Assembly (NCBI GenBank): GCA_934364795.1
Contig: CAKRMK010000004.1
Location: forward strand, 62,001-126,000
From: an uncultured Blautia sp.
Lineage (GTDB): Bacteria > Bacillota > Clostridia > Lachnospirales > Lachnospiraceae
Reading direction: 5' to 3'
Length of the DNA stretch: 64,000 nt
Shown in pieces: positions 1-64,000 of this stretch. How positions within the stretch are numbered: position 1 is the first letter of the stretch; every line of letters starts with the position of its first letter. Below the pieces are notes generated by a model. It was not told where the DNA came from, searched no databases, and was given only the letters and a program-made list of their open reading frames with translations. Position numbers and translations under genes: made by a program.

Positions 1-315
1 CTGCTCGATCTGCCTTAATTCCTGTTGCCGTTTTATGACGATTTCCTTTTGTTGCTGAAGTTTTTCTTCTATCTTGTCAATGTCACGATTCTGGAGAAAA
101 TCTGCAATTTCTGTTAAGGGCATGTCAAGCGCTCTAAGATAGCGGATAATGTTTAATGGTTCGAACTGGCGAAGACTGTAATAACGATAGCCAGACTTGG
201 GATCCGTTACCTCCGGGACCAGAAGTCCCATAGATTCATAGTGGCGAAGAGTACTTACACTTAACTGAAACATCCGGGCTACTTCACCAATCTGAAACAA
301 ATCTTTTTTGTCCAC
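1..315 (-). CDS. MerR family transcriptional regulator (partial, C-terminus outside window)
   Basis: The first 105 codons are present; the gene runs off the left edge. It opens with a winged helix-turn-helix typical of MerR proteins (FQIGEVARMF..STLRHYESMGLL, residues 6-31, then a GYRYY wing near residue 40), followed by the start of a long coiled coil rich in K, E and Q. I chose a GTG start at 315 because AGGAGAGG lies 7 nt upstream and the neighbouring ATG is out of frame. It follows the MATE exporter by about 20 nt on the same strand, so the two are probably one transcript, autoregulated through the long-spacer promoter at 1730-1760. The ligand is unknown because the effector-binding part is not in the window. 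Confidence 0.85.
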   Translation of the reverse strand, partial: MDKKDLFQIGEVARMFQLSVSTLRHYESMGLLVPEVTDPKSGYRYYSLRQFEPLNIIRYLRALDMPLTEIADFLQNRDIDKIEEKLQQQKEIVIKRQQELRQIEQ

Positions 316-335
316 AACATGTCCTCTCCTTTTTC

Positions 336-1697
336 TTATATTATTTTACTTATTTCATTTTTTAATGAATTATTTTCTTTTCTGCTAATCACCGCAAAGG
401 CAATCACACAGATAAACACAGATAAAAGTGATCCTGTGGCAGTTGCCAGTCCCATAGGAAGCAAGGTTGCCGGAAACAGTTTTGAGGTAAGATAAACACC
501 AGGAACTCTCACCAGCACAATGGCTGTAATGTTATGTAAAAAGGACAATCCGGATTTCCCACAGGCACAGAAATAGCCACTGAAGCTGAAGTGAACTCCT
601 GCAAAAATAACATCAAAGATATAACCGCGCAAATACTGTCCACCAGCCAGGATAACACCCTGATCTACAGTAAACATTCCCACAACCTGCTCTGCAATAA
701 GCTGAATCAAAATGCAGGCGATCACACCAAATCCAACTGCTATCATAATTGCATAACGAAGCACTTCTTTTGCCCTCTCTGGCTTCCTTGCACCAATATT
801 CTGTGCCCCAAGTGCAGACACGGTAGACAGCATGGAGGATGGAACCAAAAATAAAAAGCTGATTACTTTTTCCACAATTCCAACTGCTGCTGCATCTGTA
901 AGGCCTCGCCTGTTTGCAATAATGGTGATGATAATAAATGCCACCTGAATTAACCCATCCTGACAGCAGATCGGAATTCCTATTTTGAGAATCTTTCCCA
1001 TCGTCTGCCTGCGGGGCTTAAAATCAGCTCTGGAAATTGAAATCCCTGTTTTTTTCTTAAGAATCACAGTAAGAGCAATTATCACACTAATAGTCTGGGA
1101 AAGGGTTGTTCCAAGGGCTGCACCTGCCGGTCCTAAATGAAGTGCTCCCATAAAAACATAATCAAGTACAATATTTGTCACGCATGCAACTGCAATAAAA
1201 TACATAGGGCTTTTGGAATCACCCATTCCGCGGAAAATAGAACTGATAATATTATATGCCGTGATAAAAGGAATTCCGATAAAGCAGATAGTAAGATAGG
1301 TAACTGTACCAGAGACTGCTTCTTCCGGTGTAGACATAATTGCCACAATAGGATTTACCAGTAAAAGAAGCACAGCTGCCAGTACAATAGATAAAGCCAT
1401 GAATAAAGTAACAGAATTGCCAATGTCAAAAGCTGCCTGTTTTTTATTTTTCCCTCCTATGGCCTGGCCGATAGTAACTGTGGTGCCCATGGCAAGTCCC
1501 ACAATCATGACTGTCAGCATATGCATTACCTGGCTTCCTACAGATACAGCTGTGGTGCTGGCAACGCCCTCGAACTGGCCTATAATAAACAGGTCCGCCA
1601 TTCCGTAAAGTGTCTGCAAAAAATAAGATAACAGATATGGCAATGAGAAATAAACAATATTTTTAAATACACTGCCTGTGGTAAGATCTTTTTCCAA
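336..1697 (-). CDS. MATE family multidrug/cation efflux transporter
   Basis: About 453 residues with twelve hydrophobic segments and the two-lobed layout of MATE antiporters, which export organic cations and drugs using Na+ or H+ gradients across the cell membrane. Near the N-terminus the family pattern LPYLLSYFLQTLYGMADLFIIG is recognisable in part, and GIPICCQDGL around residue 240 matches the start of the second lobe. The longest frame begins at 1718 with TTG inside the ribosome-binding site; the TTG at 1697 sits 9 nt after AAAGGAGG and gives the usual N-terminus LEKDLTTG, so I use it. It is co-directional with the MerR gene that follows, suggesting inducible efflux. The substrate cannot be told from sequence. 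Confidence 0.9.
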   Translation of the reverse strand: MEKDLTTGSVFKNIVYFSLPYLLSYFLQTLYGMADLFIIGQFEGVASTTAVSVGSQVMHMLTVMIVGLAMGTTVTIGQAIGGKNKKQAAFDIGNSVTLFMALSIVLAAVLLLLVNPIVAIMSTPEEAVSGTVTYLTICFIGIPFITAYNIISSIFRGMGDSKSPMYFIAVACVTNIVLDYVFMGALHLGPAGAALGTTLSQTISVIIALTVILKKKTGISISRADFKPRRQTMGKILKIGIPICCQDGLIQVAFIIITIIANRRGLTDAAAVGIVEKVISFLFLVPSSMLSTVSALGAQNIGARKPERAKEVLRYAIMIAVGFGVIACILIQLIAEQVVGMFTVDQGVILAGGQYLRGYIFDVIFAGVHFSFSGYFCACGKSGLSFLHNITAIVLVRVPGVYLTSKLFPATLLPMGLATATGSLLSVFICVIAFAVISRKENNSLKNEISKII

Positions 1698-1729
1698 AGG
1701 ATATCTCCTCCTTTCCAAATAACTATTTT

Positions 1730-1760
1730 AACATAAACCCTACATCGGTTGTAGAGTCAA
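1730..1760 (-). promoter_or_regulatory. MerR-type promoter with 19-bp spacer and palindromic operator
   Basis: On the minus strand a TTGACT -35 (1755-1760) and a TATGTT -10 (1730-1735) are separated by 19 bp. The spacer contains the palindrome CTACA-N5-TGTAG (1740-1754). A stretched 19-bp spacer with a central dyad is the hallmark of promoters activated by MerR proteins through DNA untwisting. It lies just upstream of the MATE exporter, which is followed by a merR gene. Confidence 0.75.
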
Positions 1761-1815
1761 GTTCAAAATGATAATTATTTTTTTGCCGTATAATTTTGTT
1801 ACTATTTATTGCCAG

Positions 1816-1843
1816 TGTATTTTTGTTTTCAAAGCACATACTA
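1816..1843 (+). promoter_or_regulatory. Candidate sigma-G (forespore) promoter
   Basis: TGTATT (1816-1821) and CATACTA (1837-1843) are separated by 15 bp, close to the sigma-G pattern (TGNATA, then CATNNTA). The position, about 40 nt before the ribosome-binding site of a spore protein known to be forespore-expressed in related bacteria, supports it. One mismatch in each box keeps the confidence moderate. Confidence 0.45.
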
Positions 1844-1894
1844 GCATTGTAACATCAAACAAAAAACAACAATGAACCAAGGAGGAAAATGATT

Positions 1895-2125
1895 ATGTCA
1901 AACAATACTTCTTCTAACAAAGCAGCTGTACCAGAAGCAAAGGGCGCATTAAATCGTTTCAAATTTGAGGTTGCAAATGAGCTGGGTGTGCCGCTTACAG
2001 ACGGATACAACGGAAACCTTACTTCCAAACAGAATGGTAGTGTAGGTGGTTATATGGTGAAAAAGATGATCGAACAGCAGGAACGTCAGATGTCCAGCGG
2101 TTCCCAGAGTGGTCAGCAGTACTAA
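1895..2125 (+). CDS. Small acid-soluble spore protein, alpha/beta type
   Basis: A 76-residue protein with both signature segments of alpha/beta SASPs: KFEVANELGV near residue 25 and GSVGGYMVKKMIEQQE near residue 50. These proteins coat spore DNA, hold it in an A-like form and protect it from UV and heat, then are degraded at germination. The cleavage region of the GPR protease (E-F/I-A) corresponds to the FEVANE segment. GGAGG at 1881-1885 is 9 nt before the ATG at 1895 but only 3 nt before the ATG at 1889, so 1895 is the better start. It stands alone and is closed by the terminator at 2232-2280. Its presence shows the organism is a spore former. Confidence 0.93.
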   Translation: MSNNTSSNKAAVPEAKGALNRFKFEVANELGVPLTDGYNGNLTSKQNGSVGGYMVKKMIEQQERQMSSGSQSGQQY

Positions 2126-2231
2126 ATACTAAAGCCAGATCTGGAAAAGCTCTGATGAGAACTGTATCCAAAGCAGGCATCTTATTTGAAGCCGGTTTCT
2201 ATACAGAATAAAGTCATTTGACAACAGAAAA

Positions 2232-2280
2232 AAACAGGGCATTATTTACTTATTTTTAAAGAGTAAATAATGCCCTGTTT
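2232..2280. terminator. Bidirectional terminator
   Basis: Perfect 19-bp inverted repeat (AAACAGGGCATTATTTACT and its complement) with an 11-nt loop and A/T runs on both sides. It sits between the convergent spore protein gene and the minus-strand ABC operon. Confidence 0.85.
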
Positions 2281-2315
2281 CGATATAAATCTATTATGTT
2301 ATTTATCTGTTTTGT

Positions 2316-3056
2316 TTATACACTCAGCTTCTTTTCCATGATCCAGCCACTGATCAGATACAGCACTGCTGCAATGACGAATGCAGCTACGATATACAAA
2401 ACAAAAGTAAGTTCCAGGCTTTGCTGAAGCGGAATAAGATCCAATATCTTTCCAATAACCATGGACATTATCATGAAAATAATAAAAGCTACGACGCCGC
2501 TGCCTTTCTTACCCGCAAAAACGCTGGCTGATAAAATCACTGCCAGATCTGCATTTACAATGTAAACAATCCAGCTTGCCAGAAGACCAAAGAAATAGAA
2601 GGCTGCCTCTGCCGGAGTAAAAGTCATGGACCAGTTGATTTCCATAAAAGAGCTTATCATATCAATCATCTCTTTCAGGCCGCCAATGTAAAGAGTTGCC
2701 ACAGTCACATTAACAGCAGCCAGTACTGCAAAGAATGCACCTGTCATTATAATAGAAATTCCATTTTCCAGAATCTTGGCACCCAGGATCTGGTAACTGC
2801 TCTTTGGGGTAAGGAATAACATATAGCTCTGCCTGGTATTCAGATCACGATATAAGACATTTACACTTTCCAAGCCAATATAGACAACACCAATAATAGC
2901 GCACAGGAAAAGACAGATAATCCCCATTGCCAGAAGATTATCCTTTTTCAGAAATACGCCTAATAAAAAGGCAACCTCTGCAACTGCTGTAAACGCCAGT
3001 AAAGCTAATTTGGAAAATGTTGTTTTTCTCAATTCATACTTCATAAGATTTAACAT
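2316..3056 (-). CDS. ABC transporter permease (ABC-2 type)
   Basis: A 246-residue membrane protein with about six hydrophobic segments and no soluble domain, starting after GGAGGAGAGG. The layout and the conserved N-terminal MKYELRKT, followed by a membrane helix, resemble the YtrC/ABC-2 permeases paired with small ATPases. Its start overlaps the end of the ATP-binding protein by 7 bp, so the two are translationally coupled, and both follow a YtrA-type regulator. In Bacillus the ytr operon responds to cell-wall-active antibiotics; whether that holds here is inference. Confidence 0.8.
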   Translation of the reverse strand: MLNLMKYELRKTTFSKLALLAFTAVAEVAFLLGVFLKKDNLLAMGIICLFLCAIIGVVYIGLESVNVLYRDLNTRQSYMLFLTPKSSYQILGAKILENGISIIMTGAFFAVLAAVNVTVATLYIGGLKEMIDMISSFMEINWSMTFTPAEAAFYFFGLLASWIVYIVNADLAVILSASVFAGKKGSGVVAFIIFMIMSMVIGKILDLIPLQQSLELTFVLYIVAAFVIAAVLYLISGWIMEKKLSV

Positions 3057-3760
3057 ACTGCCTCTCCTCCATGTCCATAGATTTCACGGTACAGATCCAC
3101 CACCGATTTATGCTGACTGATCCGAAGCTCTTCCACCATGCACTGTTTCACCAATGCACCCTCTTTCATAAAAATGGCTGCATCTGCTACCCGTTCCAGT
3201 TCATCTACAAGATGGCTGGAAACTACCAGTGTCACATCTGGGTCTATGGCTTCCAGAATACTCTTCATAATCTGATCCCTTGCAAGAAGATCAATACCGT
3301 TTAATGGTTCGTCAAGTAAATAAAGCTTCGCCGCTCTTGACATGGTAACTGCTATCTTCAGCTTCGCCATCATACCAGAGGACAGCTTCTTCGCTTTCAT
3401 ATCCTCGGTGAGTTCCATACGGGAAATCATCTGCCTGTATTTCTCCATGGAAAAATCCTGGAAAAAGTCCTCATAATATTTTCCAACATCTGCTACAGAC
3501 ATCCAGTTGTAGAAATAAGGTTCCGTAGACATATAGGCAATTTCTGCCTTACTCTCTTTCCCAATAGGATTTCCCTGATAAAGTATCTCTCCGCTGGTCG
3601 GTTTCACAAGTCCTGCCACCATTTTCATCCAGGTGGTCTTGCCGCTTCCGTTCGGGCCAAGCATGGCGTATACAAGACCTTGCTCTAATTGTAAAGATAC
3701 CTGATTTACAGCAGTCTTACCGCCGTATTTCTTTGTTACTTCTCTGCTCTCTAAAATCAT
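3050..3760 (-). CDS. ABC transporter ATP-binding protein
   Basis: About 236 residues with a Walker A (GPNGSGKTT near residue 38), a degenerate signature LSSGMMAKLKIA, Walker B (LYLLDEPLNGID) and the switch histidine (VVSSH). It powers the adjacent permease. ATG at 3760 is 9 nt after GAGGAG; the in-frame GTG at 3766 is too close to that site. The signature reads LSSGM instead of LSGGQ, as is common in the YtrB/EcsA-like group. It is the middle gene of a regulator-ATPase-permease operon. Confidence 0.9.
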   Translation of the reverse strand: MILESREVTKKYGGKTAVNQVSLQLEQGLVYAMLGPNGSGKTTWMKMVAGLVKPTSGEILYQGNPIGKESKAEIAYMSTEPYFYNWMSVADVGKYYEDFFQDFSMEKYRQMISRMELTEDMKAKKLSSGMMAKLKIAVTMSRAAKLYLLDEPLNGIDLLARDQIMKSILEAIDPDVTLVVSSHLVDELERVADAAIFMKEGALVKQCMVEELRISQHKSVVDLYREIYGHGGEAVC

Positions 3761-3778
3761 TTCCACACACTCCTCGTC

Positions 3779-4135
3779 TTATTTGGACTGTTCTTCTTCC
3801 AGAAATCCCATTGCCTCGGCTCTGGAAAAACCAAGCTGCTCCATTCCTTCCAGAAATTCCCTGATCAGGGTTCCTGCCATCTCTTCTTTCAGCTGCTGCA
3901 CCCTACCAGGGTCTTCGGTTACAAATGTTCCCATTCCCCGCCTGGTAAAGCAGACACCTTCCATCTCTAATTCTTTATATACGCGGCTGACAGTGTTAGG
4001 ATTAATGGTATATTCTACTGCCAGCTCCCGTACAGAGGGAAGCTTCGCACCAGGAGACAGCTTGCCTGTTACAATATCTCGTTTTATAGAATTTGCTGCC
4101 TGGAGATAAATTGGCAGCGATGAATTGTATTCCAT
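3779..4135 (-). CDS. GntR family transcriptional regulator, YtrA subfamily
   Basis: A 118-residue protein with an N-terminal GntR winged helix (SLPIYLQAANSIKRDIVTGKL, then LPSVRELAVEYTINPNTVSRVYKELE at residues 33-58) and only a short C-terminal helical tail. That size and tail define the YtrA subfamily, which usually represses its own operon with ABC exporter genes. It is the first gene of the minus-strand operon, 18 bp before the ATPase. A sigma-A promoter with ATA-TA repeats lies at 4171-4199, giving a plausible operator. Confidence 0.9.
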   Translation of the reverse strand: MEYNSSLPIYLQAANSIKRDIVTGKLSPGAKLPSVRELAVEYTINPNTVSRVYKELEMEGVCFTRRGMGTFVTEDPGRVQQLKEEMAGTLIREFLEGMEQLGFSRAEAMGFLEEEQSK

Positions 4136-4170
4136 TGTGACCTCCTTTGTTGTCTTACTGTCTTGGTTAG

Positions 4171-4199
4171 ATAGTACACTAGTATTATATTTTAGTCAA
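4171..4199 (-). promoter_or_regulatory. Promoter of the GntR-ABC operon
   Basis: TTGACT (4194-4199) and TACTAT (4171-4176) with a 17-bp spacer on the minus strand, 35-60 bp upstream of the regulator start. The spacer and -10 contain ACTAGT and TACTAT repeats, likely the regulator's binding site (inference). Confidence 0.6.
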
Positions 4200-4263
4200 G
4201 TGTATTTTAAAAAAATAATGAGAAACTCATGAAAGTACGGATATTGGCTGATTACTCACGAAA

Positions 4264-4312
4264 AAACAGGACATTACTTATTCCCGATTAAGGAACTTGT
4301 AATGTCCTGTTT
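4264..4312. terminator. Stem-loop terminator
   Basis: A 14-bp perfect inverted repeat (AAACAGGACATTAC at 4264-4277, complement at 4299-4312) flanked by A and T runs. It lies downstream of the MATE remnant and dinB and upstream of the GntR operon promoter, insulating the two. Confidence 0.75.
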
Positions 4313-4362
4313 CATTCTAAATCAATTTCTATTATTTTTATGTAATCATTACAATCTTAATA

Positions 4363-4552
4363 TTATTTTACTTCGTTCATTTTTCTTTCCAGCTTTCTCA
4401 TATGCCATAAATATACGATCATAATCGCGCCCCCTGTATTCCCGCCGGAATCCCAATGGCAAGAACCTTGGATAACTCTTTTTTATTTATATGCATCCTG
4501 GAAAAACTGAACTGAAATTCATCATCCCTTTTACGAAGGTGGTGTATAACCA
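4363..4552 (-). pseudogene. MATE transporter remnant (two fragments joined by a deletion)
   Basis: In one minus-strand frame the segment DEFQFSFSRMHINKKELSK continues into VLAIGIPAGIQG, the family sequence that opens the second lobe of MATE proteins. Directly after it, with a frame change, comes AIMIVYLWHMRKLERKMNEVK and a TAA stop at 4363, a typical MATE C-terminus. Roughly 180 central residues and the whole N-terminal lobe are missing. The 5' edge overlaps the 3' end of dinB, so the deletion that removed the transporter may also have set the dinB C-terminus. Confidence 0.7.
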
Positions 4553-5826
4553 TGCCACTGATCCGTTCTCTTTTTTTCTGTCCAATCAGATTGTGATTCA
4601 TTTTCCATCTGCGCCTTTGCCTTTCGCCCGATTCCTGCATTACTGTTCATAATACTTGCCCGGGTGATCTTATCATTTCCAAATTTCATACGGATGGCGT
4701 CAAGGGTGGCATCTAATTTCTGGCGCTGCTCTTTTTTCTTCGTGTCTTCAAATAAAGACATCTGTTCAAAGCCCTCTTCTGTCAGCCCGGTAAGCGCCAC
4801 ACCGATCAGCCGAAGAGGCTGTCCCTTCCAGAATTCCACAAACAGTTTTCTGGCATTTTCATAAATTTCGTCTGTCACATCTGTAGCATTAGGAAGCTTC
4901 ATCTGATGCGAGCGGTTCTTAAAATCCAAGGTGCGGAAGGTAACAGAAATACAGGTGCATTTTTTTGCCTTCCGCCGCATTCTGGTTGCAACCACATCAC
5001 ACTGCTCTAGCAGAACCGGCAAAACCTGCTCCATAGAAACAATATCATCATTGAAAGTCTTTTCCACGCTGAAGCCCTTGCTTTCCTCCGGCTGCGCCAG
5101 AACAGGGGAATCATCAATCCCTCTTGCGTACTGATAAAGCTGATGACCTGCCTTGTCTCCAAGAAGGTTCTGAACTGTTGATTCTTTTTCCCTGGCAAGA
5201 TCTCCAATGGTCCGGATTCCAAAATCAAGCAGTTTTTTCTCAGATGCTTTTCCAAGAAAAAGCAGATCCCTGACAGGAAGCGGCCACATTTTTTCGGGAA
5301 TCTCTTCTGGAAACAAAGTATGGACTTTATCTGGCTTTTCAAAATCAGATGCCATTTTTGCCAGCAGTTTATTTGTGGAAATCCCCACATTTACCGTAAA
5401 TCCAAGGTCATGATAAATTTTATCTTTAATCTCATGGGCTGTTGCAACCGGATCCGGATAGATCAGGGAGGTTCCTGTCATGTCAAGAAATACTTCATCA
5501 ATAGAAAAAGATTCCATTACCGGAGCATAGGACTGGCAGATAGCCTTAAACGCCTGGGAGTTTCTGGTATAAAGACGAAAATCACTTGGAACTACCACAA
5601 GGGAAGGACACTTCCTAAGAGCCATAGCCACAGGCTCCCCTGTCTGTACTCCGTATTTTTTCGCAGGAATGGATTTTGCAACTACAATACCAGTTCTTGT
5701 TTTTGGATCTCCGCCTACTGCTGATGGAATTTCCCTAAGGTCAGGCAGCCCCTCTTTTACTCTGCGTGCTGCCTCCCAGGAGAGAAACGCGCTGTTTACA
5801 TCTACATGAAAAATCAGTCGTTCCAT
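4531..5826 (-). CDS. dinB: DNA polymerase IV (Y-family translesion polymerase)
   Basis: A 431-residue Y-family polymerase. The palm acidic residues are visible: D9 in FHVDVNSAF and D110-E111 in SFSIDEVFLD. The fingers and thumb follow, then a little-finger domain ending near residue 380. It synthesises across damaged template bases and extends misaligned primers. The strong site AAGGAGG sits 6 nt before the ATG. The last 40 or so residues (after NAGIGRKAKAQME) are polar and probably not conserved; the frame runs on into the MATE remnant, so the tail may be an accidental extension. No beta-clamp motif was identified with certainty. Confidence 0.93.
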   Translation of the reverse strand: MERLIFHVDVNSAFLSWEAARRVKEGLPDLREIPSAVGGDPKTRTGIVVAKSIPAKKYGVQTGEPVAMALRKCPSLVVVPSDFRLYTRNSQAFKAICQSYAPVMESFSIDEVFLDMTGTSLIYPDPVATAHEIKDKIYHDLGFTVNVGISTNKLLAKMASDFEKPDKVHTLFPEEIPEKMWPLPVRDLLFLGKASEKKLLDFGIRTIGDLAREKESTVQNLLGDKAGHQLYQYARGIDDSPVLAQPEESKGFSVEKTFNDDIVSMEQVLPVLLEQCDVVATRMRRKAKKCTCISVTFRTLDFKNRSHQMKLPNATDVTDEIYENARKLFVEFWKGQPLRLIGVALTGLTEEGFEQMSLFEDTKKKEQRQKLDATLDAIRMKFGNDKITRASIMNSNAGIGRKAKAQMENESQSDWTEKKRTDQWHGYTPPS

Positions 5827-5847
5827 ACTGCCTCCTTAAACAGTTGC

Positions 5848-5871
5848 AGAGCGTGTCAAAAAAACACGCTC
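5848..5871. repeat. Minimal copy of the AGAGCGTGT fold-back repeat
   Basis: GAGCGTGT (5849-5856) and ACACGCTC (5864-5871) form an 8-bp perfect stem around a 7-nt A-rich loop. The arm equals the outer end of the 166-bp element at 23301-23466. It may act as a terminator between dinB and the TIR gene. Confidence 0.6.
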
Positions 5872-5904
5872 CGTCCTAAGTGTAATATACATGTTACAAA
5901 TTTA

Positions 5905-8834
5905 TCAGTCACAGTGATAAGCAATCTTCTGCTCCTGGGTCAGATTTTCTCCATTGAGAAATTCTTTTCCTTTCTCATAGATTTCGGAAAGAGAAAGAAA
6001 TGGCACCGCATATAAGGTATGTACCCCATCAAAAATTATGACTTCGCCTTCTTCATTCATGCCAAGTCCGCCTTTGATCTTTGCTACAGGAGATGCTGTG
6101 GCATCCTTGCTGTAAATATCAAGCCTTGTCTCCCCACTGTCAGAAAGATATAACATTGCAAAATATGGCAGTCCCTCTGGTGCAGCAAAATCATATAAAG
6201 TAGCTGCCTGGGAAATAGTCAAAAGCACTTCTCCGGTAGTATCATCCAGAACAAACGCACCCTTATCACTGCTGCAAAGCAAAGCATAGCCGTCTACAGT
6301 TTCCATCCAGGAGAAATTGCCAAGATCTATTCTGGTAATTTCTTTTCCTGTTACATAATTATACATAATGTATTGTGTTCCACCTTCTGGCTGGTACAGG
6401 ATATATTTACATTCTGCAGAGCCTCTGAAGTCTGTACACTTCTGGGAAAATACCTCTTTTCGGTCTGGATCCAGAATACAGATCGTACTGACTTCATCTG
6501 TCTCTTCTAATATTTCGATCAGATAATCATCCAGAGAAATGTAAGCCTGGGTACAGTTTTCCGGAACTTCTTCTGTATAGACAGGTTCCAGTTCTTCTGC
6601 ACTTTTATCTGTTTTTTCATAACTGTACTTTTTCAGCAAACCATCTTCTACCATAAAAGCGCCGTTAACTTCCAGATTTTCTTCTGTTCCATCTGGGAGA
6701 TCTGTAATTTCTTCTCCGCTTATGGAATCGTAAATACTGATGGTTCCGTCAGATCGTTGCAGCTTACCAGATTGTCATCCACAACACTCATATAAGATAC
6801 CTTCTGGTTAAACTGAGCTCCCTCCAATGTGGAAAGATTAACTGCGTAGGAATTGGAACTTCCGTTTACCATAAGCATTTTTCCACGGCGGATCACATAA
6901 TCCAGGGTTTCATTTGATCCCTTGTTCATGGTATCTGTTTTGGAAGTACTGCGGTCATTCAGCTGATAAACGCGGAATTCATAGGCATTTAGCCGATAAG
7001 TGGCAATACAGGTATTTCCGGCGCGAAGCTCGGAGCATCCATTTCCATCACCGGCAAGCTGACCGATTCTATAGGGATCCTCTGTATAATCTACGTACTC
7101 AATGGCTCCGTCATTTGTAGCTACAGCAAAGGTAATCTTTTCCCCATCACCTGTATATTCTGCATCTGCAATATCGTCAGAAGCTTTATAGCTTTTCAGC
7201 TCTTCTCCGGTTTTCATGGAAGCGCAGATCAGATGGGAGCCGTCACGGTAATACACAACTCCTTTATCTGCGTCTGCATAACAGATATCGGATGTGATCT
7301 TTGTTTTTGTAGCATAAATTTTGTCTTCATCCATATCCAGGCAGCCATAATTATTGTTTTCATCTACAAAAAGTAACTGATGGCCCGACCAGGAAGTATC
7401 ATTATATACAGTGCTTACATATTTTTTGTCATCTATCTCTTTTAGGATTTCTCCGGTTTTGGTATCAATAACAAAAAGAGGATTCATTACATCATCATCC
7501 TCATAAAATTCACCGAATGCAGCATATTTTCCATCGTCGCTCATTCCATAATACATACCGTCATCACAGTCAAAGGTACGCTCTGACACCACTTCCCCTT
7601 CTGGTGTATAAAAGGTGATGGTTTTTGTTTCGGCATCAAAAGCACTGATCACAGACTCATCTTTACTTACACTTACAGTCATTGCATGTACGCCCTGCCA
7701 GAGAACCTCCATAGTCGTCAGGTCAATAACCTGGATTCCCTTCTTGCCTGCAATGACACAGCGGTGATCTCCAAAGAATTCCACCTTTGAATTACAGCTC
7801 TGGTGGCCGGCATAGTCCGGATCAACAGGAAAATCTGCTACCGTTTTATTTTCATTTATATCATAAAAATGAACTGTATAGTCGGTGGCACTTACCAGAT
7901 CCACATAAGCAATATAGTCATCATATGGACTTACTTTCAGGGCATCCATAGTCTGGGTTCCCACATTGTTCCGGGCAGCATAGCCCTTCTGATAGCTGTA
8001 CGTCTGCAGCGCATTTGTAAGAGACGCCATAGCTGCTCCTTCAAAAGGACGGTCATTTCCCATATCTTCAGGAAGTCCCTCCATAGCAAGCATGGCTGCA
8101 AGCTTGGGATTATCGGCAGCAAAAGCTGTGTCTGAATATTCTGACAAAAGGTAAGACTGTGCAGACTGCGTTTTTCGCACCTGGCTTTGCAGCTTCTGGT
8201 TCTCCAGGATTGTCTGTGCCAGAAAAGCACATACTACTGCAAAGGAAACACCACCTGCTGCAATTCCTCTTTGAAGCTTACGCTGTCTTTCACGCTGACG
8301 GAGCTGGTCAAACTCACAGTGCAGCATAGCCGCAAGAATACGCAGCTGCTCCACTTTCATTTTACGTTTCTGTTTCCCAGGTGTTTCACCTCTCACATCT
8401 GCAGCCAGGGGCTCTACTTCCACTTCCTGTCCATTTACTGTTCTGTGTGTAATGGCATAAGGAAAGCTGACCTGGGGCTCACCCTCTGCAAGTACCACTA
8501 TAATATGATCACTGCCTCTTAGTTTCTGGAACAGCTCAATCTCACGCATGCACCATTTGGACTCCTGAAGTCTGGGTGTACAGATTACAAGCAGATATTC
8601 AGACTGTCCAAGTGCTTCTTCAATATTATTGTAAAGACTGCTTGAGCTTGGAAGCTCGTCTACATCACGAAAGATCCGTCCCACTTTCTTTTTGCCGATT
8701 TTGGCGGCAAGTTTGGATGGAACGCGGTAATTCTCCAGCATGGTATGTAATGTTTTGGCTACAAATTCATCATTGCCTCCATGTCTGTAGCTGATGAAGG
8801 CCGTATATTTCCAGTTTTCCATTTGTCTTGTCAA
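5905..8834 (-). pseudogene. TIR domain - transmembrane - beta-propeller protein, split by a frameshift
   Basis: The 5' frame encodes 704 residues and stops near 6720; the remainder (5905-6654 and the bases up to about 6765) continues in the next frame with matching propeller-like repeats. Adding one base near 6765 restores a single 976-residue protein. Residues 9-130 form a TIR domain (TAFISYRHG, FRDVDELP, ESKWCMREIE with E98 as candidate catalytic glutamate). A basic juxtamembrane stretch and one membrane helix (about 190-210) follow, then a SYLLSEY..PKLAAMLAMEGLPED linker and WD40-like beta repeats to the end. TIR domains of this bacterial type can cleave NAD+ or act as scaffolds. A TTG start at 8834 lies 5 nt after GAGAGG and overlaps the upstream stop (TTGA). 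Last gene of the kinase operon. The frameshift may be real or a sequence error. Confidence 0.75.
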
Positions 8835-9715
8835 TCACACCTCTCATAGCTTCTTAAAAACACAGATTGCTCAATAATATAAACATCTGACAGATCGTCC
8901 TCCCGGACTGCAATATAATCCCCCTTAACGCCTTTTAAATATTTGTATCTGTCCCACTGGGTAAAAACCTTGGTGGATTCTGTAAGCTGTCTGGCAAAAA
9001 TATGATGCACATCCCTTGCCTGACAGGTTCTCATATGGGGAACCAGCTGATAAGCCTCACCTGTGATGGTATTGTGAATCACAGGTTCGTATTCACTGAC
9101 ATACTCTGGCTTTCCATCTGTAAACTCATAGGAATGTCGGAATTTTTCTTCTCTGATAGGGTATACTTCTCCGTCAATCCCGATCATAATATACAGATCC
9201 TGGCTGCTGATACACTCCATGTCCCCCTCTAATGTCCGCACAAGAACAGGCGTTCCCTCTTTCAGGAAATCAGCGGTGCATACTACTCCAAGCTTTGTCT
9301 TTTTCTTGCGGTAGCATTTCATCTGGTTCATATCTGCCTTGTATTCTTCTGATCTTACGATCTGGTACTGGTCAAAGTACTGATTCAGCCTTTCCTGGAA
9401 ATAAGCTTCATAATCGGCATTCTGTCTGCGTACAAGAAGCAGGCATTCTGAGAGAAAGCCTCCTGCTGATGTACCTTTGCCTCCCCCTGCTCCTACATTC
9501 TCTGCAAGGTAACTGGCAATTTCATCTGCACGTACCTCATTGGTACAGCTTCTCACCGCAAATTTACAGCCTGCCGGATCCTGGCCATACACAACACAAA
9601 GATCCCCTTTATTTTCTTCTTCCCAGTGATTGCAAAGCTTTCCCAGACCTTCCGGATCACAGGAATCAGCCTGGATCAGCATATATTTATTTTTTTCATC
9701 AGATAATTGCTTCAT
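8831..9715 (-). CDS. DHHA1-like / PGDYG domain protein of unknown function
   Basis: About 294 residues. Residues 25-95 resemble the DHHA1 subdomain found at the end of DHH phosphoesterases: a CKFAVRS strand, then ADEIASYLAE and GAGGGKGTSAGGFL, where the usual GGGH histidine is lysine. No DHH catalytic domain precedes it. The C-terminal half ends in YLKGVKGDYIAVRE and VYIIEQSVFLRSYE, matching the PGDYG family pattern. So it may bind a nucleotide-like ligand but should lack phosphoesterase activity (inference). ATG at 9715 follows GAGAGG by 6 nt; an upstream GTG at 9733 has no ribosome site. It sits 22 bp after the kinase and overlaps the TIR gene by 4 bp. Confidence 0.7.
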   Translation of the reverse strand: MKQLSDEKNKYMLIQADSCDPEGLGKLCNHWEEENKGDLCVVYGQDPAGCKFAVRSCTNEVRADEIASYLAENVGAGGGKGTSAGGFLSECLLLVRRQNADYEAYFQERLNQYFDQYQIVRSEEYKADMNQMKCYRKKKTKLGVVCTADFLKEGTPVLVRTLEGDMECISSQDLYIMIGIDGEVYPIREEKFRHSYEFTDGKPEYVSEYEPVIHNTITGEAYQLVPHMRTCQARDVHHIFARQLTESTKVFTQWDRYKYLKGVKGDYIAVREDDLSDVYIIEQSVFLRSYERCD

Positions 9716-9737
9716 AATTTTCCTCTCTGCCACAGTT

Positions 9738-12080
9738 TCAGGAAATCCAGTGCTTCACTACTTTGTACATTTTTGACAGTTCTACAGGCTTGGAAAGATG
9801 TTCGTTCATCCCTGCCTGTCTGGCAGCAAAAATATCTTCGGAAAAGGCATTGGCAGTCATGGCAATAATTGGAATCACACTTCCGTCCGGATGTGCACTT
9901 TTACGGATTTCCCTGGTTGCCTCATACCCGTTCATAACCGGCATCTGCACATCCATAAGGATCAGGTCGTAATAGCCCTGTGGGGAATTTACAAACTTGT
10001 CCAAAGCTTCTTTTCCATTTGTTGCTTTTTCGAAGGAAACCCCGGTTTCTTCCAGGAATGTGCAGGTGATCTCCATATTCAGTTCATTATCCTCTACTAC
10101 AAGGATGCGCTTTTGCTGCCAGTTGGGAATTTCATCATTTGGTTCTTCTGTGTCCGCTGGAACGGCCAGAATCTCTGCTGCTTTCATCGGAAGCATAACA
10201 TGAAAACAGGTTCCCTCGCCAAGCTCACTGTTAAATTCGATCACACCATTCATCAGATGGATCAGATTCCGGGTAATGGTCATTCCAAGCCCGGTTCCCT
10301 GCAGACTCTCTGTTTCCTGCGCCCGCTCAAATGGCTCAAATATATGCTGCTGAAATTCCTGTGACATTCCAAAACCGTTATCCTGAATCTGGAAATGGAT
10401 ATTCCGGTATCTGGTATTGTCATTTCCATCTTCCCATGCCAGGAACTTTATTTCTCCCCCATCTGGAGTAAATTTCACCGCATTTGACAGAAGATTCATA
10501 AGGATCTGCCGGATACGAAGTGCATCCCCAAGAAACATTCCGTCCGGAAGGTCAAAGGAGGTTACAAGCTGATGTCTGTGCTTCATTACAGAAGGACGGA
10601 TAAGATCAGCAGTTTCCTCTGTAAGGGAAACAAGATTCACTGGCTGCTCATCCAGAATCACTTTTCCACTTTCTATGCGGCTGACATCCAGAACATCATT
10701 GATCAGATCCAGCAAAATCTGTGAGGATTTCTTTATTTTGGCAATATTTTCCTTCAGGATTTCAGGAGAATCCAGATGCCGTTCCAAAATCTGGGTAAAA
10801 CCGGCAATGGCATTCATAGGGGTGCGGATATCATGAGACATATTGGAAAGAAAATCTGTTTTTGCCCTGCTTGCCTGTCTGGAGGCCTCACATGCAGCAC
10901 GAAGGGCCTCTTTTTCATCCATTTCTTTTTTATGGATTTCTGTGATATCGCGGATCGCCATAGTCACATAAGCAAGCTCATTTTTATTTCCGGAAAGGAG
11001 GATCACCACACGGAAATACCTGGGACCTTCTTCCCCCGGGATCACCTGGCAGTAATCATGCTCCCATGAAGTTTTTCCCTGCTGGTATAATTCCCGAAAA
11101 AAATTAAGGCTAAGGTCAATTTCTGCATTGAAGATGGCAGACTGCCTTCTCATACGGTTCCAGTTTTGCAAAATTTCCGAATAAGTTCCCTTGGGCTTCA
11201 GCCGGTTGCCATGAATCTCGTCCTTTATCACCCGGTACTGGTCAGTCTGGGCATCAATCTGCACAATGGTAAAATACACAGACCCCAGGGAATGGATGAT
11301 CTGCTCATTTTCCAGCTCTTTTTGTTCTATGATCTGATACTGTAAAGTAATATCTGTAAGAGTTACCTGAAGCAGATGATTCCCATCTGCGTTTCTGAGA
11401 CACTGCTGTAAGGCATGCAGCCTGCGATATCTGCCCTTGCCATCTACAGTCCGGAATTCACATTCATTACGGTCATTTTCCCTGTTTAATGAACAGTGGG
11501 TAGTGAGAACTAATATACGGTCATCGGGATGGATCTGGGGAAGGATGTCATTCAAAGTCTTATGCAGGCACTGATCTTCTCTTTCAAAGCCAAGGAGCTG
11601 CCAGGCTGCAGGATTGGCAAGCGTAATCTTCTGCTCACCCTCTTCAAATGTAAAACGCAAAACACCACAGTTAATGGAATTTAAAACCCGCTCCAGAACT
11701 TCCTTTTGCCTTGCCTCTCTTCTTCGTGCTTCAATTTCTTCACCAACCTCCACAAACATGCACTGAAGCAGTTCATGGCCATTTTCCAGCTGAACCAGCT
11801 TCACGTCCCCCTCAATGGCACTGTTGTGGGTTTTCAGTAAAAAATGAGACTGATCACCTAGATGGATCAGCTTCTTTAAGATTTCCCGGGCATACTTTAC
11901 ATTATCTTCATCCAGGTAAGCATCTGCAGACATGAGATTTCCCTTTTCAAGATGGACCTTCATAATCTGTTCTGCTCTTGGATTCACTCTGTAAATCTGG
12001 CAGGTATTTCCAAACGGGAGTTCCAGCTGCAAAATTCCACAGGGAATACTCTCGAATAATTCTTCATAATCTCTTTGCAT
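9738..12080 (-). CDS. PAS-containing hybrid sensor histidine kinase
   Basis: A 780-residue, apparently cytoplasmic hybrid kinase. Three PAS-like sensor modules span about 1-110, 125-250 and 260-385. HisKA carries the phospho-accepting H416 in [14 protein letters not shown]; HATPase_c with N, G1 (DNGFGMS) and G2 (GTGLGMT) boxes runs about 515-635; a receiver domain follows (about 658-775) with D710 in LILMDVQMPVMNG. No membrane segment, phosphotransfer domain or DNA-binding output is present. It heads the operon with the DHHA1/PGDYG and TIR genes, so it may sense a small molecule or redox state and signal to them. Partners are unknown. Confidence 0.9.
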   Translation of the reverse strand: MQRDYEELFESIPCGILQLELPFGNTCQIYRVNPRAEQIMKVHLEKGNLMSADAYLDEDNVKYAREILKKLIHLGDQSHFLLKTHNSAIEGDVKLVQLENGHELLQCMFVEVGEEIEARRREARQKEVLERVLNSINCGVLRFTFEEGEQKITLANPAAWQLLGFEREDQCLHKTLNDILPQIHPDDRILVLTTHCSLNRENDRNECEFRTVDGKGRYRRLHALQQCLRNADGNHLLQVTLTDITLQYQIIEQKELENEQIIHSLGSVYFTIVQIDAQTDQYRVIKDEIHGNRLKPKGTYSEILQNWNRMRRQSAIFNAEIDLSLNFFRELYQQGKTSWEHDYCQVIPGEEGPRYFRVVILLSGNKNELAYVTMAIRDITEIHKKEMDEKEALRAACEASRQASRAKTDFLSNMSHDIRTPMNAIAGFTQILERHLDSPEILKENIAKIKKSSQILLDLINDVLDVSRIESGKVILDEQPVNLVSLTEETADLIRPSVMKHRHQLVTSFDLPDGMFLGDALRIRQILMNLLSNAVKFTPDGGEIKFLAWEDGNDNTRYRNIHFQIQDNGFGMSQEFQQHIFEPFERAQETESLQGTGLGMTITRNLIHLMNGVIEFNSELGEGTCFHVMLPMKAAEILAVPADTEEPNDEIPNWQQKRILVVEDNELNMEITCTFLEETGVSFEKATNGKEALDKFVNSPQGYYDLILMDVQMPVMNGYEATREIRKSAHPDGSVIPIIAMTANAFSEDIFAARQAGMNEHLSKPVELSKMYKVVKHWIS

Positions 12081-12343
12081 TTGTCTCTATCCCTTTTCAC
12101 AAAATAAGCCGTCAACCTTAAAAGGGCTGGGATATACGGGAAAATCCTCTTTTGAAATTCCCGCCATATACCAGCAGTTTTATTGTTTCCAGTATAGCAC
12201 GTCACAGCAAAATCTGTCCAGATTCTTCTGTCTTTTTTCGATTTTTTTCAATTTTTTTAATTGCGTAAATTTTTTTAATATTTCTGTCCCATTAATGTAA
12301 CATATAGGTTCAATTAATATGGTAAAATATTGAAATATTTAGT

Positions 12344-12363
12344 GCCTGGAACATGCTCCAGGC
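12344..12363 (+). promoter_or_regulatory. 5' leader hairpin next to the ribosome-binding site
   Basis: GCCTGGA and TCCAGGC form a perfect 7-bp stem with a 6-nt loop that ends only 4 nt before the AAGGAGGG ribosome-binding site of the symporter gene. The 299-bp gap 12081-12379 otherwise holds AT-rich sequence with no gene that I can see. Confidence 0.5.
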
Positions 12364-12379
12364 CTCAAGGAGGGAACAA

Positions 12380-13603
12380 ATGAAAAATTTCTATGCGTGG
12401 TATAAAAAACATATCACAACCGCAATTTTCACAGGACTGATTCTGGGTATTCTCACCGGACTCTTTCTGGCAAACCGGTTTGAACCGGTTCTTACAGTGA
12501 CCAGTCTCATCGGAAGCATTTATATGAATGCTCTGAACATGATGATTTTTCCGTTGGTATTCTGTTCCATTGTTATGGGTATCACAAGCATTGGGAATGC
12601 ACGTACCACAGGCAAGATCACTGCCGGTGCCATGATTTTTTTCCTGTGCACCACAGCACTTGCCAGTCTGGCGGGACTTGTTATTCCAAGACTTATTAAC
12701 CTTGGAAAAAATGTAAAGTTTGAAATGGCAACTTCTGATATTCAGGCAACAGAAATGACCAGCATCCTGGATACCATCAAGAACCTGATCCCGTCTAACC
12801 CGGTTGCAGCCTTTGCAAACGGCAATATGCTTCAGGTACTTGTATTTGCTGTTATTGTAGGATTTACCCTTATTGCCATTGGAGAAAAAGGTGCGGCACT
12901 TCTCAAGGTGATTGATTCCTGCAATGAATTATGTCTTAAAGTTATCAGCATAGTAATGTATTTCACACCAATCGGTGTATTTTGTACCATCGTTCCTGTA
13001 GTGGAGGCAAATGGTACTGAAACCATTATTTCCCTGGCAACCCAGCTTATTATCCTGTACGTGGCATTTTTTGGATTCGCCCTTATTGTATATGGCGGAG
13101 CTGTGAAATTCATCGGCAAAGAAAGCCCTGTAAAATTTTTCAAAGCAATGCTTCCGGCTGCCTTAAATGCCTTTGGAACCTGCTCCAGTTCTGCTACTAT
13201 TCCTATCAGCAAGCAGTGTATGGAGGATGAAATGGGCGTATCAAACAAGATCACCAGTATTGCCATTCCTCTTGGTGCTACTGTAAACATGGATGCAGTT
13301 TCCATTCTGATGTCCTTTATGATCATGTTCTTTGCAAATGCCTGTGGAATCAATGTAAGCATTTCCATGATGATCATTATCCTTCTGGCAAACGTACTCC
13401 TCTCTGTAGGAACCCCGGGAATTCCAGGTGGTGCCATTGCTTCCTTTGCGGCACTTGCTACCATGGCAGGACTTCCGGCCGGTGTTATGGGCGTGTACAT
13501 AAGTATCAATACACTTTGTGATATGGGTGCTACCTGTGTCAACGTTATTGGTGATATGGCTGGCTGTGTAGTTCTGAAAGAAAAAATCAAGCTGGATGAA
13601 TAA
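12380..13603 (+). CDS. Dicarboxylate/amino acid:cation symporter (DAACS family)
   Basis: About 407 residues, hydrophobic throughout, with the glutamate-transporter-homologue fold signatures: the serine-rich re-entrant hairpin tip FGTCSSSATIPI near residue 270 and the substrate/Na+ segment ATVNMDAVS near 305, then GTPGIPGGAI. The family imports glutamate, aspartate or C4-dicarboxylates with Na+ or H+. ATG at 12380 lies 5 nt after AAGGAGGG; the upstream frame start at 12353 would read through the leader hairpin and is rejected. It is monocistronic, closed by the terminator at 13613-13664. I cannot choose between amino acid and dicarboxylate substrates. Confidence 0.92.
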   Translation: MKNFYAWYKKHITTAIFTGLILGILTGLFLANRFEPVLTVTSLIGSIYMNALNMMIFPLVFCSIVMGITSIGNARTTGKITAGAMIFFLCTTALASLAGLVIPRLINLGKNVKFEMATSDIQATEMTSILDTIKNLIPSNPVAAFANGNMLQVLVFAVIVGFTLIAIGEKGAALLKVIDSCNELCLKVISIVMYFTPIGVFCTIVPVVEANGTETIISLATQLIILYVAFFGFALIVYGGAVKFIGKESPVKFFKAMLPAALNAFGTCSSSATIPISKQCMEDEMGVSNKITSIAIPLGATVNMDAVSILMSFMIMFFANACGINVSISMMIIILLANVLLSVGTPGIPGGAIASFAALATMAGLPAGVMGVYISINTLCDMGATCVNVIGDMAGCVVLKEKIKLDE

Positions 13604-13612
13604 CCAATAATA

Positions 13613-13664
13613 AAAAGAACTGCTGCTTTTCTGAGTTTTAAATCAGAATTGCTGCAGTCCTTTT
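13613..13664. terminator. Bidirectional terminator between symporter and fucO
   Basis: Imperfect 22-bp stem (13613-13634 with 13643-13664; three mismatches near the middle) around a GTTTTAAA loop, with A and T runs outside. It separates two convergent genes. Confidence 0.75.
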
Positions 13665-13696
13665 TTATATACACTAAATGTATCTTATGTTTTGTC

Positions 13697-14842
13697 TTAC
13701 ATAATCTTTCTGAACAGTGCTTTCAGATCTTCTACGCTTGCATCTTTTGGATTTCCCGGTGCACATGCATCTGCATGAGCAGATTCTGCCAGGAATGTAA
13801 GATCCTCTTCTTTGATTGCTTCCAGCTTTGTGGGAATTCCCACATCAACAGACAGTTTTCTTACTGCATCAATAGCAGCTTTTCTGTACTCCTCCTGTGT
13901 CATGGAATCTACATCTTTTACACCCATTGCTCTTGCAATTTCGCGATATTTCTCACCGGTACATTCTTGATTGTATTCCATAACAATCGGAAGCATCATT
14001 GCACATGCAACACCATGAGGAGTATCATATACAGCACCTAATGTATGGGCCATAGAATGTGCAATACCAAGACCTACATTAGAGAAGCCCATTCCTGCAA
14101 TATACTGTCCAAGAGCCATTCCTTCGCGTCCTTCTTTGGTATTTGCAACAGCACCTCTTAAAGATTTGGAAATCAGCTCAATTGCCTTGAGATGGAACAT
14201 ATCTGTCATTTCCCAGGCAGCTTTTGTTGTGTATCCCTCGATTGCGTGTGTCAGGGCGTCCATACCTGTAGAAGCAGTCAGTCCCTTTGGCATGGAGGAC
14301 ATCATTTCAGGATCTACAACTGCAATGATAGGCATATCATGAGGATCTACACATACAAATTTTCTTTTCTTCTCAACGTCTGTAATAACATAGTTGATGG
14401 TAACCTCTGCTGCAGTTCCTGCTGTAGTCGGAACTGCCATGATCGGAACGCATGGATTTTTGGTAGGTGCTGTTCCCTCAAGGCTTCTTACATCTTCAAA
14501 CTCAGGGTTTGCAATAATGATACCGATTGCTTTTGCAGTGTCCATGGAAGAACCTCCGCCAATTGCAATAATATAATCAGCTCCTGATTTTTTAAATGCG
14601 GCTACACCATTTTGTACATTCTGAATGGTAGGATTCGCTTTAATATCAGAATAAATCTCATATTCAAGTCCATTTTTTTCAAGAATATCAGTTACTTTAC
14701 TTGTAACGTTAAATTTGATCAGATCCGGGTCTGAGCAGACAAATGCTTTTTTGTATGCACGTGCCTTTGCTTCATTTGCAATCTCTGCGATTGCTCCTGC
14801 TCCATGATAAGAAGTACCGTTTAAATTAATTCTGTTTGCCAT
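13697..14842 (-). CDS. fucO: Lactaldehyde reductase / 1,2-propanediol oxidoreductase
   Basis: A 381-residue group III iron-dependent alcohol dehydrogenase. Long stretches match my memory of E. coli FucO closely (AIGGGSSMDTAKAIG, VPTTAGTAAEVTINYVITD, KFVCVDPHD, DALTHAIEGY, TGEKYREIARAMGV). Metal ligands D195, H199, H262 and H276 are all present. It reduces L-lactaldehyde from fucose or rhamnose breakdown to 1,2-propanediol using NADH. ATG at 14842 is preferred over TTG at 14851 on spacing from AAAGGA. A Rex-type operator overlaps a TATAAT-like -10 at 14906-14923. A TetR regulator lies just upstream on the same strand. Confidence 0.9.
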   Translation of the reverse strand: MANRINLNGTSYHGAGAIAEIANEAKARAYKKAFVCSDPDLIKFNVTSKVTDILEKNGLEYEIYSDIKANPTIQNVQNGVAAFKKSGADYIIAIGGGSSMDTAKAIGIIIANPEFEDVRSLEGTAPTKNPCVPIMAVPTTAGTAAEVTINYVITDVEKKRKFVCVDPHDMPIIAVVDPEMMSSMPKGLTASTGMDALTHAIEGYTTKAAWEMTDMFHLKAIELISKSLRGAVANTKEGREGMALGQYIAGMGFSNVGLGIAHSMAHTLGAVYDTPHGVACAMMLPIVMEYNQECTGEKYREIARAMGVKDVDSMTQEEYRKAAIDAVRKLSVDVGIPTKLEAIKEEDLTFLAESAHADACAPGNPKDASVEDLKALFRKIM

Positions 14843-14905
14843 AATAAACAATCTTCCTTTCTGCGTCAGAATCTGTTTTTTGTCATATGTTCTGGCGTCT
14901 TAACT

Positions 14906-14923
14906 TTGTTATTATATTAACAA
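14906..14923 (-). promoter_or_regulatory. Predicted Rex operator upstream of fucO
   Basis: TTGTTATTATATTAACAA is a palindrome of TTGTTA and TAACAA with a 6-bp centre, matching the known Rex half-sites of Firmicutes. On the minus strand it contains TATAAT, so Rex binding would block a promoter for fucO. rex itself is at 60931-61578. Confidence 0.7.
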
Positions 14924-15026
14924 CTATAATGTAAAAAGAAAAGTTACAGATAAAGTAAAATGTCACTTTTTCTATAACTTTGTCTATTAACCACAAATTT
15001 CATAATATAATTTTAGATACTTTGTC

Positions 15027-15611
15027 CTAATTTAAAATTCCCAACTCTGTGAAAAGTTCCTCAAGCACCTGTGGCATTCCTTTTACCAGAATCTGTGCCA
15101 GCTGCTGCGGTGTACAGCTTATCTCACCTAAAACCCACCTTACAGTCATATAAATAGAACTGTTGCAGTACATTTCCAGAAGAAAATGAGTATCTGCCTC
15201 CAGATGTCTGCCTGTCTTTTCATAAATCAGATTTTCGTAAAAAGCCAGAATCAGGTCAAAATCATGCTGTCTTAGAGAATTCTGGCTGTCATAACGAAAT
15301 GCCGCCGCAAAAAAAGACTGCTCTTCCTGAATATAGGTGAATTTTTTCACAAGCGCATCGTAAACAGTCTTTCCCTGCCCCATGTGCACAAAAGAACGGG
15401 TCAGAATCTTATCAAAGTACCAGTTAACCAGATCATATTTATCCAGGAAATTCCGGTAAAAGGTTTGCCTGGTCAGCCCACAGTTTTCTACGATCTGTTT
15501 CACTGTAATATTTTCTACAGAAGTGGTTTCCATACATTCTTTCATGGAATAAGCCAGCTTATATTTAGTTTTTTCACCTTTGGCCTGCTTTGAATAATTC
15601 ATTTCGTCCAT
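15027..15611 (-). CDS. TetR family transcriptional regulator
   Basis: A 194-residue protein with an N-terminal TetR helix-turn-helix (VENITVKQIVENCGLTRQTFYRNFLDKYDLVNWYF at about 32-66). The helical C-terminus resembles the DhaS-like TetR_C_8 group often found beside glycerol, dihydroxyacetone or alcohol dehydrogenase genes. It precedes fucO by about 185 bp on the same strand and might regulate it, but no shared operator was established. The ligand is unknown. Confidence 0.85.
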   Translation of the reverse strand: MDEMNYSKQAKGEKTKYKLAYSMKECMETTSVENITVKQIVENCGLTRQTFYRNFLDKYDLVNWYFDKILTRSFVHMGQGKTVYDALVKKFTYIQEEQSFFAAAFRYDSQNSLRQHDFDLILAFYENLIYEKTGRHLEADTHFLLEMYCNSSIYMTVRWVLGEISCTPQQLAQILVKGMPQVLEELFTELGILN

Positions 15612-16007
15612 AAAGCTTCACCTGCTAAAATTTCAACAATCTTTTTGCCTGTTTTACAGATATTTAAGCAGAAGCGGAATCAATGTATTCATATCGATTG
15701 TTTTTGCAATATGTGCATTCATTCCTACTGCAAGTGCCTTTTCTTTATCTTCTGCAAAAGCATTGGCCATGTATTTCTTCAAATTCTCCGGTTCAAAAAT
15801 ATGCCCCTCTGCAAGTAAGGCTCCTACAAATAGGGCTTTTATATGCAACAGGAGGTTCCAGCTGAATTTTCCATTGTATATAAAAATATGCCCTCCGTAT
15901 GGAGGACATACTTCTACAAAATATTATAAATCAGGCCAGGTGAATTAGCAAGTAAAATATACTGCCTTTTCAGCGCCTTTTCACTTTTCAAATACCTTTT
16001 CAAAAAA
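15612..16007. other. Gene-poor stretch with a receiver-domain remnant and a small hairpin
   Basis: Apart from the remnant at 15654-15780 this 396-bp stretch holds a small hairpin (CCCTCC-GTAT-GGAGGA, about 15891-15910) and otherwise only AT-rich sequence with no gene or RNA that I can recognise. Confidence 0.6.
15654..15780 (-). pseudogene. Receiver-domain fragment of a lost hybrid histidine kinase
   Basis: ANAFAEDKEKALAVGMNAHIAKTIDMNTLIPLLLKYL followed by a stop is the last third of a CheY-like receiver domain: the MTANAF strand, helix 4 and the K-P loop, here with KTID in place of KPID. Upstream codons bear no resemblance to a receiver, so the rest of the kinase is gone. A 64-codon frame remains open (15654-15848) but is unlikely to be functional. 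Confidence 0.7.
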
Positions 16008-17246
16008 TCAGTCAATGTGTGCAGCTCCCACAGCACGGATATCCATAGGATATACATTTTCTTTTCCCACATACTGTGAAATGTATGCTACATAGTTTTC
16101 CATTTCTGTCTCCGGAACGATTGTAGCAATAACGCCTGCAAATCCGCCTCCGTGTACACGGCAGATGCCACCACCGATTTTGTTCAGGAAAAGCTGGGTA
16201 AGGGCAAGCATAAGGGAAATCTTCTGCTCATGGCAGTTCTGAAGGGAATAGCAGTTCTGAAGAAGCTCCCAGGAAGATCTGCCTGACTCATCCATAAGCT
16301 TCAGAAATTCTGTATAATTCTCTTCTCCAATAGCATCTGCTGCTCTTTCCACCCTTGCTGTCTCTTCAAAGAAATGAATGGCACGAAGGACTGCCCTGTC
16401 ATCTGTAATCTCATTTACATGTGCCAGAAGCTGATCCAGAGTCGTCTCATGAAGAAGCTCCACTCCAAGAACCTTTGCTGCTGCCTTCATCTCTTCCGGA
16501 ATTTCGGAATACTCCTGGCTAAGGTCTGCATGTCCTTTTCCTGTATTCACGATTACAAGTCTGTGGCCAAATTTTCCAAAGGAGAAATCAAGCTTTCTGT
16601 ACTTCAGATCGTTTCTGTCAGCAAAATCAAACAGAACCGGTCCACCTACTGCACATGCCATCTGATCCATCATACCAGATGCCTTGTCCCAGTAAACATT
16701 CTCTGCGTACTGGCCAATCTTTGCATAATCTGTGTAGGTCATTTTGCTGTCGTTAAAGAAGTAATCAATGATTACGCAGATCAGCATTTCAAAGGAAGCG
16801 GAAGAGCTTACACCTGCAGCTGCAATTACATTCGTGCTTACATATGCGTCAAATCCTGCAACCTTAAAGCCATTCTTTCTGGCTCCTTCCATCATGCCTG
16901 CAAGAAGTGCAAAGGTTCCTTTCGGATAATTGGCTCTGTTAATTCTGTCAAGGTCAACTACGATCTCATCCCTGTATCCTTCACTGGTAATGTGGATTAC
17001 ATTTGTACCATTTGGTGCAGCTGCTCCAATCGTATCCAGATTGATGCTTCCTGCAATTACTTTACCACCGTTATGGTCTACATGGTTACCAATGATCTCT
17101 GTTCTTCCAGGAGAAGTAAAGAAATCAATATGATCATGCTTTTTATAAATCTTTGAGAATTTCTCTGCAAGATTTAAAAAGCGCTGGCTGCATTTTTCTG
17201 TTTCTCCGTAAATTTTTTCAAGACTTGTTTTTTCTGGTAAATTCAT
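16008..17246 (-). CDS. galK: Galactokinase
   Basis: A 412-residue GHMP kinase. The galactokinase signature GRTEIIGNHVDHNGG is at 47-61, the phosphate-binding loop AAGVSSSASFEM at 143-154, and the third GHMP motif CRVHGGGFAG near 372. It phosphorylates galactose at C1 with ATP, the first step of the Leloir pathway. The start follows GGAGAGGG by 5 nt. No galT or galE lies beside it in the window, so the other Leloir genes must be elsewhere. It appears monocistronic. The N-terminus is about 25 residues longer than in E. coli GalK. Confidence 0.95.
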   Translation of the reverse strand: MNLPEKTSLEKIYGETEKCSQRFLNLAEKFSKIYKKHDHIDFFTSPGRTEIIGNHVDHNGGKVIAGSINLDTIGAAAPNGTNVIHITSEGYRDEIVVDLDRINRANYPKGTFALLAGMMEGARKNGFKVAGFDAYVSTNVIAAAGVSSSASFEMLICVIIDYFFNDSKMTYTDYAKIGQYAENVYWDKASGMMDQMACAVGGPVLFDFADRNDLKYRKLDFSFGKFGHRLVIVNTGKGHADLSQEYSEIPEEMKAAAKVLGVELLHETTLDQLLAHVNEITDDRAVLRAIHFFEETARVERAADAIGEENYTEFLKLMDESGRSSWELLQNCYSLQNCHEQKISLMLALTQLFLNKIGGGICRVHGGGFAGVIATIVPETEMENYVAYISQYVGKENVYPMDIRAVGAAHID

Positions 17247-17353
17247 GATTACCCTCTCCTATTTTAACATTTAATATACTGCTATGAAGTACATATCACT
17301 GCTTCATTTATGAAGTATTATATTGTAAAAGAACAACCTTGTCTATCTTTTTT

Positions 17354-19862
17354 TCATCTGTCTGTAAAAAGTACTTTTCCCAATGTGCCAAGCAGCTCAG
17401 ATGCAATGACCGGCTTCGCCAGATGTCCATTCATTCCTGCTGCTCTGGATGCTGCCATATCCTCATCAAATGCGTTTGCTGAAACAGCCAGTACCGGAAT
17501 ATTGGCAAGTACAGGATCCTCCAGGGCTCTTATTGCCCGTGTTGCAGCGTATCCGTCCATAACAGGCATCTGTATATCCATAAGAATTGCAGCATAATAA
17601 CCTTTTGTGGAATTTTTCACTTTTTCCACAGCAATTGCACCATTTTCGGCAATATCAACTTTAAATCCTGTTTCTTCCAGAATGGCCACTGCAATTTCCC
17701 GGTTCAGGATATTATCTTCTGCAAGAAGAATTCTTTTTCCTGCAAAAAGTTCTGCCGGATATTCTACATTTTCTGTCTTTGGAAGTTCCCCCGGAGCTTT
17801 TGCAAGATGCAGACAAAGCTGCACTGTGATTTCAGTTCCCTTATTCTCCTCTGACTGAATTTTAATGGTACCACCCATTATGTCCACGAAACCCTTGATA
17901 ATGGTCATGCCAAGACCTGTTCCCTGAATTCCACTGACAGTGGAGGTAGACTGGCGTTCAAATGGAAGAAACACTTTTTTCTGAAATTCAGCACTCATTC
18001 CACAGCCATTATCCTTTACATGGATCTCATAATTCCCATATTCTGCCCGTTCACAGGGTTTCTGAATAATCTTAAGGGAAATTTCTCCTCCGCTTTTCGT
18101 ATACTTCACCGAATTGCTTAAAAGATTCACCAGAATCTCTTTCATACGAAGCTTGTCACAGTAAACATACAGATCCTGAACCTTTGAAAAATCAATAATA
18201 AATTTCTGCTGTTTTTCCAGAGCCTGATCTCTTATAATTATATCGGTTTCTTTTACAATCTCTTCAATATTCCATACAGCCTCGTCCAGCTTGGTCTGTC
18301 CGCTTTCGATTCTGCTGATTTCCAGGACTTCATTTACAATGCCAAGAAGATGGTTGCCTGACACCTGTATTTTACCAAGATAGTCCCTTACTTTTTCTGT
18401 GTCATCCCCTGCCTGGATAGCCAGATTGGTAAAACCAACAACAGCATTCATAGGGGTCCTGATATCATGAGACATATTCTGAAGAAAAACCTTTTTCGCT
18501 ACAGAGGCCTGCCTTGCCGCAAAAAGGGCTTCCTGAAGAAGCTCTTTTTGCTTCTGGTCTCTTCTGGCTGCTGCCTCCTGCATCCTTTCCCTACGTACAA
18601 AATACAAGATAATCAGGATCAGTATCACAGCCATCATTCCTGCAAACAGCCATACATGATCCTGAACCACATCAGTCAGTGTATATGTTGCCAGAGAATC
18701 CAGATAACGATAGGTATGATTCAGTCCATAGCTTTCTCCCAGAATACTGATTCCATGATTAACAATCTGAAGCAATGCAGTATTGCCATTTGCAATTGCA
18801 AAGCAGACCTTTTCATCATCCGTCAGTGTAATAATATTCAGCTTTTTCTCATTTCCAAGAAGATGGCTTACACGTAAGGCACTAAGCAAAGTGCTGTCTG
18901 CATCCCCATTTTTCAAGGCTTTTATGCAATCCTCAATGGTATCACACACAACCAGCTGTGCATCTGGATAATTGGTGATGGTATACCAGTATTGCCGCAG
19001 ATTATTTTTGTTTACAGCTATTTTCTGCGTAATGTCATCGCTGTAAGGCTCACGGTAAGCCAGCGCAATAGGAAATGCCACAATTGAATTCATCGATCAC
19101 CATAGCATCCTGTTCATTTACTATGGAAATGGCCATATTCAGCTCATTCAGAAGATCCACACGGTTCCTGGCAGTACAAAGATAATAAGGCTGCTTTCCA
19201 ATCTTCTCTACAGGGGTTATGCCTGAATAAGAAGAAACAGCATTATCCGCACTTACAAATCCGTCAATTTTTTTCTCATTGAAAGCACTTGCACATTCTG
19301 AAAAGTCATCAAAAGTTACGATTTCAAGATCGGCTCCGTAATCCTCCTTCCAGCTGGTAAGTGCCAAAGCCATCCTCTGGTCATTTTTTACGATTCCAAT
19401 TTTCTTCCCCTTATAAGAGCTTATCTCCCCACACTGCATGGAGGAGTCAGCCTCGTCCTTATAAATATAAAATGTCTCATTTAACATTTCTGCAGAAGGA
19501 TAATTAATAAGCTGGGTACGCTCCTCTGAATAGGCTATTCCTGCCATAAGATCAATTTTCCCATCTATCAGATCCTGGAACAGATCGGACCATTCGCCAT
19601 ATACGTATTCATATTTCCAGCCTGTATAAGATGCCAGCTTCTGAAGATATTCATAGCTGTATCCGCTCTTGGGGGCTCCATCATCCGTGCCATCCTGGAA
19701 ATTATGGGAAAAATAATATCCCACACGTACTGTTTTCTGATCTTTCGCATGCAGATTTACAGGAAAAAAGAGCATGATTCCCAGATACAAAAATATTCCC
19801 AGAAAAAAGATATGATATGGCTGTTTTTTTATTCGGTCTTTCGTTTCCTGTCCCCTGTCCAT
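17354..19862 (-). pseudogene. BvgS-like hybrid histidine kinase with periplasmic-binding-type sensor, split by a frameshift
   Basis: A signal anchor (residues about 18-37), then an extracellular SBP_bac_3 solute-binding domain (VRVGYYFSHNFQ, GWKYEYVYGEWSDLFQDLIDGKIDLMAGI). The frame breaks near 19080, where IDEFNCGIS runs to a stop and the overlapping frame continues NSIVAFPIALAYREPY, a second binding-domain part. Then come a membrane helix, HisKA ([14 protein letters not shown]), HATPase_c and a receiver ([13 protein letters not shown]). Removing one base near 19080 gives about 835 residues. Such kinases sense amino acids or similar solutes outside the cell. GGAGGTG precedes the ATG and a clear promoter lies upstream. 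It may be split in this strain or a sequencing error. Confidence 0.8.
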
Positions 19863-19940
19863 TTGCCCACCTCCCGTACGTGTCCGACAGCGTATATTTT
19901 TCGAATACTCTGACAGATATTTTTAAACAAATTTGCATTT

Positions 19941-19970
19941 ATTATATACCTATCTGTAATATGCTGTCAA
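19941..19970 (-). promoter_or_regulatory. Sigma-A promoter of the BvgS-like kinase
   Basis: Perfect TTGACA (19965-19970) and TATAAT (19941-19946) on the minus strand with an 18-bp spacer, about 80 bp upstream of the kinase start. Confidence 0.75.
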
Positions 19971-20021
19971 TTTGCACATTTTACAAGAACATTTCAATAT
20001 TTCTTTGAAACTTTTTGACAA

Positions 20022-21362
20022 TTACGAAATGCTTTTCATCTGTTTCCATTTCCCGGTTCTATATTCCAGATAGGAAATCACAAAATTGGCAGTCCAGCCA
20101 ATGGGTACTGCATACCACACAAATGCAATTCCAAAGCGTGGAGCCAGCGTCATTGCCATAATCACACGGATACTTAAATTTACCAGATTGGCAACTGTAA
20201 ATATTTTCATGTCTCCCGCACCACGAAGGACACCATCTACTGCCATTTTAAATCCAATCATTCCAAAAAAGAATCCCATAAATACAAGATACTCTTTGCC
20301 GGTTGCAAGTGCTGTATCACTGCCCCCTGCTCCTAAAAATATGTGGATCAGCTCCGCCGGGAAAAGCTCCAGAACAATACAGATAAGAACTGCAAAGAAA
20401 ACCACCATTTTATTTGCCTGTACATATCCTTTTGACACACGTTTTAGCTGTCTGGCGCCAATATTCTGTGCTGTATATGAAGAAATGGCATTTCCGATTG
20501 CAGCCATAGGAACAATACAAATAGATTCAATACGCATTCCAGCTGAAAATCCTGCCAGCGCCTCCGCACCAAAGCTGTTCACAACAGACTGTACCAGCAT
20601 CATTCCAATCGATACTGTAGATTGCTGCAAAATAGAAGGAAGTGCAATCCTGGTCATAGGAAGCAGTTCTTCAGGTGCAAAAATACCATCTGCATTTCCT
20701 TCCAGTTTTCCAAGTACTTTCAGAAGCACAGTAAAAGAGCCAACTACAGATACTCCCTGCGCAATCAAAGTTGCCCAGGCAACACCAGCTACATCCAGGT
20801 GAAAATCTGCTACAAATATCCAGTCCAGTATAATATTAAATACAGACGAAAAAATCAGGAAATATAAGGGAATCCGGGATTTTCCAAGGGCATTGAACAT
20901 AGAGGACAATACATTATACATAAATAAAAATGGCAGTCCCAGAAAATATATTTTCAGATATGTAACCGCCATATCCAGAACCTCGGCAGGTGTATTCAAA
21001 GCTCTCATAATATTTTTACTGAACACAAGGCCAAAGCCACCAAGAAGTGTACTGATAACAAGAAAAGAAAGTAACGCTGTATAAATTGCTTTTTTTAATT
21101 TTCCGTAATTCCCCTGTCCAAAATACTGACTGACGATAACAGAGGCGCCTATTCCCCCACCAATGGCAATACAGATAAAAATATTGGTCAGAGAATAGGC
21201 AGCCCCAACAGCAGCCAGTGCATTTTCTCCTACAAGCCGTCCCACGATTGCAGAATCGGCCATGGTGTAGGCCTGCTGAAACAGGTTTCCAATGATCATG
21301 GGAAGCGAAAAGAAAATAAGCGCTTTAAGAGGTTTCTGGGTAATAAGATAATCGTTTTGCAT
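20022..21362 (-). CDS. MATE family efflux transporter
   Basis: About 446 residues with twelve predicted membrane helices. The N-terminus (KALIFFSLPMIIGNLFQQAYTMADSAIVGRLVG) and the repeated TAQNIGARQLKRVSKGY after the second lobe are characteristic of the MATE branch common in gut Clostridia. ATG at 21362 lies 9 nt after AGGAGT; the ATG at 21368 is too close. It is one of four intact MATE genes in the window. The substrate is unknown and no regulator lies beside it. Confidence 0.9.
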   Translation of the reverse strand: MQNDYLITQKPLKALIFFSLPMIIGNLFQQAYTMADSAIVGRLVGENALAAVGAAYSLTNIFICIAIGGGIGASVIVSQYFGQGNYGKLKKAIYTALLSFLVISTLLGGFGLVFSKNIMRALNTPAEVLDMAVTYLKIYFLGLPFLFMYNVLSSMFNALGKSRIPLYFLIFSSVFNIILDWIFVADFHLDVAGVAWATLIAQGVSVVGSFTVLLKVLGKLEGNADGIFAPEELLPMTRIALPSILQQSTVSIGMMLVQSVVNSFGAEALAGFSAGMRIESICIVPMAAIGNAISSYTAQNIGARQLKRVSKGYVQANKMVVFFAVLICIVLELFPAELIHIFLGAGGSDTALATGKEYLVFMGFFFGMIGFKMAVDGVLRGAGDMKIFTVANLVNLSIRVIMAMTLAPRFGIAFVWYAVPIGWTANFVISYLEYRTGKWKQMKSIS

Positions 21363-21451
21363 AAACATAATACTCCTGTCTGAAAATTCAAGTTACTGTT
21401 ATTATATCAAATGCAAAACAGGTTTTCCAGATTAATGTGCAATCCTATAAA

Positions 21452-21850
21452 TCATACATAATACTGCGCCTGTGCCATCCACAGCTGGAAATATTTTCCT
21501 TTTTTGTCTGCAGCCAGTGTTTCATGGCTTCCCATTTGCACCACTGTTCCATTATGAAAAACTGCAATTTTATCACAGAATTTGCAGGAGGACAGCCGGT
21601 GGCTGATATATATGGCAGTTTTATCTCCAATGATGCTATTGAATTTTTCGTAAATTTCCGCTTCCGCAACAGGATCTAAAGACGCCGTTGGCTCATCCAG
21701 AATAATAAATGGTGCATTTTTGTAAAGGGCTCTTGCAATGGCAATTTTCTGTGCTTCGCCTCCTGAAACATTGATTCCGTTTTTATTAAAGTCTTTATAC
21801 AGATAGGTATCCAGACCTTCCGGCATTTTGGAACAGGATTCTGAATCTTT
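21452..21850 (-). pseudogene. ABC exporter ATPase fragment (C-terminal half only)
   Basis: KMPEGLDTYLYKDFNKNGINVSGGEAQKIAIARALYKNAPFIILDEPTASLD..ISHRLSSCKFCDKIAVFHNGTVVQMGSHE is the signature-Walker B-switch half of an ABC exporter ATPase, recognisable in pieces. The transmembrane domain and Walker A are absent. The 5' part of the open frame overlaps the 3' end of the MATE gene at 21849 and is not ABC sequence, so the junction near 21850 marks a deletion. Confidence 0.8.
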
Positions 21851-23207
21851 ACGAAAAAGATAAGAACAGCTTTCTCTTAAGATACACCATACAGCCCACA
21901 CACAAAATCAGCTGTAAAACAGATGACATTGGCGTTGCCAGTCCTATATGAAAAAGTGTTGCCCAGGACTGTCTGCTCATGAAATAAAACACTGGAATCC
22001 TGACACCAAATGCCCCTATAATTCCCTGAATCATAACAAATTTTGTCATGCCGATACCATTGTAGAAACCGGTATAGCAGAAGAAAATAGAAGTAAACAT
22101 ACAGTCAATAGCGTACGCCTTCAGATAATCTGCCGCAGCTGTAATAACGCTTGGATCGGATGAGAAAATTCCAGCCAGAACATCCCCATGGAAAAATGAT
22201 AAAAAGAACATCAGTACACCTATTACAAAAGAAACACCGGCACCACAATACAGTGCTTTTTTCGCTCTGTCCATACGTCCCGCACCATAGTTCTGTGCCA
22301 CAAATGCGGAAATAGACTGCATAAAAGCAGAAGAAATCAGCATAATAAAGGCGCATACCTTCTCCGCTACTCCCACTCCGGCAGATGCTGTGACACCAAT
22401 GGAATTGACAATTGCCAGAATAATCAGAAAAGAAATGCTGACAAGGAGATCCTGCAGGGCAATAGGCGCTCCAAGAGCTGTCATTTTCCCAAGCAGACTG
22501 CTGTTTATCCGGATATTCTCTTTATGCAGTTCAAAGGGCAGCTCTTTACGCCTGATCATTCCAAAAGAAATCACCACGCTTACTACCTGTGCAAATACAG
22601 TGGCAAATGCCGCACCTTCTGTTCCCATTTTAAAACCGGCGCAAAGAAGCAGGTCTCCGGCAATATTACATACGCATGCAATTGCCACTGTGACAAGAGG
22701 CGTCCTGGAATCCCCAAGGCCTCTGAAAATACAGCCAATCAGGTTATAGGCAATGATCACCAGCATACCGCTTCCACAGATCCGCACATAATTAACAGTT
22801 TTGTCAAACGCTTCTTCTGGGGCATTCATAATCTGGCTTACCTGTGGGGCAAAAATCACCAGAACGATGGTCATAATCACTGCAATTATGGCAAACAACA
22901 CGATTGCAGTTCCAACTGTCTCTCCCCCTTTTTTGCGCTGTCCACAGCCGATCTGCTGACCAAGAAGCACGGTAGTCCCCATTGCAAAGCTGCTGACCAG
23001 GTTGGTAATTGTCATCATGATCTGGGAGCCTGTAGATACCGCAGAAACATCTGCAGAGGATGCAAATTTCCCTACGATCAGAAGATCAACCGCACCGTAC
23101 ATTGCCTGTAAAAACAGGGCAAACAATACCGGCAGGGCAAATAAGACCAGCGGCTGTAAAATTTTTCCCTCTGTAAATGATGTTGTTCTTTTGTTTCTTT
23201 CACACAT
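21849..23207 (-). CDS. MATE family efflux transporter
   Basis: A 452-residue MATE protein (FALPVLFALFLQAMYGAVDLLIVGKFA near the start; AVNSIGV and FVAQNYGAGRMDRAKKAL in the second lobe), beginning 9 nt after AGGAGT. It is more like the exporter at 336-1697 than that at 20022-21362 (both share the S-T-G-S-Q helix-2 segment). Its C-terminal codons run into the truncated ABC ATPase, so its last residues may be altered by the same deletion. Confidence 0.88.
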   Translation of the reverse strand: MCERNKRTTSFTEGKILQPLVLFALPVLFALFLQAMYGAVDLLIVGKFASSADVSAVSTGSQIMMTITNLVSSFAMGTTVLLGQQIGCGQRKKGGETVGTAIVLFAIIAVIMTIVLVIFAPQVSQIMNAPEEAFDKTVNYVRICGSGMLVIIAYNLIGCIFRGLGDSRTPLVTVAIACVCNIAGDLLLCAGFKMGTEGAAFATVFAQVVSVVISFGMIRRKELPFELHKENIRINSSLLGKMTALGAPIALQDLLVSISFLIILAIVNSIGVTASAGVGVAEKVCAFIMLISSAFMQSISAFVAQNYGAGRMDRAKKALYCGAGVSFVIGVLMFFLSFFHGDVLAGIFSSDPSVITAAADYLKAYAIDCMFTSIFFCYTGFYNGIGMTKFVMIQGIIGAFGVRIPVFYFMSRQSWATLFHIGLATPMSSVLQLILCVGCMVYLKRKLFLSFS

Positions 23208-23251
23208 TTTTTCATACTCCTGAAGTTAAAAAGTTATATGCTAACAAGAAA

Positions 23252-23295
23252 GAATCCTGCTTTGCAGGATTCTCCGCCTGCGGCGGGTCGCCTCG
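23252..23295. repeat. Hairpin repeat, family B, copy 1
   Basis: GAATCCTGC-TTT-GCAGGATTC is a perfect 9-bp hairpin (23252-23272) followed by a GC-rich CGCCTGCGGCGG. Related units occur at 45302-45347 and 60797-60815, always intergenic. Here it directly abuts the fold-back element. The gap 23208-23606 holds only these two repeats and a hairpin-free AT tail. Confidence 0.65.
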
Positions 23296-23300
23296 AGCGC

Positions 23301-23466
23301 CTAGAGCGTGTTTGAAAAAGGCTTTCTGCAAGATGTGCGTCACAATTTGTGGGAAATTTTACCCAGATGAGGGCGTCGTAGCGGGCTACGTAGGCAGAAT
23401 TTGGGTGAAATATACCGCAAAGTGGGGCGTGCAGATTGCGGGAATGATTTTTCAAACACGCTCTAG
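23301..23466. repeat. 166-bp fold-back element with 19-bp terminal inverted repeats (family A, full copy)
   Basis: Both ends carry CTAGAGCGTGTTTGAAAAA in opposite orientation (23301-23319 and 23448-23466). The inner arms also pair imperfectly along most of their length, meeting at CGTAG-CGGG-CTACG, so the whole unit is one long hairpin. It encodes nothing credible. Ends begin with TA-like bases, but no clear target duplication is visible. Partial copies lie elsewhere in the window. Confidence 0.8.
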
Positions 23467-23606
23467 TACATAAAAAAAGCTGAATAAGAAACAGGCATCT
23501 CAGCCCGCATCTTATCCAGCCATTGTTTCTGTCGAACAATAAACCCTCCGATGAACCTTTCCCGAGTATACTATATTCTGATTTTTGTGTCAACGCCTGA
23601 ACTTTT

Positions 23607-25655
23607 TTACTTTATCAAAATCCCCTGCAGGGTCTCCAGCATTTTGGGAATGTCTATTGGCTTTGCCACATAACCATTCATTCCCGCCTCCTGTGTCCTT
23701 TGCTTATCCTCATCAAAAGCATTGGCAGTCATGGCAATAATGGGAATATTGGAAATATTAGGATTCTCAATTCCACGGATTTCTCTGGTAGCTTCATATC
23801 CATCCATCACAGGCATCTGAATATCCATCAGAACCAGATCATAGTCGCCTGGCAGTGCTTTCTTCATTCTTTCTACTGCAACAAGTCCGTTTTCGGCAGT
23901 ATCCATAGTAAACCCTGCATCCTGGAGAATTTCCACTGCAATCTCCCTGTTCAGCTCATTGTCCTCCACCAGAAGAATTCTTCTGCCTGCAAAAGGACCA
24001 TCAAAAGCGGATGCCTTTTTATGTTTCTCTGTTGCCCGAAATGGCTTTGTTAAAATATCCCTAAGCTCTGACATAAAAAGAGGCTTGGAACAAAACGCCA
24101 CAACTCCTGCATCTCTTGCTTCCTGCTCCACTTCAGACCAGTCGTATGCCGTAAGGATAATAATAGGTGTTGAATCCCCTACGATCTTACGGATCCTGCG
24201 GACAGTCTCAATACCATTCATATCTGGCATAAGCCAGTCAATAATATACACGTTAAATTCATCGTGGCGGTCCACTGCAAGCTGTGTACGAAGTACCGCT
24301 TCCTTGCCTGTAGTGGTCCATTCGGAACGCATTCCAATGCTGTCCAGCATTTTGGTTACACTTGCACAGGTAGTAAAATCATCATCTGCAACCAGTGCGC
24401 GAAGACCCTTCAGCTCCGGAATTACCTCATAGCTTACTGCCTCACCGTTAATCTTGAACTGAAGATATACCGTGAATTCAGAACCCACTCCCGGCTCACT
24501 TTCTACTGTGATATCGCCGCCCATAAGTGCCACAATATTCCGTGCAATAGACATTCCAAGACCAGTTCCCTGAATGCCGCTTATGGTTGTAGTCTGCTCT
24601 CTTGTGAAATCCTCAAAAATATGCCCCATAAACTCCTTGCTGATTCCAATTCCATTATCACGGATATGAAATTCAAATCTTGCAAAGCCTTCCGGAGCCC
24701 CCGGCATTTCAAAAACACCGAAGCGGATCTGTCCTCCTGGCTTGGTAAATTTCACTGCATTACTTAAAATATTTAAAAGCACCTGATTCAGACGAAGCTT
24801 ATCCGTAATAATACTTTCATGTACAATGTCATGGGTTTCAATGTTAAGATCCAGCTGTTTGGCAGAGACACTTGTCTGTATGATTTTTCTAAGATCCTCC
24901 AGCACATCCGGAAGATGTACCGGTGATTCGTCGATTTTTACCGTACCGCTTTCAATATGGCTCATATCCAGCACATCATTGATCAGGGAAAGCAGATGGT
25001 TACTGGATACCGTAATCTTTGACAGATAACGCTGAACTTCTTCCTGATTATCAATATGAGAAGCTGCCAGTGCTGTACAGCCTACAATTGCGTTCAATGG
25101 TGTACGGATATCATGGGACATGCTGTTAAGGAATGTGGTTTTCGCTCTGTTGGAATGCTCGGCAGCAACCAGGGCATCTGAAAGGATTTTCTGCCGCTGC
25201 TTCTCTTTTTCCATAATCTCATCAATATTCTGAAAAGCTGCCACAATGCGCCCGCTGCTCTCCAGACGGATATACTTAAACTGGTAATAGTGGATTTCTC
25301 CATCTGCAAAAACACGGTAAGATGTTGTAAATTCTTCAGCCTCTGAAAGCTTTTTCACAACAGTCTCAAGCTTCATTGCCTCCTGCATCATGGCACGATC
25401 CTGAGAATACACACGTTCTTCGATATAATTTTCACAAAGTGCATCATAAGAAAAGGCTTTGTCTGGGTCTGCTTTTAATTCGCTGGTTACGTAACCATCC
25501 ATTTTCAGGATTTTTGCCTGATTATTCTGTGCGTCAACCAGAAAAATATTCAGATAATTCCTGCTTAATCCGCAGAAAATCTCAAGCTGCTCCTGCAATG
25601 GAGCCTCATACACCAATTGTTCTCTCTGGGTTTGCTGCATTGTTTTTTCACACAT
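23607..25655 (-). CDS. Hybrid sensor histidine kinase with two receiver domains, linked to microcompartment genes
   Basis: About 682 residues without membrane helices. An N-terminal PAS-like region (about 25-170) precedes HisKA ([15 protein letters not shown]), HATPase_c (DNGIGIS, GTGLGMS) and two receivers: a divergent one ([13 protein letters not shown]) and a canonical one ([13 protein letters not shown]). The start codon ATG at 25655 overlaps the eutP stop by 8 bp (ATGTGTGA), so I prefer it to the longer frame at 25709. It ends an operon with two EutS-like shell genes and eutP, suggesting it senses the microcompartment substrate. No phosphotransfer or DNA-binding output is encoded nearby. 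Confidence 0.9.
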
Positions 25656-26187
25656 CAGATGATATCTCCTTCGGATATGTAACGCCTTCTGGAAGAGGAT
25701 CCCATTCATTCAGGCCAAGATTCTGTTTAAATTTCGCCTGCTCCAGGGTAAGCCTTGGAGGATCCTCCTGAAGATATTCCATCAGCTCATCAATTCCCTC
25801 TCTGGTTACATTATTAACCATAAAAATGCGTTCACAGCCGGCATTGATCAGCCATTGTTTTACCATAGGGATATTGGCATATGGCGAGTCAATTTTGGTA
25901 ATAATGCCAATAAGGGGGCGCAAAATAAAAGAGCGGCAGCTTGCGCCAAACAGATTAAAAGGTTCATCTGCCGCCTGTACAATAGCTACCACATCTGCCT
26001 CAAAAGAGAAACAGGCAAGTCCCACGCTGAACCGTTTGGACTCTGCATATTCTCCAGGTGAATCAATGGTATCGTCATTTGAATTGGTGTATTGTGTTTT
26101 TATGTAATGAAGCTCTTCACCTTTAAGCGCCTGCGTCAGAGACGTCTTACCAGCTTCGCTTCTCCCCATTAGAAAAATCTTCTTCAT
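25648..26187 (-). CDS. eutP: EutP/PduV family microcompartment-associated GTPase
   Basis: A 179-residue small GTPase-like protein: P-loop [10 protein letters not shown] at 8-17, G3-like DSPGEY near 42 and a TKID in place of NKxD near 96. EutP and PduV accompany ethanolamine and propanediol microcompartments; PduV has been linked to shell positioning, and EutP to acetate kinase activity, so the exact job is unsettled. It lies 45 bp after the longer EutS-like gene and overlaps the kinase. The atypical G4 motif may lower guanine specificity. Confidence 0.85.
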
Positions 26188-26231
26188 CCGTTATCTTCTC
26201 TTCCCCAGTATTCTTTTATACGTTCCTCTTT

Positions 26232-26660
26232 TCAGCTTTTATGAACCGGGCAGACTTTAAATCCAAGTTCACGGTCAAAAAAACGTACTACCTCTTCTAC
26301 AGCTGTCTGTACCTGTGACAGCCCTCCTGTAAGGATCAGGGAGCCACAGAAACGATCCATAAAGCCAATCTGCACATCTGCACTTTTCATTGCAACATCT
26401 GCTGCTACCACCACAGCCTCCCAGGGGGTAAAACGGATCAAACCGATTGACTCACCTGTATGATCCTCTCCTTCGTGAACTCCGATATGAAGTCCCAGAT
26501 TCTCATATATACAAGCCTGGGAAGGACTGATAACATGAGCAAGGCATACTTCTTTGCCCGGAACACGTACACGGGTCATACGAAGCTTCTTTCCCTTAAG
26601 GTGCTCATAGTCATCATGGAACAGCATTTCCAGCAATTCTTCCTTCGTTATTCGTTCCAT
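26232..26660 (-). CDS. BMC shell protein, EutS/PduU type (long form)
   Basis: A 142-residue permuted BMC-domain protein. VRVPGKEVCLAHVISPS and IGLIRFTPWEAVVVAADVAMKSADVQIGFMDRFCGSLILTGGLSQVQ match EutS/PduU, which form hexamers in the shell of ethanolamine or propanediol compartments. It has about 25 extra N-terminal residues (TKEELLEMLFHDDYEHLKGKK is the core of it) compared with EutS, which could be a plug or an interaction segment. It lies 12 bp after the shorter paralogue. Confidence 0.85.
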   Translation of the reverse strand: MERITKEELLEMLFHDDYEHLKGKKLRMTRVRVPGKEVCLAHVISPSQACIYENLGLHIGVHEGEDHTGESIGLIRFTPWEAVVVAADVAMKSADVQIGFMDRFCGSLILTGGLSQVQTAVEEVVRFFDRELGFKVCPVHKS

Positions 26661-26672
26661 ATCACTGACTTC

Positions 26673-27038
26673 CTATCGTTTCGTAATATTGCAGACTACA
26701 TATCCAAGGGAATCACGGAAATAATCCACAATCTCTGTCATAGCTGACATAACGTCTGAAATCTCTCCTGTGATGATCAGAGTTCCAGTAAAGCGGTCTG
26801 CAAAACCAAGATATACATTACCACTCTTTACTGCAATATCTGAAGCGATTACTGCTGACTCCGGCGGTGTCATATTCATGATCCCGATTGCGGATGAACG
26901 GTAATCAAGCTGTGGATTCAAGCCAAGTTTCTGATATATGATAGGTGCCGGACCTCCCATTACATGGGCAAAGGTAATCTCCTTACCAGCCACAGTCTCC
27001 TGCACAATTCTAATCTGTTCTCCATGATCATTTGCCAT
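26673..27038 (-). CDS. BMC shell protein, EutS/PduU type (short form)
   Basis: A 121-residue EutS/PduU-type shell hexamer subunit: VAGKEITFAHVMG, then IGIMNMTPPESAVIASDIAVKSGNVYLGFADRF and a C-terminal YVVCNITKR. The size equals standard EutS. It is the first gene of the satellite operon; a possible promoter (TTGCTA, 17 bp, TACAAT) lies about 60-100 bp upstream. No aldehyde dehydrogenase, signature enzyme or other shell genes are present, so the main compartment locus must be elsewhere. Confidence 0.88.
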   Translation of the reverse strand: MANDHGEQIRIVQETVAGKEITFAHVMGGPAPIIYQKLGLNPQLDYRSSAIGIMNMTPPESAVIASDIAVKSGNVYLGFADRFTGTLIITGEISDVMSAMTEIVDYFRDSLGYVVCNITKR

Positions 27039-27289
27039 TTATATAGTGCCTCTCTTTCGAAAAAATATCTTCACATTTTGTATTTTATTGTATCATTTGC
27101 TGCGCTAAATAGCAAGTATAACTAAATAATTTGACGATCCCCAAAGATATTCAGTAAAAATACAGAGAAAAATATCTCCTCAAAGTGGTGACATTCAGAC
27201 CCCAGTATGTTAAAATAACTCACGCTGTAAAAATGATCATTAACTTTTTTACTTTACATATTAAATCAAAAGAAAGGAAAGGGTTTAAA

Positions 27290-28657
27290 ATGGAAAAAGA
27301 CATGACCAAGGGCAGACCCCTGCCCGTAATTCTGAAATTTATTCTCCCTCTTGTTATCGGAAATATTTTTCAGCAGCTATATAATATGGCAGACACTATT
27401 ATTGTAGGACGTTATGTAGGTTCTGACGCACTGGCTGCAGTTGGTTCTACCGGAACGATCATATTCCTTATTGTGGGCTTTGCACAGGGAATTACCGCCG
27501 GTTTTGCTGTACTTACGTCCCAGCGTTTTGGTGCAAAAGATACAGAAGGTGTAAAAATCAGTGTTGCCAACGGAATCCTTCTGTCACTTATTTTTTCGGT
27601 GCTGCTTAGCTCTTCAAGCATGTTAAGCATGCGTACTTTGCTGAAACTGATGAACACACCACAGAACATCTTTCAGGATGCCTATACTTATATTATGATC
27701 ATCAGCGCCGGAATCATTGCAACCATTTTTTATAATCTGCTTTCCTCCTACCTGCGTGCAGTCGGAAACAGCAAGATTCCGCTGGTTTTCCTTGTATTTT
27801 CCGCAGCACTGAACGTGGTTCTGGACCTTGTGCTTATTATAAATTTCAAAATGGGTGTGGCAGGAGCAGCCTATGCCACTGTCTTTTCCCAGGGAATTTC
27901 TGCGATTCTGTGTCTTATTTATATTTTTGTACGTATGCCTGATCTAGCACCAAATAAAAGACACTGGAAGCTTCACGGAAGAGAAAGCCGCCATCAGCTT
28001 GCCATGGGAATTCCTATGGCCCTTCAGTTCGCCATTACTGCTTCCGGTACCATGATCATGCAAGCTGCCATCAACCTGTTTGGCTCTGACGCTGTGGCTT
28101 CCTTTACAGCTGCCAGCAAACTGCAGAACCTGGTCACACAGGGAATGATCGCAATGGGACAGACAATGGCCGCTTACAGCGGACAGAACTTTGGAAAAGG
28201 TGACATTGGCCGTATCCGCCAGGGTGTAAAGGCAGCGCTTCAGGTTTCTGTTATCTACGCACTTGCAGCTGCAGTTCTTGTGTGCACATTACTAAAACCT
28301 GCACTGGGACTGTTTTTCACCGGAGATGTGGATATGAACAGCATGCTTCCCTGGGCCAAAACTTATGTTTATATGAGTGCGGTCTTTTATATTCCCCTTG
28401 GAACCATCTTCATTTTCCGAAATACCATGCAGGGCTGTGGCTATGGTTTCCTTCCTATGATGGGCGGTGTATCCGAGCTTCTGGCACGACTTGTGGTGGC
28501 ACTTATTTCCATGGCACTGGTAAGCTATCCCCTTGCATGCTTCTGTGATCCGGCAGCCTGGGTTGCAGCTGCAGTTTTCACCGGTGTTTCTTATCTTTTC
28601 GTTATGAAAGATATCCGAAGGAAATACGAGAATCCAAAAACTTCATCCGTTTCCTGA
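27290..28657 (+). CDS. MATE family efflux transporter
   Basis: About 455 residues, twelve helices, with the family N-terminus MEKDMTKGRPLPVILKFILP and NIFQQLYNMADTIIVGRYVG. The second lobe opens with LAMGIPMALQF, and AYSGQNFGKGDIGRIRQGV follows. ATG at 27290 is preferred: AAAGGAAAGGG precedes it, and the upstream frame from 27185 covers promoter-like AT-rich DNA. The only plus-strand MATE gene here, transcribed away from the microcompartment operon. No regulator adjoins it. Confidence 0.9.
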   Translation: MEKDMTKGRPLPVILKFILPLVIGNIFQQLYNMADTIIVGRYVGSDALAAVGSTGTIIFLIVGFAQGITAGFAVLTSQRFGAKDTEGVKISVANGILLSLIFSVLLSSSSMLSMRTLLKLMNTPQNIFQDAYTYIMIISAGIIATIFYNLLSSYLRAVGNSKIPLVFLVFSAALNVVLDLVLIINFKMGVAGAAYATVFSQGISAILCLIYIFVRMPDLAPNKRHWKLHGRESRHQLAMGIPMALQFAITASGTMIMQAAINLFGSDAVASFTAASKLQNLVTQGMIAMGQTMAAYSGQNFGKGDIGRIRQGVKAALQVSVIYALAAAVLVCTLLKPALGLFFTGDVDMNSMLPWAKTYVYMSAVFYIPLGTIFIFRNTMQGCGYGFLPMMGGVSELLARLVVALISMALVSYPLACFCDPAAWVAAAVFTGVSYLFVMKDIRRKYENPKTSSVS

Positions 28658-28666
28658 ATATAACCT

Positions 28667-29584
28667 TTAGTTTTCCAGTGAGAAAATATATTCCAGAGGA
28701 AGCAGATGCACTTCTGCATAAATTTTATTTTTACTTTCTTCGCCAGCTTTTCTGTCAGTTTCCAGTGCAGGAACTTTGATAGAAAAAGCTGGCTGTTTTT
28801 TTGCCTGAATATAAAATTGCTCGATTGTACCCATACCCCGGAACTTCTGCCTTACCGGTGCCTGCTCTCTTTCCAGGTGATAGGTTGAAGTTTTCTGCAT
28901 ATGTCGTGCAAGGCGGTATGATTTTGGCAGGCCTCCAAGCCCCTGTTCACTGTGATAATAAATGATTTCTCTTCCTGACTGGCCAAAGGATAAAAGACCC
29001 CGTCCTCCATATTCCTGAATAATCCGGATCAGTGCCTTTGTCTCATTTTCACTTGCAGGCTCTTCCCCCATACGGGAGCGTACATAATGAGAAGTGGGAA
29101 AATTATGGGTAATATCCATTCCTCTGGCATTGTATCCAAAATCTGCAGGCTTTATGCTTTGCATCCGAAGCATCTGGCGAAAAACTGGATTTCGAATACT
29201 TCCAAATCCTCTTTGGCTGATTTCATAACCATCCGGATTTCCAAGAGGAATCAGACATATCCGAATTTTGTCCAGCAATTTTTTTACTTCATAAAACTCT
29301 TCCAGCTGCCATCCGCATTCATATGCCCTGCAATATTCTTCTCCCATCTGAGTTAAAAGTCCCGGAAGCAGATTGCCGGTTCCATCAAGTCCTGATACGC
29401 AAAACACCGCTGTCTCCCCGTTTCCGATTTCCAGCATGGGAATCATTCTGTCATCATGGCTTTTTCCAATTACCCGAAACTGGCAGAACCCTGTATAGCG
29501 CTGCGCCAGCTCCCAAAGAGTATAATAGATTTTTTCGTATGTAATGTCCTCCTCTGTCTTTTTTAATGCACTTTTTGCTTCCAT
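28667..29584 (-). CDS. M14 carboxypeptidase-like protein lacking catalytic residues
   Basis: About 305 residues with the M14 zinc carboxypeptidase layout: CLIPLGNPDGYE matches the family PMxNPDG strand and YNARGMDITHNFP matches the N-x-x-G-x-D-x-N-R-N-F loop. But the HxxE zinc motif is replaced by VSGLDGTG, the R of NRNF by H, the third zinc ligand by FGQSG and the catalytic glutamate segment by FSIKVPAL. If the alignment is right it cannot be a working peptidase and may bind cell-wall peptides. ATG at 29584 follows AGGAGG by 7 nt and replaces the longer start at 29641. No signal peptide is seen. Confidence 0.6.
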   Translation of the reverse strand: MEAKSALKKTEEDITYEKIYYTLWELAQRYTGFCQFRVIGKSHDDRMIPMLEIGNGETAVFCVSGLDGTGNLLPGLLTQMGEEYCRAYECGWQLEEFYEVKKLLDKIRICLIPLGNPDGYEISQRGFGSIRNPVFRQMLRMQSIKPADFGYNARGMDITHNFPTSHYVRSRMGEEPASENETKALIRIIQEYGGRGLLSFGQSGREIIYYHSEQGLGGLPKSYRLARHMQKTSTYHLEREQAPVRQKFRGMGTIEQFYIQAKKQPAFSIKVPALETDRKAGEESKNKIYAEVHLLPLEYIFSLEN

Positions 29585-29595
29585 TTTCCGTCCTC

Positions 29596-29698
29596 CTGAC
29601 AGAGCTTGTCCAGATTTAAGTTTTCCAGAGCGTGCCATCAAAAGGCTTTCTGCAAGATGTGCGTCTCAATTTGTGGGGCGTGCTCTAGGCTCTGTCAG
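29596..29698. repeat. Shortened fold-back element nested in a 10-bp inverted repeat
   Basis: Outer arms CTGACAGAGC (29596-29605) and GCTCTGTCAG (29689-29698) enclose a family A copy of about 63 bp (29626-29688) that keeps CAGAGCGTG, GGCTTTCTGCAAGATGTGCGT and a final CTCTAG but lacks the middle and right arm. It lies immediately upstream of the M14-like gene. Confidence 0.65.
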
Positions 29699-29712
29699 TA
29701 CCATTATATGCA

Positions 29713-29740
29713 AAGAGACAGGTCAAAAGACCTGCCTCTT
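29713..29740. terminator. Terminator hairpin after the surface protein gene
   Basis: AAGAGACAGGTC-AAAA-GACCTGCCTCTT, a 12-bp stem with one mismatch, 22 bp downstream of the surface protein stop on the minus strand. Confidence 0.7.
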
Positions 29741-29762
29741 ACGTAAATTTATTCTTTTATCA

Positions 29763-32198
29763 TTACTGCTCTTCTTTTTTTCTTCTTCTGATCAGTACAT
29801 AACCACCAGCCACAAGAGAAAGGCTTGCAAGCATCATCATAGTTGCAATTGGTGAATTATCTGCTGTTCTGGCATTTGTTGCAGCTGTGGAACCGGTATC
29901 TGTTCCATTATTATCATGATTTTCCGGATCATCCAGTCCATCGGAGCCATCATCGCCACTGTCGTCATAACCGGAACCGCCACTTCCGCCTCCACTGTAG
30001 CTTCCGTTTGGATCAGTTCCTGTAGGAGCAACTGTACCAGTTGGCGTTAAAGTAAAGTCAATGGCTTTTGACTTGAACTGATAAGTCATGGATTCCACAA
30101 CACTTGTAGGCTGCCACTGTGTTCCATCATATACATATTTCTGGAAGAAAATGTACATATTAAATGTTGCTGCTCTCTTAATACCGGTCTTATGGCCAAT
30201 CGTACCAATAGACTGTTTCTGGCTCTGGCTGGTAGGATTCTGGTAACTGCTCCAGTAAAGCGGTACCCAGCGAACATCTCCGTAAACCGGATCTGTATTG
30301 TCAGAACCTGCACCTGTTACAGAGAAACTGTATGTCTTGCCAGGATAGAATTCAAGAGGCTCATCAAGACCTGTTACTGTACTCTCATTTACACTAGGTG
30401 TATATGGTGCACGGGTAGTAACTGTTGGGGTAGGTGTTGCGGTTGGCTCTTCTGTTATGGTCGGTTCTGGTATAGCGGTAGGCTCGGGAGTTGCTGTCGG
30501 TGCACTGGTTGCATTTAACGGAAGAACAAGGCTGTTTGTTGCTTCCAGACCGGCTTCGTCTACAGCATAAACAACTACATAATAATCTGTAGTGGAATGC
30601 AGTCCTGTAAGTGTGATTGTTGTAGAGGAAGAGCTGCCCACATTACCAGTCTGAACATGTTTCTTCTTAACTGCATTAAAGGACGGAATCTTCGTTGTCT
30701 GTTTGATCACCCTTACATAATATTTACCGCTCTCTGAAGCGTGGAAAGATAACTGCGCCTCTGTGTCAGAAGTCCAGGAAACACCCTCGCCATTTGCTTT
30801 TACTACTTTTAATGACATGGTAGAAGTAGGAACCGGTGTTGCGGTTGCTGTAGGTCCTGCGGTCGGTGTAGGAGTTGCTGTGGGAGTAGGTGTCGCAGTT
30901 GGCTCTGCCGGCTTGGCAGTATCCTTCATCTTACCATTCTCATCAATTTCATATGTCGAGCTGTCTTCTTTTACGTATTTGATCTGCTGCAGGGCATCTG
31001 CAATTGACAGATATGGAGCATTCGTACTTGGATCATTGGCCACATCAATTACAGCTCTCTGATCTGCCGGATCATTGACACGGAAACGGATATCTGTGCC
31101 AGTCAGCGGGCCTACCACATGGATCATACCATTATTAGCCAGAACAACCGGTCTATCATTGTCAATGTCACCTTCTCTGATAATAACAGTACCGCTTATG
31201 AGAATGTCTCCCTCACTGTAAACGATTGCACCGTCTTCTCTCATATACTGGTTTCCGTCGATAATTCCTCCGGATAAAACAACGGTTCCACCAATATTTC
31301 GAATTACGGTTCCAATGATTTCACAGTCAATACCATTCTGATTACCGGTAAGAGTTACCTTATCATTCAGGCCGAAATAGCTGTCTGTCTCTACCAGAAT
31401 GGTAGAACCAGTTGAAAACTGTGTGGAGGTTGCGTCAACTGTAAGTCCATATTCTGTAGAGGTTGTAGGATCTGTTCCCTTGGCAAACTGAAGGACGCTG
31501 CCACCAGTTACCTTAAACATATCCCCGGTAAATCCCTCTGCGCGTTTGATAATGGTATTCTCTGCTCCTGCTGCGATGGAAATGTTTTTCTTACCATCAA
31601 TAGTAACGGTCTGGGAAAGTTCAAGAGTACCGGTAATAATAATCTGTGTGATCGGTGCTTCAGAGGATGACGGATCTTCTACTGCCGGTGCTGCTGCAAT
31701 TGCTTCTTCCAGAGTATTAAATGGATTATCATTTCCTTTAATGTAGATCTGACCGGTAGAAGCTTCCTGTGTCTGAACTGCGGTTTCAGAAGCTGCCTGA
31801 TCCTGCTCGTCCACTTCTCCATCTCCGAAAATCTCAATATCATCATCTGCTGTCTGAGCCGGAGCTTCTGCTGCCGGAGTCTCCTGGGCATCTGACTCCT
31901 GTGTATCCCCTGTAGTATCTGCAGGAGCAACCGGTTCTATAGAATCCTGTGTATCCCCTGTAGTATTATCAGCAGAAGTATCTGTACTGTCCGTAGTATC
32001 TGTATTATCTGCTTCTGGTGCTGCCTCATCTGCTGCTGGTGCCTGGGCTGCCGGATCCTCCTCTGCCAGGGCTGCTGCAACAGTGTCATCATCTATTATC
32101 ACTGCCTGGGCATCTGCCTCTCCAAAGACAGCTGCCGGAGCCATTCCTACTGCAATGGTACCTGCCATCAGCAATGCTAAAAGTTGCTTTTTTTTCAT
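29763..32198 (-). CDS. Large cell-surface protein with beta-helix-like region, Pro-Thr linkers and C-terminal membrane anchor
   Basis: An 811-residue secreted protein. Residues 1-26 form a signal peptide (KKKQLLALLMAGTIAVG). An acidic, low-complexity stretch rich in D, T, A and E runs to about 150 with a duplicated TTGDTQ unit. Residues 155-400 are beta-rich with short I/V-G repeats like right-handed beta-helix proteins. Two Pro-Thr-Ala linkers (around 430-465 and 570-595) flank a fibronectin-III-like domain. The tail has ARTADNSPI, a membrane helix and RRRKKEEQ: a wall or membrane anchor without a standard LPxTG. Role unknown; adhesion or matrix binding is a guess. It is monocistronic. Confidence 0.8.
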   Translation of the reverse strand: MKKKQLLALLMAGTIAVGMAPAAVFGEADAQAVIIDDDTVAAALAEEDPAAQAPAADEAAPEADNTDTTDSTDTSADNTTGDTQDSIEPVAPADTTGDTQESDAQETPAAEAPAQTADDDIEIFGDGEVDEQDQAASETAVQTQEASTGQIYIKGNDNPFNTLEEAIAAAPAVEDPSSSEAPITQIIITGTLELSQTVTIDGKKNISIAAGAENTIIKRAEGFTGDMFKVTGGSVLQFAKGTDPTTSTEYGLTVDATSTQFSTGSTILVETDSYFGLNDKVTLTGNQNGIDCEIIGTVIRNIGGTVVLSGGIIDGNQYMREDGAIVYSEGDILISGTVIIREGDIDNDRPVVLANNGMIHVVGPLTGTDIRFRVNDPADQRAVIDVANDPSTNAPYLSIADALQQIKYVKEDSSTYEIDENGKMKDTAKPAEPTATPTPTATPTPTAGPTATATPVPTSTMSLKVVKANGEGVSWTSDTEAQLSFHASESGKYYVRVIKQTTKIPSFNAVKKKHVQTGNVGSSSSTTITLTGLHSTTDYYVVVYAVDEAGLEATNSLVLPLNATSAPTATPEPTAIPEPTITEEPTATPTPTVTTRAPYTPSVNESTVTGLDEPLEFYPGKTYSFSVTGAGSDNTDPVYGDVRWVPLYWSSYQNPTSQSQKQSIGTIGHKTGIKRAATFNMYIFFQKYVYDGTQWQPTSVVESMTYQFKSKAIDFTLTPTGTVAPTGTDPNGSYSGGGSGGSGYDDSGDDGSDGLDDPENHDNNGTDTGSTAATNARTADNSPIATMMMLASLSLVAGGYVLIRRRKKEEQ

Positions 32199-32286
32199 CG
32201 TTATAAAGTCCTCCTTACAATGAGTCCCCCGTATTAAATATTAACATCAGAGTCTACTATAACACATTCCATTAAAAAAATCAAAC

Positions 32287-33537
32287 TCAAGGACGAATCT
32301 GCCCGCTTCCGTAAATGATATATTTTGTGGAAGTAAGTGCCAGAAGTCCCATAGGTCCTCTTGCATGAAGCTTCTGTGTGCTGATTCCGATTTCTGCTCC
32401 AAAACCAAATTCAAAGCCGTCTGTAAATCTGGTAGATGCATTTACATAAACAGCAGCAGCATCTACTTCATCCAGGAATTTCTGTGCATGTGTATAATCA
32501 TTGGTAATGATTGCTTCTGAATGTCCTGTATTGTATTTATTAATATGGTCAATTGCCTCTTCTACTGAATCAACAACTTTAATAGAGAGGATATAGTCCA
32601 GATATTCTGTTCCCCAGTCATCTTCTGTGGCAGCAACAGCATCTGGAATGAGAGCTTTTCCTCTGGAGTCAGCCCGCATTTCTACATTCTTTTCTCTAAG
32701 GCGCTGTGCAAGTACAGGCAAAAAGGCTTCCTTCACCTTTTCATGAACCAGCAGAGATTCGCAGGCATTACATACTCCCACTCTCTGGGTCTTTGCATTC
32801 ATTACGATATCTGCTGCCATCTTAAGATCAGCTGTCTCATCTACATAGATATGGCAGTTACCGGTTCCGGTTTCGATTACCGGAATGGTACTGTTATTAA
32901 CTACTGCCTTGATCAGCCCCCTGCCACCCCGGGGAATGAGAACATCCACATATTCATTCATTTTCATAAATTCAGATGCAGTTTCCCGGGAAGTATCTGC
33001 AATAAGCAGAATCGCATCCGGTGTAATTCCATTTTCCTCCAGAGTCCTGCGGATACAGTCTACAATCGCTGTATTAGAATGGATTGCATCACTTCCGCCC
33101 TTTAAAATAACCGCATTTCCAGTCTTAAAACAAAGAGCAAAGGCATCTGCTGTTACATTTGGCCTGGCTTCATAAATAATTCCGATTACGCCCAAAGGCA
33201 CCCTTTTCTGACCGATCAAAAGTCCGTTGGGGCGTTTCTTCATTCCGGTCACTTCCCCAATGGGGTCTTCAAGAGCCGCCACCTGGCGAAGTCCCTCTGC
33301 CATTCCCTGGATTCTGTCACCATTAAGCATCAGGCGATCCACAAGACCTTCTGGCATCTGGTTCTTCCTGCCATTTTCCACATCAATGGCATTGGCTGCA
33401 AGAAGTTCGCTGGAATGTTCTACAAGGCTGTCAGCCACTGCCTCCAGAATCTGATTTTTCCTGGCTGTGTCAAGGTTCCGGAGAACTACTTCAGCTTCTT
33501 TCGCATGTTTTCCAAGAGTTTCAAGCATTTCATTCAT
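32287..33537 (-). CDS. proA: Glutamate-5-semialdehyde dehydrogenase (gamma-glutamyl phosphate reductase)
   Basis: A 416-residue aldehyde dehydrogenase-superfamily enzyme. Clear family segments are [33 protein letters not shown] and the catalytic cysteine in [17 protein letters not shown]; the C-terminus has [21 protein letters not shown]. It reduces gamma-glutamyl phosphate with NADPH, the second step of proline synthesis. Its ATG follows the TAA of the folate cyclo-ligase gene with no gap. It is the last gene of the proB operon. Confidence 0.97.
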
Positions 33538-34101
33538 TTATTCGTCCCCCTCCAGTAAAAAGGTGTCACTCTCTGTCACTATAATCTGCGGGCAGATGTC
33601 TGTAGGCTCTGTGGGAACCTTATCCATAATCTGAAAATCAAAAGCGACTGCCACCCGCAGGATATCAGGATGTTTTTCCAGAAAGCGGTCATAAAAGCCT
33701 CCGCCATATCCCACCCTGTGATTGTCTCTGTCAAATGCAACGCCAGGCATGATCATCAGTGCATTCTCCCAGCTGACTGTATCACCGCGCACAGGCTCCG
33801 GAATCCCGAAATATCCCGGCTCCAGCTGTCCAAAATCTGTAAAGTGGTAAAATATCATGTCCTTTCCCACAACTTTTGGAACTGCCACTTCCTTACCGGT
33901 CTTCCATGCTTCTTCAATAAGAAAACGGGTCATAACCTCATGGTTATAATCTGCATAGGCCATGATCCTCTTCGCCTGGATAAATTCCGGAAGCTGTGTC
34001 AGCCTGTGTGTAAGTTCAATACTTAATTCCCGGATCTGCTGATCTGTATACTGCTTCCTGGCTGTAAAAATCTTTTTCCTAATGGCTCTTTTTTCTTCCA
34101 T
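33538..34101 (-). CDS. 5-formyltetrahydrofolate cyclo-ligase
   Basis: About 187 residues. The ATP-grasping segment IMPGVAFDRDNHRVGYGGGFYDRFLE near residues 128-152 is the family signature. It converts 5-formyl-THF to 5,10-methenyl-THF with ATP. ATG at 34101, 6 nt after GGAG, is better than TTG at 34113. It overlaps the DUF896 gene by 23 bp. Its place between the proline genes is a Lachnospiraceae-type arrangement with no known pathway link. Confidence 0.93.
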   Translation of the reverse strand: MEEKRAIRKKIFTARKQYTDQQIRELSIELTHRLTQLPEFIQAKRIMAYADYNHEVMTRFLIEEAWKTGKEVAVPKVVGKDMIFYHFTDFGQLEPGYFGIPEPVRGDTVSWENALMIMPGVAFDRDNHRVGYGGGFYDRFLEKHPDILRVAVAFDFQIMDKVPTEPTDICPQIIVTESDTFLLEGDE

Positions 34102-34300
34102 ATCTTTCTCCAAGATTAACGATTGTGCCGTCTGGTTCTTTCACATCAATATTATCAAGCTGGTTACGCAGGTTCAGCTTAATTGTGGCAATGTATTCCC
34201 TGCGGAGCAGTGCCTGCTCCTCTTTCTCTTTTTCTGTAAGGCCTTCACTTTTGGCTTTATGATGTAATTCATTAATTCTGGCAATTTTACTGCTGTCCAT
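34079..34300 (-). CDS. DUF896 (YnzC-like) small protein
   Basis: A 73-residue helical protein: IARINELHHKAKSEGLTEKEKEEQALLRREYIATIKLNLRNQLDNI is the conserved DUF896 helical hairpin, then a short tail (EPDGTIVNLG). Family members are cytoplasmic; Bacillus YnzC is linked to the SOS regulon, but no function is established. ATG at 34300 is 7 nt from AAGGAG, whereas the ATG at 34306 is only 1 nt away. Confidence 0.88.
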   Translation of the reverse strand: MDSSKIARINELHHKAKSEGLTEKEKEEQALLRREYIATIKLNLRNQLDNIDVKEPDGTIVNLGERYGRKKSH

Positions 34301-34356
34301 AATCATACTCCTTCTGTAAATTTCTCTGTAAACTTCACTTGTCCTTTCAGACAGCT

Positions 34357-35214
34357 TTATAATAACTTTTCAATATAATCAATCAGATAAAATTCTTCCT
34401 GTTTCTGTCCTACAAACAAGGTACCACAGGTATCCCCCTCCACAATGCGGTGAATATTATGAAAATCTCCTCCGTTGGCAATAACCATGTCTGCACCTGC
34501 CGCAGTTGCGATTCTGGCCGCAGTAAGTTTTGTTACCATTCCACCGGTACCAACTTTACTGCCAGTGGAGCCTTTCCCCATATTAAGGAGATTTTCATCC
34601 AGGTGTTCTACTGTATCAATAAAACGGGCATCCGGGTTTGTATTGGGATCATCTGTAAACAATCCGTCAATATCTGACATAAGGATCAGAAGATCAGCGC
34701 CTATCAGAGCAGCAACCACTGCTGAAAGGGTATCATTATCTCCAAATTTCTCCAGAGACTGCAGCTCATAGGTGGAAATAGAGTCATTTTCATTTACGAT
34801 AGGAATAACTCCCATAGACAACAGCTCATTAAAGGTGTTTTCTGCATTTTTGCGGTTAGCATTATTGACCATTGTATTTTTGGTCATCAGAATCTGACCT
34901 GCCATCTGGTTATATTCTCCAAAAAGCTTCTGATAAATCATCATCAGTCTGGCCTGTCCTACAGCGGCGCATGCCTGTTTCTGCCGTGGCTGCTGTGGCT
35001 TCTCCTTAAATCCCAGAGCAGCTGCACCAACTGCAATAGCTCCGGAGGATACCAGAACCACATCTTTTCCTTGATTGCGAAGATCTCCAAGCTCTCTTAC
35101 AAGAACCTCCAGCTTCCGAAGATTCAGTCTTCCCGTCTGTGGATGTGTAAGTGAAGAACTTCCTATTTTGATTACAATACGTTTTTTCTCTTTCAGTCTT
35201 TCCCGGTAATTCAT
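34357..35214 (-). CDS. proB: Glutamate 5-kinase (short form, no PUA domain)
   Basis: About 285 residues of amino acid kinase fold: RIVIKIGSSSLT at the start, VSSGAIAVG, IPIVNENDSIST, GDNDTLSAVVAALIGADLLILMSDIDGLF and GTGGMVTKLTAA. It phosphorylates glutamate to gamma-glutamyl phosphate, the committed proline step. The C-terminal PUA domain of the E. coli enzyme is absent, as in many Clostridia. ATG at 35214 is 9 nt from GGAG; TTG at 35223 is adjacent to it and rejected. First gene of the operon with DUF896, folate cyclo-ligase and proA. No T-box leader was recognised upstream. Confidence 0.96.
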   Translation of the reverse strand: MNYRERLKEKKRIVIKIGSSSLTHPQTGRLNLRKLEVLVRELGDLRNQGKDVVLVSSGAIAVGAAALGFKEKPQQPRQKQACAAVGQARLMMIYQKLFGEYNQMAGQILMTKNTMVNNANRKNAENTFNELLSMGVIPIVNENDSISTYELQSLEKFGDNDTLSAVVAALIGADLLILMSDIDGLFTDDPNTNPDARFIDTVEHLDENLLNMGKGSTGSKVGTGGMVTKLTAARIATAAGADMVIANGGDFHNIHRIVEGDTCGTLFVGQKQEEFYLIDYIEKLL

Positions 35215-35375
35215 CTTTTTCAACTCCGTTAATATATTTCAGTTTCTTATCTTACATCATTTTCGCCGGTTCGTCCATGTTTTTTCAAAGGCCTTATAAG
35301 ATTTCAAAAAAATTTCACATTTTATCTTTCAAAGACTTCTTGTAAAAAACTTTCTGCTAACATCTTTATACAAAA

Positions 35376-35415
35376 AAAGAACGCCAAATATATAGATATA
35401 TATCCAGCGTTCTTT
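35376..35415 (-). terminator. Rho-independent terminator after the DUF3048 gene
   Basis: AAAGAACGC and GCGTTCTTT form a 9-bp perfect stem with an AT-rich loop; on the minus strand it is followed by a T run. It separates the DUF3048 gene from the proline operon. Confidence 0.8.
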
Positions 35416-35460
35416 CCCTCTCTAAATAAAAATCACAATATAAATCGGATATTTTCCACC

Positions 35461-36474
35461 TTACTGTAAAGATACAGAATCAACAGAATCATTCAGTACG
35501 ATTTCAACCCACGTCTTGCCTGGATTTAACTGAATCTCCTGATCATTAGAATCATAGTAGTGTGTGGTTCCCCACTGGGAATCTTTTGTCCAGTGAATAT
35601 CAATTGCTTTACCACGGGTAATGTATTTGCCCTCGCCGCCAGACTGTGTATCCACATTCAGGTATCCGTTTGGATCGTATGGCTGATATGCAGAATACTG
35701 AAGAATAATATTCTCGCAGGTAAGCTGCTCTCCGGTAAGCTCGTCTACATGAGGCGCATCAAACTGGAAACGGCTGTATTCCTTCGTGTCTGCATTATAC
35801 TCAAACCATGGATGATTATAAGTAAAGTTGTCAAGCTTAACAACATTTGCAGATACACCATCGTCCAGTGCAATCTCTGTACCTTCCGGAGCAAACTGAT
35901 AATGTCCGGTATAGTCATCCTTGTACTGCTGGCTGTATCCCTTGCTTTCAATTCCAGCCTGAAGATGTGCTGCATCTGTATAAGCATTGTGCGGTGCCAC
36001 ACGGTCTGTGCTTCGGTAATATGCATTTCCCATAGTCAGTCCGTTCAGGTTATCAATCAGGTGCTGATCCAGATACTGAAGGGCATATACAGCCTGTCCG
36101 TAATGTGCATAAATAGCATCAAACTCATTTGCATAGAACAGATAATAATCACGGCAGCTTCTTACAGAACCGATTCTTCCAAGATTATCATAGTCCTCAA
36201 TCAGTGCCATAAGACGGGTGATGCTTCCCTCTACAGGTGCTTCGTAAATAACGCCTGCATTTCCGGTTCCGCTCTGTGGAGCACCATTAATGTCATTTCC
36301 CATCATAACTGCAATCGGGCGTCTCCTGCCGATGCTCTCCGGCACATCCTCTCCGGTAAGATAACTTTTGACCGTAGCTTCTGTACTCTCCTCTGCCTGT
36401 ACTGATACTGCTGATCCTGCGAGTGCACATGAAAGTAACACTCCTGTGAGAAGTTTAAATATTTTTCTCTTCAT
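35461..36474 (-). CDS. DUF3048 (YerB-like) exported protein
   Basis: A 337-residue protein with an N-terminal signal sequence (KIFKLLTGVLLSCALAGSAVSVQA, cleavage near 27). The DUF3048 segments are clear: RRPIAVMMGNDINGAPQSG, YEAPVEGSITRLMALIEDYD, IGSVRSCRDYYLFYANEFDAIYAHYGQAVYA and a C-terminal RGKAIDIHWTKDSQW. YerB of Bacillus is a lipoprotein of unknown role; here the cleavage region lacks an obvious lipobox cysteine (SCALAGS has C at 16). Start follows AAGGAGG. Monocistronic. Confidence 0.85.
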   Translation of the reverse strand: MKRKIFKLLTGVLLSCALAGSAVSVQAEESTEATVKSYLTGEDVPESIGRRRPIAVMMGNDINGAPQSGTGNAGVIYEAPVEGSITRLMALIEDYDNLGRIGSVRSCRDYYLFYANEFDAIYAHYGQAVYALQYLDQHLIDNLNGLTMGNAYYRSTDRVAPHNAYTDAAHLQAGIESKGYSQQYKDDYTGHYQFAPEGTEIALDDGVSANVVKLDNFTYNHPWFEYNADTKEYSRFQFDAPHVDELTGEQLTCENIILQYSAYQPYDPNGYLNVDTQSGGEGKYITRGKAIDIHWTKDSQWGTTHYYDSNDQEIQLNPGKTWVEIVLNDSVDSVSLQ

Positions 36475-36532
36475 GTCTTCTCCTCCTTATGTTTATATTT
36501 AACCTTCTAACTGATAAGAAGCTAAAGGGTTA

Positions 36533-37084
36533 TTAACGTGTAATTCCAAGCTCATCCAGTGCTTTTGCCTGTCTTGCTTCCATATCTGCTGCCTCATCCG
36601 GTGTCATATGGTCGTATCCCAGAAGATGAAGCATACTGTGTGCTACCAGAAAGCAGAACTCACGTTTCACACTGTGTCCATATTCCTCTGCCTGTGCTGC
36701 TGCCCTCTCTGCAGAGATCATAATATCTCCAAGAAGCAGCTCTCCACTGTCCAGATCAAAACAGGATTCATCGTCTTCTGCCACAGAATAGTCTGCCGGT
36801 GTCTCAAAAGGAAGCATTGGAAAAGAAAGTACATCAGTGGCTCTCTCAATTCCTCGAAATTCTGTATTCACCCGTTTGATCTCTTCGTTATCTGTAAGCA
36901 CCAGATTCACCTGTGCATCCCATGGACATTTCTCCATATCAAGCACTTTCTCTGCAACGATTTTTGCAAGAGCCGGACAGTCAAGTCCCAGGTCAAAATC
37001 TGTCTCACATTCATATTCAATTGTTACCAACTTCTTATCCTCCTGATATGCTGCCAGCTTACAGAGTCTCAAAACGCTCTGCAA
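36533..37084 (-). CDS. ybeY: rRNA maturation endoribonuclease YbeY
   Basis: A 183-residue zinc-dependent protein with the HxxxHLLGYDH motif (HSMLHLLGYDHMTPDEA near 150) and FRGIERATDVLSFPM. It takes part in 16S rRNA 3' processing and ribosome quality control. The N-terminal 25 residues (VLRLCKLAAYQEDKKLVTIEYE) are longer than usual, so a later start is possible. It follows phoH at 145 bp, the usual order. Confidence 0.92.
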   Translation of the reverse strand: MQSVLRLCKLAAYQEDKKLVTIEYECETDFDLGLDCPALAKIVAEKVLDMEKCPWDAQVNLVLTDNEEIKRVNTEFRGIERATDVLSFPMLPFETPADYSVAEDDESCFDLDSGELLLGDIMISAERAAAQAEEYGHSVKREFCFLVAHSMLHLLGYDHMTPDEAADMEARQAKALDELGITR

Positions 37085-37228
37085 ATTACAACATACAAAT
37101 TATATTATATTTTATCATATCATCCGAAATATTCTGTAAAATTCAGTTTTCAAGCTATTATATTTGGCAATACATTTAACAAACTCACAGATTATCATAT
37201 GATTGTTTCTCTAAGCATTCTTCAGATA

Positions 37229-38248
37229 CTATTTACCGGAACGGCGTACTGCCTTTCTCTGGGAACGTTCTGCTGTCCTGGCTTCTTCTTTTTCAAATGC
37301 TTTTACAATATCCTTCACGATCTTACAGCGGACAACGTCTCTGTTGGTCAGGGAAATTGTTGCAATATCGTCTACATTTTTCAGAATGGACGCACATTTC
37401 TGAAGTCCTGAATCCGTCTCCTTGGAAAGGTCGATCTGTGTAATATCTCCGGTAAGGATCATCTTGGAACCTGTTCCGATACGGGTCAGTGCCATCTTCA
37501 AAATAGGGAGTGTGGCATTCTGGCTCTCATCTATGATGATCATACTGTTATTCAGTGTACGGCCTCGCATGTAGGCAAGAGGTGCTACCTCAATGATCCC
37601 TCTCTCCCTTAACTTCGCTGCCTGATCCGGGCCAAACACATCGTTCAATGCATCATACAATGGTTTCAGATAGGGATCAACCTTCTCCTGAAGATCTCCC
37701 GGGAGAAATCCAAGCTTCTCTCCAGCTTCAATGGCCGGGCGGCTTAAGATGATTCTCTCGATCTCATCATTTCTGTATAATTCTGCAGCATAGGCAACTG
37801 CCAGATAAGTCTTACCGGTACCTGCAGGTCCGATACAGATTGTTACTGTATTATTCTTCAGCGCATTTATATAATTCTTCTGACCAATCGTCTTGGTACG
37901 GATGGGAATGTTCTTATAATTAAGGGTAACTGCATCTCCTAACACCTTGCGGGTACTGTCTGCTATATCCTCTTCTGGCTCTTCTTCTCCATCTGCCTCG
38001 TCCAGAAAACGATGAATCATATCCACGGAAAGCTGCTGTTGTTTATCCAGAGCCTCCTGCATAGCTTCAATGATATTTACCGCCGCGCCAATCTTACCGT
38101 CATTGGTACCGCTTACTGTGATACAGGAATTTCGCTGGGTAATGGATACACCAAGTCTTTTCTCGATCACCTTAATCAGCTTGTCATTTATGCCGAAAAG
38201 CTCCTGTAAAATGTCTAATGAGTCAATCTCTATATTCGCGGATTTCAA
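37229..38248 (-). CDS. PhoH family ATPase
   Basis: About 339 residues: an N-terminal KH-like segment (LGVSITQRNSCITVSGTND), then a RecA-like ATPase with Walker A GPAGTGKTYLA, LSRPAIEAGEKLGFLPGDL and Walker B MIIIDESQN. PhoH proteins accompany YbeY and are thought to act in RNA metabolism. TTG at 38248, 7 nt after AAGGAGG, gives the usual N-terminus (LKSANIEID); the longer frame to 38320 has no good site. The C-terminus is basic. Confidence 0.93.
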   Translation of the reverse strand: MKSANIEIDSLDILQELFGINDKLIKVIEKRLGVSITQRNSCITVSGTNDGKIGAAVNIIEAMQEALDKQQQLSVDMIHRFLDEADGEEEPEEDIADSTRKVLGDAVTLNYKNIPIRTKTIGQKNYINALKNNTVTICIGPAGTGKTYLAVAYAAELYRNDEIERIILSRPAIEAGEKLGFLPGDLQEKVDPYLKPLYDALNDVFGPDQAAKLRERGIIEVAPLAYMRGRTLNNSMIIIDESQNATLPILKMALTRIGTGSKMILTGDITQIDLSKETDSGLQKCASILKNVDDIATISLTNRDVVRCKIVKDIVKAFEKEEARTAERSQRKAVRRSGK

Positions 38249-38325
38249 AAATGCTCCTCCTTGTGTCTTTTCAAAAATATGTCTGTATAAAATTATACCA
38301 CCCCGGGAACAGGTTTTCAACTTGT

Positions 38326-38370
38326 AAAAAAAGAAAGAACCGCGCCAACAGCACAGCTCTTTCTTTTTTT
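38326..38370 (-). terminator. Terminator after the DUF362 gene
   Basis: A 13-bp A/T-rich perfect stem (AAAAAAAGAAAGA with its complement) around a GC-rich 19-nt loop, just downstream of the DUF362 stop on the minus strand. Confidence 0.65.
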
Positions 38371-38376
38371 ATATCT

Positions 38377-39381
38377 TTATTCAGCTGTAAATGGAACAAC
38401 ATCTTTTACAGCATCGGCAGGAGAAATCTCGGCATCCTCATTATCAATATCAATAAGGTGATATCTGTCATTTCCCATGCCTATTTCTTTCATATAACTA
38501 AGCTGTCTAAGTCCGTGACGGGTAGTCATACGCTCGCATAAAGCCTTTCTGTCATCATCTTTTAGTGCAAAAACAAGATCAACAGAAGCCTGATCCACTG
38601 CCAGAATATCAGTGGATGCAACAATTCCGATATTCGGGGTTACAACAGGCTCTGCCCCTACGCCCTCGCAGTCACAGGATACAGACATATTACGCAGACA
38701 GTTGATAAATGTAATATTTTTTCCAAAGTGATCTACTGTGGCTTTGGAGGATTCTGTGATTCGCTCCATCAGCTCCTCTTCTGCAATGCTCCAGAGATTA
38801 TCAGAGCCCTTCACAGTATGGATCATGCCTTTTCCAATACGTCCGTCTGCACAGCCGATTCCAATATTTTTGTTGGAGCCGCCAAAGCCACCCATTGTAT
38901 GACCTTTAAAATGAGTCAGAACCAAAAGAGAATCATAATTTACAATATGTCCGCCCATTGTCATATGGTCAAACCATTTTCCATCCTTAACCGGAAGATC
39001 AACCGTTCCCTCTTCATCCATAATATCAACCGGGCAGAAGGTCCAGCCATTTACCTTCAGAGTCTCTCTGTGCTGCTCTGTAGTATAACGGTCACCTTCA
39101 TAGTATGTATTGGTCTCTACAATCGTTCCCTCCGGGATCTCTGTCTTTATCAGATTCTCCACCCAGGGACGGGGAATAATATTCGGTCCGTGCTTCTCAC
39201 CTGTATGAAGCTTGATTCCAATCCTTCCGGTCATGTTCTCATTAACCCGCTTATACAGCTTCTGCAATCCCTCCGGGGAAAGATCTCTGGTAAAGTAAAC
39301 AGTAGATACTTCTCCTGAACGCTCCTCGTATGGGACATAATGCTCTCCACCTTTACCTGGCACTATTTTCTTATGATCCAT
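38377..39381 (-). CDS. DUF362 domain protein
   Basis: About 334 residues. The DUF362 core is visible: IGIKLHTGEKHGPNIIPRPWVENLI, LLVLTHFKGHTMGGFGGSNKNIGIGCADGRIGKGMIH and DILAVDQASVDLVF. No ferredoxin-like cysteine clusters follow, unlike longer members. The function of the family is not established. ATG at 39381 is 8 nt after AGGAGG; TTG at 39387 is too close. It lies between the phoH and GGDEF genes, splitting the usual yqfD-phoH neighbourhood. Confidence 0.85.
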   Translation of the reverse strand: MDHKKIVPGKGGEHYVPYEERSGEVSTVYFTRDLSPEGLQKLYKRVNENMTGRIGIKLHTGEKHGPNIIPRPWVENLIKTEIPEGTIVETNTYYEGDRYTTEQHRETLKVNGWTFCPVDIMDEEGTVDLPVKDGKWFDHMTMGGHIVNYDSLLVLTHFKGHTMGGFGGSNKNIGIGCADGRIGKGMIHTVKGSDNLWSIAEEELMERITESSKATVDHFGKNITFINCLRNMSVSCDCEGVGAEPVVTPNIGIVASTDILAVDQASVDLVFALKDDDRKALCERMTTRHGLRQLSYMKEIGMGNDRYHLIDIDNEDAEISPADAVKDVVPFTAE

Positions 39382-39446
39382 TGTCAAAACCTCCTGTAAA
39401 AAACATGGTATATTTTAACTTTGTATTCAATTATAGGCCTTAAACC

Positions 39447-40406
39447 TTACTTTAAGTCAAGAAATTTTTCATTATAATTCTGATGTTCCCTTTTTTGCTC
39501 ATACATGATAAGGTCTGCCTGATGCAGAACTTCGTTTATGGAAACAGTGCCGTGCTCTTCCGGAATTTCCACCAGTCCGAAGCTGAAGCCCTTGGCATAG
39601 GGATGTCCCTTTTCACTGCCAAAAATAGACTGCATGCGTTTCAGCTTCTGGCGGGCTTTTTTCTCCGTACAGTTTCTAAGGATAATACAGAATTCGTCAC
39701 CACCGATACGGGCAAATATGTCCTCTTCACGGATATGAAACCGTACTGTATCTGCAAAATAACGGATGTACCAGTCTCCTTCTATATGTCCAAATGTATC
39801 ATTTACCTGTTTCAGGTGGTCCAGGTCACAGTAACAAAATACACAGCGTCCCGGATCTGCCAGGGCTTCCTCTGCTTTTTCCAGAAAGAAATGACGGTTG
39901 CCAATTCCGGTAAGTGAATCCTGGTAGGCCTCTGTCTCCAGCCTTGCCTCTCTTGCCATAAGCAGCTGGTTACACCGCTCCATCTGGCTTGCGTGATCCT
40001 TTTCAGCTTCTGCTTTCTTGCGGAGATAAAGCTCCCTTTCCCGCAGCTGCCTGGTCATGGTATTAAACGCATCGGAAAACTCTCCCAGAAACGATACATT
40101 CTGGGTATAGTCCCCCTTTGCCACCTGCTTTGCCTGCCAGGTCAGATGATTCAGATTTGCATGAAGATTTTTCAGATTTTCACACAAAAAATTGTCTCTG
40201 TCAGGAACAGATGCAGAAAGCTGTCCCTTGGACAAGGACTCTGAATATTCTTTCATTTCCACTACTGCATGCTCCAGAAACTGCAGTCCCATTCCAAGCT
40301 TTTGGTAAGGCTCATCTAATTCTTTAATATCCAGCGTTTTTACTTTGGAGTCATATAAAATGCTCCGCAGATATTCAAATAATAATTCACAGTTCTTATC
40401 TTCCAT
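39447..40406 (-). CDS. Diguanylate cyclase with HAMP-like linker (GGDEF)
   Basis: A 319-residue soluble protein. Residues 90-120 resemble a HAMP segment (WQAKQVAKGDYTQNVSFLGEFSDAFNTMTRQLRERE), a coiled coil follows, then a GGDEF domain (DSLTGIGNRH at about 165; ARIGGDEFCIIL at about 238). With the intact GGDEF it should make cyclic di-GMP. It lacks membrane helices, so the HAMP-like part probably receives a signal from a partner, perhaps the V4R protein encoded 50 bp upstream. The ribosome-binding site is weak. No EAL domain is present. Confidence 0.88.
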   Translation of the reverse strand: MEDKNCELLFEYLRSILYDSKVKTLDIKELDEPYQKLGMGLQFLEHAVVEMKEYSESLSKGQLSASVPDRDNFLCENLKNLHANLNHLTWQAKQVAKGDYTQNVSFLGEFSDAFNTMTRQLRERELYLRKKAEAEKDHASQMERCNQLLMAREARLETEAYQDSLTGIGNRHFFLEKAEEALADPGRCVFCYCDLDHLKQVNDTFGHIEGDWYIRYFADTVRFHIREEDIFARIGGDEFCIILRNCTEKKARQKLKRMQSIFGSEKGHPYAKGFSFGLVEIPEEHGTVSINEVLHQADLIMYEQKREHQNYNEKFLDLK

Positions 40407-40456
40407 TCAGGAAACCCAACTTACTTTCTCGTTTCTTGCCTACGCTATTTATTTTC

Positions 40457-40990
40457 CTATTCTACGTTTGCATGGAAACGGCAAACACGATCGCCTGTTG
40501 CCCAGCAGTCAACCTCCACTGCAGTATAAAGCTTTCCGGAATATACAGATAAAATTCCGGAAATAAATCCTTCATCATAGTTACATACAGTTTCGCCCAG
40601 CACCGGAAGTCCGGAACAGTCTGCGTCCTCTGCTACAGTAAGAATGATCTTGCCACTTTCTTCGTCTACATTTTCAATACGCAGCACGCCAATTTTCAGC
40701 TCCTGAAGCTTCTTCTGAAGCTCACTTACAAATTCATCAAGGGGCGGGTTAAGATTCAGCATATGCTTTGCAAAATATTCTCCTGCCATACGGCCTGCCT
40801 TACGGAAAATATCCACCTGCGCCTCTTTCCCATAGCGGCGGCAAAGCTCCTCTTTCAGAGAATATTCCAGCATTCTGTATACAAGGACCGGAAGCTCCTC
40901 TCCAAGATTTTCCCGGCTTTTCTCATCATATTGCAGGTATTCTTCAAAACTGATGGGTTTTCTGTCTGCCATAAAAATATTGTTTTCCAT
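40457..40990 (-). CDS. V4R domain sensor-like protein
   Basis: About 177 residues. The C-terminal 100 residues fit the V4R (4-vinyl reductase) fold: FVSELQKKLQELKIGVLRIEN, DCSGLPVLGETVCNYDEGFISGIL and the final EVDCWATGDRVCRFHANV, with paired cysteines. V4R domains bind small hydrophobic or metal-bearing ligands and often feed signalling proteins. It precedes the GGDEF gene on the same strand, so the pair may be a separate-subunit sensor and cyclase. ATG at 40990 replaces a longer frame at 41014. Confidence 0.75.
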   Translation of the reverse strand: MENNIFMADRKPISFEEYLQYDEKSRENLGEELPVLVYRMLEYSLKEELCRRYGKEAQVDIFRKAGRMAGEYFAKHMLNLNPPLDEFVSELQKKLQELKIGVLRIENVDEESGKIILTVAEDADCSGLPVLGETVCNYDEGFISGILSVYSGKLYTAVEVDCWATGDRVCRFHANVE

Positions 40991-41010
40991 AACTGATCCT
41001 TTCTTATCAA

Positions 41011-41330
41011 TCAATAAAAGCCACAGCCATTACGTCCGTTTTCTTTTATATGATACAATGCTTTATCTGCATCCTTCAGAGCGTTCTCACGCCGCCTTGT
41101 TTTATTGGCTTCTGTAAAATATAAATCCATATATTTCACTTCTTCCGTCATATCATAAAGCCTTACCTGCTCTGACAGATAATCCGAGCCGTCCTGTAAC
41201 TGCTTGGCAGCATTTTCACAGGTTATGTACTGCTCTGTGGACGTCTTAAGCACCTGGAATTTCTCTGCATTTTTATTTTTTTCTTCATCCTGCACACCGG
41301 CTTTCCAGTTTTTAAATATGCCCCATATCT
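41011..41330 (-). pseudogene. Collapsed GGDEF protein (internal deletion)
   Basis: The remaining frame joins a helical sensor region (KTSTEQYITCENAAKQLQDGSDYLSEQVRLYDMT, EVKYMDLYFTEANKTRRREN) directly to DADKALYHIKENGRN, the last helix of a GGDEF domain. The cyclase core is missing. A stop codon lies just upstream of IWGIFKNWKAGV, so the N-terminus is lost too. A 94-codon GTG frame (41295) survives. Confidence 0.7.
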
Positions 41331-41382
41331 AACTATTTTAACAAATATTACTAAAATTCTCAAGAATTTTTCGCGAAAATTA

Positions 41383-42573
41383 CTAATATTTTTTTTCTTT
41401 TTGTATACCACATTTTTCTACTACAGTCAGAGTTCCTTTCAGGACACAGCTGTTTTCTTCCATATTCACTGACAGACTGCTGTTTTCCACCTTTTTTCCT
41501 TCCTCCAGGAGGTTTTTTTCATAAATTCTGAACTGCTCTACCAGTTTTTCTTCTGCCTGCTTTTTTGTATAAGCAGCTTTGGTGACTTTATAGGGAACCC
41601 GGGTAATTTTTCCTATGGCACAGGGAAGGAAAAAATTTTCTGTAATCTGCCAGGGGTATTCTTCCACAAAAGTAGTATGTTGATTTTTTTCTTCTGTTCC
41701 CGCGCCAAAAATCCAGTTTCCAAGATGGAGATACCAGCTTTTTAACGGCTTTCCATCTGCTGTTTTTTTCTCGTAAAAAAGGGAAAGTTCCTGATAATAA
41801 GGAATTTGGTGGCGAACATAAATTTCTCCTTCTGCCGGAACATAATCTGTATGCACAACTTCCTGGCTGTCATTCAGGATATCTACCTGACCGAAGATAA
41901 GAACATCTCCTTGCTGACAGATATCTCCTGTTTTTACGTTTAAAGTTCCATTTTTCATAACAATACTCACAATTTCACCGGAAATATCCGCCACAAGGTC
42001 ACAGGGTGCCTTTTTTTCCTGCAGATCTTCTGTCAGTGCTTCTTCTGAAATGCTAAGAAGAAGTCTGGTTCCCTGGACTCTTGCAGAAACAAAAGTAATA
42101 TCCGGATATTGTTCCCGGAGCAGGGCTGCCAGCTTTGTGCAGTTTACTTCTTTTTTGCTGATTCCGTGTATGATTCCCTGCTCATCCAGAAATTTCAGGA
42201 TTTCCGGGGTGGAGTTTTTTATATTTCCATCTATATGGATATTCCAGATATGTCCTGACAGCCAGAGCATAAGCAAAAAGCAAAAAAGCCCACCTGCCCA
42301 GAAGCACTTTCTCTTCTGATTTCTGTGTATCCAAAAGGGAAGTCCCTTTTTTTCCAGAATCCGGATTTTTACTTTTGTCTTACTATGTATGGGCTGAAGC
42401 TTTTTGAAATCTTTTATGGAAATATAAGCAGATATGTTTTTTTCTGACAGACTGCGGACTTTTTGCAGATGAATTTCTCTTGCGCGGCAAAGATTGAGGA
42501 AACGTTCTGTCTGTTCTCCGGATACTGCTATTTTTACAAAGCCATGGATCATTTTCTGGGGATTGCTGTTCAT
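41383..42573 (-). CDS. yqfD: Sporulation protein YqfD
   Basis: About 396 residues with a cytoplasmic N-terminal domain, one membrane helix (CFWAGGLFCFLLMLWLSG near 90-107) and an extracytoplasmic domain starting HIDGNIKNSTPEIL, as in YqfD. It is needed for late sporulation in Bacillus. ATG at 42573 gives the conventional start (NSNPQKMIHGFVKI). It overlaps no neighbour; yqfC lies 17 bp upstream. Confidence 0.9.
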   Translation of the reverse strand: MNSNPQKMIHGFVKIAVSGEQTERFLNLCRAREIHLQKVRSLSEKNISAYISIKDFKKLQPIHSKTKVKIRILEKKGLPFWIHRNQKRKCFWAGGLFCFLLMLWLSGHIWNIHIDGNIKNSTPEILKFLDEQGIIHGISKKEVNCTKLAALLREQYPDITFVSARVQGTRLLLSISEEALTEDLQEKKAPCDLVADISGEIVSIVMKNGTLNVKTGDICQQGDVLIFGQVDILNDSQEVVHTDYVPAEGEIYVRHQIPYYQELSLFYEKKTADGKPLKSWYLHLGNWIFGAGTEEKNQHTTFVEEYPWQITENFFLPCAIGKITRVPYKVTKAAYTKKQAEEKLVEQFRIYEKNLLEEGKKVENSSLSVNMEENSCVLKGTLTVVEKCGIQKEKKY

Positions 42574-42589
42574 CTGCCTCTCCCTCCTT

Positions 42590-42946
42590 TTAGCCACGTT
42601 CAAAAAATACGCTGGAAATATACCCATGTACTTCCATTTCCGAAAAGGTGTAACTGGTGATTTCCAGATTTTTTCCCTGCAAGATCACTTTTCCACGGCA
42701 GGTAAGAAGGATCAGCTTTTCACTGGTATAAAGCAAAATACTTTTATAGTTTTCAATTACAGCCTGAACCGGGCCTGTAATGGTAATAACCGGAGCTTTG
42801 CACGCAAGGTCGCCGGGCACCTGCATGGCTGTTAAAAAATTATCATGCAGAGTATAACGTTTTGGCAGATTTTCAACATCTGCAGATGTCTTTTTGCCTG
42901 GATCTTTTTTGAAATGGAACAGATTTCCAGATCTATTTAGGGACAT
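42590..42946 (-). CDS. yqfC: Sporulation protein YqfC
   Basis: A 118-residue protein with the YqfC strand pattern: LPKRYTLHDNFLTAMQV, VQAVIENYKSILLYTSEKLILLTCRGKVILQG and LEITSYTFSEMEVHGYISSVFF. It belongs to the mother-cell sporulation set and is always paired with yqfD. First gene of that pair here, with the terminator at 42951-42992 upstream separating it from the DUF2284 gene. Confidence 0.9.
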   Translation of the reverse strand: MSLNRSGNLFHFKKDPGKKTSADVENLPKRYTLHDNFLTAMQVPGDLACKAPVITITGPVQAVIENYKSILLYTSEKLILLTCRGKVILQGKNLEITSYTFSEMEVHGYISSVFFERG

Positions 42947-42950
42947 AAAA

Positions 42951-42992
42951 AAATCCTCCCGGCTTTTATATCTAGCTTATGCAGGAGGATTT
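42951..42992 (-). terminator. Rho-independent terminator after the DUF2284 gene
   Basis: AAATCCTCC and GGAGGATTT form a 9-bp stem with a 24-nt loop; T run follows on the minus strand. Confidence 0.8.
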
Positions 42993-43017
42993 CTTTTATT
43001 CTGATAATCCAAATAAC

Positions 43018-43557
43018 CTATCGAAAAAGCACCAGTGAAAACCACAGAATCGTATTTCCACCAAGGCTGTATTCCATAGCGTGTTTCTCTACCAGCTCAC
43101 TGACCACTACCCCATGGCTTTCCAGACAGGGATGCATCTTTTCGGGGAAGCGGCAGGGCTTTCCTTCCAGATAGGCACAGTGTTCACACAGATCACAGGA
43201 CTCCGTGGAAAGAGTAAACGTCTCAAATCCTTCCTGATGCAAAAATTCTGCCACCTGAGTAGTAAGCTGTTCATGTGCATCTCTGGTAGCCAGCATTTCT
43301 TCCATGTTCATCACATCAGAAACCTCCGCCACGCTGGAAAATAAAATGCCATTTGGATAACTGTGGATACGGGCAGAACATTCCTTTAAGTCACCTACAC
43401 CAGGCGGACACGCCCAGGTAGTTCCATAGCGTTCACATTCTTCCTTGCAGATAATGCGTACCCGCTCCTTTACTTCTATTTCGGTTGTATCGATAAGCCG
43501 GTATTCATATATGGGATACTGGGCTATAAATTCTTCAAAACGATTTGTGTCTAACAT
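43018..43557 (-). CDS. DUF2284 cysteine-rich metal-binding protein
   Basis: About 179 residues. Cysteines cluster as in DUF2284: ICKEECERYGTTWACPPGVGDLKEC in the N-terminal half and ESCDLCEHCAYLEGKPCRFPEKMHPCLES in the C-terminal half, suggesting an iron-sulfur cluster. Role unknown. ATG at 43557, after AAGAGG, is chosen; the longer frame to 43668 reads through the fold-back repeat and is rejected. The last 12 residues are hydrophobic and may have been altered. Confidence 0.82.
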   Translation of the reverse strand: MLDTNRFEEFIAQYPIYEYRLIDTTEIEVKERVRIICKEECERYGTTWACPPGVGDLKECSARIHSYPNGILFSSVAEVSDVMNMEEMLATRDAHEQLTTQVAEFLHQEGFETFTLSTESCDLCEHCAYLEGKPCRFPEKMHPCLESHGVVVSELVEKHAMEYSLGGNTILWFSLVLFR

Positions 43558-43610
43558 ATTTTTCCTCTTACATTTTCTTCCTCTTGCATTTATACAAATA
43601 AGAATGATTC

Positions 43611-43675
43611 TTGAATAAAATGTGCCGCAAAACGGGGCGTGCAGATTGGGGAATGTTTTTTCAAACACACTCTAA
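43611..43675. repeat. Right half of the family A fold-back element
   Basis: TGTGCCGCAA, GGGGCGTGCAGATTG, GGAATG and TTTTTTCAAACACACTCTAA match the right arm of the element at 23301-23466. It supplies the last codons and stop of the dus gene on the minus strand. Confidence 0.75.
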
Positions 43676-44620
43676 TTCTTGCTCTGCATACAGGCTGGAA
43701 ACTGCCGCCTGATAATCTGACAGATGCTGGGATTTCTTGATTTTCTTGGCATATTTTTCATAATTGGTGAAGCTCACTGCCATATAGCTCCACAGTTCCT
43801 TCATGCGAAACAGCACATTTCGTTCTCCTGAAAGAAGCTCCTTATATTCCCGAAAAAGGCAGTCGTGAAACTTACGTAAAACGGCTTTATCCGGCTGTTT
43901 GCCCTCTCTTATGGCGCTTACCAGTCCGGGATTGGTAATCAGTCCACGCCCGTACATAAAGCAATCTGTATCTGGGAATCGGGCAGTAAAGCGGTTATAA
44001 TCTTCTACTGAAAACAGATTCCCATTATAACAAAGGGGCATTTCCAGACGGTTTACGGCCTTTTCGTAAGCATCCAGGCGAGGAAGTCCACGGTACATAT
44101 CGGTCTGAATCCTTGGATGGATGATCAGCTCATAAATGGGATATTTCTCATAAATGGCAAGAAGATAATCCCAGTCTTCCTCATAATGGGTTCCGATTCT
44201 GGTTTTTATGGAGATGTTCATATCAAGCTTGGAATAAATTTCATCCAGAAATGCATCCAGTTTCCCCGGCTCTGCAAGAAATCCGGCGCCTTTTCCTTTG
44301 GCTGTAACTGTACCGGAGGGACAGCCCAGATTCAGATTTACCTCTCTGTATCCATAATCGTCCCGTAATAGCTGTGCTGTACGGATAAAATCTTCTGCAT
44401 TGCAGGTAAGGATCTGTGGCACTACATACATCCCCTCATTCCGCTCTGGAGAAACCTCACAAATTTCCTGAAAGCTTAAATTTTTCTTAGGTTTGGCAGA
44501 GATAAATGGGGTAAAATATTTATCCATGGGATGATAAAACCGGTGATATGCCCGGCGATATACAAAATTGGTCACTCCCTCCATGGGAGCCATATAATCT
44601 TTCATAAAATTCCTTTCCAT
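43661..44620 (-). CDS. dus: tRNA-dihydrouridine synthase
   Basis: A 319-residue FMN-dependent TIM-barrel enzyme: YMAPMEGVTNFVYRRAYHRF at the start, NLNLGCPSGTVTAKGKGAGFL with the catalytic cysteine near residue 100, SIKTRIG and IIHPRIQTDMYRG. It reduces uridine in tRNA D-loops. The stop codon and the last four residues (L-E-C-V) fall inside the right half of the family A repeat, so the native C-terminus has been replaced. Which uridines it modifies cannot be told. Confidence 0.93.
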   Translation of the reverse strand: MERNFMKDYMAPMEGVTNFVYRRAYHRFYHPMDKYFTPFISAKPKKNLSFQEICEVSPERNEGMYVVPQILTCNAEDFIRTAQLLRDDYGYREVNLNLGCPSGTVTAKGKGAGFLAEPGKLDAFLDEIYSKLDMNISIKTRIGTHYEEDWDYLLAIYEKYPIYELIIHPRIQTDMYRGLPRLDAYEKAVNRLEMPLCYNGNLFSVEDYNRFTARFPDTDCFMYGRGLITNPGLVSAIREGKQPDKAVLRKFHDCLFREYKELLSGERNVLFRMKELWSYMAVSFTNYEKYAKKIKKSQHLSDYQAAVSSLYAEQELECV

Positions 44621-44626
44621 AACTCT

Positions 44627-44708
44627 CTACGCGCCCTCATCCGGGCAAAATTTCCCACAAATTGTAACGCATATCTTGCATAAAGCCCTTTGGGGAGACA
44701 CGCTCTAG
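44627..44708. repeat. Left half of the family A fold-back element
   Basis: On the minus strand CTAGAGCGTGT, GGCTTTATGCAAGATATGCGT, ACAATTTGTGGGAAATTTTG and GGATGAGGGCG follow the left arm of the element at 23301-23466. The right arm is absent. It lies between dus and mscL. Confidence 0.75.
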
Positions 44709-44718
44709 CATCAAAATT

Positions 44719-44747
44719 CCGGCTGCACAGGATTTTTATGCAGCCGG
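44719..44747 (-). terminator. Terminator after mscL
   Basis: CCGGCTGCA and TGCAGCCGG, a 9-bp perfect GC-rich stem with an 11-nt loop, 12 bp downstream of the mscL stop on the minus strand. Confidence 0.7.
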
Positions 44748-44758
44748 ACAGATACCTG

Positions 44759-45178
44759 TTATTTTTCTTCATCAAGGATTGAAGTACAATGCGGGCATCT
44801 GGTTGCCTCAAGAGGGATCTCGCTCTTGCAGAAAGGACATACCTTGGTAGTGACCTCTTCTGCTTCCTTTGGGGCTGAGAATTTCTCGGCTGCTTTATTA
44901 AGTGCCTTTACCATGATAAAAATAATCAGAGCCATAATCAGGAAATTAATCACGGCTGTAATAAATTTACCATAATTCAAGGTAGCATCTCCAGCAAGAT
45001 TCACACTTAACTGGTCAAAGTTAATTCCACCAAAAATTCCCAAAATGGGATTGATGATGTCATCTACCAGTGATGTGACAATACTGGAAAAAGCGCCGCC
45101 GATAATAACACCGACTGCCATATCCATCACATTGCCCCGGCTGATGAATGCCTTGAATTCTTCGAGAAATTTTTTCAT
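44759..45178 (-). CDS. mscL: Large-conductance mechanosensitive channel with zinc-ribbon tail
   Basis: About 139 residues. FKAFISRGNVMDMAVGVIIGGAFSSIVTSLVDDIINPILG is the conserved first helix and loop of MscL, which opens under membrane tension during osmotic downshock. After the second helix the usual C-terminal bundle is replaced or extended by VCPFCKSEIPLEATRCPHCTSILDEEK, a four-cysteine zinc ribbon. ATG at 45178 follows AAGGAGG; the longer frame to 45238 has no site. Confidence 0.92.
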   Translation of the reverse strand: MKKFLEEFKAFISRGNVMDMAVGVIIGGAFSSIVTSLVDDIINPILGIFGGINFDQLSVNLAGDATLNYGKFITAVINFLIMALIIFIMVKALNKAAEKFSAPKEAEEVTTKVCPFCKSEIPLEATRCPHCTSILDEEK

Positions 45179-45301
45179 TTTCTCTTTCCTCCTTGGTTTG
45201 ATATAGACAATTATACACGTTTCTCTATTTTTAGACAATGCTATCTTTATTTTCCTATTAATTTTAAGTCTTGACTTTTTTATTTACAGGCTATTAAGAA
45301 A

Positions 45302-45347
45302 GGATCCTGTTTTGCAGGATTTTTCGCTTGCGGCAAGTTGCCGCGAA
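45302..45347. repeat. Hairpin repeat, family B, copy 2
   Basis: GGATCCTG-TTTT-GCAGGATT hairpin followed by TTGCGGCAAGTTGCCGCGAA, a second hairpin; the order and spacing match copy 1 at 23252. It lies in the divergent gap between mscL and the aminotransferase. Confidence 0.6.
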
Positions 45348-45381
45348 CGACAAGTGTCTTTCCATAAAATACATTTTTAGC

Positions 45382-45411
45382 TTGCACTCTGTTACAGTAC
45401 TGTGATAGAAT
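45382..45411 (+). promoter_or_regulatory. Promoter of the aminotransferase gene with spacer palindrome
   Basis: TTGCAC (45382-45387) and TAGAAT (45406-45411) with an 18-bp spacer that contains the perfect palindrome ACAGTACTGT (45394-45403), a likely regulator site. Confidence 0.6.
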
Positions 45412-45447
45412 AAACAGGATTTTATTATGAAAGAAGGCCTACATACA

Positions 45448-46605
45448 ATGAAATTTTCCAAAAGACTGGATTTATTTGGAGATGAAATTTTCGCTGCTTT
45501 AAATGAAAGGCGGCTTGAACTGGAAAAACAGGGAAAGAAAATATATAACATGAGCGTGGGAACCCCGGATTTCCATACCCCTGACCATATCAAAAAGGCA
45601 CTGATAGACGCTGCCGCAGATGATCAGAACTGGCGTTACAGCCTTCGTGATCTTCCAGAGCTTCTTGATGCAGTCTGTGCCTATTATAAAAAACGTTTCA
45701 ATGTAGAGATCACACCGGATATGGTAATGTCCGTCTATGGAAGCCAGGAAGGAATGGGACACCTTGGCATGACCTTGTGTGATGAGGGAGACATTGTTCT
45801 TCTTCCTGATCCTTGTTATCCTGTTTTTGCAGCAGGAAGCAAGCTTGGCGGTGCAGTTCCCTATTATTATCCACTGGTTGCAGAGCATGACTTTTTACCC
45901 TATGTAAAAGATATTCCAGAAGAAATTGCAAAGAAAGCCCGTTATATGGTAGTTTCCCTTCCTTCTAATCCGGTTGGAAGCATTGCCACACCAGGTCTTT
46001 ATGAAGAAATCATTGAATTTGCAAAAAAATATGACATTCTCATCATTCATGACAATGCATATAGTGACATCATTTTTGACGGTATAGAGGGTGGAAGCTT
46101 CCTTGCAACACCAGGTGCAAAGGAAGTTGGTGTGGAATTTTTCAGCCTTTCCAAGTCCTTTAACGTAACCGGTGCCAGAATCAGTTTTCTTATTGGAAAC
46201 CCAAAGATCATCGCAGCTCTTAAGAAGCTTCGCAGCCAGATTGACTTTGGTATGTTCCTGCCAATCCAGAAGGCAGCCATCGCAGCTCTTGAGGGACCTC
46301 TCGACAGCGTGAAAGAACAATGCCAGCAATATCAGGCACGCCGTGACGCCCTTTGTGACGGTCTTGCTTCCATCGGCTGGGAAAAACCAAACGGCAAAGG
46401 AACCATGTTTGTGTGGGCTCATATCCCAGGTGGACGCACTGACAGTATGGCATTTTGTATGGAACTGATGGAAAAAGCCGGAGTAATCGTTACACCAGGC
46501 GCAAGCTTTGGCCCTCACGGGGAAGGATATGTACGTTTCGCGCTGGTACTTCCACCAGAGAAAATAAAAGAAGCTGTGGAAGCAATCCGTACAAGTGGAA
46601 TCTGA
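45448..46605 (+). CDS. Class I/II PLP-dependent aminotransferase
   Basis: About 385 residues, fold type I. YNMSVGTPDFHTPDHIKKAL at the start, the nucleotide-anchoring region GSQEGMGHLGMTLCDEGDIVLLPDPCYP, the NP of SLPSNPVGS, HDNAYSDIIFDG, and the PLP lysine in FFSLSKSFNVTGARI. The pattern resembles LL-diaminopimelate aminotransferase and related alanine/aspartate enzymes; the exact substrate is open. ATG at 45448 (10 nt from AGAAGG) is preferred to 45427, though either is possible. It is monocistronic between two divergent or convergent neighbours. Confidence 0.9.
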   Translation: MKFSKRLDLFGDEIFAALNERRLELEKQGKKIYNMSVGTPDFHTPDHIKKALIDAAADDQNWRYSLRDLPELLDAVCAYYKKRFNVEITPDMVMSVYGSQEGMGHLGMTLCDEGDIVLLPDPCYPVFAAGSKLGGAVPYYYPLVAEHDFLPYVKDIPEEIAKKARYMVVSLPSNPVGSIATPGLYEEIIEFAKKYDILIIHDNAYSDIIFDGIEGGSFLATPGAKEVGVEFFSLSKSFNVTGARISFLIGNPKIIAALKKLRSQIDFGMFLPIQKAAIAALEGPLDSVKEQCQQYQARRDALCDGLASIGWEKPNGKGTMFVWAHIPGGRTDSMAFCMELMEKAGVIVTPGASFGPHGEGYVRFALVLPPEKIKEAVEAIRTSGI

Positions 46606-46764
46606 TCATTCGATTATTTCCAAAATCTGTACACTCACATTTTACAGAAAATCTTTTTCATGCATAGCAGACTATGCAGATCTAATTCATATGAAATATA
46701 ATATAAAGTAGAACTTGTAAATTTCGGGAATGTTTTTTCAAACACGCTCTAATAAAAACTAAGT
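46606..46764. other. Intergenic stretch with a family A repeat end
   Basis: No gene is visible. The end TTTTTTCAAACACGCTCTAA (46733-46752) equals the right terminus of the fold-back element, with only GGGAATG of the arm left before it. Confidence 0.6.
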
Positions 46765-46842
46765 AAAAAAGCGTACTTCTGAAAATTATTTTCATTGATT
46801 GTGATACACAATTTGTGAACAATTTCAGAAGTACGCTTTTTT
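46765..46842. terminator. Bidirectional terminator with a nested palindrome
   Basis: AAAAAAGCGTACTTCTGAAA (46765-46784) pairs perfectly with 46823-46842. The 38-nt loop contains ATTGTG-ATA-CACAAT. It lies between the convergent aminotransferase and rlmH genes. Confidence 0.85.
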
Positions 46843-46931
46843 AGTATTTCACCATTTATACAAAGTTTCTTGTTTATGATACAGTTTCCGGCTTCCTTAA
46901 TTATAGCAATGTTTTATCTCATAACAGCACT

Positions 46932-47411
46932 TTATTTATGGTAAGGTTCATGATTCATAATCCGGTAACCTCTGTAAATCTGCTCCAGCAGGATCATCTG
47001 CATAAGCTGATGGGGAAATGTCATTTTTGAAAAACTAAGCTTATAATCTGCCCGTTTCAGAACAGCATCTGAAAGCCCAAGTGATCCTCCGATCACAAAA
47101 GCTATACTGCTTTTCCCCTGTACACCAAGCTTCGCGATCAAGTCAGAAAGTTCCACAGAATCCAACATTTTGCCCTCAATTGCAAGTGCAATCACGTAAT
47201 CCTGCTCTCTGATATGGCCAAGAAGCCGGTTTCCTTCTGTTTCCTTGATCTGCCGGTTCAGAGCATCTGACGCCTTATCCGGAGTCTTTTCATCTGGTAC
47301 CTGAATAAAATTCAGCTTACAATAACGGCTAAGACGTTTGGCATACTCGGCAATTCCATCATTTAAGTATTTCTCTTTTATTTTCCCAACTGTGATAATA
47401 CGTATTTCCAT
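46932..47411 (-). CDS. rlmH: 23S rRNA (pseudouridine1915-N3)-methyltransferase
   Basis: A 159-residue SPOUT methyltransferase with the knot segment [57 protein letters not shown] recognisable piece by piece to the end. It methylates pseudouridine 1915 in helix 69 using S-adenosylmethionine. Length is standard. It lies 35 bp downstream of the Dabb gene. Confidence 0.97.
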
Positions 47412-47446
47412 CTGCTATTTTTTACTCCGTAACCTCTCCTGTGAAA

Positions 47447-47749
47447 TTACATTTCAAAGTCCATAGCAACGCGGTCACACACATTTGGTCTTACATAAGT
47501 GTCTGCAACTTTTACATGATTAGGATTGACAGCATAGTCAGCAAGTGCTTTTGCACTTTCCAGCTCTGTGATTAGACACAGGTCACGGGAGCTGGAGGAT
47601 ATGGGCTCTGTAATTACCCTTGCACTGATAAGTCCTGGGACAACTCCAACTAATCCCTCCAGATTTTCTTTAATCTGTGCCTTTAATTCTGCCTTTTTCT
47701 CTTCTGGAATTTCCTCTTTGAATGACCACATAACCATATGTTTTACCAT
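47447..47749 (-). CDS. Dabb (stress-responsive A/B barrel) protein
   Basis: A 100-residue single-domain protein: VKHMVMWSFKEEIPEEKKAELKAQIKENLEGLVGVVPGLISARV and LESAKALADYAVNPNHVKVADTYV fit the dimeric alpha/beta barrel Dabb family. Function is unknown; many are induced by stress. It starts 9 nt after AAAGGAG. Confidence 0.88.
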   Translation of the reverse strand: MVKHMVMWSFKEEIPEEKKAELKAQIKENLEGLVGVVPGLISARVITEPISSSSRDLCLITELESAKALADYAVNPNHVKVADTYVRPNVCDRVAMDFEM

Positions 47750-47810
47750 TTTTGCAATCTCCTTTATTTAATTTTTATCAGATACAGCTTCTATAGATGC
47801 GGTACAGCTT

Positions 47811-50807
47811 CTACAAATGCTCTTCCACATAATTCTGGAATTCTTCCATAGACATCAGCACTTTACGTGGCTTGGTTCCCTCTTCCGGCCCTACTACCCC
47901 GGCATCACACAGCTGATCCATAATCCTTGCTGCACGGTTAAAACCAATTTTGTACATTCGCTGAAGCATTCCAATAGAAGCTTTCTCTTTTTCAATAATG
48001 AATTTACCTGCCTGTTCGAAATAAACGTCTCTTTCATTTCCACCAGAGCTTCCTCCGGCAGTAAGAACCGCATTATTCATTTGCTGTTCAATTTTATTAT
48101 CGTAAGAGGTGCCCGGATTTTTATCCGACAGAAATCCTACGATTTCACTGACCTCATCATCAGATACAAATGCCCCCTGCAATCTGGCAGGTTTCTGATA
48201 TCCCTGTGGATAAAACAGCATGTCACCTTTACCCAGAAGTTTTTCTGCACCATTCATATCCAGAATTGTCCTGGAGTCTACACCGGATGTCACTGCAAAT
48301 GCAATACGGGATGGCATATTTGCCTTGATAAGACCTGTAATAACGTTTACAGAAGGCCTCTGGGTCGCAATAACAAGATGGATTCCTGCTGCTCTTGCAA
48401 GCTGTGCCAGGCGGCAGATGGCATCCTCCACATCACCAGGAGCAACCATCATAAGGTCTGCAAGCTCGTCTACAATAATTACAATCTGGCACATCTTTTC
48501 CGGACGCTGTTCCCCTTCTGGAAATTTCATTTTCTCAATCTTCCGGTTAAATTCATCCAGATTACGGACACCATATTCTGCAAATGTATTATAGCGGTTG
48601 CTCATCTCGGTTACTGCCCAGTTAAGTGCACCTGCTGCCTTCTTCGGATCTGTGACAACCGGAATAAACAGATGGGGAATTCCATTGTAAACACTTAATT
48701 CTACCACCTTAGGGTCGATCATGATAAGTTTTACCTCATCCGGTTTCGCCTTATATAAAATGCTGATAATCAGGGTATTGATACACACAGATTTACCGGA
48801 TCCCGTGGAACCTGCAATGAGAAGATGGGGCATTTTTGCAATATCTGCCACAACCGTCTTGCCCTCAATATCTTTACCTGCTGCAAATGCCAGCTTGGAT
48901 TTCGCATTCTGAAATTCCGGTGACTGAATCAGATCACGGAGCATAACCGGACTGTTTTCTTTATTTGGAACCTCAATTCCTACTGCTGCTTTTCCCGGAA
49001 TCGGTGCCTCAATTCGGATATCCGGAGCTGCAAGATTCAGCTTGATATCGTCTGAAAGACCTACAATCTTGCTTACCTTCACACCCATCTCTGGCTGAAG
49101 CTCATATCTGGTAACCGTGGGACCGCAACTTACATTGGTCACCTTGGCATTCACTCCAAAATTATATAAAATTTCCTGAAGCTTCTGCGCCGTCTTGCGA
49201 AGATGTGCATCTGAATCCCCCTGGGACTTGCCATTTCCATGCTTCAAAAGACTGACTGGCGGGAACTGGTATTCCTTTTTCACAGCCTCCTGACTGTTGA
49301 TCTCATGCTGAATATTCACAATTCCGCTCTCGATCTCTTTTTTAGTTGATTTCGGATTTTTCGCCGGCTGACGAGACGTTTTTTCCTCCTGCGTCATGGA
49401 TGCAGTTCCTTTTTCTGAACCGTTCTCACTATAGGCACCAGAAGCACGTAAAGTCCTGGAACCAGAAGCAGCTGCTGCCGGCATATTCTGAACAGTAGCC
49501 ATTGCCTCCTGAAAATCCACTCCCGCATAACTGTCCTCTTCTTCTGTGTTCTTGTAATTTACTTTATGATCATCCTGCTGTCTGTTGTACTGTTCCTGTC
49601 CATTGTATGGGCTTTCTTCAAAAACAATTCCCGTGGAAATATTTTCAACAGAATCCTCTGAAACACTATTTCCGGAAACACTCTCTTCCTCTGGCATAAC
49701 CTGTATCGGGCGGTGGATTGCAAACTCCATTCCCTCATCAGCAGAAAGATCAGAAACCTGTTCTGCCATTTCTTCACTTAAAACCGCTCTGTCCGGATTC
49801 AGAGGATTCTCTTCTAACGCCTCTTCCCTGTCTCCAAAAAGATCCGTCCCTTCCAGGAAATTCCCGGTAAAGGAACTGCCTCTTCTTACCTTTTTTTCAC
49901 GAACCGCCTGGGATTCGCCTTTTTTCAGCCTTATTTTTCCGGAATTCCTGCGGCCTTTTCGAATGGAGACCTTTTGCTCCTTTGCTACCGGAGCTAAGTT
50001 CCTGTCAGTGTCAGGTAACCCCTCTCCCTCTTCCAGCTCATCATTGGCAAGAGCAGCTTCCAGCTCCTGCATCCTTTTTTCTCTTCGCTCCTTTGCTGCC
50101 TGCTGGCGCTGCTGGGCTTTTAGCTGTTTTTTCAGCTGGCGCTCCGGCTCTCCTTCCTGGTAACGCATCTGGGTTCCCTTAAAAATGCCCAGAATCTGAT
50201 CATAAATTTTATACAAAAACCCTAAAAAAGAATGCTGGGTGATCAGAATCAGACATACAAGAATCACAAGTGCAATGATCACATATGCTCCGATAGTACC
50301 AAAGGCTGATATTGTAGAAATACAGATAGCTCCTCCGATAACTCCTCCGCCGGTATGGTATTCAGAACAAATCCTGTAATATTCAGACAAAGTTGTCTGC
50401 TCGGTATATCCTTCCGTAAACAGCTGAAGCAGACCGCAGAACACAAAGAACAGAACTGCTGCAGCAGCTGTTTTCTTATAGGCAAGCACATTTCCTTTAT
50501 TAGATATCAGAAAAGCCGCCATAATAAATAATGCAATGGGAAAAACATACGCCATAAGCCCCATCACACCTATAAGCACTTTACTGATACTGCCTCCCAC
50601 GCTGCCGCCCAGGCCCATGCAGCTTACCATCAGGATAATTGCAGCGGCCATCAGGACCAGAAGGATGATCTCTGTCTGAAAACCACTGGATATAGACTGT
50701 TTTTCATTTGTATTCTTCTTTGGTGAAGTACGGGCAGAAGCAGTTTTTTTTCTTCCACCAGTACTGCGTTTCGCTGTTGATTTCTTCGGCGTTTTTGACG
50801 CTGCCAT
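47811..50807 (-). CDS. DNA translocase FtsK/SpoIIIE
   Basis: A 998-residue protein. A basic N-terminus, four to five membrane helices (about 45-195), a long low-complexity linker rich in E, K and Q (200-480), then the alpha/beta motor (VSCGPTVTRYELQPE, Walker A GSTGSGKSVCIN, Walker B VIIVDELADLMM, TQRPSVNVITGLIKANMPSRIAFAV) and a C-terminal gamma DNA-reading winged helix (ASIGMLQRMYKIGFNRAARIMDQL). It pumps chromosome DNA through the division or sporulation septum. Spacing to uppP is 17 bp. Whether it acts as SftA/FtsK or SpoIIIE cannot be separated. Confidence 0.95.
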   Translation of the reverse strand: MAASKTPKKSTAKRSTGGRKKTASARTSPKKNTNEKQSISSGFQTEIILLVLMAAAIILMVSCMGLGGSVGGSISKVLIGVMGLMAYVFPIALFIMAAFLISNKGNVLAYKKTAAAAVLFFVFCGLLQLFTEGYTEQTTLSEYYRICSEYHTGGGVIGGAICISTISAFGTIGAYVIIALVILVCLILITQHSFLGFLYKIYDQILGIFKGTQMRYQEGEPERQLKKQLKAQQRQQAAKERREKRMQELEAALANDELEEGEGLPDTDRNLAPVAKEQKVSIRKGRRNSGKIRLKKGESQAVREKKVRRGSSFTGNFLEGTDLFGDREEALEENPLNPDRAVLSEEMAEQVSDLSADEGMEFAIHRPIQVMPEEESVSGNSVSEDSVENISTGIVFEESPYNGQEQYNRQQDDHKVNYKNTEEEDSYAGVDFQEAMATVQNMPAAAASGSRTLRASGAYSENGSEKGTASMTQEEKTSRQPAKNPKSTKKEIESGIVNIQHEINSQEAVKKEYQFPPVSLLKHGNGKSQGDSDAHLRKTAQKLQEILYNFGVNAKVTNVSCGPTVTRYELQPEMGVKVSKIVGLSDDIKLNLAAPDIRIEAPIPGKAAVGIEVPNKENSPVMLRDLIQSPEFQNAKSKLAFAAGKDIEGKTVVADIAKMPHLLIAGSTGSGKSVCINTLIISILYKAKPDEVKLIMIDPKVVELSVYNGIPHLFIPVVTDPKKAAGALNWAVTEMSNRYNTFAEYGVRNLDEFNRKIEKMKFPEGEQRPEKMCQIVIIVDELADLMMVAPGDVEDAICRLAQLARAAGIHLVIATQRPSVNVITGLIKANMPSRIAFAVTSGVDSRTILDMNGAEKLLGKGDMLFYPQGYQKPARLQGAFVSDDEVSEIVGFLSDKNPGTSYDNKIEQQMNNAVLTAGGSSGGNERDVYFEQAGKFIIEKEKASIGMLQRMYKIGFNRAARIMDQLCDAGVVGPEEGTKPRKVLMSMEEFQNYVEEHL

Positions 50808-50824
50808 TTAAAAGCTCCCCCTTC

Positions 50825-51700
50825 TCAGGCAAAATTACAGATAAGCGCTATAGCTCCCGCTACAAAACAGTAAAATGCGAAATAGCGCAGTTTCGCACGC
50901 TGAACCATCTGAAGCAGAACCCGGATCATAAAATATCCTGTCACACCTGCCACGATCATTCCAAGGACATATGTAAATCCAAGAGAAACGGTCATCTTAG
51001 GTGTGGTAAACTGGCTGGCCTCCAGGAAAAAAGAGCCCAAAATGGCCGGAATGCTGATCAGATAGGAATACTTCACGGCAAACTTCCTGCTAAATCCGCA
51101 CAGAAGTCCTGCACAGATGGTCATCCCACATCTGGAAATTCCAGGAAATACAGAAATTCCCTGGCAGATTCCAATCCACATGGCATTATCGTAAGTGACA
51201 TCTTTCGGCGTCTTGTTTCCGCCAATATTGCTAAGATCTGTTACCAGAAGAAACACCCCTGTAATCAGAATACAGGCTCCTGGAAGAAGCGGAGAAATAG
51301 CAGCTCTTGTAACCAGCCGTCTGCATATGTAACCAAGCAGTGCCGTAGGGATAAAGGATACTGCCATCACAACTGTAAACTTCCGGTAAGTACCATAGAC
51401 TACTCTGGCATAATGCAGATTATCCCCGGTGCTTCTGTTATGAAAATAAATATTAATATTTCCAATAATGTCCATAAGCATTCCCAAAGCCTCTTCTCCT
51501 ATGCGGCGAAGATCATCCCAGAATGCCACAATCACTGCCACCAGCGTACCTATGTGCAAAAGTGCCTCAAATAAAACTGCGGTATTCCTGGTAATCCCCA
51601 TAGCGTTTTCTATGGCAGCGGTATGTCCGAAGCTGCTCACAGGAAGAAACTCGGTAATTCCCTGAACAAGTCCTAATAAGATTGCCTGTAATACTGACAT
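50825..51700 (-). CDS. uppP: Undecaprenyl-diphosphatase
   Basis: About 291 residues with eight hydrophobic segments. QGITEFLPVSSFGHTAAIE near residue 15 and GISVFPGISRCGMTICAGL near 180 are the two catalytic BacA/UppP motifs. It recycles the C55 lipid carrier by removing a phosphate and confers bacitracin resistance. The usual second motif reads PGISRSG; here S is C (SRCGMT). ATG at 51700 gives the standard N-terminus; the longer frame to 51877 is rejected. It is followed by spoIIIE at 17 bp. Confidence 0.92.
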   Translation of the reverse strand: MSVLQAILLGLVQGITEFLPVSSFGHTAAIENAMGITRNTAVLFEALLHIGTLVAVIVAFWDDLRRIGEEALGMLMDIIGNINIYFHNRSTGDNLHYARVVYGTYRKFTVVMAVSFIPTALLGYICRRLVTRAAISPLLPGACILITGVFLLVTDLSNIGGNKTPKDVTYDNAMWIGICQGISVFPGISRCGMTICAGLLCGFSRKFAVKYSYLISIPAILGSFFLEASQFTTPKMTVSLGFTYVLGMIVAGVTGYFMIRVLLQMVQRAKLRYFAFYCFVAGAIALICNFA

Positions 51701-52051
51701 AATAAACAATTCCTTTTCTCTAAGTTGATAATGGGCTTTTGGGGCTGCCTGAATAGAATCTGTAAGGCATGTTCCAACCCCACCAAGTGTTCCCATTATA
51801 ACACAAACCATTAAAAGATACAACTTCCAATCGAACAACTGTTTATCCCTGATTCCAGCGAAAATTACTGTGAACAAAGTTCAAAGCAATACTCTTTGCG
51901 ATGCAAACCAATCATGCATTCGCATGGTTTCGCGCCAAGGTTCTCAGGTTTTCTGTGAACTTCGTTCGCAAAAAAAGAATCCCTACCCGTCTTTTTCGAA
52001 AAAAACAGATAAGGATTCCTTTTCAGGCAGTCTTATAAAAGACCCTGTTTA
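51701..52051. other. Gene-free interval with several small palindromes
   Basis: No gene is seen in this 351-bp gap. Between 51872 and 51967 two GAAC-N3-GTTC palindromes flank CAAAG-N7-CTTTG and CAAACC/GGTTTC pairs, suggesting a structured intergenic unit of unknown type. A terminator lies at 51971-52024. Confidence 0.5.
51971..52024 (-). terminator. Terminator after the NfnB gene
   Basis: GAATCC and GGATTC stem flanked by an A run on the left and TTTTC on the right, 28 bp downstream of the stop on the minus strand. Confidence 0.6.
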
Positions 52052-53449
52052 TTATTTTGCATATTTGCTCTTGATGTACTCGTCAATACCGCGGGCACCA
52101 GCTTTACCAGCTCCCATTGCAAGGATAACAGTTGCAGCACCTGTAACGGCATCTCCACCGGCATATACACCCTCTTTGGATGTTTTACCAAACTCTTCGT
52201 CAGCAATGATACATTTTCTCTTGTTAACGTCAAGTCCGATAGTTGTGGAAGAGATCAGCGGGTTCGGGCTTGTACCAAGGGACATGATAACAGTATCAAC
52301 GTCGATGGTAAATTCAGAACCAGGAATTTCAACAGGACGTCTTCTTCCGGAAGCATCCGGCTCACCAAGCTCCATACGGATACATTTGATACCGGTTACC
52401 CAGTCTTTGTCATCTGTAAGGATCTCAACAGGATTGCACAGAAGGTCAAACTGTACGCCCTCTTCTTTAGCGTGATGAACTTCCTCTTTACGTGCAGGAA
52501 GCTCTGCCTCGGAACGACGATAAATGATATGTACCTCTGCGCCAAGACGAAGTGCTGTTCTTGCAGCATCCATAGCAACGTTACCACCACCAACAACAGC
52601 AACTTTCTTGCCATGTGCGATCGGGGTATCATAATCCTCGCGGAATGCTTTCATAAGGTTGTTACGTGTCAGGTACTCATTAGCGGAGAATACGCCATTA
52701 GCCTGCTCACCTGGGATTCCCATGAACATAGGAAGTCCTGCACCGGATCCGATAAATACAGCCTCGAAGCCTTCGTCTTTCAGAAGCTCGTCGATTGTTA
52801 CAGATTTACCAATGATAACGTTTGTCTCGATTTTAACACCAAGAGATTTTACGTTCTCAACTTCAGCAGCAACTACTTTGTCTTTTGGAAGACGGAACTC
52901 CGGAATACCATAAACAAGAACTCCACCAGCTTTGTGAAGAGCTTCGAAAATAGTTACATCGTAACCCATTTTTGCAAGGTCTCCGGCGCAGGTAAGTCCG
53001 GACGGACCAGAACCGATAACCGCAACTTTGTGTCCGTTCTTCTGTGCTGCCGGAACTGGTTTAATGCCGTTTTCTTTTGCCCAGTCAGCAACGAAACGCT
53101 CCAGCTTACCGATGGAAACTGCTTCGCCCTTCATACCACGGATACATTTGCCCTCACACTGTGTCTCCTGCGGACATACACGGCCGCATACAGCAGGAAG
53201 TGCACTGGACTCACCAATAATCTGATATGCTTTCTCAAAGTTTCCTTCTTTTACTTCATGTACGAATCCCGGGATATTAATGGAAACCGGGCATCCTTCC
53301 ATACATTTCGCTTTCTTACAGCCAAGGCAGCGGTTTGCTTCTTCCATTGCCTCTTCTTTATTATAACCAAGGCAAACCTCTTCAAAGTTAGTAGCACGTA
53401 CCTTAGGAGCCTGCTCTCTAACTGGTACTTTCTTTAATACATCTGCCAT
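52052..53449 (-). CDS. nfnB: NADPH-dependent oxidoreductase, GltD/NfnB-type large subunit
   Basis: A 465-residue flavoprotein. N-terminal cysteines for two [4Fe-4S] clusters (NRCLGCKKAKCMEGCPVSI and CGRVCPQETQCEGKCIRG), an FAD loop GSGPSGLTCAGDLAKMGYDVT, a second nucleotide site VVGGGNVAMDAARTALRLGA and the closing AGGDAVTGAATVILAMGAGK. Paired with the FAD/2Fe-2S subunit encoded directly upstream (stop and start overlap at 53449), it fits NfnAB, which couples NADH, NADPH and ferredoxin by electron bifurcation. GltD-only function is less likely since no gltB is present. Confidence 0.9.
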   Translation of the reverse strand: MADVLKKVPVREQAPKVRATNFEEVCLGYNKEEAMEEANRCLGCKKAKCMEGCPVSINIPGFVHEVKEGNFEKAYQIIGESSALPAVCGRVCPQETQCEGKCIRGMKGEAVSIGKLERFVADWAKENGIKPVPAAQKNGHKVAVIGSGPSGLTCAGDLAKMGYDVTIFEALHKAGGVLVYGIPEFRLPKDKVVAAEVENVKSLGVKIETNVIIGKSVTIDELLKDEGFEAVFIGSGAGLPMFMGIPGEQANGVFSANEYLTRNNLMKAFREDYDTPIAHGKKVAVVGGGNVAMDAARTALRLGAEVHIIYRRSEAELPARKEEVHHAKEEGVQFDLLCNPVEILTDDKDWVTGIKCIRMELGEPDASGRRRPVEIPGSEFTIDVDTVIMSLGTSPNPLISSTTIGLDVNKRKCIIADEEFGKTSKEGVYAGGDAVTGAATVILAMGAGKAGARGIDEYIKSKYAK

Positions 53450-54336
53450 TATTTGTCACCTCCACACTGTCCGCATCCACCGTGATGGGTATCGCCCTCC
53501 TGAAGCTTCAGAAGTGCACGGCCTTCTTCGGTCTTGTACATCTGCTGTCTCTTCATGGCAAGATCGAAGTCAACTTTATGTCCATCAAACTCTGGTCCGT
53601 CAACGCAGGCAAATTTTACCTCGCCGCCAACCATCAGACGACAGGCACCGCACATACCGGTTCCGTCTACCATGATCGGGTTCATGCTGACAACAGTAGG
53701 AATATTCAGCTCTTTTGTCAGAAGGCAGACAAATTTCATCATGATCATCGGTCCGATTGCAACACACAGATCATATTCTTTGCCCTGGTTCTGTACAAGG
53801 TCACGAAGTACATCGGTACCCATACCTTTACGCACATAAGAACCGTCATCTGTAGTTACATACAGATTACATACTTCTTTCATCTTGTCCTCAAGAATAA
53901 GGAGATCTTTTGTTTTGGCACCAACGATAGCATCAGCTGTAATGCCGTGCTCATGAAGCCATTTTACCTGTGGATATACAGGAGCTGTTCCAACACCACC
54001 GGCTACGAATACGATTTTTTTCTTCTTGAGCTCTTCAAGATCCTCATGGCAAAGCTCTGACGGCTGGCCAAGTGGTCCTACGAAGTCTTCAAAATAATCT
54101 CCTGCTTTCAGCTCGGACATCTTGGTTGTGGATGCGCCAGCTGGCTGGAATACAATTGTTACAGTTCCCTTCTCTGCGTCATAATCACAGATTGTAAGCG
54201 GAATTCTCTCGCCTACTTCGTCCATCTTAACGATAACGAACTGGCCAGGCAGACAATGCTTAGCCACGCGAGGTGCTTCCACATCCATAAGAAAAACATT
54301 TGCAGAAAGTTTCTCTGCGTTGAGAATCTTATACAT
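53449..54336 (-). CDS. nfnA: NfnA-type FAD/[2Fe-2S] oxidoreductase subunit
   Basis: About 295 residues of ferredoxin-NADP reductase type: KHCLPGQFVIVKMDEVGERIPLTICD (FAD binding), VFVAGGVGTAPVYPQVKWLHEHG (nucleotide binding) and a cysteine-rich end DGTGMCGACRLMVGGEVKFACVDGPEF for a [2Fe-2S] cluster. Start ATG 54336 is 5 nt after AGGAGG. Alone it resembles PyrK/SudB; coupling to the neighbouring subunit decides the call. Confidence 0.9.
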   Translation of the reverse strand: MYKILNAEKLSANVFLMDVEAPRVAKHCLPGQFVIVKMDEVGERIPLTICDYDAEKGTVTIVFQPAGASTTKMSELKAGDYFEDFVGPLGQPSELCHEDLEELKKKKIVFVAGGVGTAPVYPQVKWLHEHGITADAIVGAKTKDLLILEDKMKEVCNLYVTTDDGSYVRKGMGTDVLRDLVQNQGKEYDLCVAIGPMIMMKFVCLLTKELNIPTVVSMNPIMVDGTGMCGACRLMVGGEVKFACVDGPEFDGHKVDFDLAMKRQQMYKTEEGRALLKLQEGDTHHGGCGQCGGDK

Positions 54337-54374
54337 AGTTCCCTCCTGAAGTACTATATTTAACAAGCGTTTGA

Positions 54375-54400
54375 ATGTGTGTCCTGTTCGGGACACACAT
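54375..54400. other. Hairpin in the nfnAB leader
   Basis: ATGTGTGTCC (54375-54384) pairs with GGACACACAT (54391-54400) around a 6-nt loop. It lies between tepA and nfnA and lacks a T run on either strand, so an operator or leader structure is as likely as a terminator. Confidence 0.45.
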
Positions 54401-54485
54401 ATCCTCTATCACTATAGCACAAAAAAGTGGGTTAGTAAAATGAAATTCTACAGTTTTTCTTATATTTTTTTCAAAAAATGCCAGA

Positions 54486-55334
54486 TTATCTGCAATTTTC
54501 CTTTTTTTCGCCGATCATCTCATATAATTTTCCAAGCGCTTCCTTCATTCCACCCACTTCATCAATAAGTCCTTCTTCCACAGCTTCCGGCCCTTCCAGC
54601 ATGGTTCCCACATCTTTTACAAGCTGGGTGGTATCCAGCATCAGCTCTTCCAGCCGTTTCTGGGAGGTATTGGAATGGGTGGAAATAAAGGTGGTAATCC
54701 GGTCCTGGATTTTTTCCATATTCCGGTAGGACTGTGCCACTCCGATGAACATTCCGTTGGAACGTACCGGATGGATCACCATAGTTGCACTTGGTACCAC
54801 AAAGGAATAATCTGCGGAAACAGCCATGGGAACACCTATGGAATGTCCCCCTCCAAGTACAAGGGAAACTGTAGGCACACTTAAAGAAGCGATCATTTCC
54901 GCAATGGCCAGCCCTGCTTCCACATCACCGCCTACTGTGTTTAAAAGAACAAGCAGCCCGTCTACAGAATCGTCATCCTCGATCATGGCAAGTTTCGGAA
55001 GTACATGCTCATACTTGGTTGTTTTACTGTGAGAAGGCGCCGATTCATGCCCTTCTACCTCCCCGATGATGGTAAGAAGCTCTACTTTATATTTCCGGGA
55101 ATTTTCATTTAAAGTAACCTGCCCCATATCCTGGATCTGTTTATTTTGCTGTTCTTCCTTTTCCAGAACCTCTTTTTGGGGAGTTTCTTCCCTTTTTTCA
55201 TTCGTTTCTTTTTCAGCTTCTTCTTTTTCTTCCTGCACGGCAGGAATGAATCTTTTTCGATTTATCAGAGAAGTTCCATCCATTTTTTTGGAATCTGTTC
55301 TGATTTTTTCTTCTGACTGCTGCATTTTTAACAT
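54486..55334 (-). CDS. tepA: TepA-like ClpP-fold serine protease
   Basis: A 282-residue protein with a long acidic/charged N-terminus (1-90) and a ClpP fold: VDGLLVLLNTVGGDVEAGLAIAEMIASL, the nucleophile serine in LGGGHSIGVPMAVSADY and the histidine in MVIHPVRSNGMFIG. TepA (YmfB) aids secretion or spore development in Bacillus and normally lies near spoIIIE, as it does here (separated by uppP and nfnBA). ATG at 55334 is 7 nt after GGAGG. Confidence 0.88.
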   Translation of the reverse strand: MLKMQQSEEKIRTDSKKMDGTSLINRKRFIPAVQEEKEEAEKETNEKREETPQKEVLEKEEQQNKQIQDMGQVTLNENSRKYKVELLTIIGEVEGHESAPSHSKTTKYEHVLPKLAMIEDDDSVDGLLVLLNTVGGDVEAGLAIAEMIASLSVPTVSLVLGGGHSIGVPMAVSADYSFVVPSATMVIHPVRSNGMFIGVAQSYRNMEKIQDRITTFISTHSNTSQKRLEELMLDTTQLVKDVGTMLEGPEAVEEGLIDEVGGMKEALGKLYEMIGEKKENCR

Positions 55335-55337
55335 AAA

Positions 55338-55369
55338 AATACCTCCACACGTAATCGTATGAAGGTATT
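55338..55369 (-). terminator. Terminator hairpin after the yebC gene
   Basis: AATACCT (55338-55344) and AGGTATT (55363-55369) stem, with an inner ACG-taat-CGT pairing; A run upstream serves as the T run of the minus-strand transcript. It overlaps the tepA ribosome-binding site. Confidence 0.5.
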
Positions 55370-55419
55370 ATCTGCAAAACTTATAAAATTATTCTGCACA
55401 GTACATGACATCCCGCAGA

Positions 55420-56148
55420 TTATTCATCCCAGTTGTGCCATACATCTGTAACATCGTCATCGTCATCCAGAAGATCAAGGATTCTCTGAATATCCTTAAG
55501 AGCTTTCTCATCGGTAAGCTCTACAGTTGTCTGTGGGATCATGGCAACCTGTGCCTCAAGAAGAGGAACACCTGCAGCCTCAAGAGCCTCACGTACTGCA
55601 CTGAAATCATCTGGAGCTGTGAGAACTTCGTAGCTGTCTTCTTCCTCATTGAAGTCTTCTGCGCCTGCGTCAAGAGCTGTCATCATAAGCTCGTCTGCAT
55701 CCATCTCACACTCTTCTTTGTCAATGATGATCTGGCCTTTCTGGTCGAACATGTAAGATACACAGCCCTGGGTTCCAATGCTTCCGTTACCTTTTGTAAA
55801 TGCGTTTCTTACATTACTTGCAGTACGGTTCTTATTGTCGGTAAGAGTCTCAACGATGATTGCAACACCGTTAGGACCATATCCTTCATATACAGCTTTT
55901 TCGTAGCTGTCAGCAGAATCAGCGCCAGCTGCTTTTTTGATACCACGCTCGATAGTATCGTTTGGCATGTTGTTTGCTTTTGCTTTTGCAATAACGTCAC
56001 GAAGCTTACCATTGTTGCTCGGATCCGGACCGCCGGCTTTAACAGCCATTACGATCTCACGGCCAATGATGGTAAAGATTTTACCTTTTTTAGCGTCGTT
56101 TTTTTCTTTCTTGTGCTTTATGTTTGCGAATTTTGAATGTCCTGACAT
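55420..56148 (-). CDS. YebC/PmpR family protein
   Basis: A 242-residue three-domain protein with the standard start [31 protein letters not shown] and [35 protein letters not shown]. Family members act as transcription regulators or, as shown recently, as translation factors that relieve ribosome stalling at proline runs. The site AAGGAGAGG is 8 nt from the ATG. It overlaps the 3' end of the CorC-like gene by 31 bp. Confidence 0.95.
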
Positions 56149-57473
56149 TTCTTATCCTCTCCTTTTGGTTCTTTTTTTATCTTTTCGGCCCGTACCTTTC
56201 CAATGGTCTTATGTCCAAGGGAAAGGATTCTGAAACGGTAGCCGTTAACAACAATTTCCTTATCCAGATCATCCTCTGTGGGAATATGTCCCAGAATATC
56301 TGTCAGATAACCATTTAGTGTCTCAAATTCCACCTTTCCGAAATCAATGCCAAGCTCTTCTGACACATCTTCCAGATAAGCCAGCCCGTCAATAATCACG
56401 CTATTATCTTTCTGGGTACGGAAAGTACTGTCATCCTCATCATATTCATCCAGAATATCTCCCACAATCTCTTCCAGAATATCTTCCATGGAAACGATTC
56501 CGGAAGTCTGTCCATATTCATCCACCACAACTGCCATGTGGATTTTCTTCACCTGCATGGAACCAAACAAATCGCTGATTCCCCTTGTCTCCGGAATAAA
56601 AGCCGCTTCACGGATCAGTCCCGGCAGATCCTTCAGAGGTTTAAACTTGGCCCAGGAATTTCTGGTAAGGAATTTCAGCGCATCTTTATAATGGATGATT
56701 CCCACTATGTTATCAATAGTTTCTTTATACACAGGATAACGGGAATTTCCTTCTTCCAGCATGGTATCCACGATTGTCTGCAGATTCTCCTCCTGGTCGA
56801 ATGCGATCACATTCTTGCGGTGCGTCATAATATCCTTGGCTTCCGTGTCATTGAACTCCATGATATTCTGAATCATTTCTGCTTCATTCTCTTCAATGAC
56901 GCCCTGTTCATGTGCCTCATCTACAATGGAAATAATCTCTTCTTCTGTCACCGGCTCCTCTGCCTGGTTAAAGGCAACGCCAAAAGGACGGGCTGCCAGT
57001 TTGGCAATAAAGGTAACACATACAGTAAAAGGATACAAAAGCCTGGTAAAAAAGCCCACAACTCCAAGATACCGGTATGCATATTTCTCCGGGTGATAAG
57101 TTCCGATTCTTCTGAATGTAAGGATACCAAGAGATGCCAGCAAAATGATTACCAGTGCCAGCACCAGAATCACTGCGGCCAGATGCTTTATGTAAGGATG
57201 AAAGGTCTCGGTGACCCATGGAACGATAAAAGCTCCAAAACTTACTCCGGAAGCCATGACAATCAGCGGAATCGCATTGACAAATGTCACAGGATGATTC
57301 ATCAGAGAAAGAAGATAAACTGCCTTCTTATCGCCCTCCTGTGCCTTCTTTTCAACTTCGCTCCCGCTTAAATTGTGTACTGCAGCTGAAAATCCATAGA
57401 AAATACCATTCAGCCACAGCAGCAATAATAAAATGATCACGCCCGCCAGGGGCATACTACTGCCATCGTCCAT
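56118..57473 (-). CDS. CNNM/CorC-type hemolysin family membrane protein
   Basis: About 451 residues: a CNNM-type transmembrane domain with three to four helices (about 10-170), tandem CBS domains ([26 protein letters not shown] at about 210; [29 protein letters not shown] at about 320) and a C-terminal CorC/HlyC domain ([18 protein letters not shown]). These proteins move or sense Mg2+ or Co2+ and are only historically called hemolysins. ATG at 57473 is chosen because it has an AGAGAG site; the true start is uncertain. Confidence 0.85.
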
Positions 57474-57566
57474 AAATAAACTCTCTGTTCCTCCGTAGAA
57501 AACAATTAACACACGGCAATAAGTGCCGCTAAGACTTAACAACTATATCACTAAAGTTTCTGTTCG

Positions 57567-57917
57567 TCAAGAGAATGTAAGCTCCAGACTGATTTCCAGG
57601 GCGTGATTTACTTTATCCAGCATAGGTTCGTCCAGATGGCATACCTTGTCTTTGAGTCTTCTTTTATCAATGGTACGAAGCTGTTCCAGAAGGATCACAG
57701 AGTCCTTTTCGATTCCATATGCCGATGCATCGATTTCAATATGGGTTGGCAGCTTCGCTTTATTCATTTTGGATGTGATTGCAGCACAGATCACTGTAGG
57801 GCTGTGTCTGTTTCCCACATCATTCTGAATAATAAGTACCGGGCGGATGCCACCCTGCTCGCTTCCTACCACAGGCCGCAGATCCGCATAAAAAATATCC
57901 CCTCTTTTAATTACCAC
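57567..57917 (-). CDS. MazF/PemK family endoribonuclease toxin
   Basis: About 116 residues: [47 protein letters not shown] is the MazF core in pieces, followed by [20 protein letters not shown]. MazF cleaves mRNA at short sites. The GTG start at 57917 follows CGGAG. In Bacillus an antitoxin gene sits between alr and mazF; here the 108 bp between alr and this start are too short for one and carry only a repeat end, so it may be a solo toxin or its antitoxin is elsewhere. Confidence 0.9.
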
Positions 57918-58008
57918 ACAATTCACACTCCGTTTTACTTTAACTTTTTCACTTCTGAAAATAAGTATTTCCAACTTTTTTCCTGTGTATACATGTGTGG
58001 TGTTTTAT

Positions 58009-58028
58009 CGTGGAAAATCACGCTCTAA
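58009..58028. repeat. Family A repeat end at the alr stop codon
   Basis: On the minus strand TTAGAGCGTG followed by a CGTG-ATTTTC-CACG hairpin. The TAG of this repeat end is the alr stop codon. Confidence 0.6.
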
Positions 58029-59191
58029 TCAAAAAAATTCAGTTCGCCGCATTCTTTTTTATCTTTTATATAAATTCTTGGGACACGTTTGCTGATGCCG
58101 CACAACAGCTCATAGGAAAAACGGCCTGATAAATCGCCCAAAGTATCTGCACTGATGGTTTCTTCACCGTCACTTCCAAGCAAAGTTACCTCGTCTCCCT
58201 TTTTTATCTCCGGAATATCTGTCACATCTACCATGAACTGATCCATACAGACTCTTCCGCAGATCGGTGCCTTTTTTCCGTGAATGAGAACCCAGCCTTT
58301 GTTGGAAAGAGTTCTTGGATAGCCGTCTGCATATCCTACCGGAATTGTTGCAAGCTTCGTTACATGGTCTGTAGTATAAGTTCCTCCATAGCTGACCTGT
58401 GTTCCCGGTTCCACTTCTTTTACAAACGTCACATGGCTTTTCAGTGACATGACAGGCTCTAATTTCACAATATCTTTTTCCACTTCTTCTGAAGGATAGA
58501 TTCCGTAAATTGTAATTCCTGCGCGGACAATATTCATATTTGCTTCCGGCACCCGGATGATTCCTGCGCTGTTGGAACAGTGATGAAGAGGAATATGGAT
58601 CCCGTTTTCCTCCAGAAGCTTTGAAAAATGAACATATCGTTCCAGCTGTACCATGGCAGGTGTGCGGTCATATTCGTCAGCCCGTGCAAAATGGGTAAAC
58701 AAGCCCTCGATTTCTATATTTTCCAGCTGGTATATCCTGCGGATTTCCTCCAGGCTTTCCTCATTATCCTTAAACCCGATTCTGGTCATACCCGTATCCG
58801 CAGCAAGGTGAATCAGTCCTTTTTTACCTACTGCCAAAGCAGCCTCATGAAATCTTTTGGCTGTATCAAAATCACACACAGCCATGCGTACATCATTTCT
58901 GATGAGCTCTTCATAATATTCTTCAAACACAAGTCCCAGGATCAGGATGGGTTTCACAATTCCTGCACGGCGCAGCTGTAAAGCCTCCTGTGCAGTTGCA
59001 GTTGCAAAGCCCCAGATATAATCATATTCCTGGATCATGGATGCAATGGGAACAGCCCCGTGTCCATAGGCGTCTGCCTTGATCACTGCAATGATCTTTG
59101 TCCCTTCTTTTATGTTATTTTTCATCTGTTCAAAATTATATCTGACTGCATCCAGAGAAATCAATGCTTTGATTCTGCTATATTTTTCCAT
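58025..59191 (-). CDS. alr: Alanine racemase
   Basis: A 388-residue fold type III PLP enzyme. The PLP lysine is K38 in AVIKADAYGHGA; the C-terminal tyrosine base is in VSYGGTYTTD and the substrate arginine region in GRVCMDQFMVDVTDI. It interconverts L- and D-alanine for cell-wall synthesis. GAGGAG precedes the ATG. Its stop codon lies in a repeat end, so the last residues (NFFD) may not be native. Order alr-mazF is conserved in Firmicutes. Confidence 0.96.
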   Translation of the reverse strand: MEKYSRIKALISLDAVRYNFEQMKNNIKEGTKIIAVIKADAYGHGAVPIASMIQEYDYIWGFATATAQEALQLRRAGIVKPILILGLVFEEYYEELIRNDVRMAVCDFDTAKRFHEAALAVGKKGLIHLAADTGMTRIGFKDNEESLEEIRRIYQLENIEIEGLFTHFARADEYDRTPAMVQLERYVHFSKLLEENGIHIPLHHCSNSAGIIRVPEANMNIVRAGITIYGIYPSEEVEKDIVKLEPVMSLKSHVTFVKEVEPGTQVSYGGTYTTDHVTKLATIPVGYADGYPRTLSNKGWVLIHGKKAPICGRVCMDQFMVDVTDIPEIKKGDEVTLLGSDGEETISADTLGDLSGRFSYELLCGISKRVPRIYIKDKKECGELNFFD

Positions 59192-59225
59192 AATGTTCTC
59201 CTCGTACTGTTCGCTGCCAATTTAT

Positions 59226-60770
59226 TTATTTTTCTGAAAGCTTAAGAACTTTCGGAAGAGCCAGCAGCATATCTTTGGCAGTCATCCCATGAGTACCTTT
59301 TTCACAGGCTGCCATATCTCCACAAAGTCCGTGAATATATACAGCAAGTGCTGCCTGATGGGAAAGTGGCGTTTTCGTTTCAGTTCCCAGATACATGCAT
59401 GCCACAGCTGCCATGATTCCCGACAGCACATCCCCACTTCCTGCAGTGGCCATTCCTGAATTTCCTGAAAGATTCAGATACAGATGTTCGTCCTGATCTG
59501 CCACTACAGTACACGCATCTTTCAGAACACAGACACCGCCATTTTTTTCTGCAAATTCAAGTACTGCTGCCACCGGATCTTCCTTCAGGCAGGAAATTTC
59601 CCATCCTGTAAGACGACTCATCTCTCCCATATGGGGCGTCAGCACTGTCTTTTCGTTGATATAAGAAAACCATCTGGGATGCTGGGAAAGAAGATTCAGC
59701 CCGTCTGCATCCAGAATCACCGTCTTTTTCGCAGCAGTTCCTCTTTCTAAGAACCAGAGAAGTCTTTCTCTTCCGGTTCCTTCTGTTCCAAGTCCGGGAC
59801 CGATTACCAGCACATCACACCAGTTAAGATTTTTTTCATTGGCTTCTTCCTCAAATTCACAGGTCACCATAGCTTCTGGAAGAAGTGTCTGCAGAGGGAC
59901 CCGGTTTTCCTCCACAGTCTGGATCTTCACCATTCCGGCGCCTCCGTGAAGAGCTGCACTGGCACTTAAATATGCAGCACCACACATTCCCTTTGAACCT
60001 GCCACCAGAAGAACCTTTCCAAATGTTCCTTTATTTCCCCAGGATGGTCTTTCAGGAAGATTCAAAAGATCTTCCTTTTCAATTGCAGCAGCTGCCTTTT
60101 GTGCCAGCCTGGTTCCATTATGGTCCCTGTCATAAATGCCAATATCACTAACCACAGTTTCACCTGCATAACTTCTTCCTGGATAAAGGCAAAGCCCCCG
60201 TTTTCTGTAGGCAAAGGTAACCGTAAGATCTGCCATAAAAGCGATTCCAAGGACAGCACCGGTATCTCCGTGAATACCGGAGGGAATATCTACCGCTACC
60301 TTATATGCGTCCTGACGGTTCATGGAAGCAATTATATCTTTATAGTCTCCGGAAATTTCCCGGGAGAGTCCTACCCCGAAAATTCCATCTACTATAACAG
60401 TATATTCATTCCATACCGGGTTATTCGTTACCGGAACCTGACAGGCTCTGGCAATTTCCCACTGATGCCGGGTTTCTTCTGTCATCTTGTCCGGATTTCC
60501 TGCAAGAAAAATTTCAGTTTCTATTCCTTTTAAATGAAGAAGTCTGGCGATGGCAATTCCATCTCCGCCATTATTTCCAGACCCGCAGACTACCAAGATC
60601 CGTCCGATTTTAGTTCCATCGTGAGATTTCATCAGATCTGTATGCTTACAGATTTCTTCCACAACTGCAAGTGCGGCACGTTCCATTAAAACCAGAGAAG
60701 GTACATGCATGTTGTGAATGGTACCAGAATCAAGAAGCTTCATCTGACTGCAGGTCACAACTTTTTCCAT
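59226..60770 (-). CDS. nnr: Bifunctional NAD(P)H-hydrate repair enzyme (epimerase and ADP-dependent dehydratase)
   Basis: About 514 residues. The N-terminal YjeF_N epimerase (GSGNNGGDGIAIARLLHLKG near 55-75, VDGIFGVGL) is fused to a ribokinase-like dehydratase (GKVLLVAGSKGMCGAAYLSASAAL, VIGPGLG, ILDADGLNLL, LTPHMGEMSRL, SGNSGMATAGSGDVLSGIMAA). It repairs damaged NADH and NADPH hydrates. ATG at 60770, 9 nt from AAAGGAG, replaces the TTG at 60779. It lies downstream of rex on the same strand, separated by a terminator. Confidence 0.95.
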   Translation of the reverse strand: MEKVVTCSQMKLLDSGTIHNMHVPSLVLMERAALAVVEEICKHTDLMKSHDGTKIGRILVVCGSGNNGGDGIAIARLLHLKGIETEIFLAGNPDKMTEETRHQWEIARACQVPVTNNPVWNEYTVIVDGIFGVGLSREISGDYKDIIASMNRQDAYKVAVDIPSGIHGDTGAVLGIAFMADLTVTFAYRKRGLCLYPGRSYAGETVVSDIGIYDRDHNGTRLAQKAAAAIEKEDLLNLPERPSWGNKGTFGKVLLVAGSKGMCGAAYLSASAALHGGAGMVKIQTVEENRVPLQTLLPEAMVTCEFEEEANEKNLNWCDVLVIGPGLGTEGTGRERLLWFLERGTAAKKTVILDADGLNLLSQHPRWFSYINEKTVLTPHMGEMSRLTGWEISCLKEDPVAAVLEFAEKNGGVCVLKDACTVVADQDEHLYLNLSGNSGMATAGSGDVLSGIMAAVACMYLGTETKTPLSHQAALAVYIHGLCGDMAACEKGTHGMTAKDMLLALPKVLKLSEK

Positions 60771-60796
60771 AATAAGCAAACTCCTTTACAAGAAAA

Positions 60797-60815
60797 AATC
60801 CTGCTTTGCAAGATT
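60797..60815. repeat. Hairpin repeat, family B, copy 3
   Basis: AATCCTGC-TTT-GCAAGATT followed by CTTCGC, matching copy 1 and its ACAAGAAA lead, with one stem mismatch and the GC-rich tail lost. Confidence 0.5.
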
Positions 60816-60872
60816 CTTCGCATTTCCTGTTACATAAAAATATTCTATCAGACATTCTGCCTATATGCAAAA

Positions 60873-60917
60873 CTGCTGCCTGGTCTCCTGTAAATCTTTC
60901 AGCGAGACAGGCAGCAG
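60873..60917 (-). terminator. Terminator after rex
   Basis: CTGCTGCC at 60873 pairs with GGCAGCAG ending at 60917, extended inward by GTCTC and GAGAC, with a 16-nt loop; just downstream of the rex stop. Confidence 0.75.
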
Positions 60918-60930
60918 TCCTCTTTGACTT

Positions 60931-61578
60931 TTATTTCTCCATATGTTCGTTACGGTACTGACTTAAATTATAAGATAATGCCATCAGGCTCTCTGAAAGA
61001 TGAACGTTCTCCACAATTACATCTTCCGGTGCATCAAGATCTGTATGTGCAAAATTCCAGATTGCCTTGATTCCGTTCTCGATGAGAACCTTGGCCATCT
61101 CCTTGGCCTTATTCTTCGGAAGAGTCAGAATGGCAATTTCCACCTGATTCTCCCTTATAAATTCCGGAAGTTTACTGATCATCTGAATTTCGATTCCACG
61201 GACTGAAATTCCTTCCAGAACCGGATTCACATCAAAAATCCCCACAAGACGGAATCCTCTTTTCTCGAAATCGCCGTAATTGGCAAGTGCCTGGCCCAGA
61301 TTACCTGCACCCAGGATGATCATGGGATGAATGGTATCCAGTCCCAGTATCTTACCGATCTCTGTATAAAGATATTCAACATTATATCCGTATCCCTGCT
61401 GTCCAAAGCCACCGAAATTATTTAAGTCCTGTCGGATCTGTGACGCTGTTACATGCATTTTCTTGCTCAGGTCGCTGGAAGATATGCGTTCCACTTTTTC
61501 CTCCATCAGTTCCCCCAGATAGCGATAATACCTTGGCAGTCTTTTCACTACCGCCTTTGAGATTTCTTTCGCATCCAA
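60931..61578 (-). CDS. rex: Redox-sensing transcriptional repressor Rex
   Basis: A 215-residue protein with an N-terminal winged helix (VVKRLPRYYRYLGELMEEKVERISSSDLSKKMHVTASQIRQDLNNFGGFGQQGYGYN) recognisable piece by piece and a Rossmann fold (IILGAGNLGQALANYGDF). It senses the NADH/NAD+ ratio and represses fermentation genes when NADH is low. It starts with TTG, 9 nt after AAGGAGG, and has a consensus promoter at 61632-61660. A Rex-type operator precedes fucO in the same window. Confidence 0.97.
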   Translation of the reverse strand: MDAKEISKAVVKRLPRYYRYLGELMEEKVERISSSDLSKKMHVTASQIRQDLNNFGGFGQQGYGYNVEYLYTEIGKILGLDTIHPMIILGAGNLGQALANYGDFEKRGFRLVGIFDVNPVLEGISVRGIEIQMISKLPEFIRENQVEIAILTLPKNKAKEMAKVLIENGIKAIWNFAHTDLDAPEDVIVENVHLSESLMALSYNLSQYRNEHMEK

Positions 61579-61631
61579 AATGTTCCCCTCCTTGTTTCCG
61601 CTGCCTATACTTTCCGCGTAACACTATGTCA

Positions 61632-61660
61632 ATTATACCGAAATGTTATTTTCTTGTCAA
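61632..61660 (-). promoter_or_regulatory. Consensus sigma-A promoter of rex
   Basis: TTGACA (61655-61660) and TATAAT (61632-61637) with an exact 17-bp spacer on the minus strand, about 55 bp upstream of the start codon. Confidence 0.85.
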
Positions 61661-61666
61661 TTAAAC

Positions 61667-61712
61667 TTGTGCAGAATTACAAATTTTGTACAAAAATTTC
61701 AGTTCTGCACAA
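61667..61712. other. 46-bp imperfect palindrome between rex and the integrase
   Basis: Perfect 10-bp arms TTGTGCAGAA (61667-61676) and TTCTGCACAA (61703-61712) enclose AAATTTT-GTAC-AAAAATTT with GTAC exactly at the centre. It lies 6 bp upstream of the rex -35 box and next to the integrative element. Candidate regulator or attachment site. Confidence 0.55.
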
Positions 61713-61729
61713 CTTTATCCATAAACTCA

Positions 61730-61761
61730 GAGAATCCCCCGCCTAAAGGCAGAGGATTCTC
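61730..61761. terminator. Hairpin downstream of the integrase
   Basis: GAGAATCC and GGATTCTC with an inner GCCT-aa-AGGC pairing form a strong 32-nt hairpin just past the integrase stop. No long T run is present, so it may also mark the element's end. Confidence 0.55.
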
Positions 61762-61776
61762 CAAAGATACGATAAA

Positions 61777-62904
61777 TTATTTCTCCATTTTCTTCATCTC
61801 ATCAAATACTATCTCATCAAAAACATGACAATAGAGATCCATCGTCATTTGTAGAGTGCTGTGTCCCATAATTTGTTGAAGCACTTTAGGATTCATACCT
61901 TTTTCAATGGCTCTTGTTGCGAATGTATGTCTAAATGTATGAGGACTGAATTTTTCAATATTAATACCATCCTCATTCATTTTAGTAAGTGTAATATGTA
62001 TTGCTCTAATTATACCGGTTTCATAAAGAGGATTATTACTTCTGGAAGGAAATACTAAATTCTCAAATTTTACATTCTTATACTTTTTCACTATAGATAT
62101 ATTTAATTTTTTTTGCCTCATAAGGGCCTCTATACATTTGCTTGTAAGAGGAATCATTCTATTTCCACAGAAAGTTTTTGGGGTATGTATCTCAAAATAT
62201 GAGCCATGATCATCACGTACAAGGCACATTGTCCTCTTCACCCAAAGCGCTCCTTTTGAAAAATCTATATCATTCCAATTCAGAGCTTTAAGTTCGCCAA
62301 TTCGCATTCCAGTCTCAAGAGCAACAACAAACAGATTATAATATTTACACTCTTTGCTATATTCAAGAAATAGTTCAGTTTCCCGAATGCTAAGCACTCT
62401 CCGTCTTTTGGGGTATTCATTGTCAATCTGCGTTATCAGATGTTTCGCTGGATTTTTAATTAATAGATCATTCCCCATTGCTTTATCAAGGATATCGCCT
62501 AATATTATTTTAACCTTTTTTCTTTGATTATCACTTTTTAAATCATTTAACACTTTTTGGAGTATTACGGGTTCCAGCGATTGCAACTTTCTCCACCCAA
62601 GTTCTTGCTTTATACTTTTATATATTCTTTTATATTCAACAAGGGTTGTATTACGGCAATTTCTCTTAAAGGTATCAATCCAAATATCGTACCATTCATC
62701 CAGAGTCATGTTATTTTTTAATGGATTTGCAGCATTATCGTCATCAACCTGAGCTTTACGCAATCGAGCTCTGAGATTATTTAGTTTTTTATCGTATAAA
62801 GTTTCTATTTTCCCAAAACGATTTGTAAACCTGCCCTGATACAAACCATCTTTTCGTTGGCAAATACCAACCCCTAGTTCTTTTCCATTCAATGATTTTC
62901 CCAT
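61777..62904 (-). CDS. Tyrosine-type site-specific integrase
   Basis: A 375-residue Tn916/phage-type integrase: an AP2-like N-terminal arm-binding part (KDGLYQGRFTNRFGK), a SAM-like core-binding domain (about 68-165) and a catalytic domain with the R of ETGMRIGELKALNW, HTFRHTFATRAIEKG, GHSTLQMTMDLY and the terminal tyrosine in LYCHV. It integrates and excises the mobile element. A strong AAGGAGAG site precedes the ATG. It points toward rex, so the element's left end should lie between about 61713 and 61776. Confidence 0.95.
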   Translation of the reverse strand: MGKSLNGKELGVGICQRKDGLYQGRFTNRFGKIETLYDKKLNNLRARLRKAQVDDDNAANPLKNNMTLDEWYDIWIDTFKRNCRNTTLVEYKRIYKSIKQELGWRKLQSLEPVILQKVLNDLKSDNQRKKVKIILGDILDKAMGNDLLIKNPAKHLITQIDNEYPKRRRVLSIRETELFLEYSKECKYYNLFVVALETGMRIGELKALNWNDIDFSKGALWVKRTMCLVRDDHGSYFEIHTPKTFCGNRMIPLTSKCIEALMRQKKLNISIVKKYKNVKFENLVFPSRSNNPLYETGIIRAIHITLTKMNEDGINIEKFSPHTFRHTFATRAIEKGMNPKVLQQIMGHSTLQMTMDLYCHVFDEIVFDEMKKMEK

Positions 62905-62994
62905 ATGCTCTCCTTTCTTTTGTAGGAAAATCTATATTGAATATTTTAAATATGTTGTATTAATATATGTTTGCAATAATGCTCCACCATTGAC

Positions 62995-63064
62995 TTAACG
63001 AATTGTTTCCTTGACAAATATTTGAATTAGTGCATTAAGGAATCGTCATTAACAAATATATGAA
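62995..63064. repeat. Two imperfect direct repeats of about 30 bp
   Basis: TTAACGAATTGT..TTGACAAATATTTGAA (62995-63026) and TTAAGGAATCGT..TTAACAAATATATGAA (63035-63064), 8 bp apart, upstream of the integrase. They may be arm-type integrase sites or an operator. The rest of 62905-63082 is AT-rich with no gene. Confidence 0.45.
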
Positions 63065-63082
63065 CAATTTATCAAAAGCTTT

Positions 63083-64000
63083 TTATGCTCCTATGTCATA
63101 TTGAAATTCTTCATATATAAAGCAACGCATTTTTTCATATAATGCTGCGGTATCTATTTCGATATCTTCAATCCCCGTATCTTGTGCTTTCACAACATTT
63201 TCAAGCCGGTTGCTATAATTGGACGCAAACACTGGATATTTCAAAAAAATATTCAGAGCAACAGGCTCCAGTTCCTCTCCCACTTTCAGACGTAACAATT
63301 GAATGCCATCGAATATCTGTATCCAGATATAACTGTGGCAGCATGGTTAATTCCGTTTGCTTCTGCTTCGACATCAGTGGGTTTGCGCGTTTCCCTTCAA
63401 TCAGTTTCTGATAATTGGCATAAATCTGTGGACACTGTTCTTTTAACAGAAAAGGAATGTTTGGATAAGCGATTTTCAGCTTCATGTTTAATGCCCAGTA
63501 TCCTGTTAATTTCAGATCAATTGGATTAACATACACATGATTAACAGAATCAATATCAATGATGCATCCGTGAATGCGTCCTTCTCCTCCTATTTTTTGA
63601 ATGGCGCCAGCAATTTTTTTCTGAAAGGCAGTATATTTATTTATAGGAGCTTTGATTGTTGCAATCATCTGATCCATATGCTCATAATAATACTGGATGT
63701 CCTTATGTTCCAGCCTTTTCAATGTTCCTCCATGCAGGAAAGGCTGGTAATTTACGGCATCACAGCTTTCAATAAAGGAATCTGCCTCATCAATCATAAG
63801 GAGGAGGTATGAGATTGGCTGGCTTTCGTCACGCAGCCGGTTTTTAATACTCCTTGCCAGGGCATTCCAGTCTTCCGTAATATCCTTTTCTTTCAGGATC
63901 TTTTCGTCAACCAACGCTTCGGAAACTGCCTTTGCTGTCGCGCGGTAGTCTTTTTCCCGTGCATCAACGATAATTGCACGGTCACCGTTTTCATTTTTGT
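63083..64000 (-). pseudogene. Broken gene: ATPase-like N-terminal fragment fused to an unknown domain, frameshifted
   Basis: The frame enters from beyond the right edge. DRAIIVDAREKDYRATAKAVSEALVDEKIL and YLLLMIDEADSFIESCDAVNYQPF look like the Walker B region of an AAA-type ATPase. At about 63745 it changes to LHGGTLKRLEHKDIQYYYEHMDQ, IKAPINKYTAFQKKIAGAIQKIGG and CIIDIDSVNHVYVNPIDLK, which I do not recognise as ATPase. Near 63315 the frame breaks after LYLDTDI and resumes as DGIQLLRLKVGEELEPVALNIFLKYPVF with one surplus base. It looks like a chimera of two genes plus a frameshift. The start lies outside the window. Confidence 0.55.

Follow-up and report, generated by a model that had tools for sequence, protein, structure and literature searches.

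The locus examined here lies in a window of 64,000 nucleotides from an uncultured Blautia species (contig CAKRMK010000004.1, positions 62,001 to 126,000; the window hereafter means this whole stretch), in which genes for a kinase, a DHHA1-like protein and a TIR-propeller protein adjoin. The question it raises is whether these genes form an undescribed signalling or defence system, as a first-pass annotation had proposed, and what the protein in the middle would contribute to it. Nucleotides derived from NAD+ can serve as signals of bacterial TIR proteins, and to our knowledge the switching-off of such signals is poorly known. DHH phosphodiesterases that repeatedly accompany TIR proteins would be a candidate off-switch for TIR signals, and the existence of natural full-length and truncated forms makes this idea directly testable. 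The reading advanced here, to which we give slightly less than an even chance, builds on the observed gene order, clade conservation, motif states and linkage, and takes the locus to be a derived branch of a recurrent TIR/DHH-phosphodiesterase signalling pair, present here with a catalytically dead DHHA1 regulator and a kinase.

Gene content and organization of the locus

The kinase, the middle protein and the TIR gene of the proposed minus-strand group were all found (Table 1), with the start of the TIR open reading frame (ORF) overlapping the middle gene by 4 bp, but the TIR frame proved to be broken. The description of the kinase as a cytoplasmic PAS hybrid kinase held: Pfam recognised PAS domains, HisKA, HATPase_c and a receiver, a motif check found the active-site residues of both kinase and receiver retained, as in a hybrid histidine kinase, and a hydropathy search of the protein for a membrane-like stretch found none, so it is placed in the cytoplasm. 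Promoter-like sites at the locus were no more frequent than in shuffled sequence, and terminator-like sites were less frequent. Elsewhere in the window, four MATE-type efflux pump-like genes, recognised by eye, occur within 28 kb (336-1718, 20022-21368, 21849-23207 and 27185-28657).

Table 1. Coordinates of features at the locus (positions within the window).
Feature	Position	Strand	Details
Hybrid histidine kinase, 780 aa	9738..12080	(-)	Pfam, motifs, hydropathy, clade P0241-P0256
Middle protein, 300 aa (294 from ATG at 9715)	8831..9733	(-)	DHHA1 and C-terminal beta-rich part, no DHH domain
DHHA1 domain, residues 1-123; GGGK in place of GGGH	9365..9733	(-)	
Stretch related to phage family phrog_419, residues 159-248	8990..9259	(-)	E 2.4e-7
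TIR ORF, 704 aa (ATG at 8822 alternative), first part of broken ~976-aa gene	6720..8834	(-)	
TIR domain, residues 13-120	8475..8798	(-)	PF13676 38.4 bits, cut-off 28
Glu98 of WCxxE motif, predicted catalytic	8541..8543	(-)	E in 153/153 aligned rows
Lone hydrophobic segment, residues 191-209, predicted membrane span	8208..8264	(-)	hydropathy; P0123 start and numbering identical
Region of TIR reading-frame break	6720..6760	(-)	homology stops at residue 695, resumes in another frame
249-aa ORF, rest of propeller part in other frame	5905..6654	(-)	72% identity to last 249 residues of P0122

The TIR protein and its reading-frame break

The TIR gene is broken in the window, by mutation or by assembly, because P0122, a 972-aa homologue in one frame, aligns to both of its pieces (80% over 691 residues and 72% over 249) and P0123, an intact protein of 976 aa, shares 99.4% identity with residues 1-695 of the window ORF; the latter looks like an intact version of apparently the same gene. 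Elsewhere, within positions 17354-19862 of the window, an ORF for a solute-binding protein (19050-19862) and one for a kinase (17354-19093) overlap in different frames, and by eye the two appear to be one gene; if this is a second frame break, it would favour assembly error in the window. In a related region (L045:10458-13559), the TIR-propeller gene next to a full-length DHH gene is likewise split, into ORFs of 396 and 632 aa.

Apart from this break, the view of the product as a membrane-anchored TIR protein with a propeller exterior is in keeping with a TIR domain, a predicted span and a charge bias. In each of the 37 TIR proteins examined, the segment of highest hydrophobicity falls within residues 180-216, its mean hydropathy being >1.6 in 32 of them, and the TIR domain is probably intracellular and the beta-propeller extracellular, since the N-terminal (TIR) side of the span is the more positive in 35 of the 37. 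The annotation had made its proposal depend on a catalytic pocket in the TIR domain, and the sequence agrees with this, PF13676 scoring above its cut-off and the predicted catalytic glutamate, whose role is presumably that of its counterpart in TIR NADases, occurring in every aligned row. Cleavage of NAD+ or synthesis of a nucleotide by the TIR protein is plausible because this residue is so uniformly present.

The middle protein resembles a phosphodiesterase without its catalytic half

Judged by its sequence, the middle protein corresponds to the C-terminal portion of a DHH/DHHA1 phosphodiesterase of ~500 residues, the catalytic half having been lost. Neither the DHH half nor the GGGH histidine occurs in any of the 30 members of the window clade, and the HxxPDxD and DHH metal motifs are likewise found in none of the 30, the position of the histidine being occupied by Q in 25, K in three (the window protein has K), A in one and E in one. 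All 88 full-length relatives among the matches listed retain DHH with complete metal motifs, and their fold matches cyclic dinucleotide phosphodiesterases of the GdpP/NrnA/TmPDE type. The window protein has a DHHA1 domain, and it has neither the DHH motifs nor the GGGH of an active enzyme; its own comparison with the PDB covered mainly residues 1-123. The truncated clade is monophyletic, with the full-length P0031 as sister (support 100/100), and the form without DHH is present in at least 30 clusters of 272-308 aa. Among the matches listed for the middle protein, the closest with a named source belongs to Blautia (P0011, 71%).

The first-pass label of this protein, DHHA1-like/PGDYG, stands in its first part, the DHHA1 domain being a phosphodiesterase remnant, and was dropped in its second: PGDYG (PF14083) went unmatched in the window protein at E<=1, phrog_419 being matched instead. 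In distant relatives PGDYG stays under the Pfam cut-off of 27 bits (12.9 in L085 and 17.4 in L084). The C-terminal half gave a weak signal of a tandem repeat (hhalign probability 29%, E 0.00059, in one comparison). Small proteins of phrog_419 on viral contigs (L106:7872-8132 and L099:7860-8141) carry the C-terminal beta-rich domain of the middle protein, and a phage family related to phrog_419 bears the label nucleotide pyrophosphohydrolase. On viral contigs, the scan returned 16 loci, which had either distant DHH proteins or the phage domain only.

Conservation of the three genes

Each of the three proteins belongs to a tight clade among the up to 120 matches listed for it. Homologues of the middle protein (P0001-P0030) are 57-75% identical, excluding the window's own, with the next at 53%; those of the kinase (P0241-P0256) are 64-80% identical, likewise excluding the window's own, with the next at 34%; and those of the TIR protein (P0121-P0137) are 61-80% identical to the L001 copy used as query, followed by a 548-aa fragment (57% over half of the query) and then 32%. 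All 17 listed TIR proteins of the clade are 972-982 aa long. Three contig sizes (23779, 24876 and 22702) recur across the three homologue lists, and among the matches listed further equal-sized contigs are common to kinase and middle protein (five), kinase and TIR (one) and middle protein and TIR (one), while none of the 104 other listed kinases has a contig size in common with the middle or TIR lists. Taking equal size to mean the same contig, we infer that several clade contigs hold two or all three genes. The sole genome-contig locus found (L001, a Clostridia metagenome-assembled genome) has the identical gene order, with an intact TIR protein of 973 aa and broken kinase and middle frames; the frame breaks in the window and in L001 put the working state of the window copy in doubt.

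The anticipated linkage of the three genes in relatives is therefore found within the window clade, in the three contig sizes common to all lists, but the kinase is irregular in the wider DHHA1 family. Of the 56 fetched regions, only L058 has a kinase as the gene next upstream of the family gene, and other kinase or receiver genes near family genes are scattered across these regions. The clade bearing the kinase is the one without the DHH half.

Neighbourhoods of relatives and linkage to TIR genes

In 12 of the 56 regions a TIR gene of 900-1050 aa lies directly downstream of the family gene on the same strand, five times with a 4-bp overlap (L033, L035, L037, L040, L043, L046, L047, L049, L051, L052, L058 and L065), and in L034 it follows after one small ORF. 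Other arrangements comprise an adjoining TIR gene on the opposite strand (L050, L053, L054, L057 and L064), a TIR gene upstream (L045, split into two ORFs, and L056, with one gene between), and TIR genes with DUF6273 directly upstream (L048 and L055). At L081-L085, a TIR protein of ~300 aa is followed by one ~500-aa gene and then the family gene, these last two being fused at L080 in a protein that includes a cyclase, so that the partners of the family comprise three TIR types. Only the C-terminal region is certain as the common part of the L080-L085 branch because Pfam does not recognise DHHA1 there. The candidate L082 operon (9432-13822, scanned in full) encodes a GAF-GGDEF protein, a TIR protein, a receiver-nucleotide cyclase and a relative of the middle protein, and its cyclase matches Pycsar cyclase (PycC) profiles at E 2.6e-21, a match that class III cyclases generally could give. 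Some family genes with no TIR nearby (L041, L042, L073 and L087) lie, by eye, among genes resembling IMP dehydrogenase, purine and glutaminyl-tRNA synthetase genes, which may mark a housekeeping site.

The linkage of DHHA1-family and TIR genes extends beyond the window clade. Of the 299 genomes in the family of L001, 77 match the middle protein at E<=0.001, and 53 of these formed the first set, after exclusion of G001 and of 23 genomes whose matches were weaker than 1e-11; a second set of 25 further genomes excludes G472, G501 and six weak matches. TIR_2 matches lay within 6 kb of a family gene in 32 of 82 cases in the first set and 17 of 38 in the second, against about 0.36 and 0.16 expected, where the expectations are based on average genomes of 2.9 and 3.1 Mb, distances run between matched stretches, the 6-kb limit was chosen after the regions had been viewed, and the genomes, sharing ancestry, provide non-independent trials. 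Under Pfam's cut-off were two of the 82 TIR matches and one of the 38. Other DHH genes lay within 6 kb of a TIR match in only one of 150 cases among the matches listed in the 53 genomes. Of the 53 genomes with the family, 39 had a TIR gene, as did 15 of 40 without it, these 40 being the lowest-numbered of 222 family-free genomes. Roughly half of the family genes lack a TIR within 6 kb (26 of 57 when contigs are the unit of counting, and 13 of 27). On the family tree, the TIR label requires 18 changes (shuffled mean 21.3, with 37 of 500 shuffles as low), indicative of mild clustering, and the well-supported branches require at least 10. The middle and TIR genes belong to a widespread and apparently unnamed pairing; a literature search found no DHH(A1)-TIR pairing in titles or abstract openings of the papers listed, which is not proof of its being unpublished.

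Proposed mechanism and alternative explanations

For the biochemical steps, the topology and the direction of control, we infer the following course. The TIR protein would be receptor-like, with the TIR domain inside the cell, one membrane span and the beta-propeller outside; the propeller would sense an event, whereupon TIR domains would cluster and act on NAD+ or a related nucleotide. The middle protein may control the TIR protein, the favoured form of this being an enzyme that resets the module in the ancestral pair and a regulator that only binds in the window clade. In the ancestral pair, the DHH-DHHA1 neighbour would hydrolyse a (di)nucleotide and thereby reset or limit the module. The partner in the window clade, having lost the DHH half and the substrate histidine, would be expected to bind a nucleotide or the TIR protein but to cleave nothing, as sensor, adaptor or brake, and the cytoplasmic PAS kinase would provide a further input. 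The linkage, gene order, motifs, fold, clade monophyly, contig sizes common to the trio, TIR glutamate, charge bias and L082 operon, together with the published discussion of DHH phosphodiesterases as acting on immune nucleotide signals (PMC7824862), argue for a signalling pair; the TIR-free half of the family genes, the mild clustering on the tree and the five opposite-strand TIR genes count against it, as does the fact that DHH proteins are often housekeeping proteins. A wider formulation, which we hold a shade less probable, is that this is an undescribed transmembrane TIR system of Clostridia with the layout of a Toll-like receptor, its output reset by a dedicated DHH phosphodiesterase that in one branch has become a catalytically dead nucleotide sensor coupled to a kinase. 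If true, an enzyme would have turned into a sensor while retaining its signalling partner, and the switch could be traced in living relatives.

A serious rival, although less probable than a general signalling role, is that the module acts in antiphage defence, with the TIR protein depleting NAD+ or making a death signal upon infection and the DHH(A1) partner or its phage-like part serving as infection sensor or off-switch. TIR NADases are common defence effectors, as abstracts on the subject also indicate, and the relation of the middle protein's C-terminal part to a phage family, the company of a Pycsar-profile cyclase and a TIR gene at L082, and the match of the L033 TIR protein to a defence candidate profile (PDC-S66, 5.6e-7) are all consistent with such a role. 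However, the window's four ORFs match known defence systems only weakly or at the level of domains, and environmental sensing is an equally good fit for the PAS kinase and for a propeller predicted to face outward.

That the family is instead a housekeeping enzyme of the nanoRNase/pAp type, near which TIR genes hitch-hike at an insertion spot, appears improbable. The frequent lack of a nearby TIR gene and the setting of some family genes among metabolic and synthetase-like genes would fit this explanation, but it loses ground because just one of the 150 other DHH genes listed lay near a TIR match, and the three TIR types, several orders and strands and differing flanks, together with retention of the TIR gene by the truncated clade despite its loss of the enzyme half, also speak against it. 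Least probable is that the locus is decaying and functionless in the strain of the window, as the broken frames here and in syntenic L001 might suggest, given the intact and nearly identical P0123, the persistence of the DHH-less form across clusters, the constant length of the clade's TIR proteins and the possibility of errors in L001 as a metagenome assembly.

Comparison with known systems

Membership of a catalogued defence system was considered and found no support, PADLOC and NCBIfam scans of the window's four ORFs giving weak or domain-level matches only, and the four ORFs fall outside the definitions of Thoeris, CBASS and Pycsar. The window TIR weakly matches ThsB models (E 0.0022; Pfam ThsB_TIR 24.3 against 21.2 bits), but unlike Thoeris its TIR protein is membrane-bound with a propeller and has a DHHA1 partner, and ThsA models matched none of the four ORFs at E<=1. 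The four ORFs likewise gave no match to a CD-NTase, as CBASS would have, and none to a cyclase domain or PycC. Pycsar, which combines a cyclase with a TIR or membrane effector, is approached by the L082 operon with its PycC-profile cyclase and TIR, from which it differs in adding GGDEF and a DHHA1-family relative; the window trio has no cyclase.

In the available excerpts of the literature, a gut TIR survey counts two TIRs in Blautia hansenii, none of them characterised (PMC9092222), and TIR, cyclase and GGDEF parts are described in other conflict systems in an excerpt from which the term 'DHH' is absent (PMC7159879). An excerpt of a further paper discusses a possible role of DHH-superfamily phosphodiesterases in countering immune nucleotide signals and cites, by title, a DHH-DHHA1 nuclease degrading a CRISPR second messenger (PMC7824862). 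TIR-STAND-WD40 and similar bacterial TIR receptors, as described in part of PMC9153377, have the same N-terminal TIR and C-terminal propeller-like part as the window TIR protein, which differs from that description in having a membrane span where those receptors have a nucleotide-binding domain, and in its DHH(A1) neighbour gene. The closest likeness of the middle protein is to the DHH/DHHA1 phosphodiesterases GdpP, NrnA/Pde2, TmPDE (TM1595) and DhhP: its full-length relatives have their whole DHH-DHHA1 fold and motifs, and the window protein retains the DHHA1 fold, while, unlike these enzymes, the window clade has dispensed with the DHH half and GGGH histidine, carries an extra C-terminal part and is linked to TIR.
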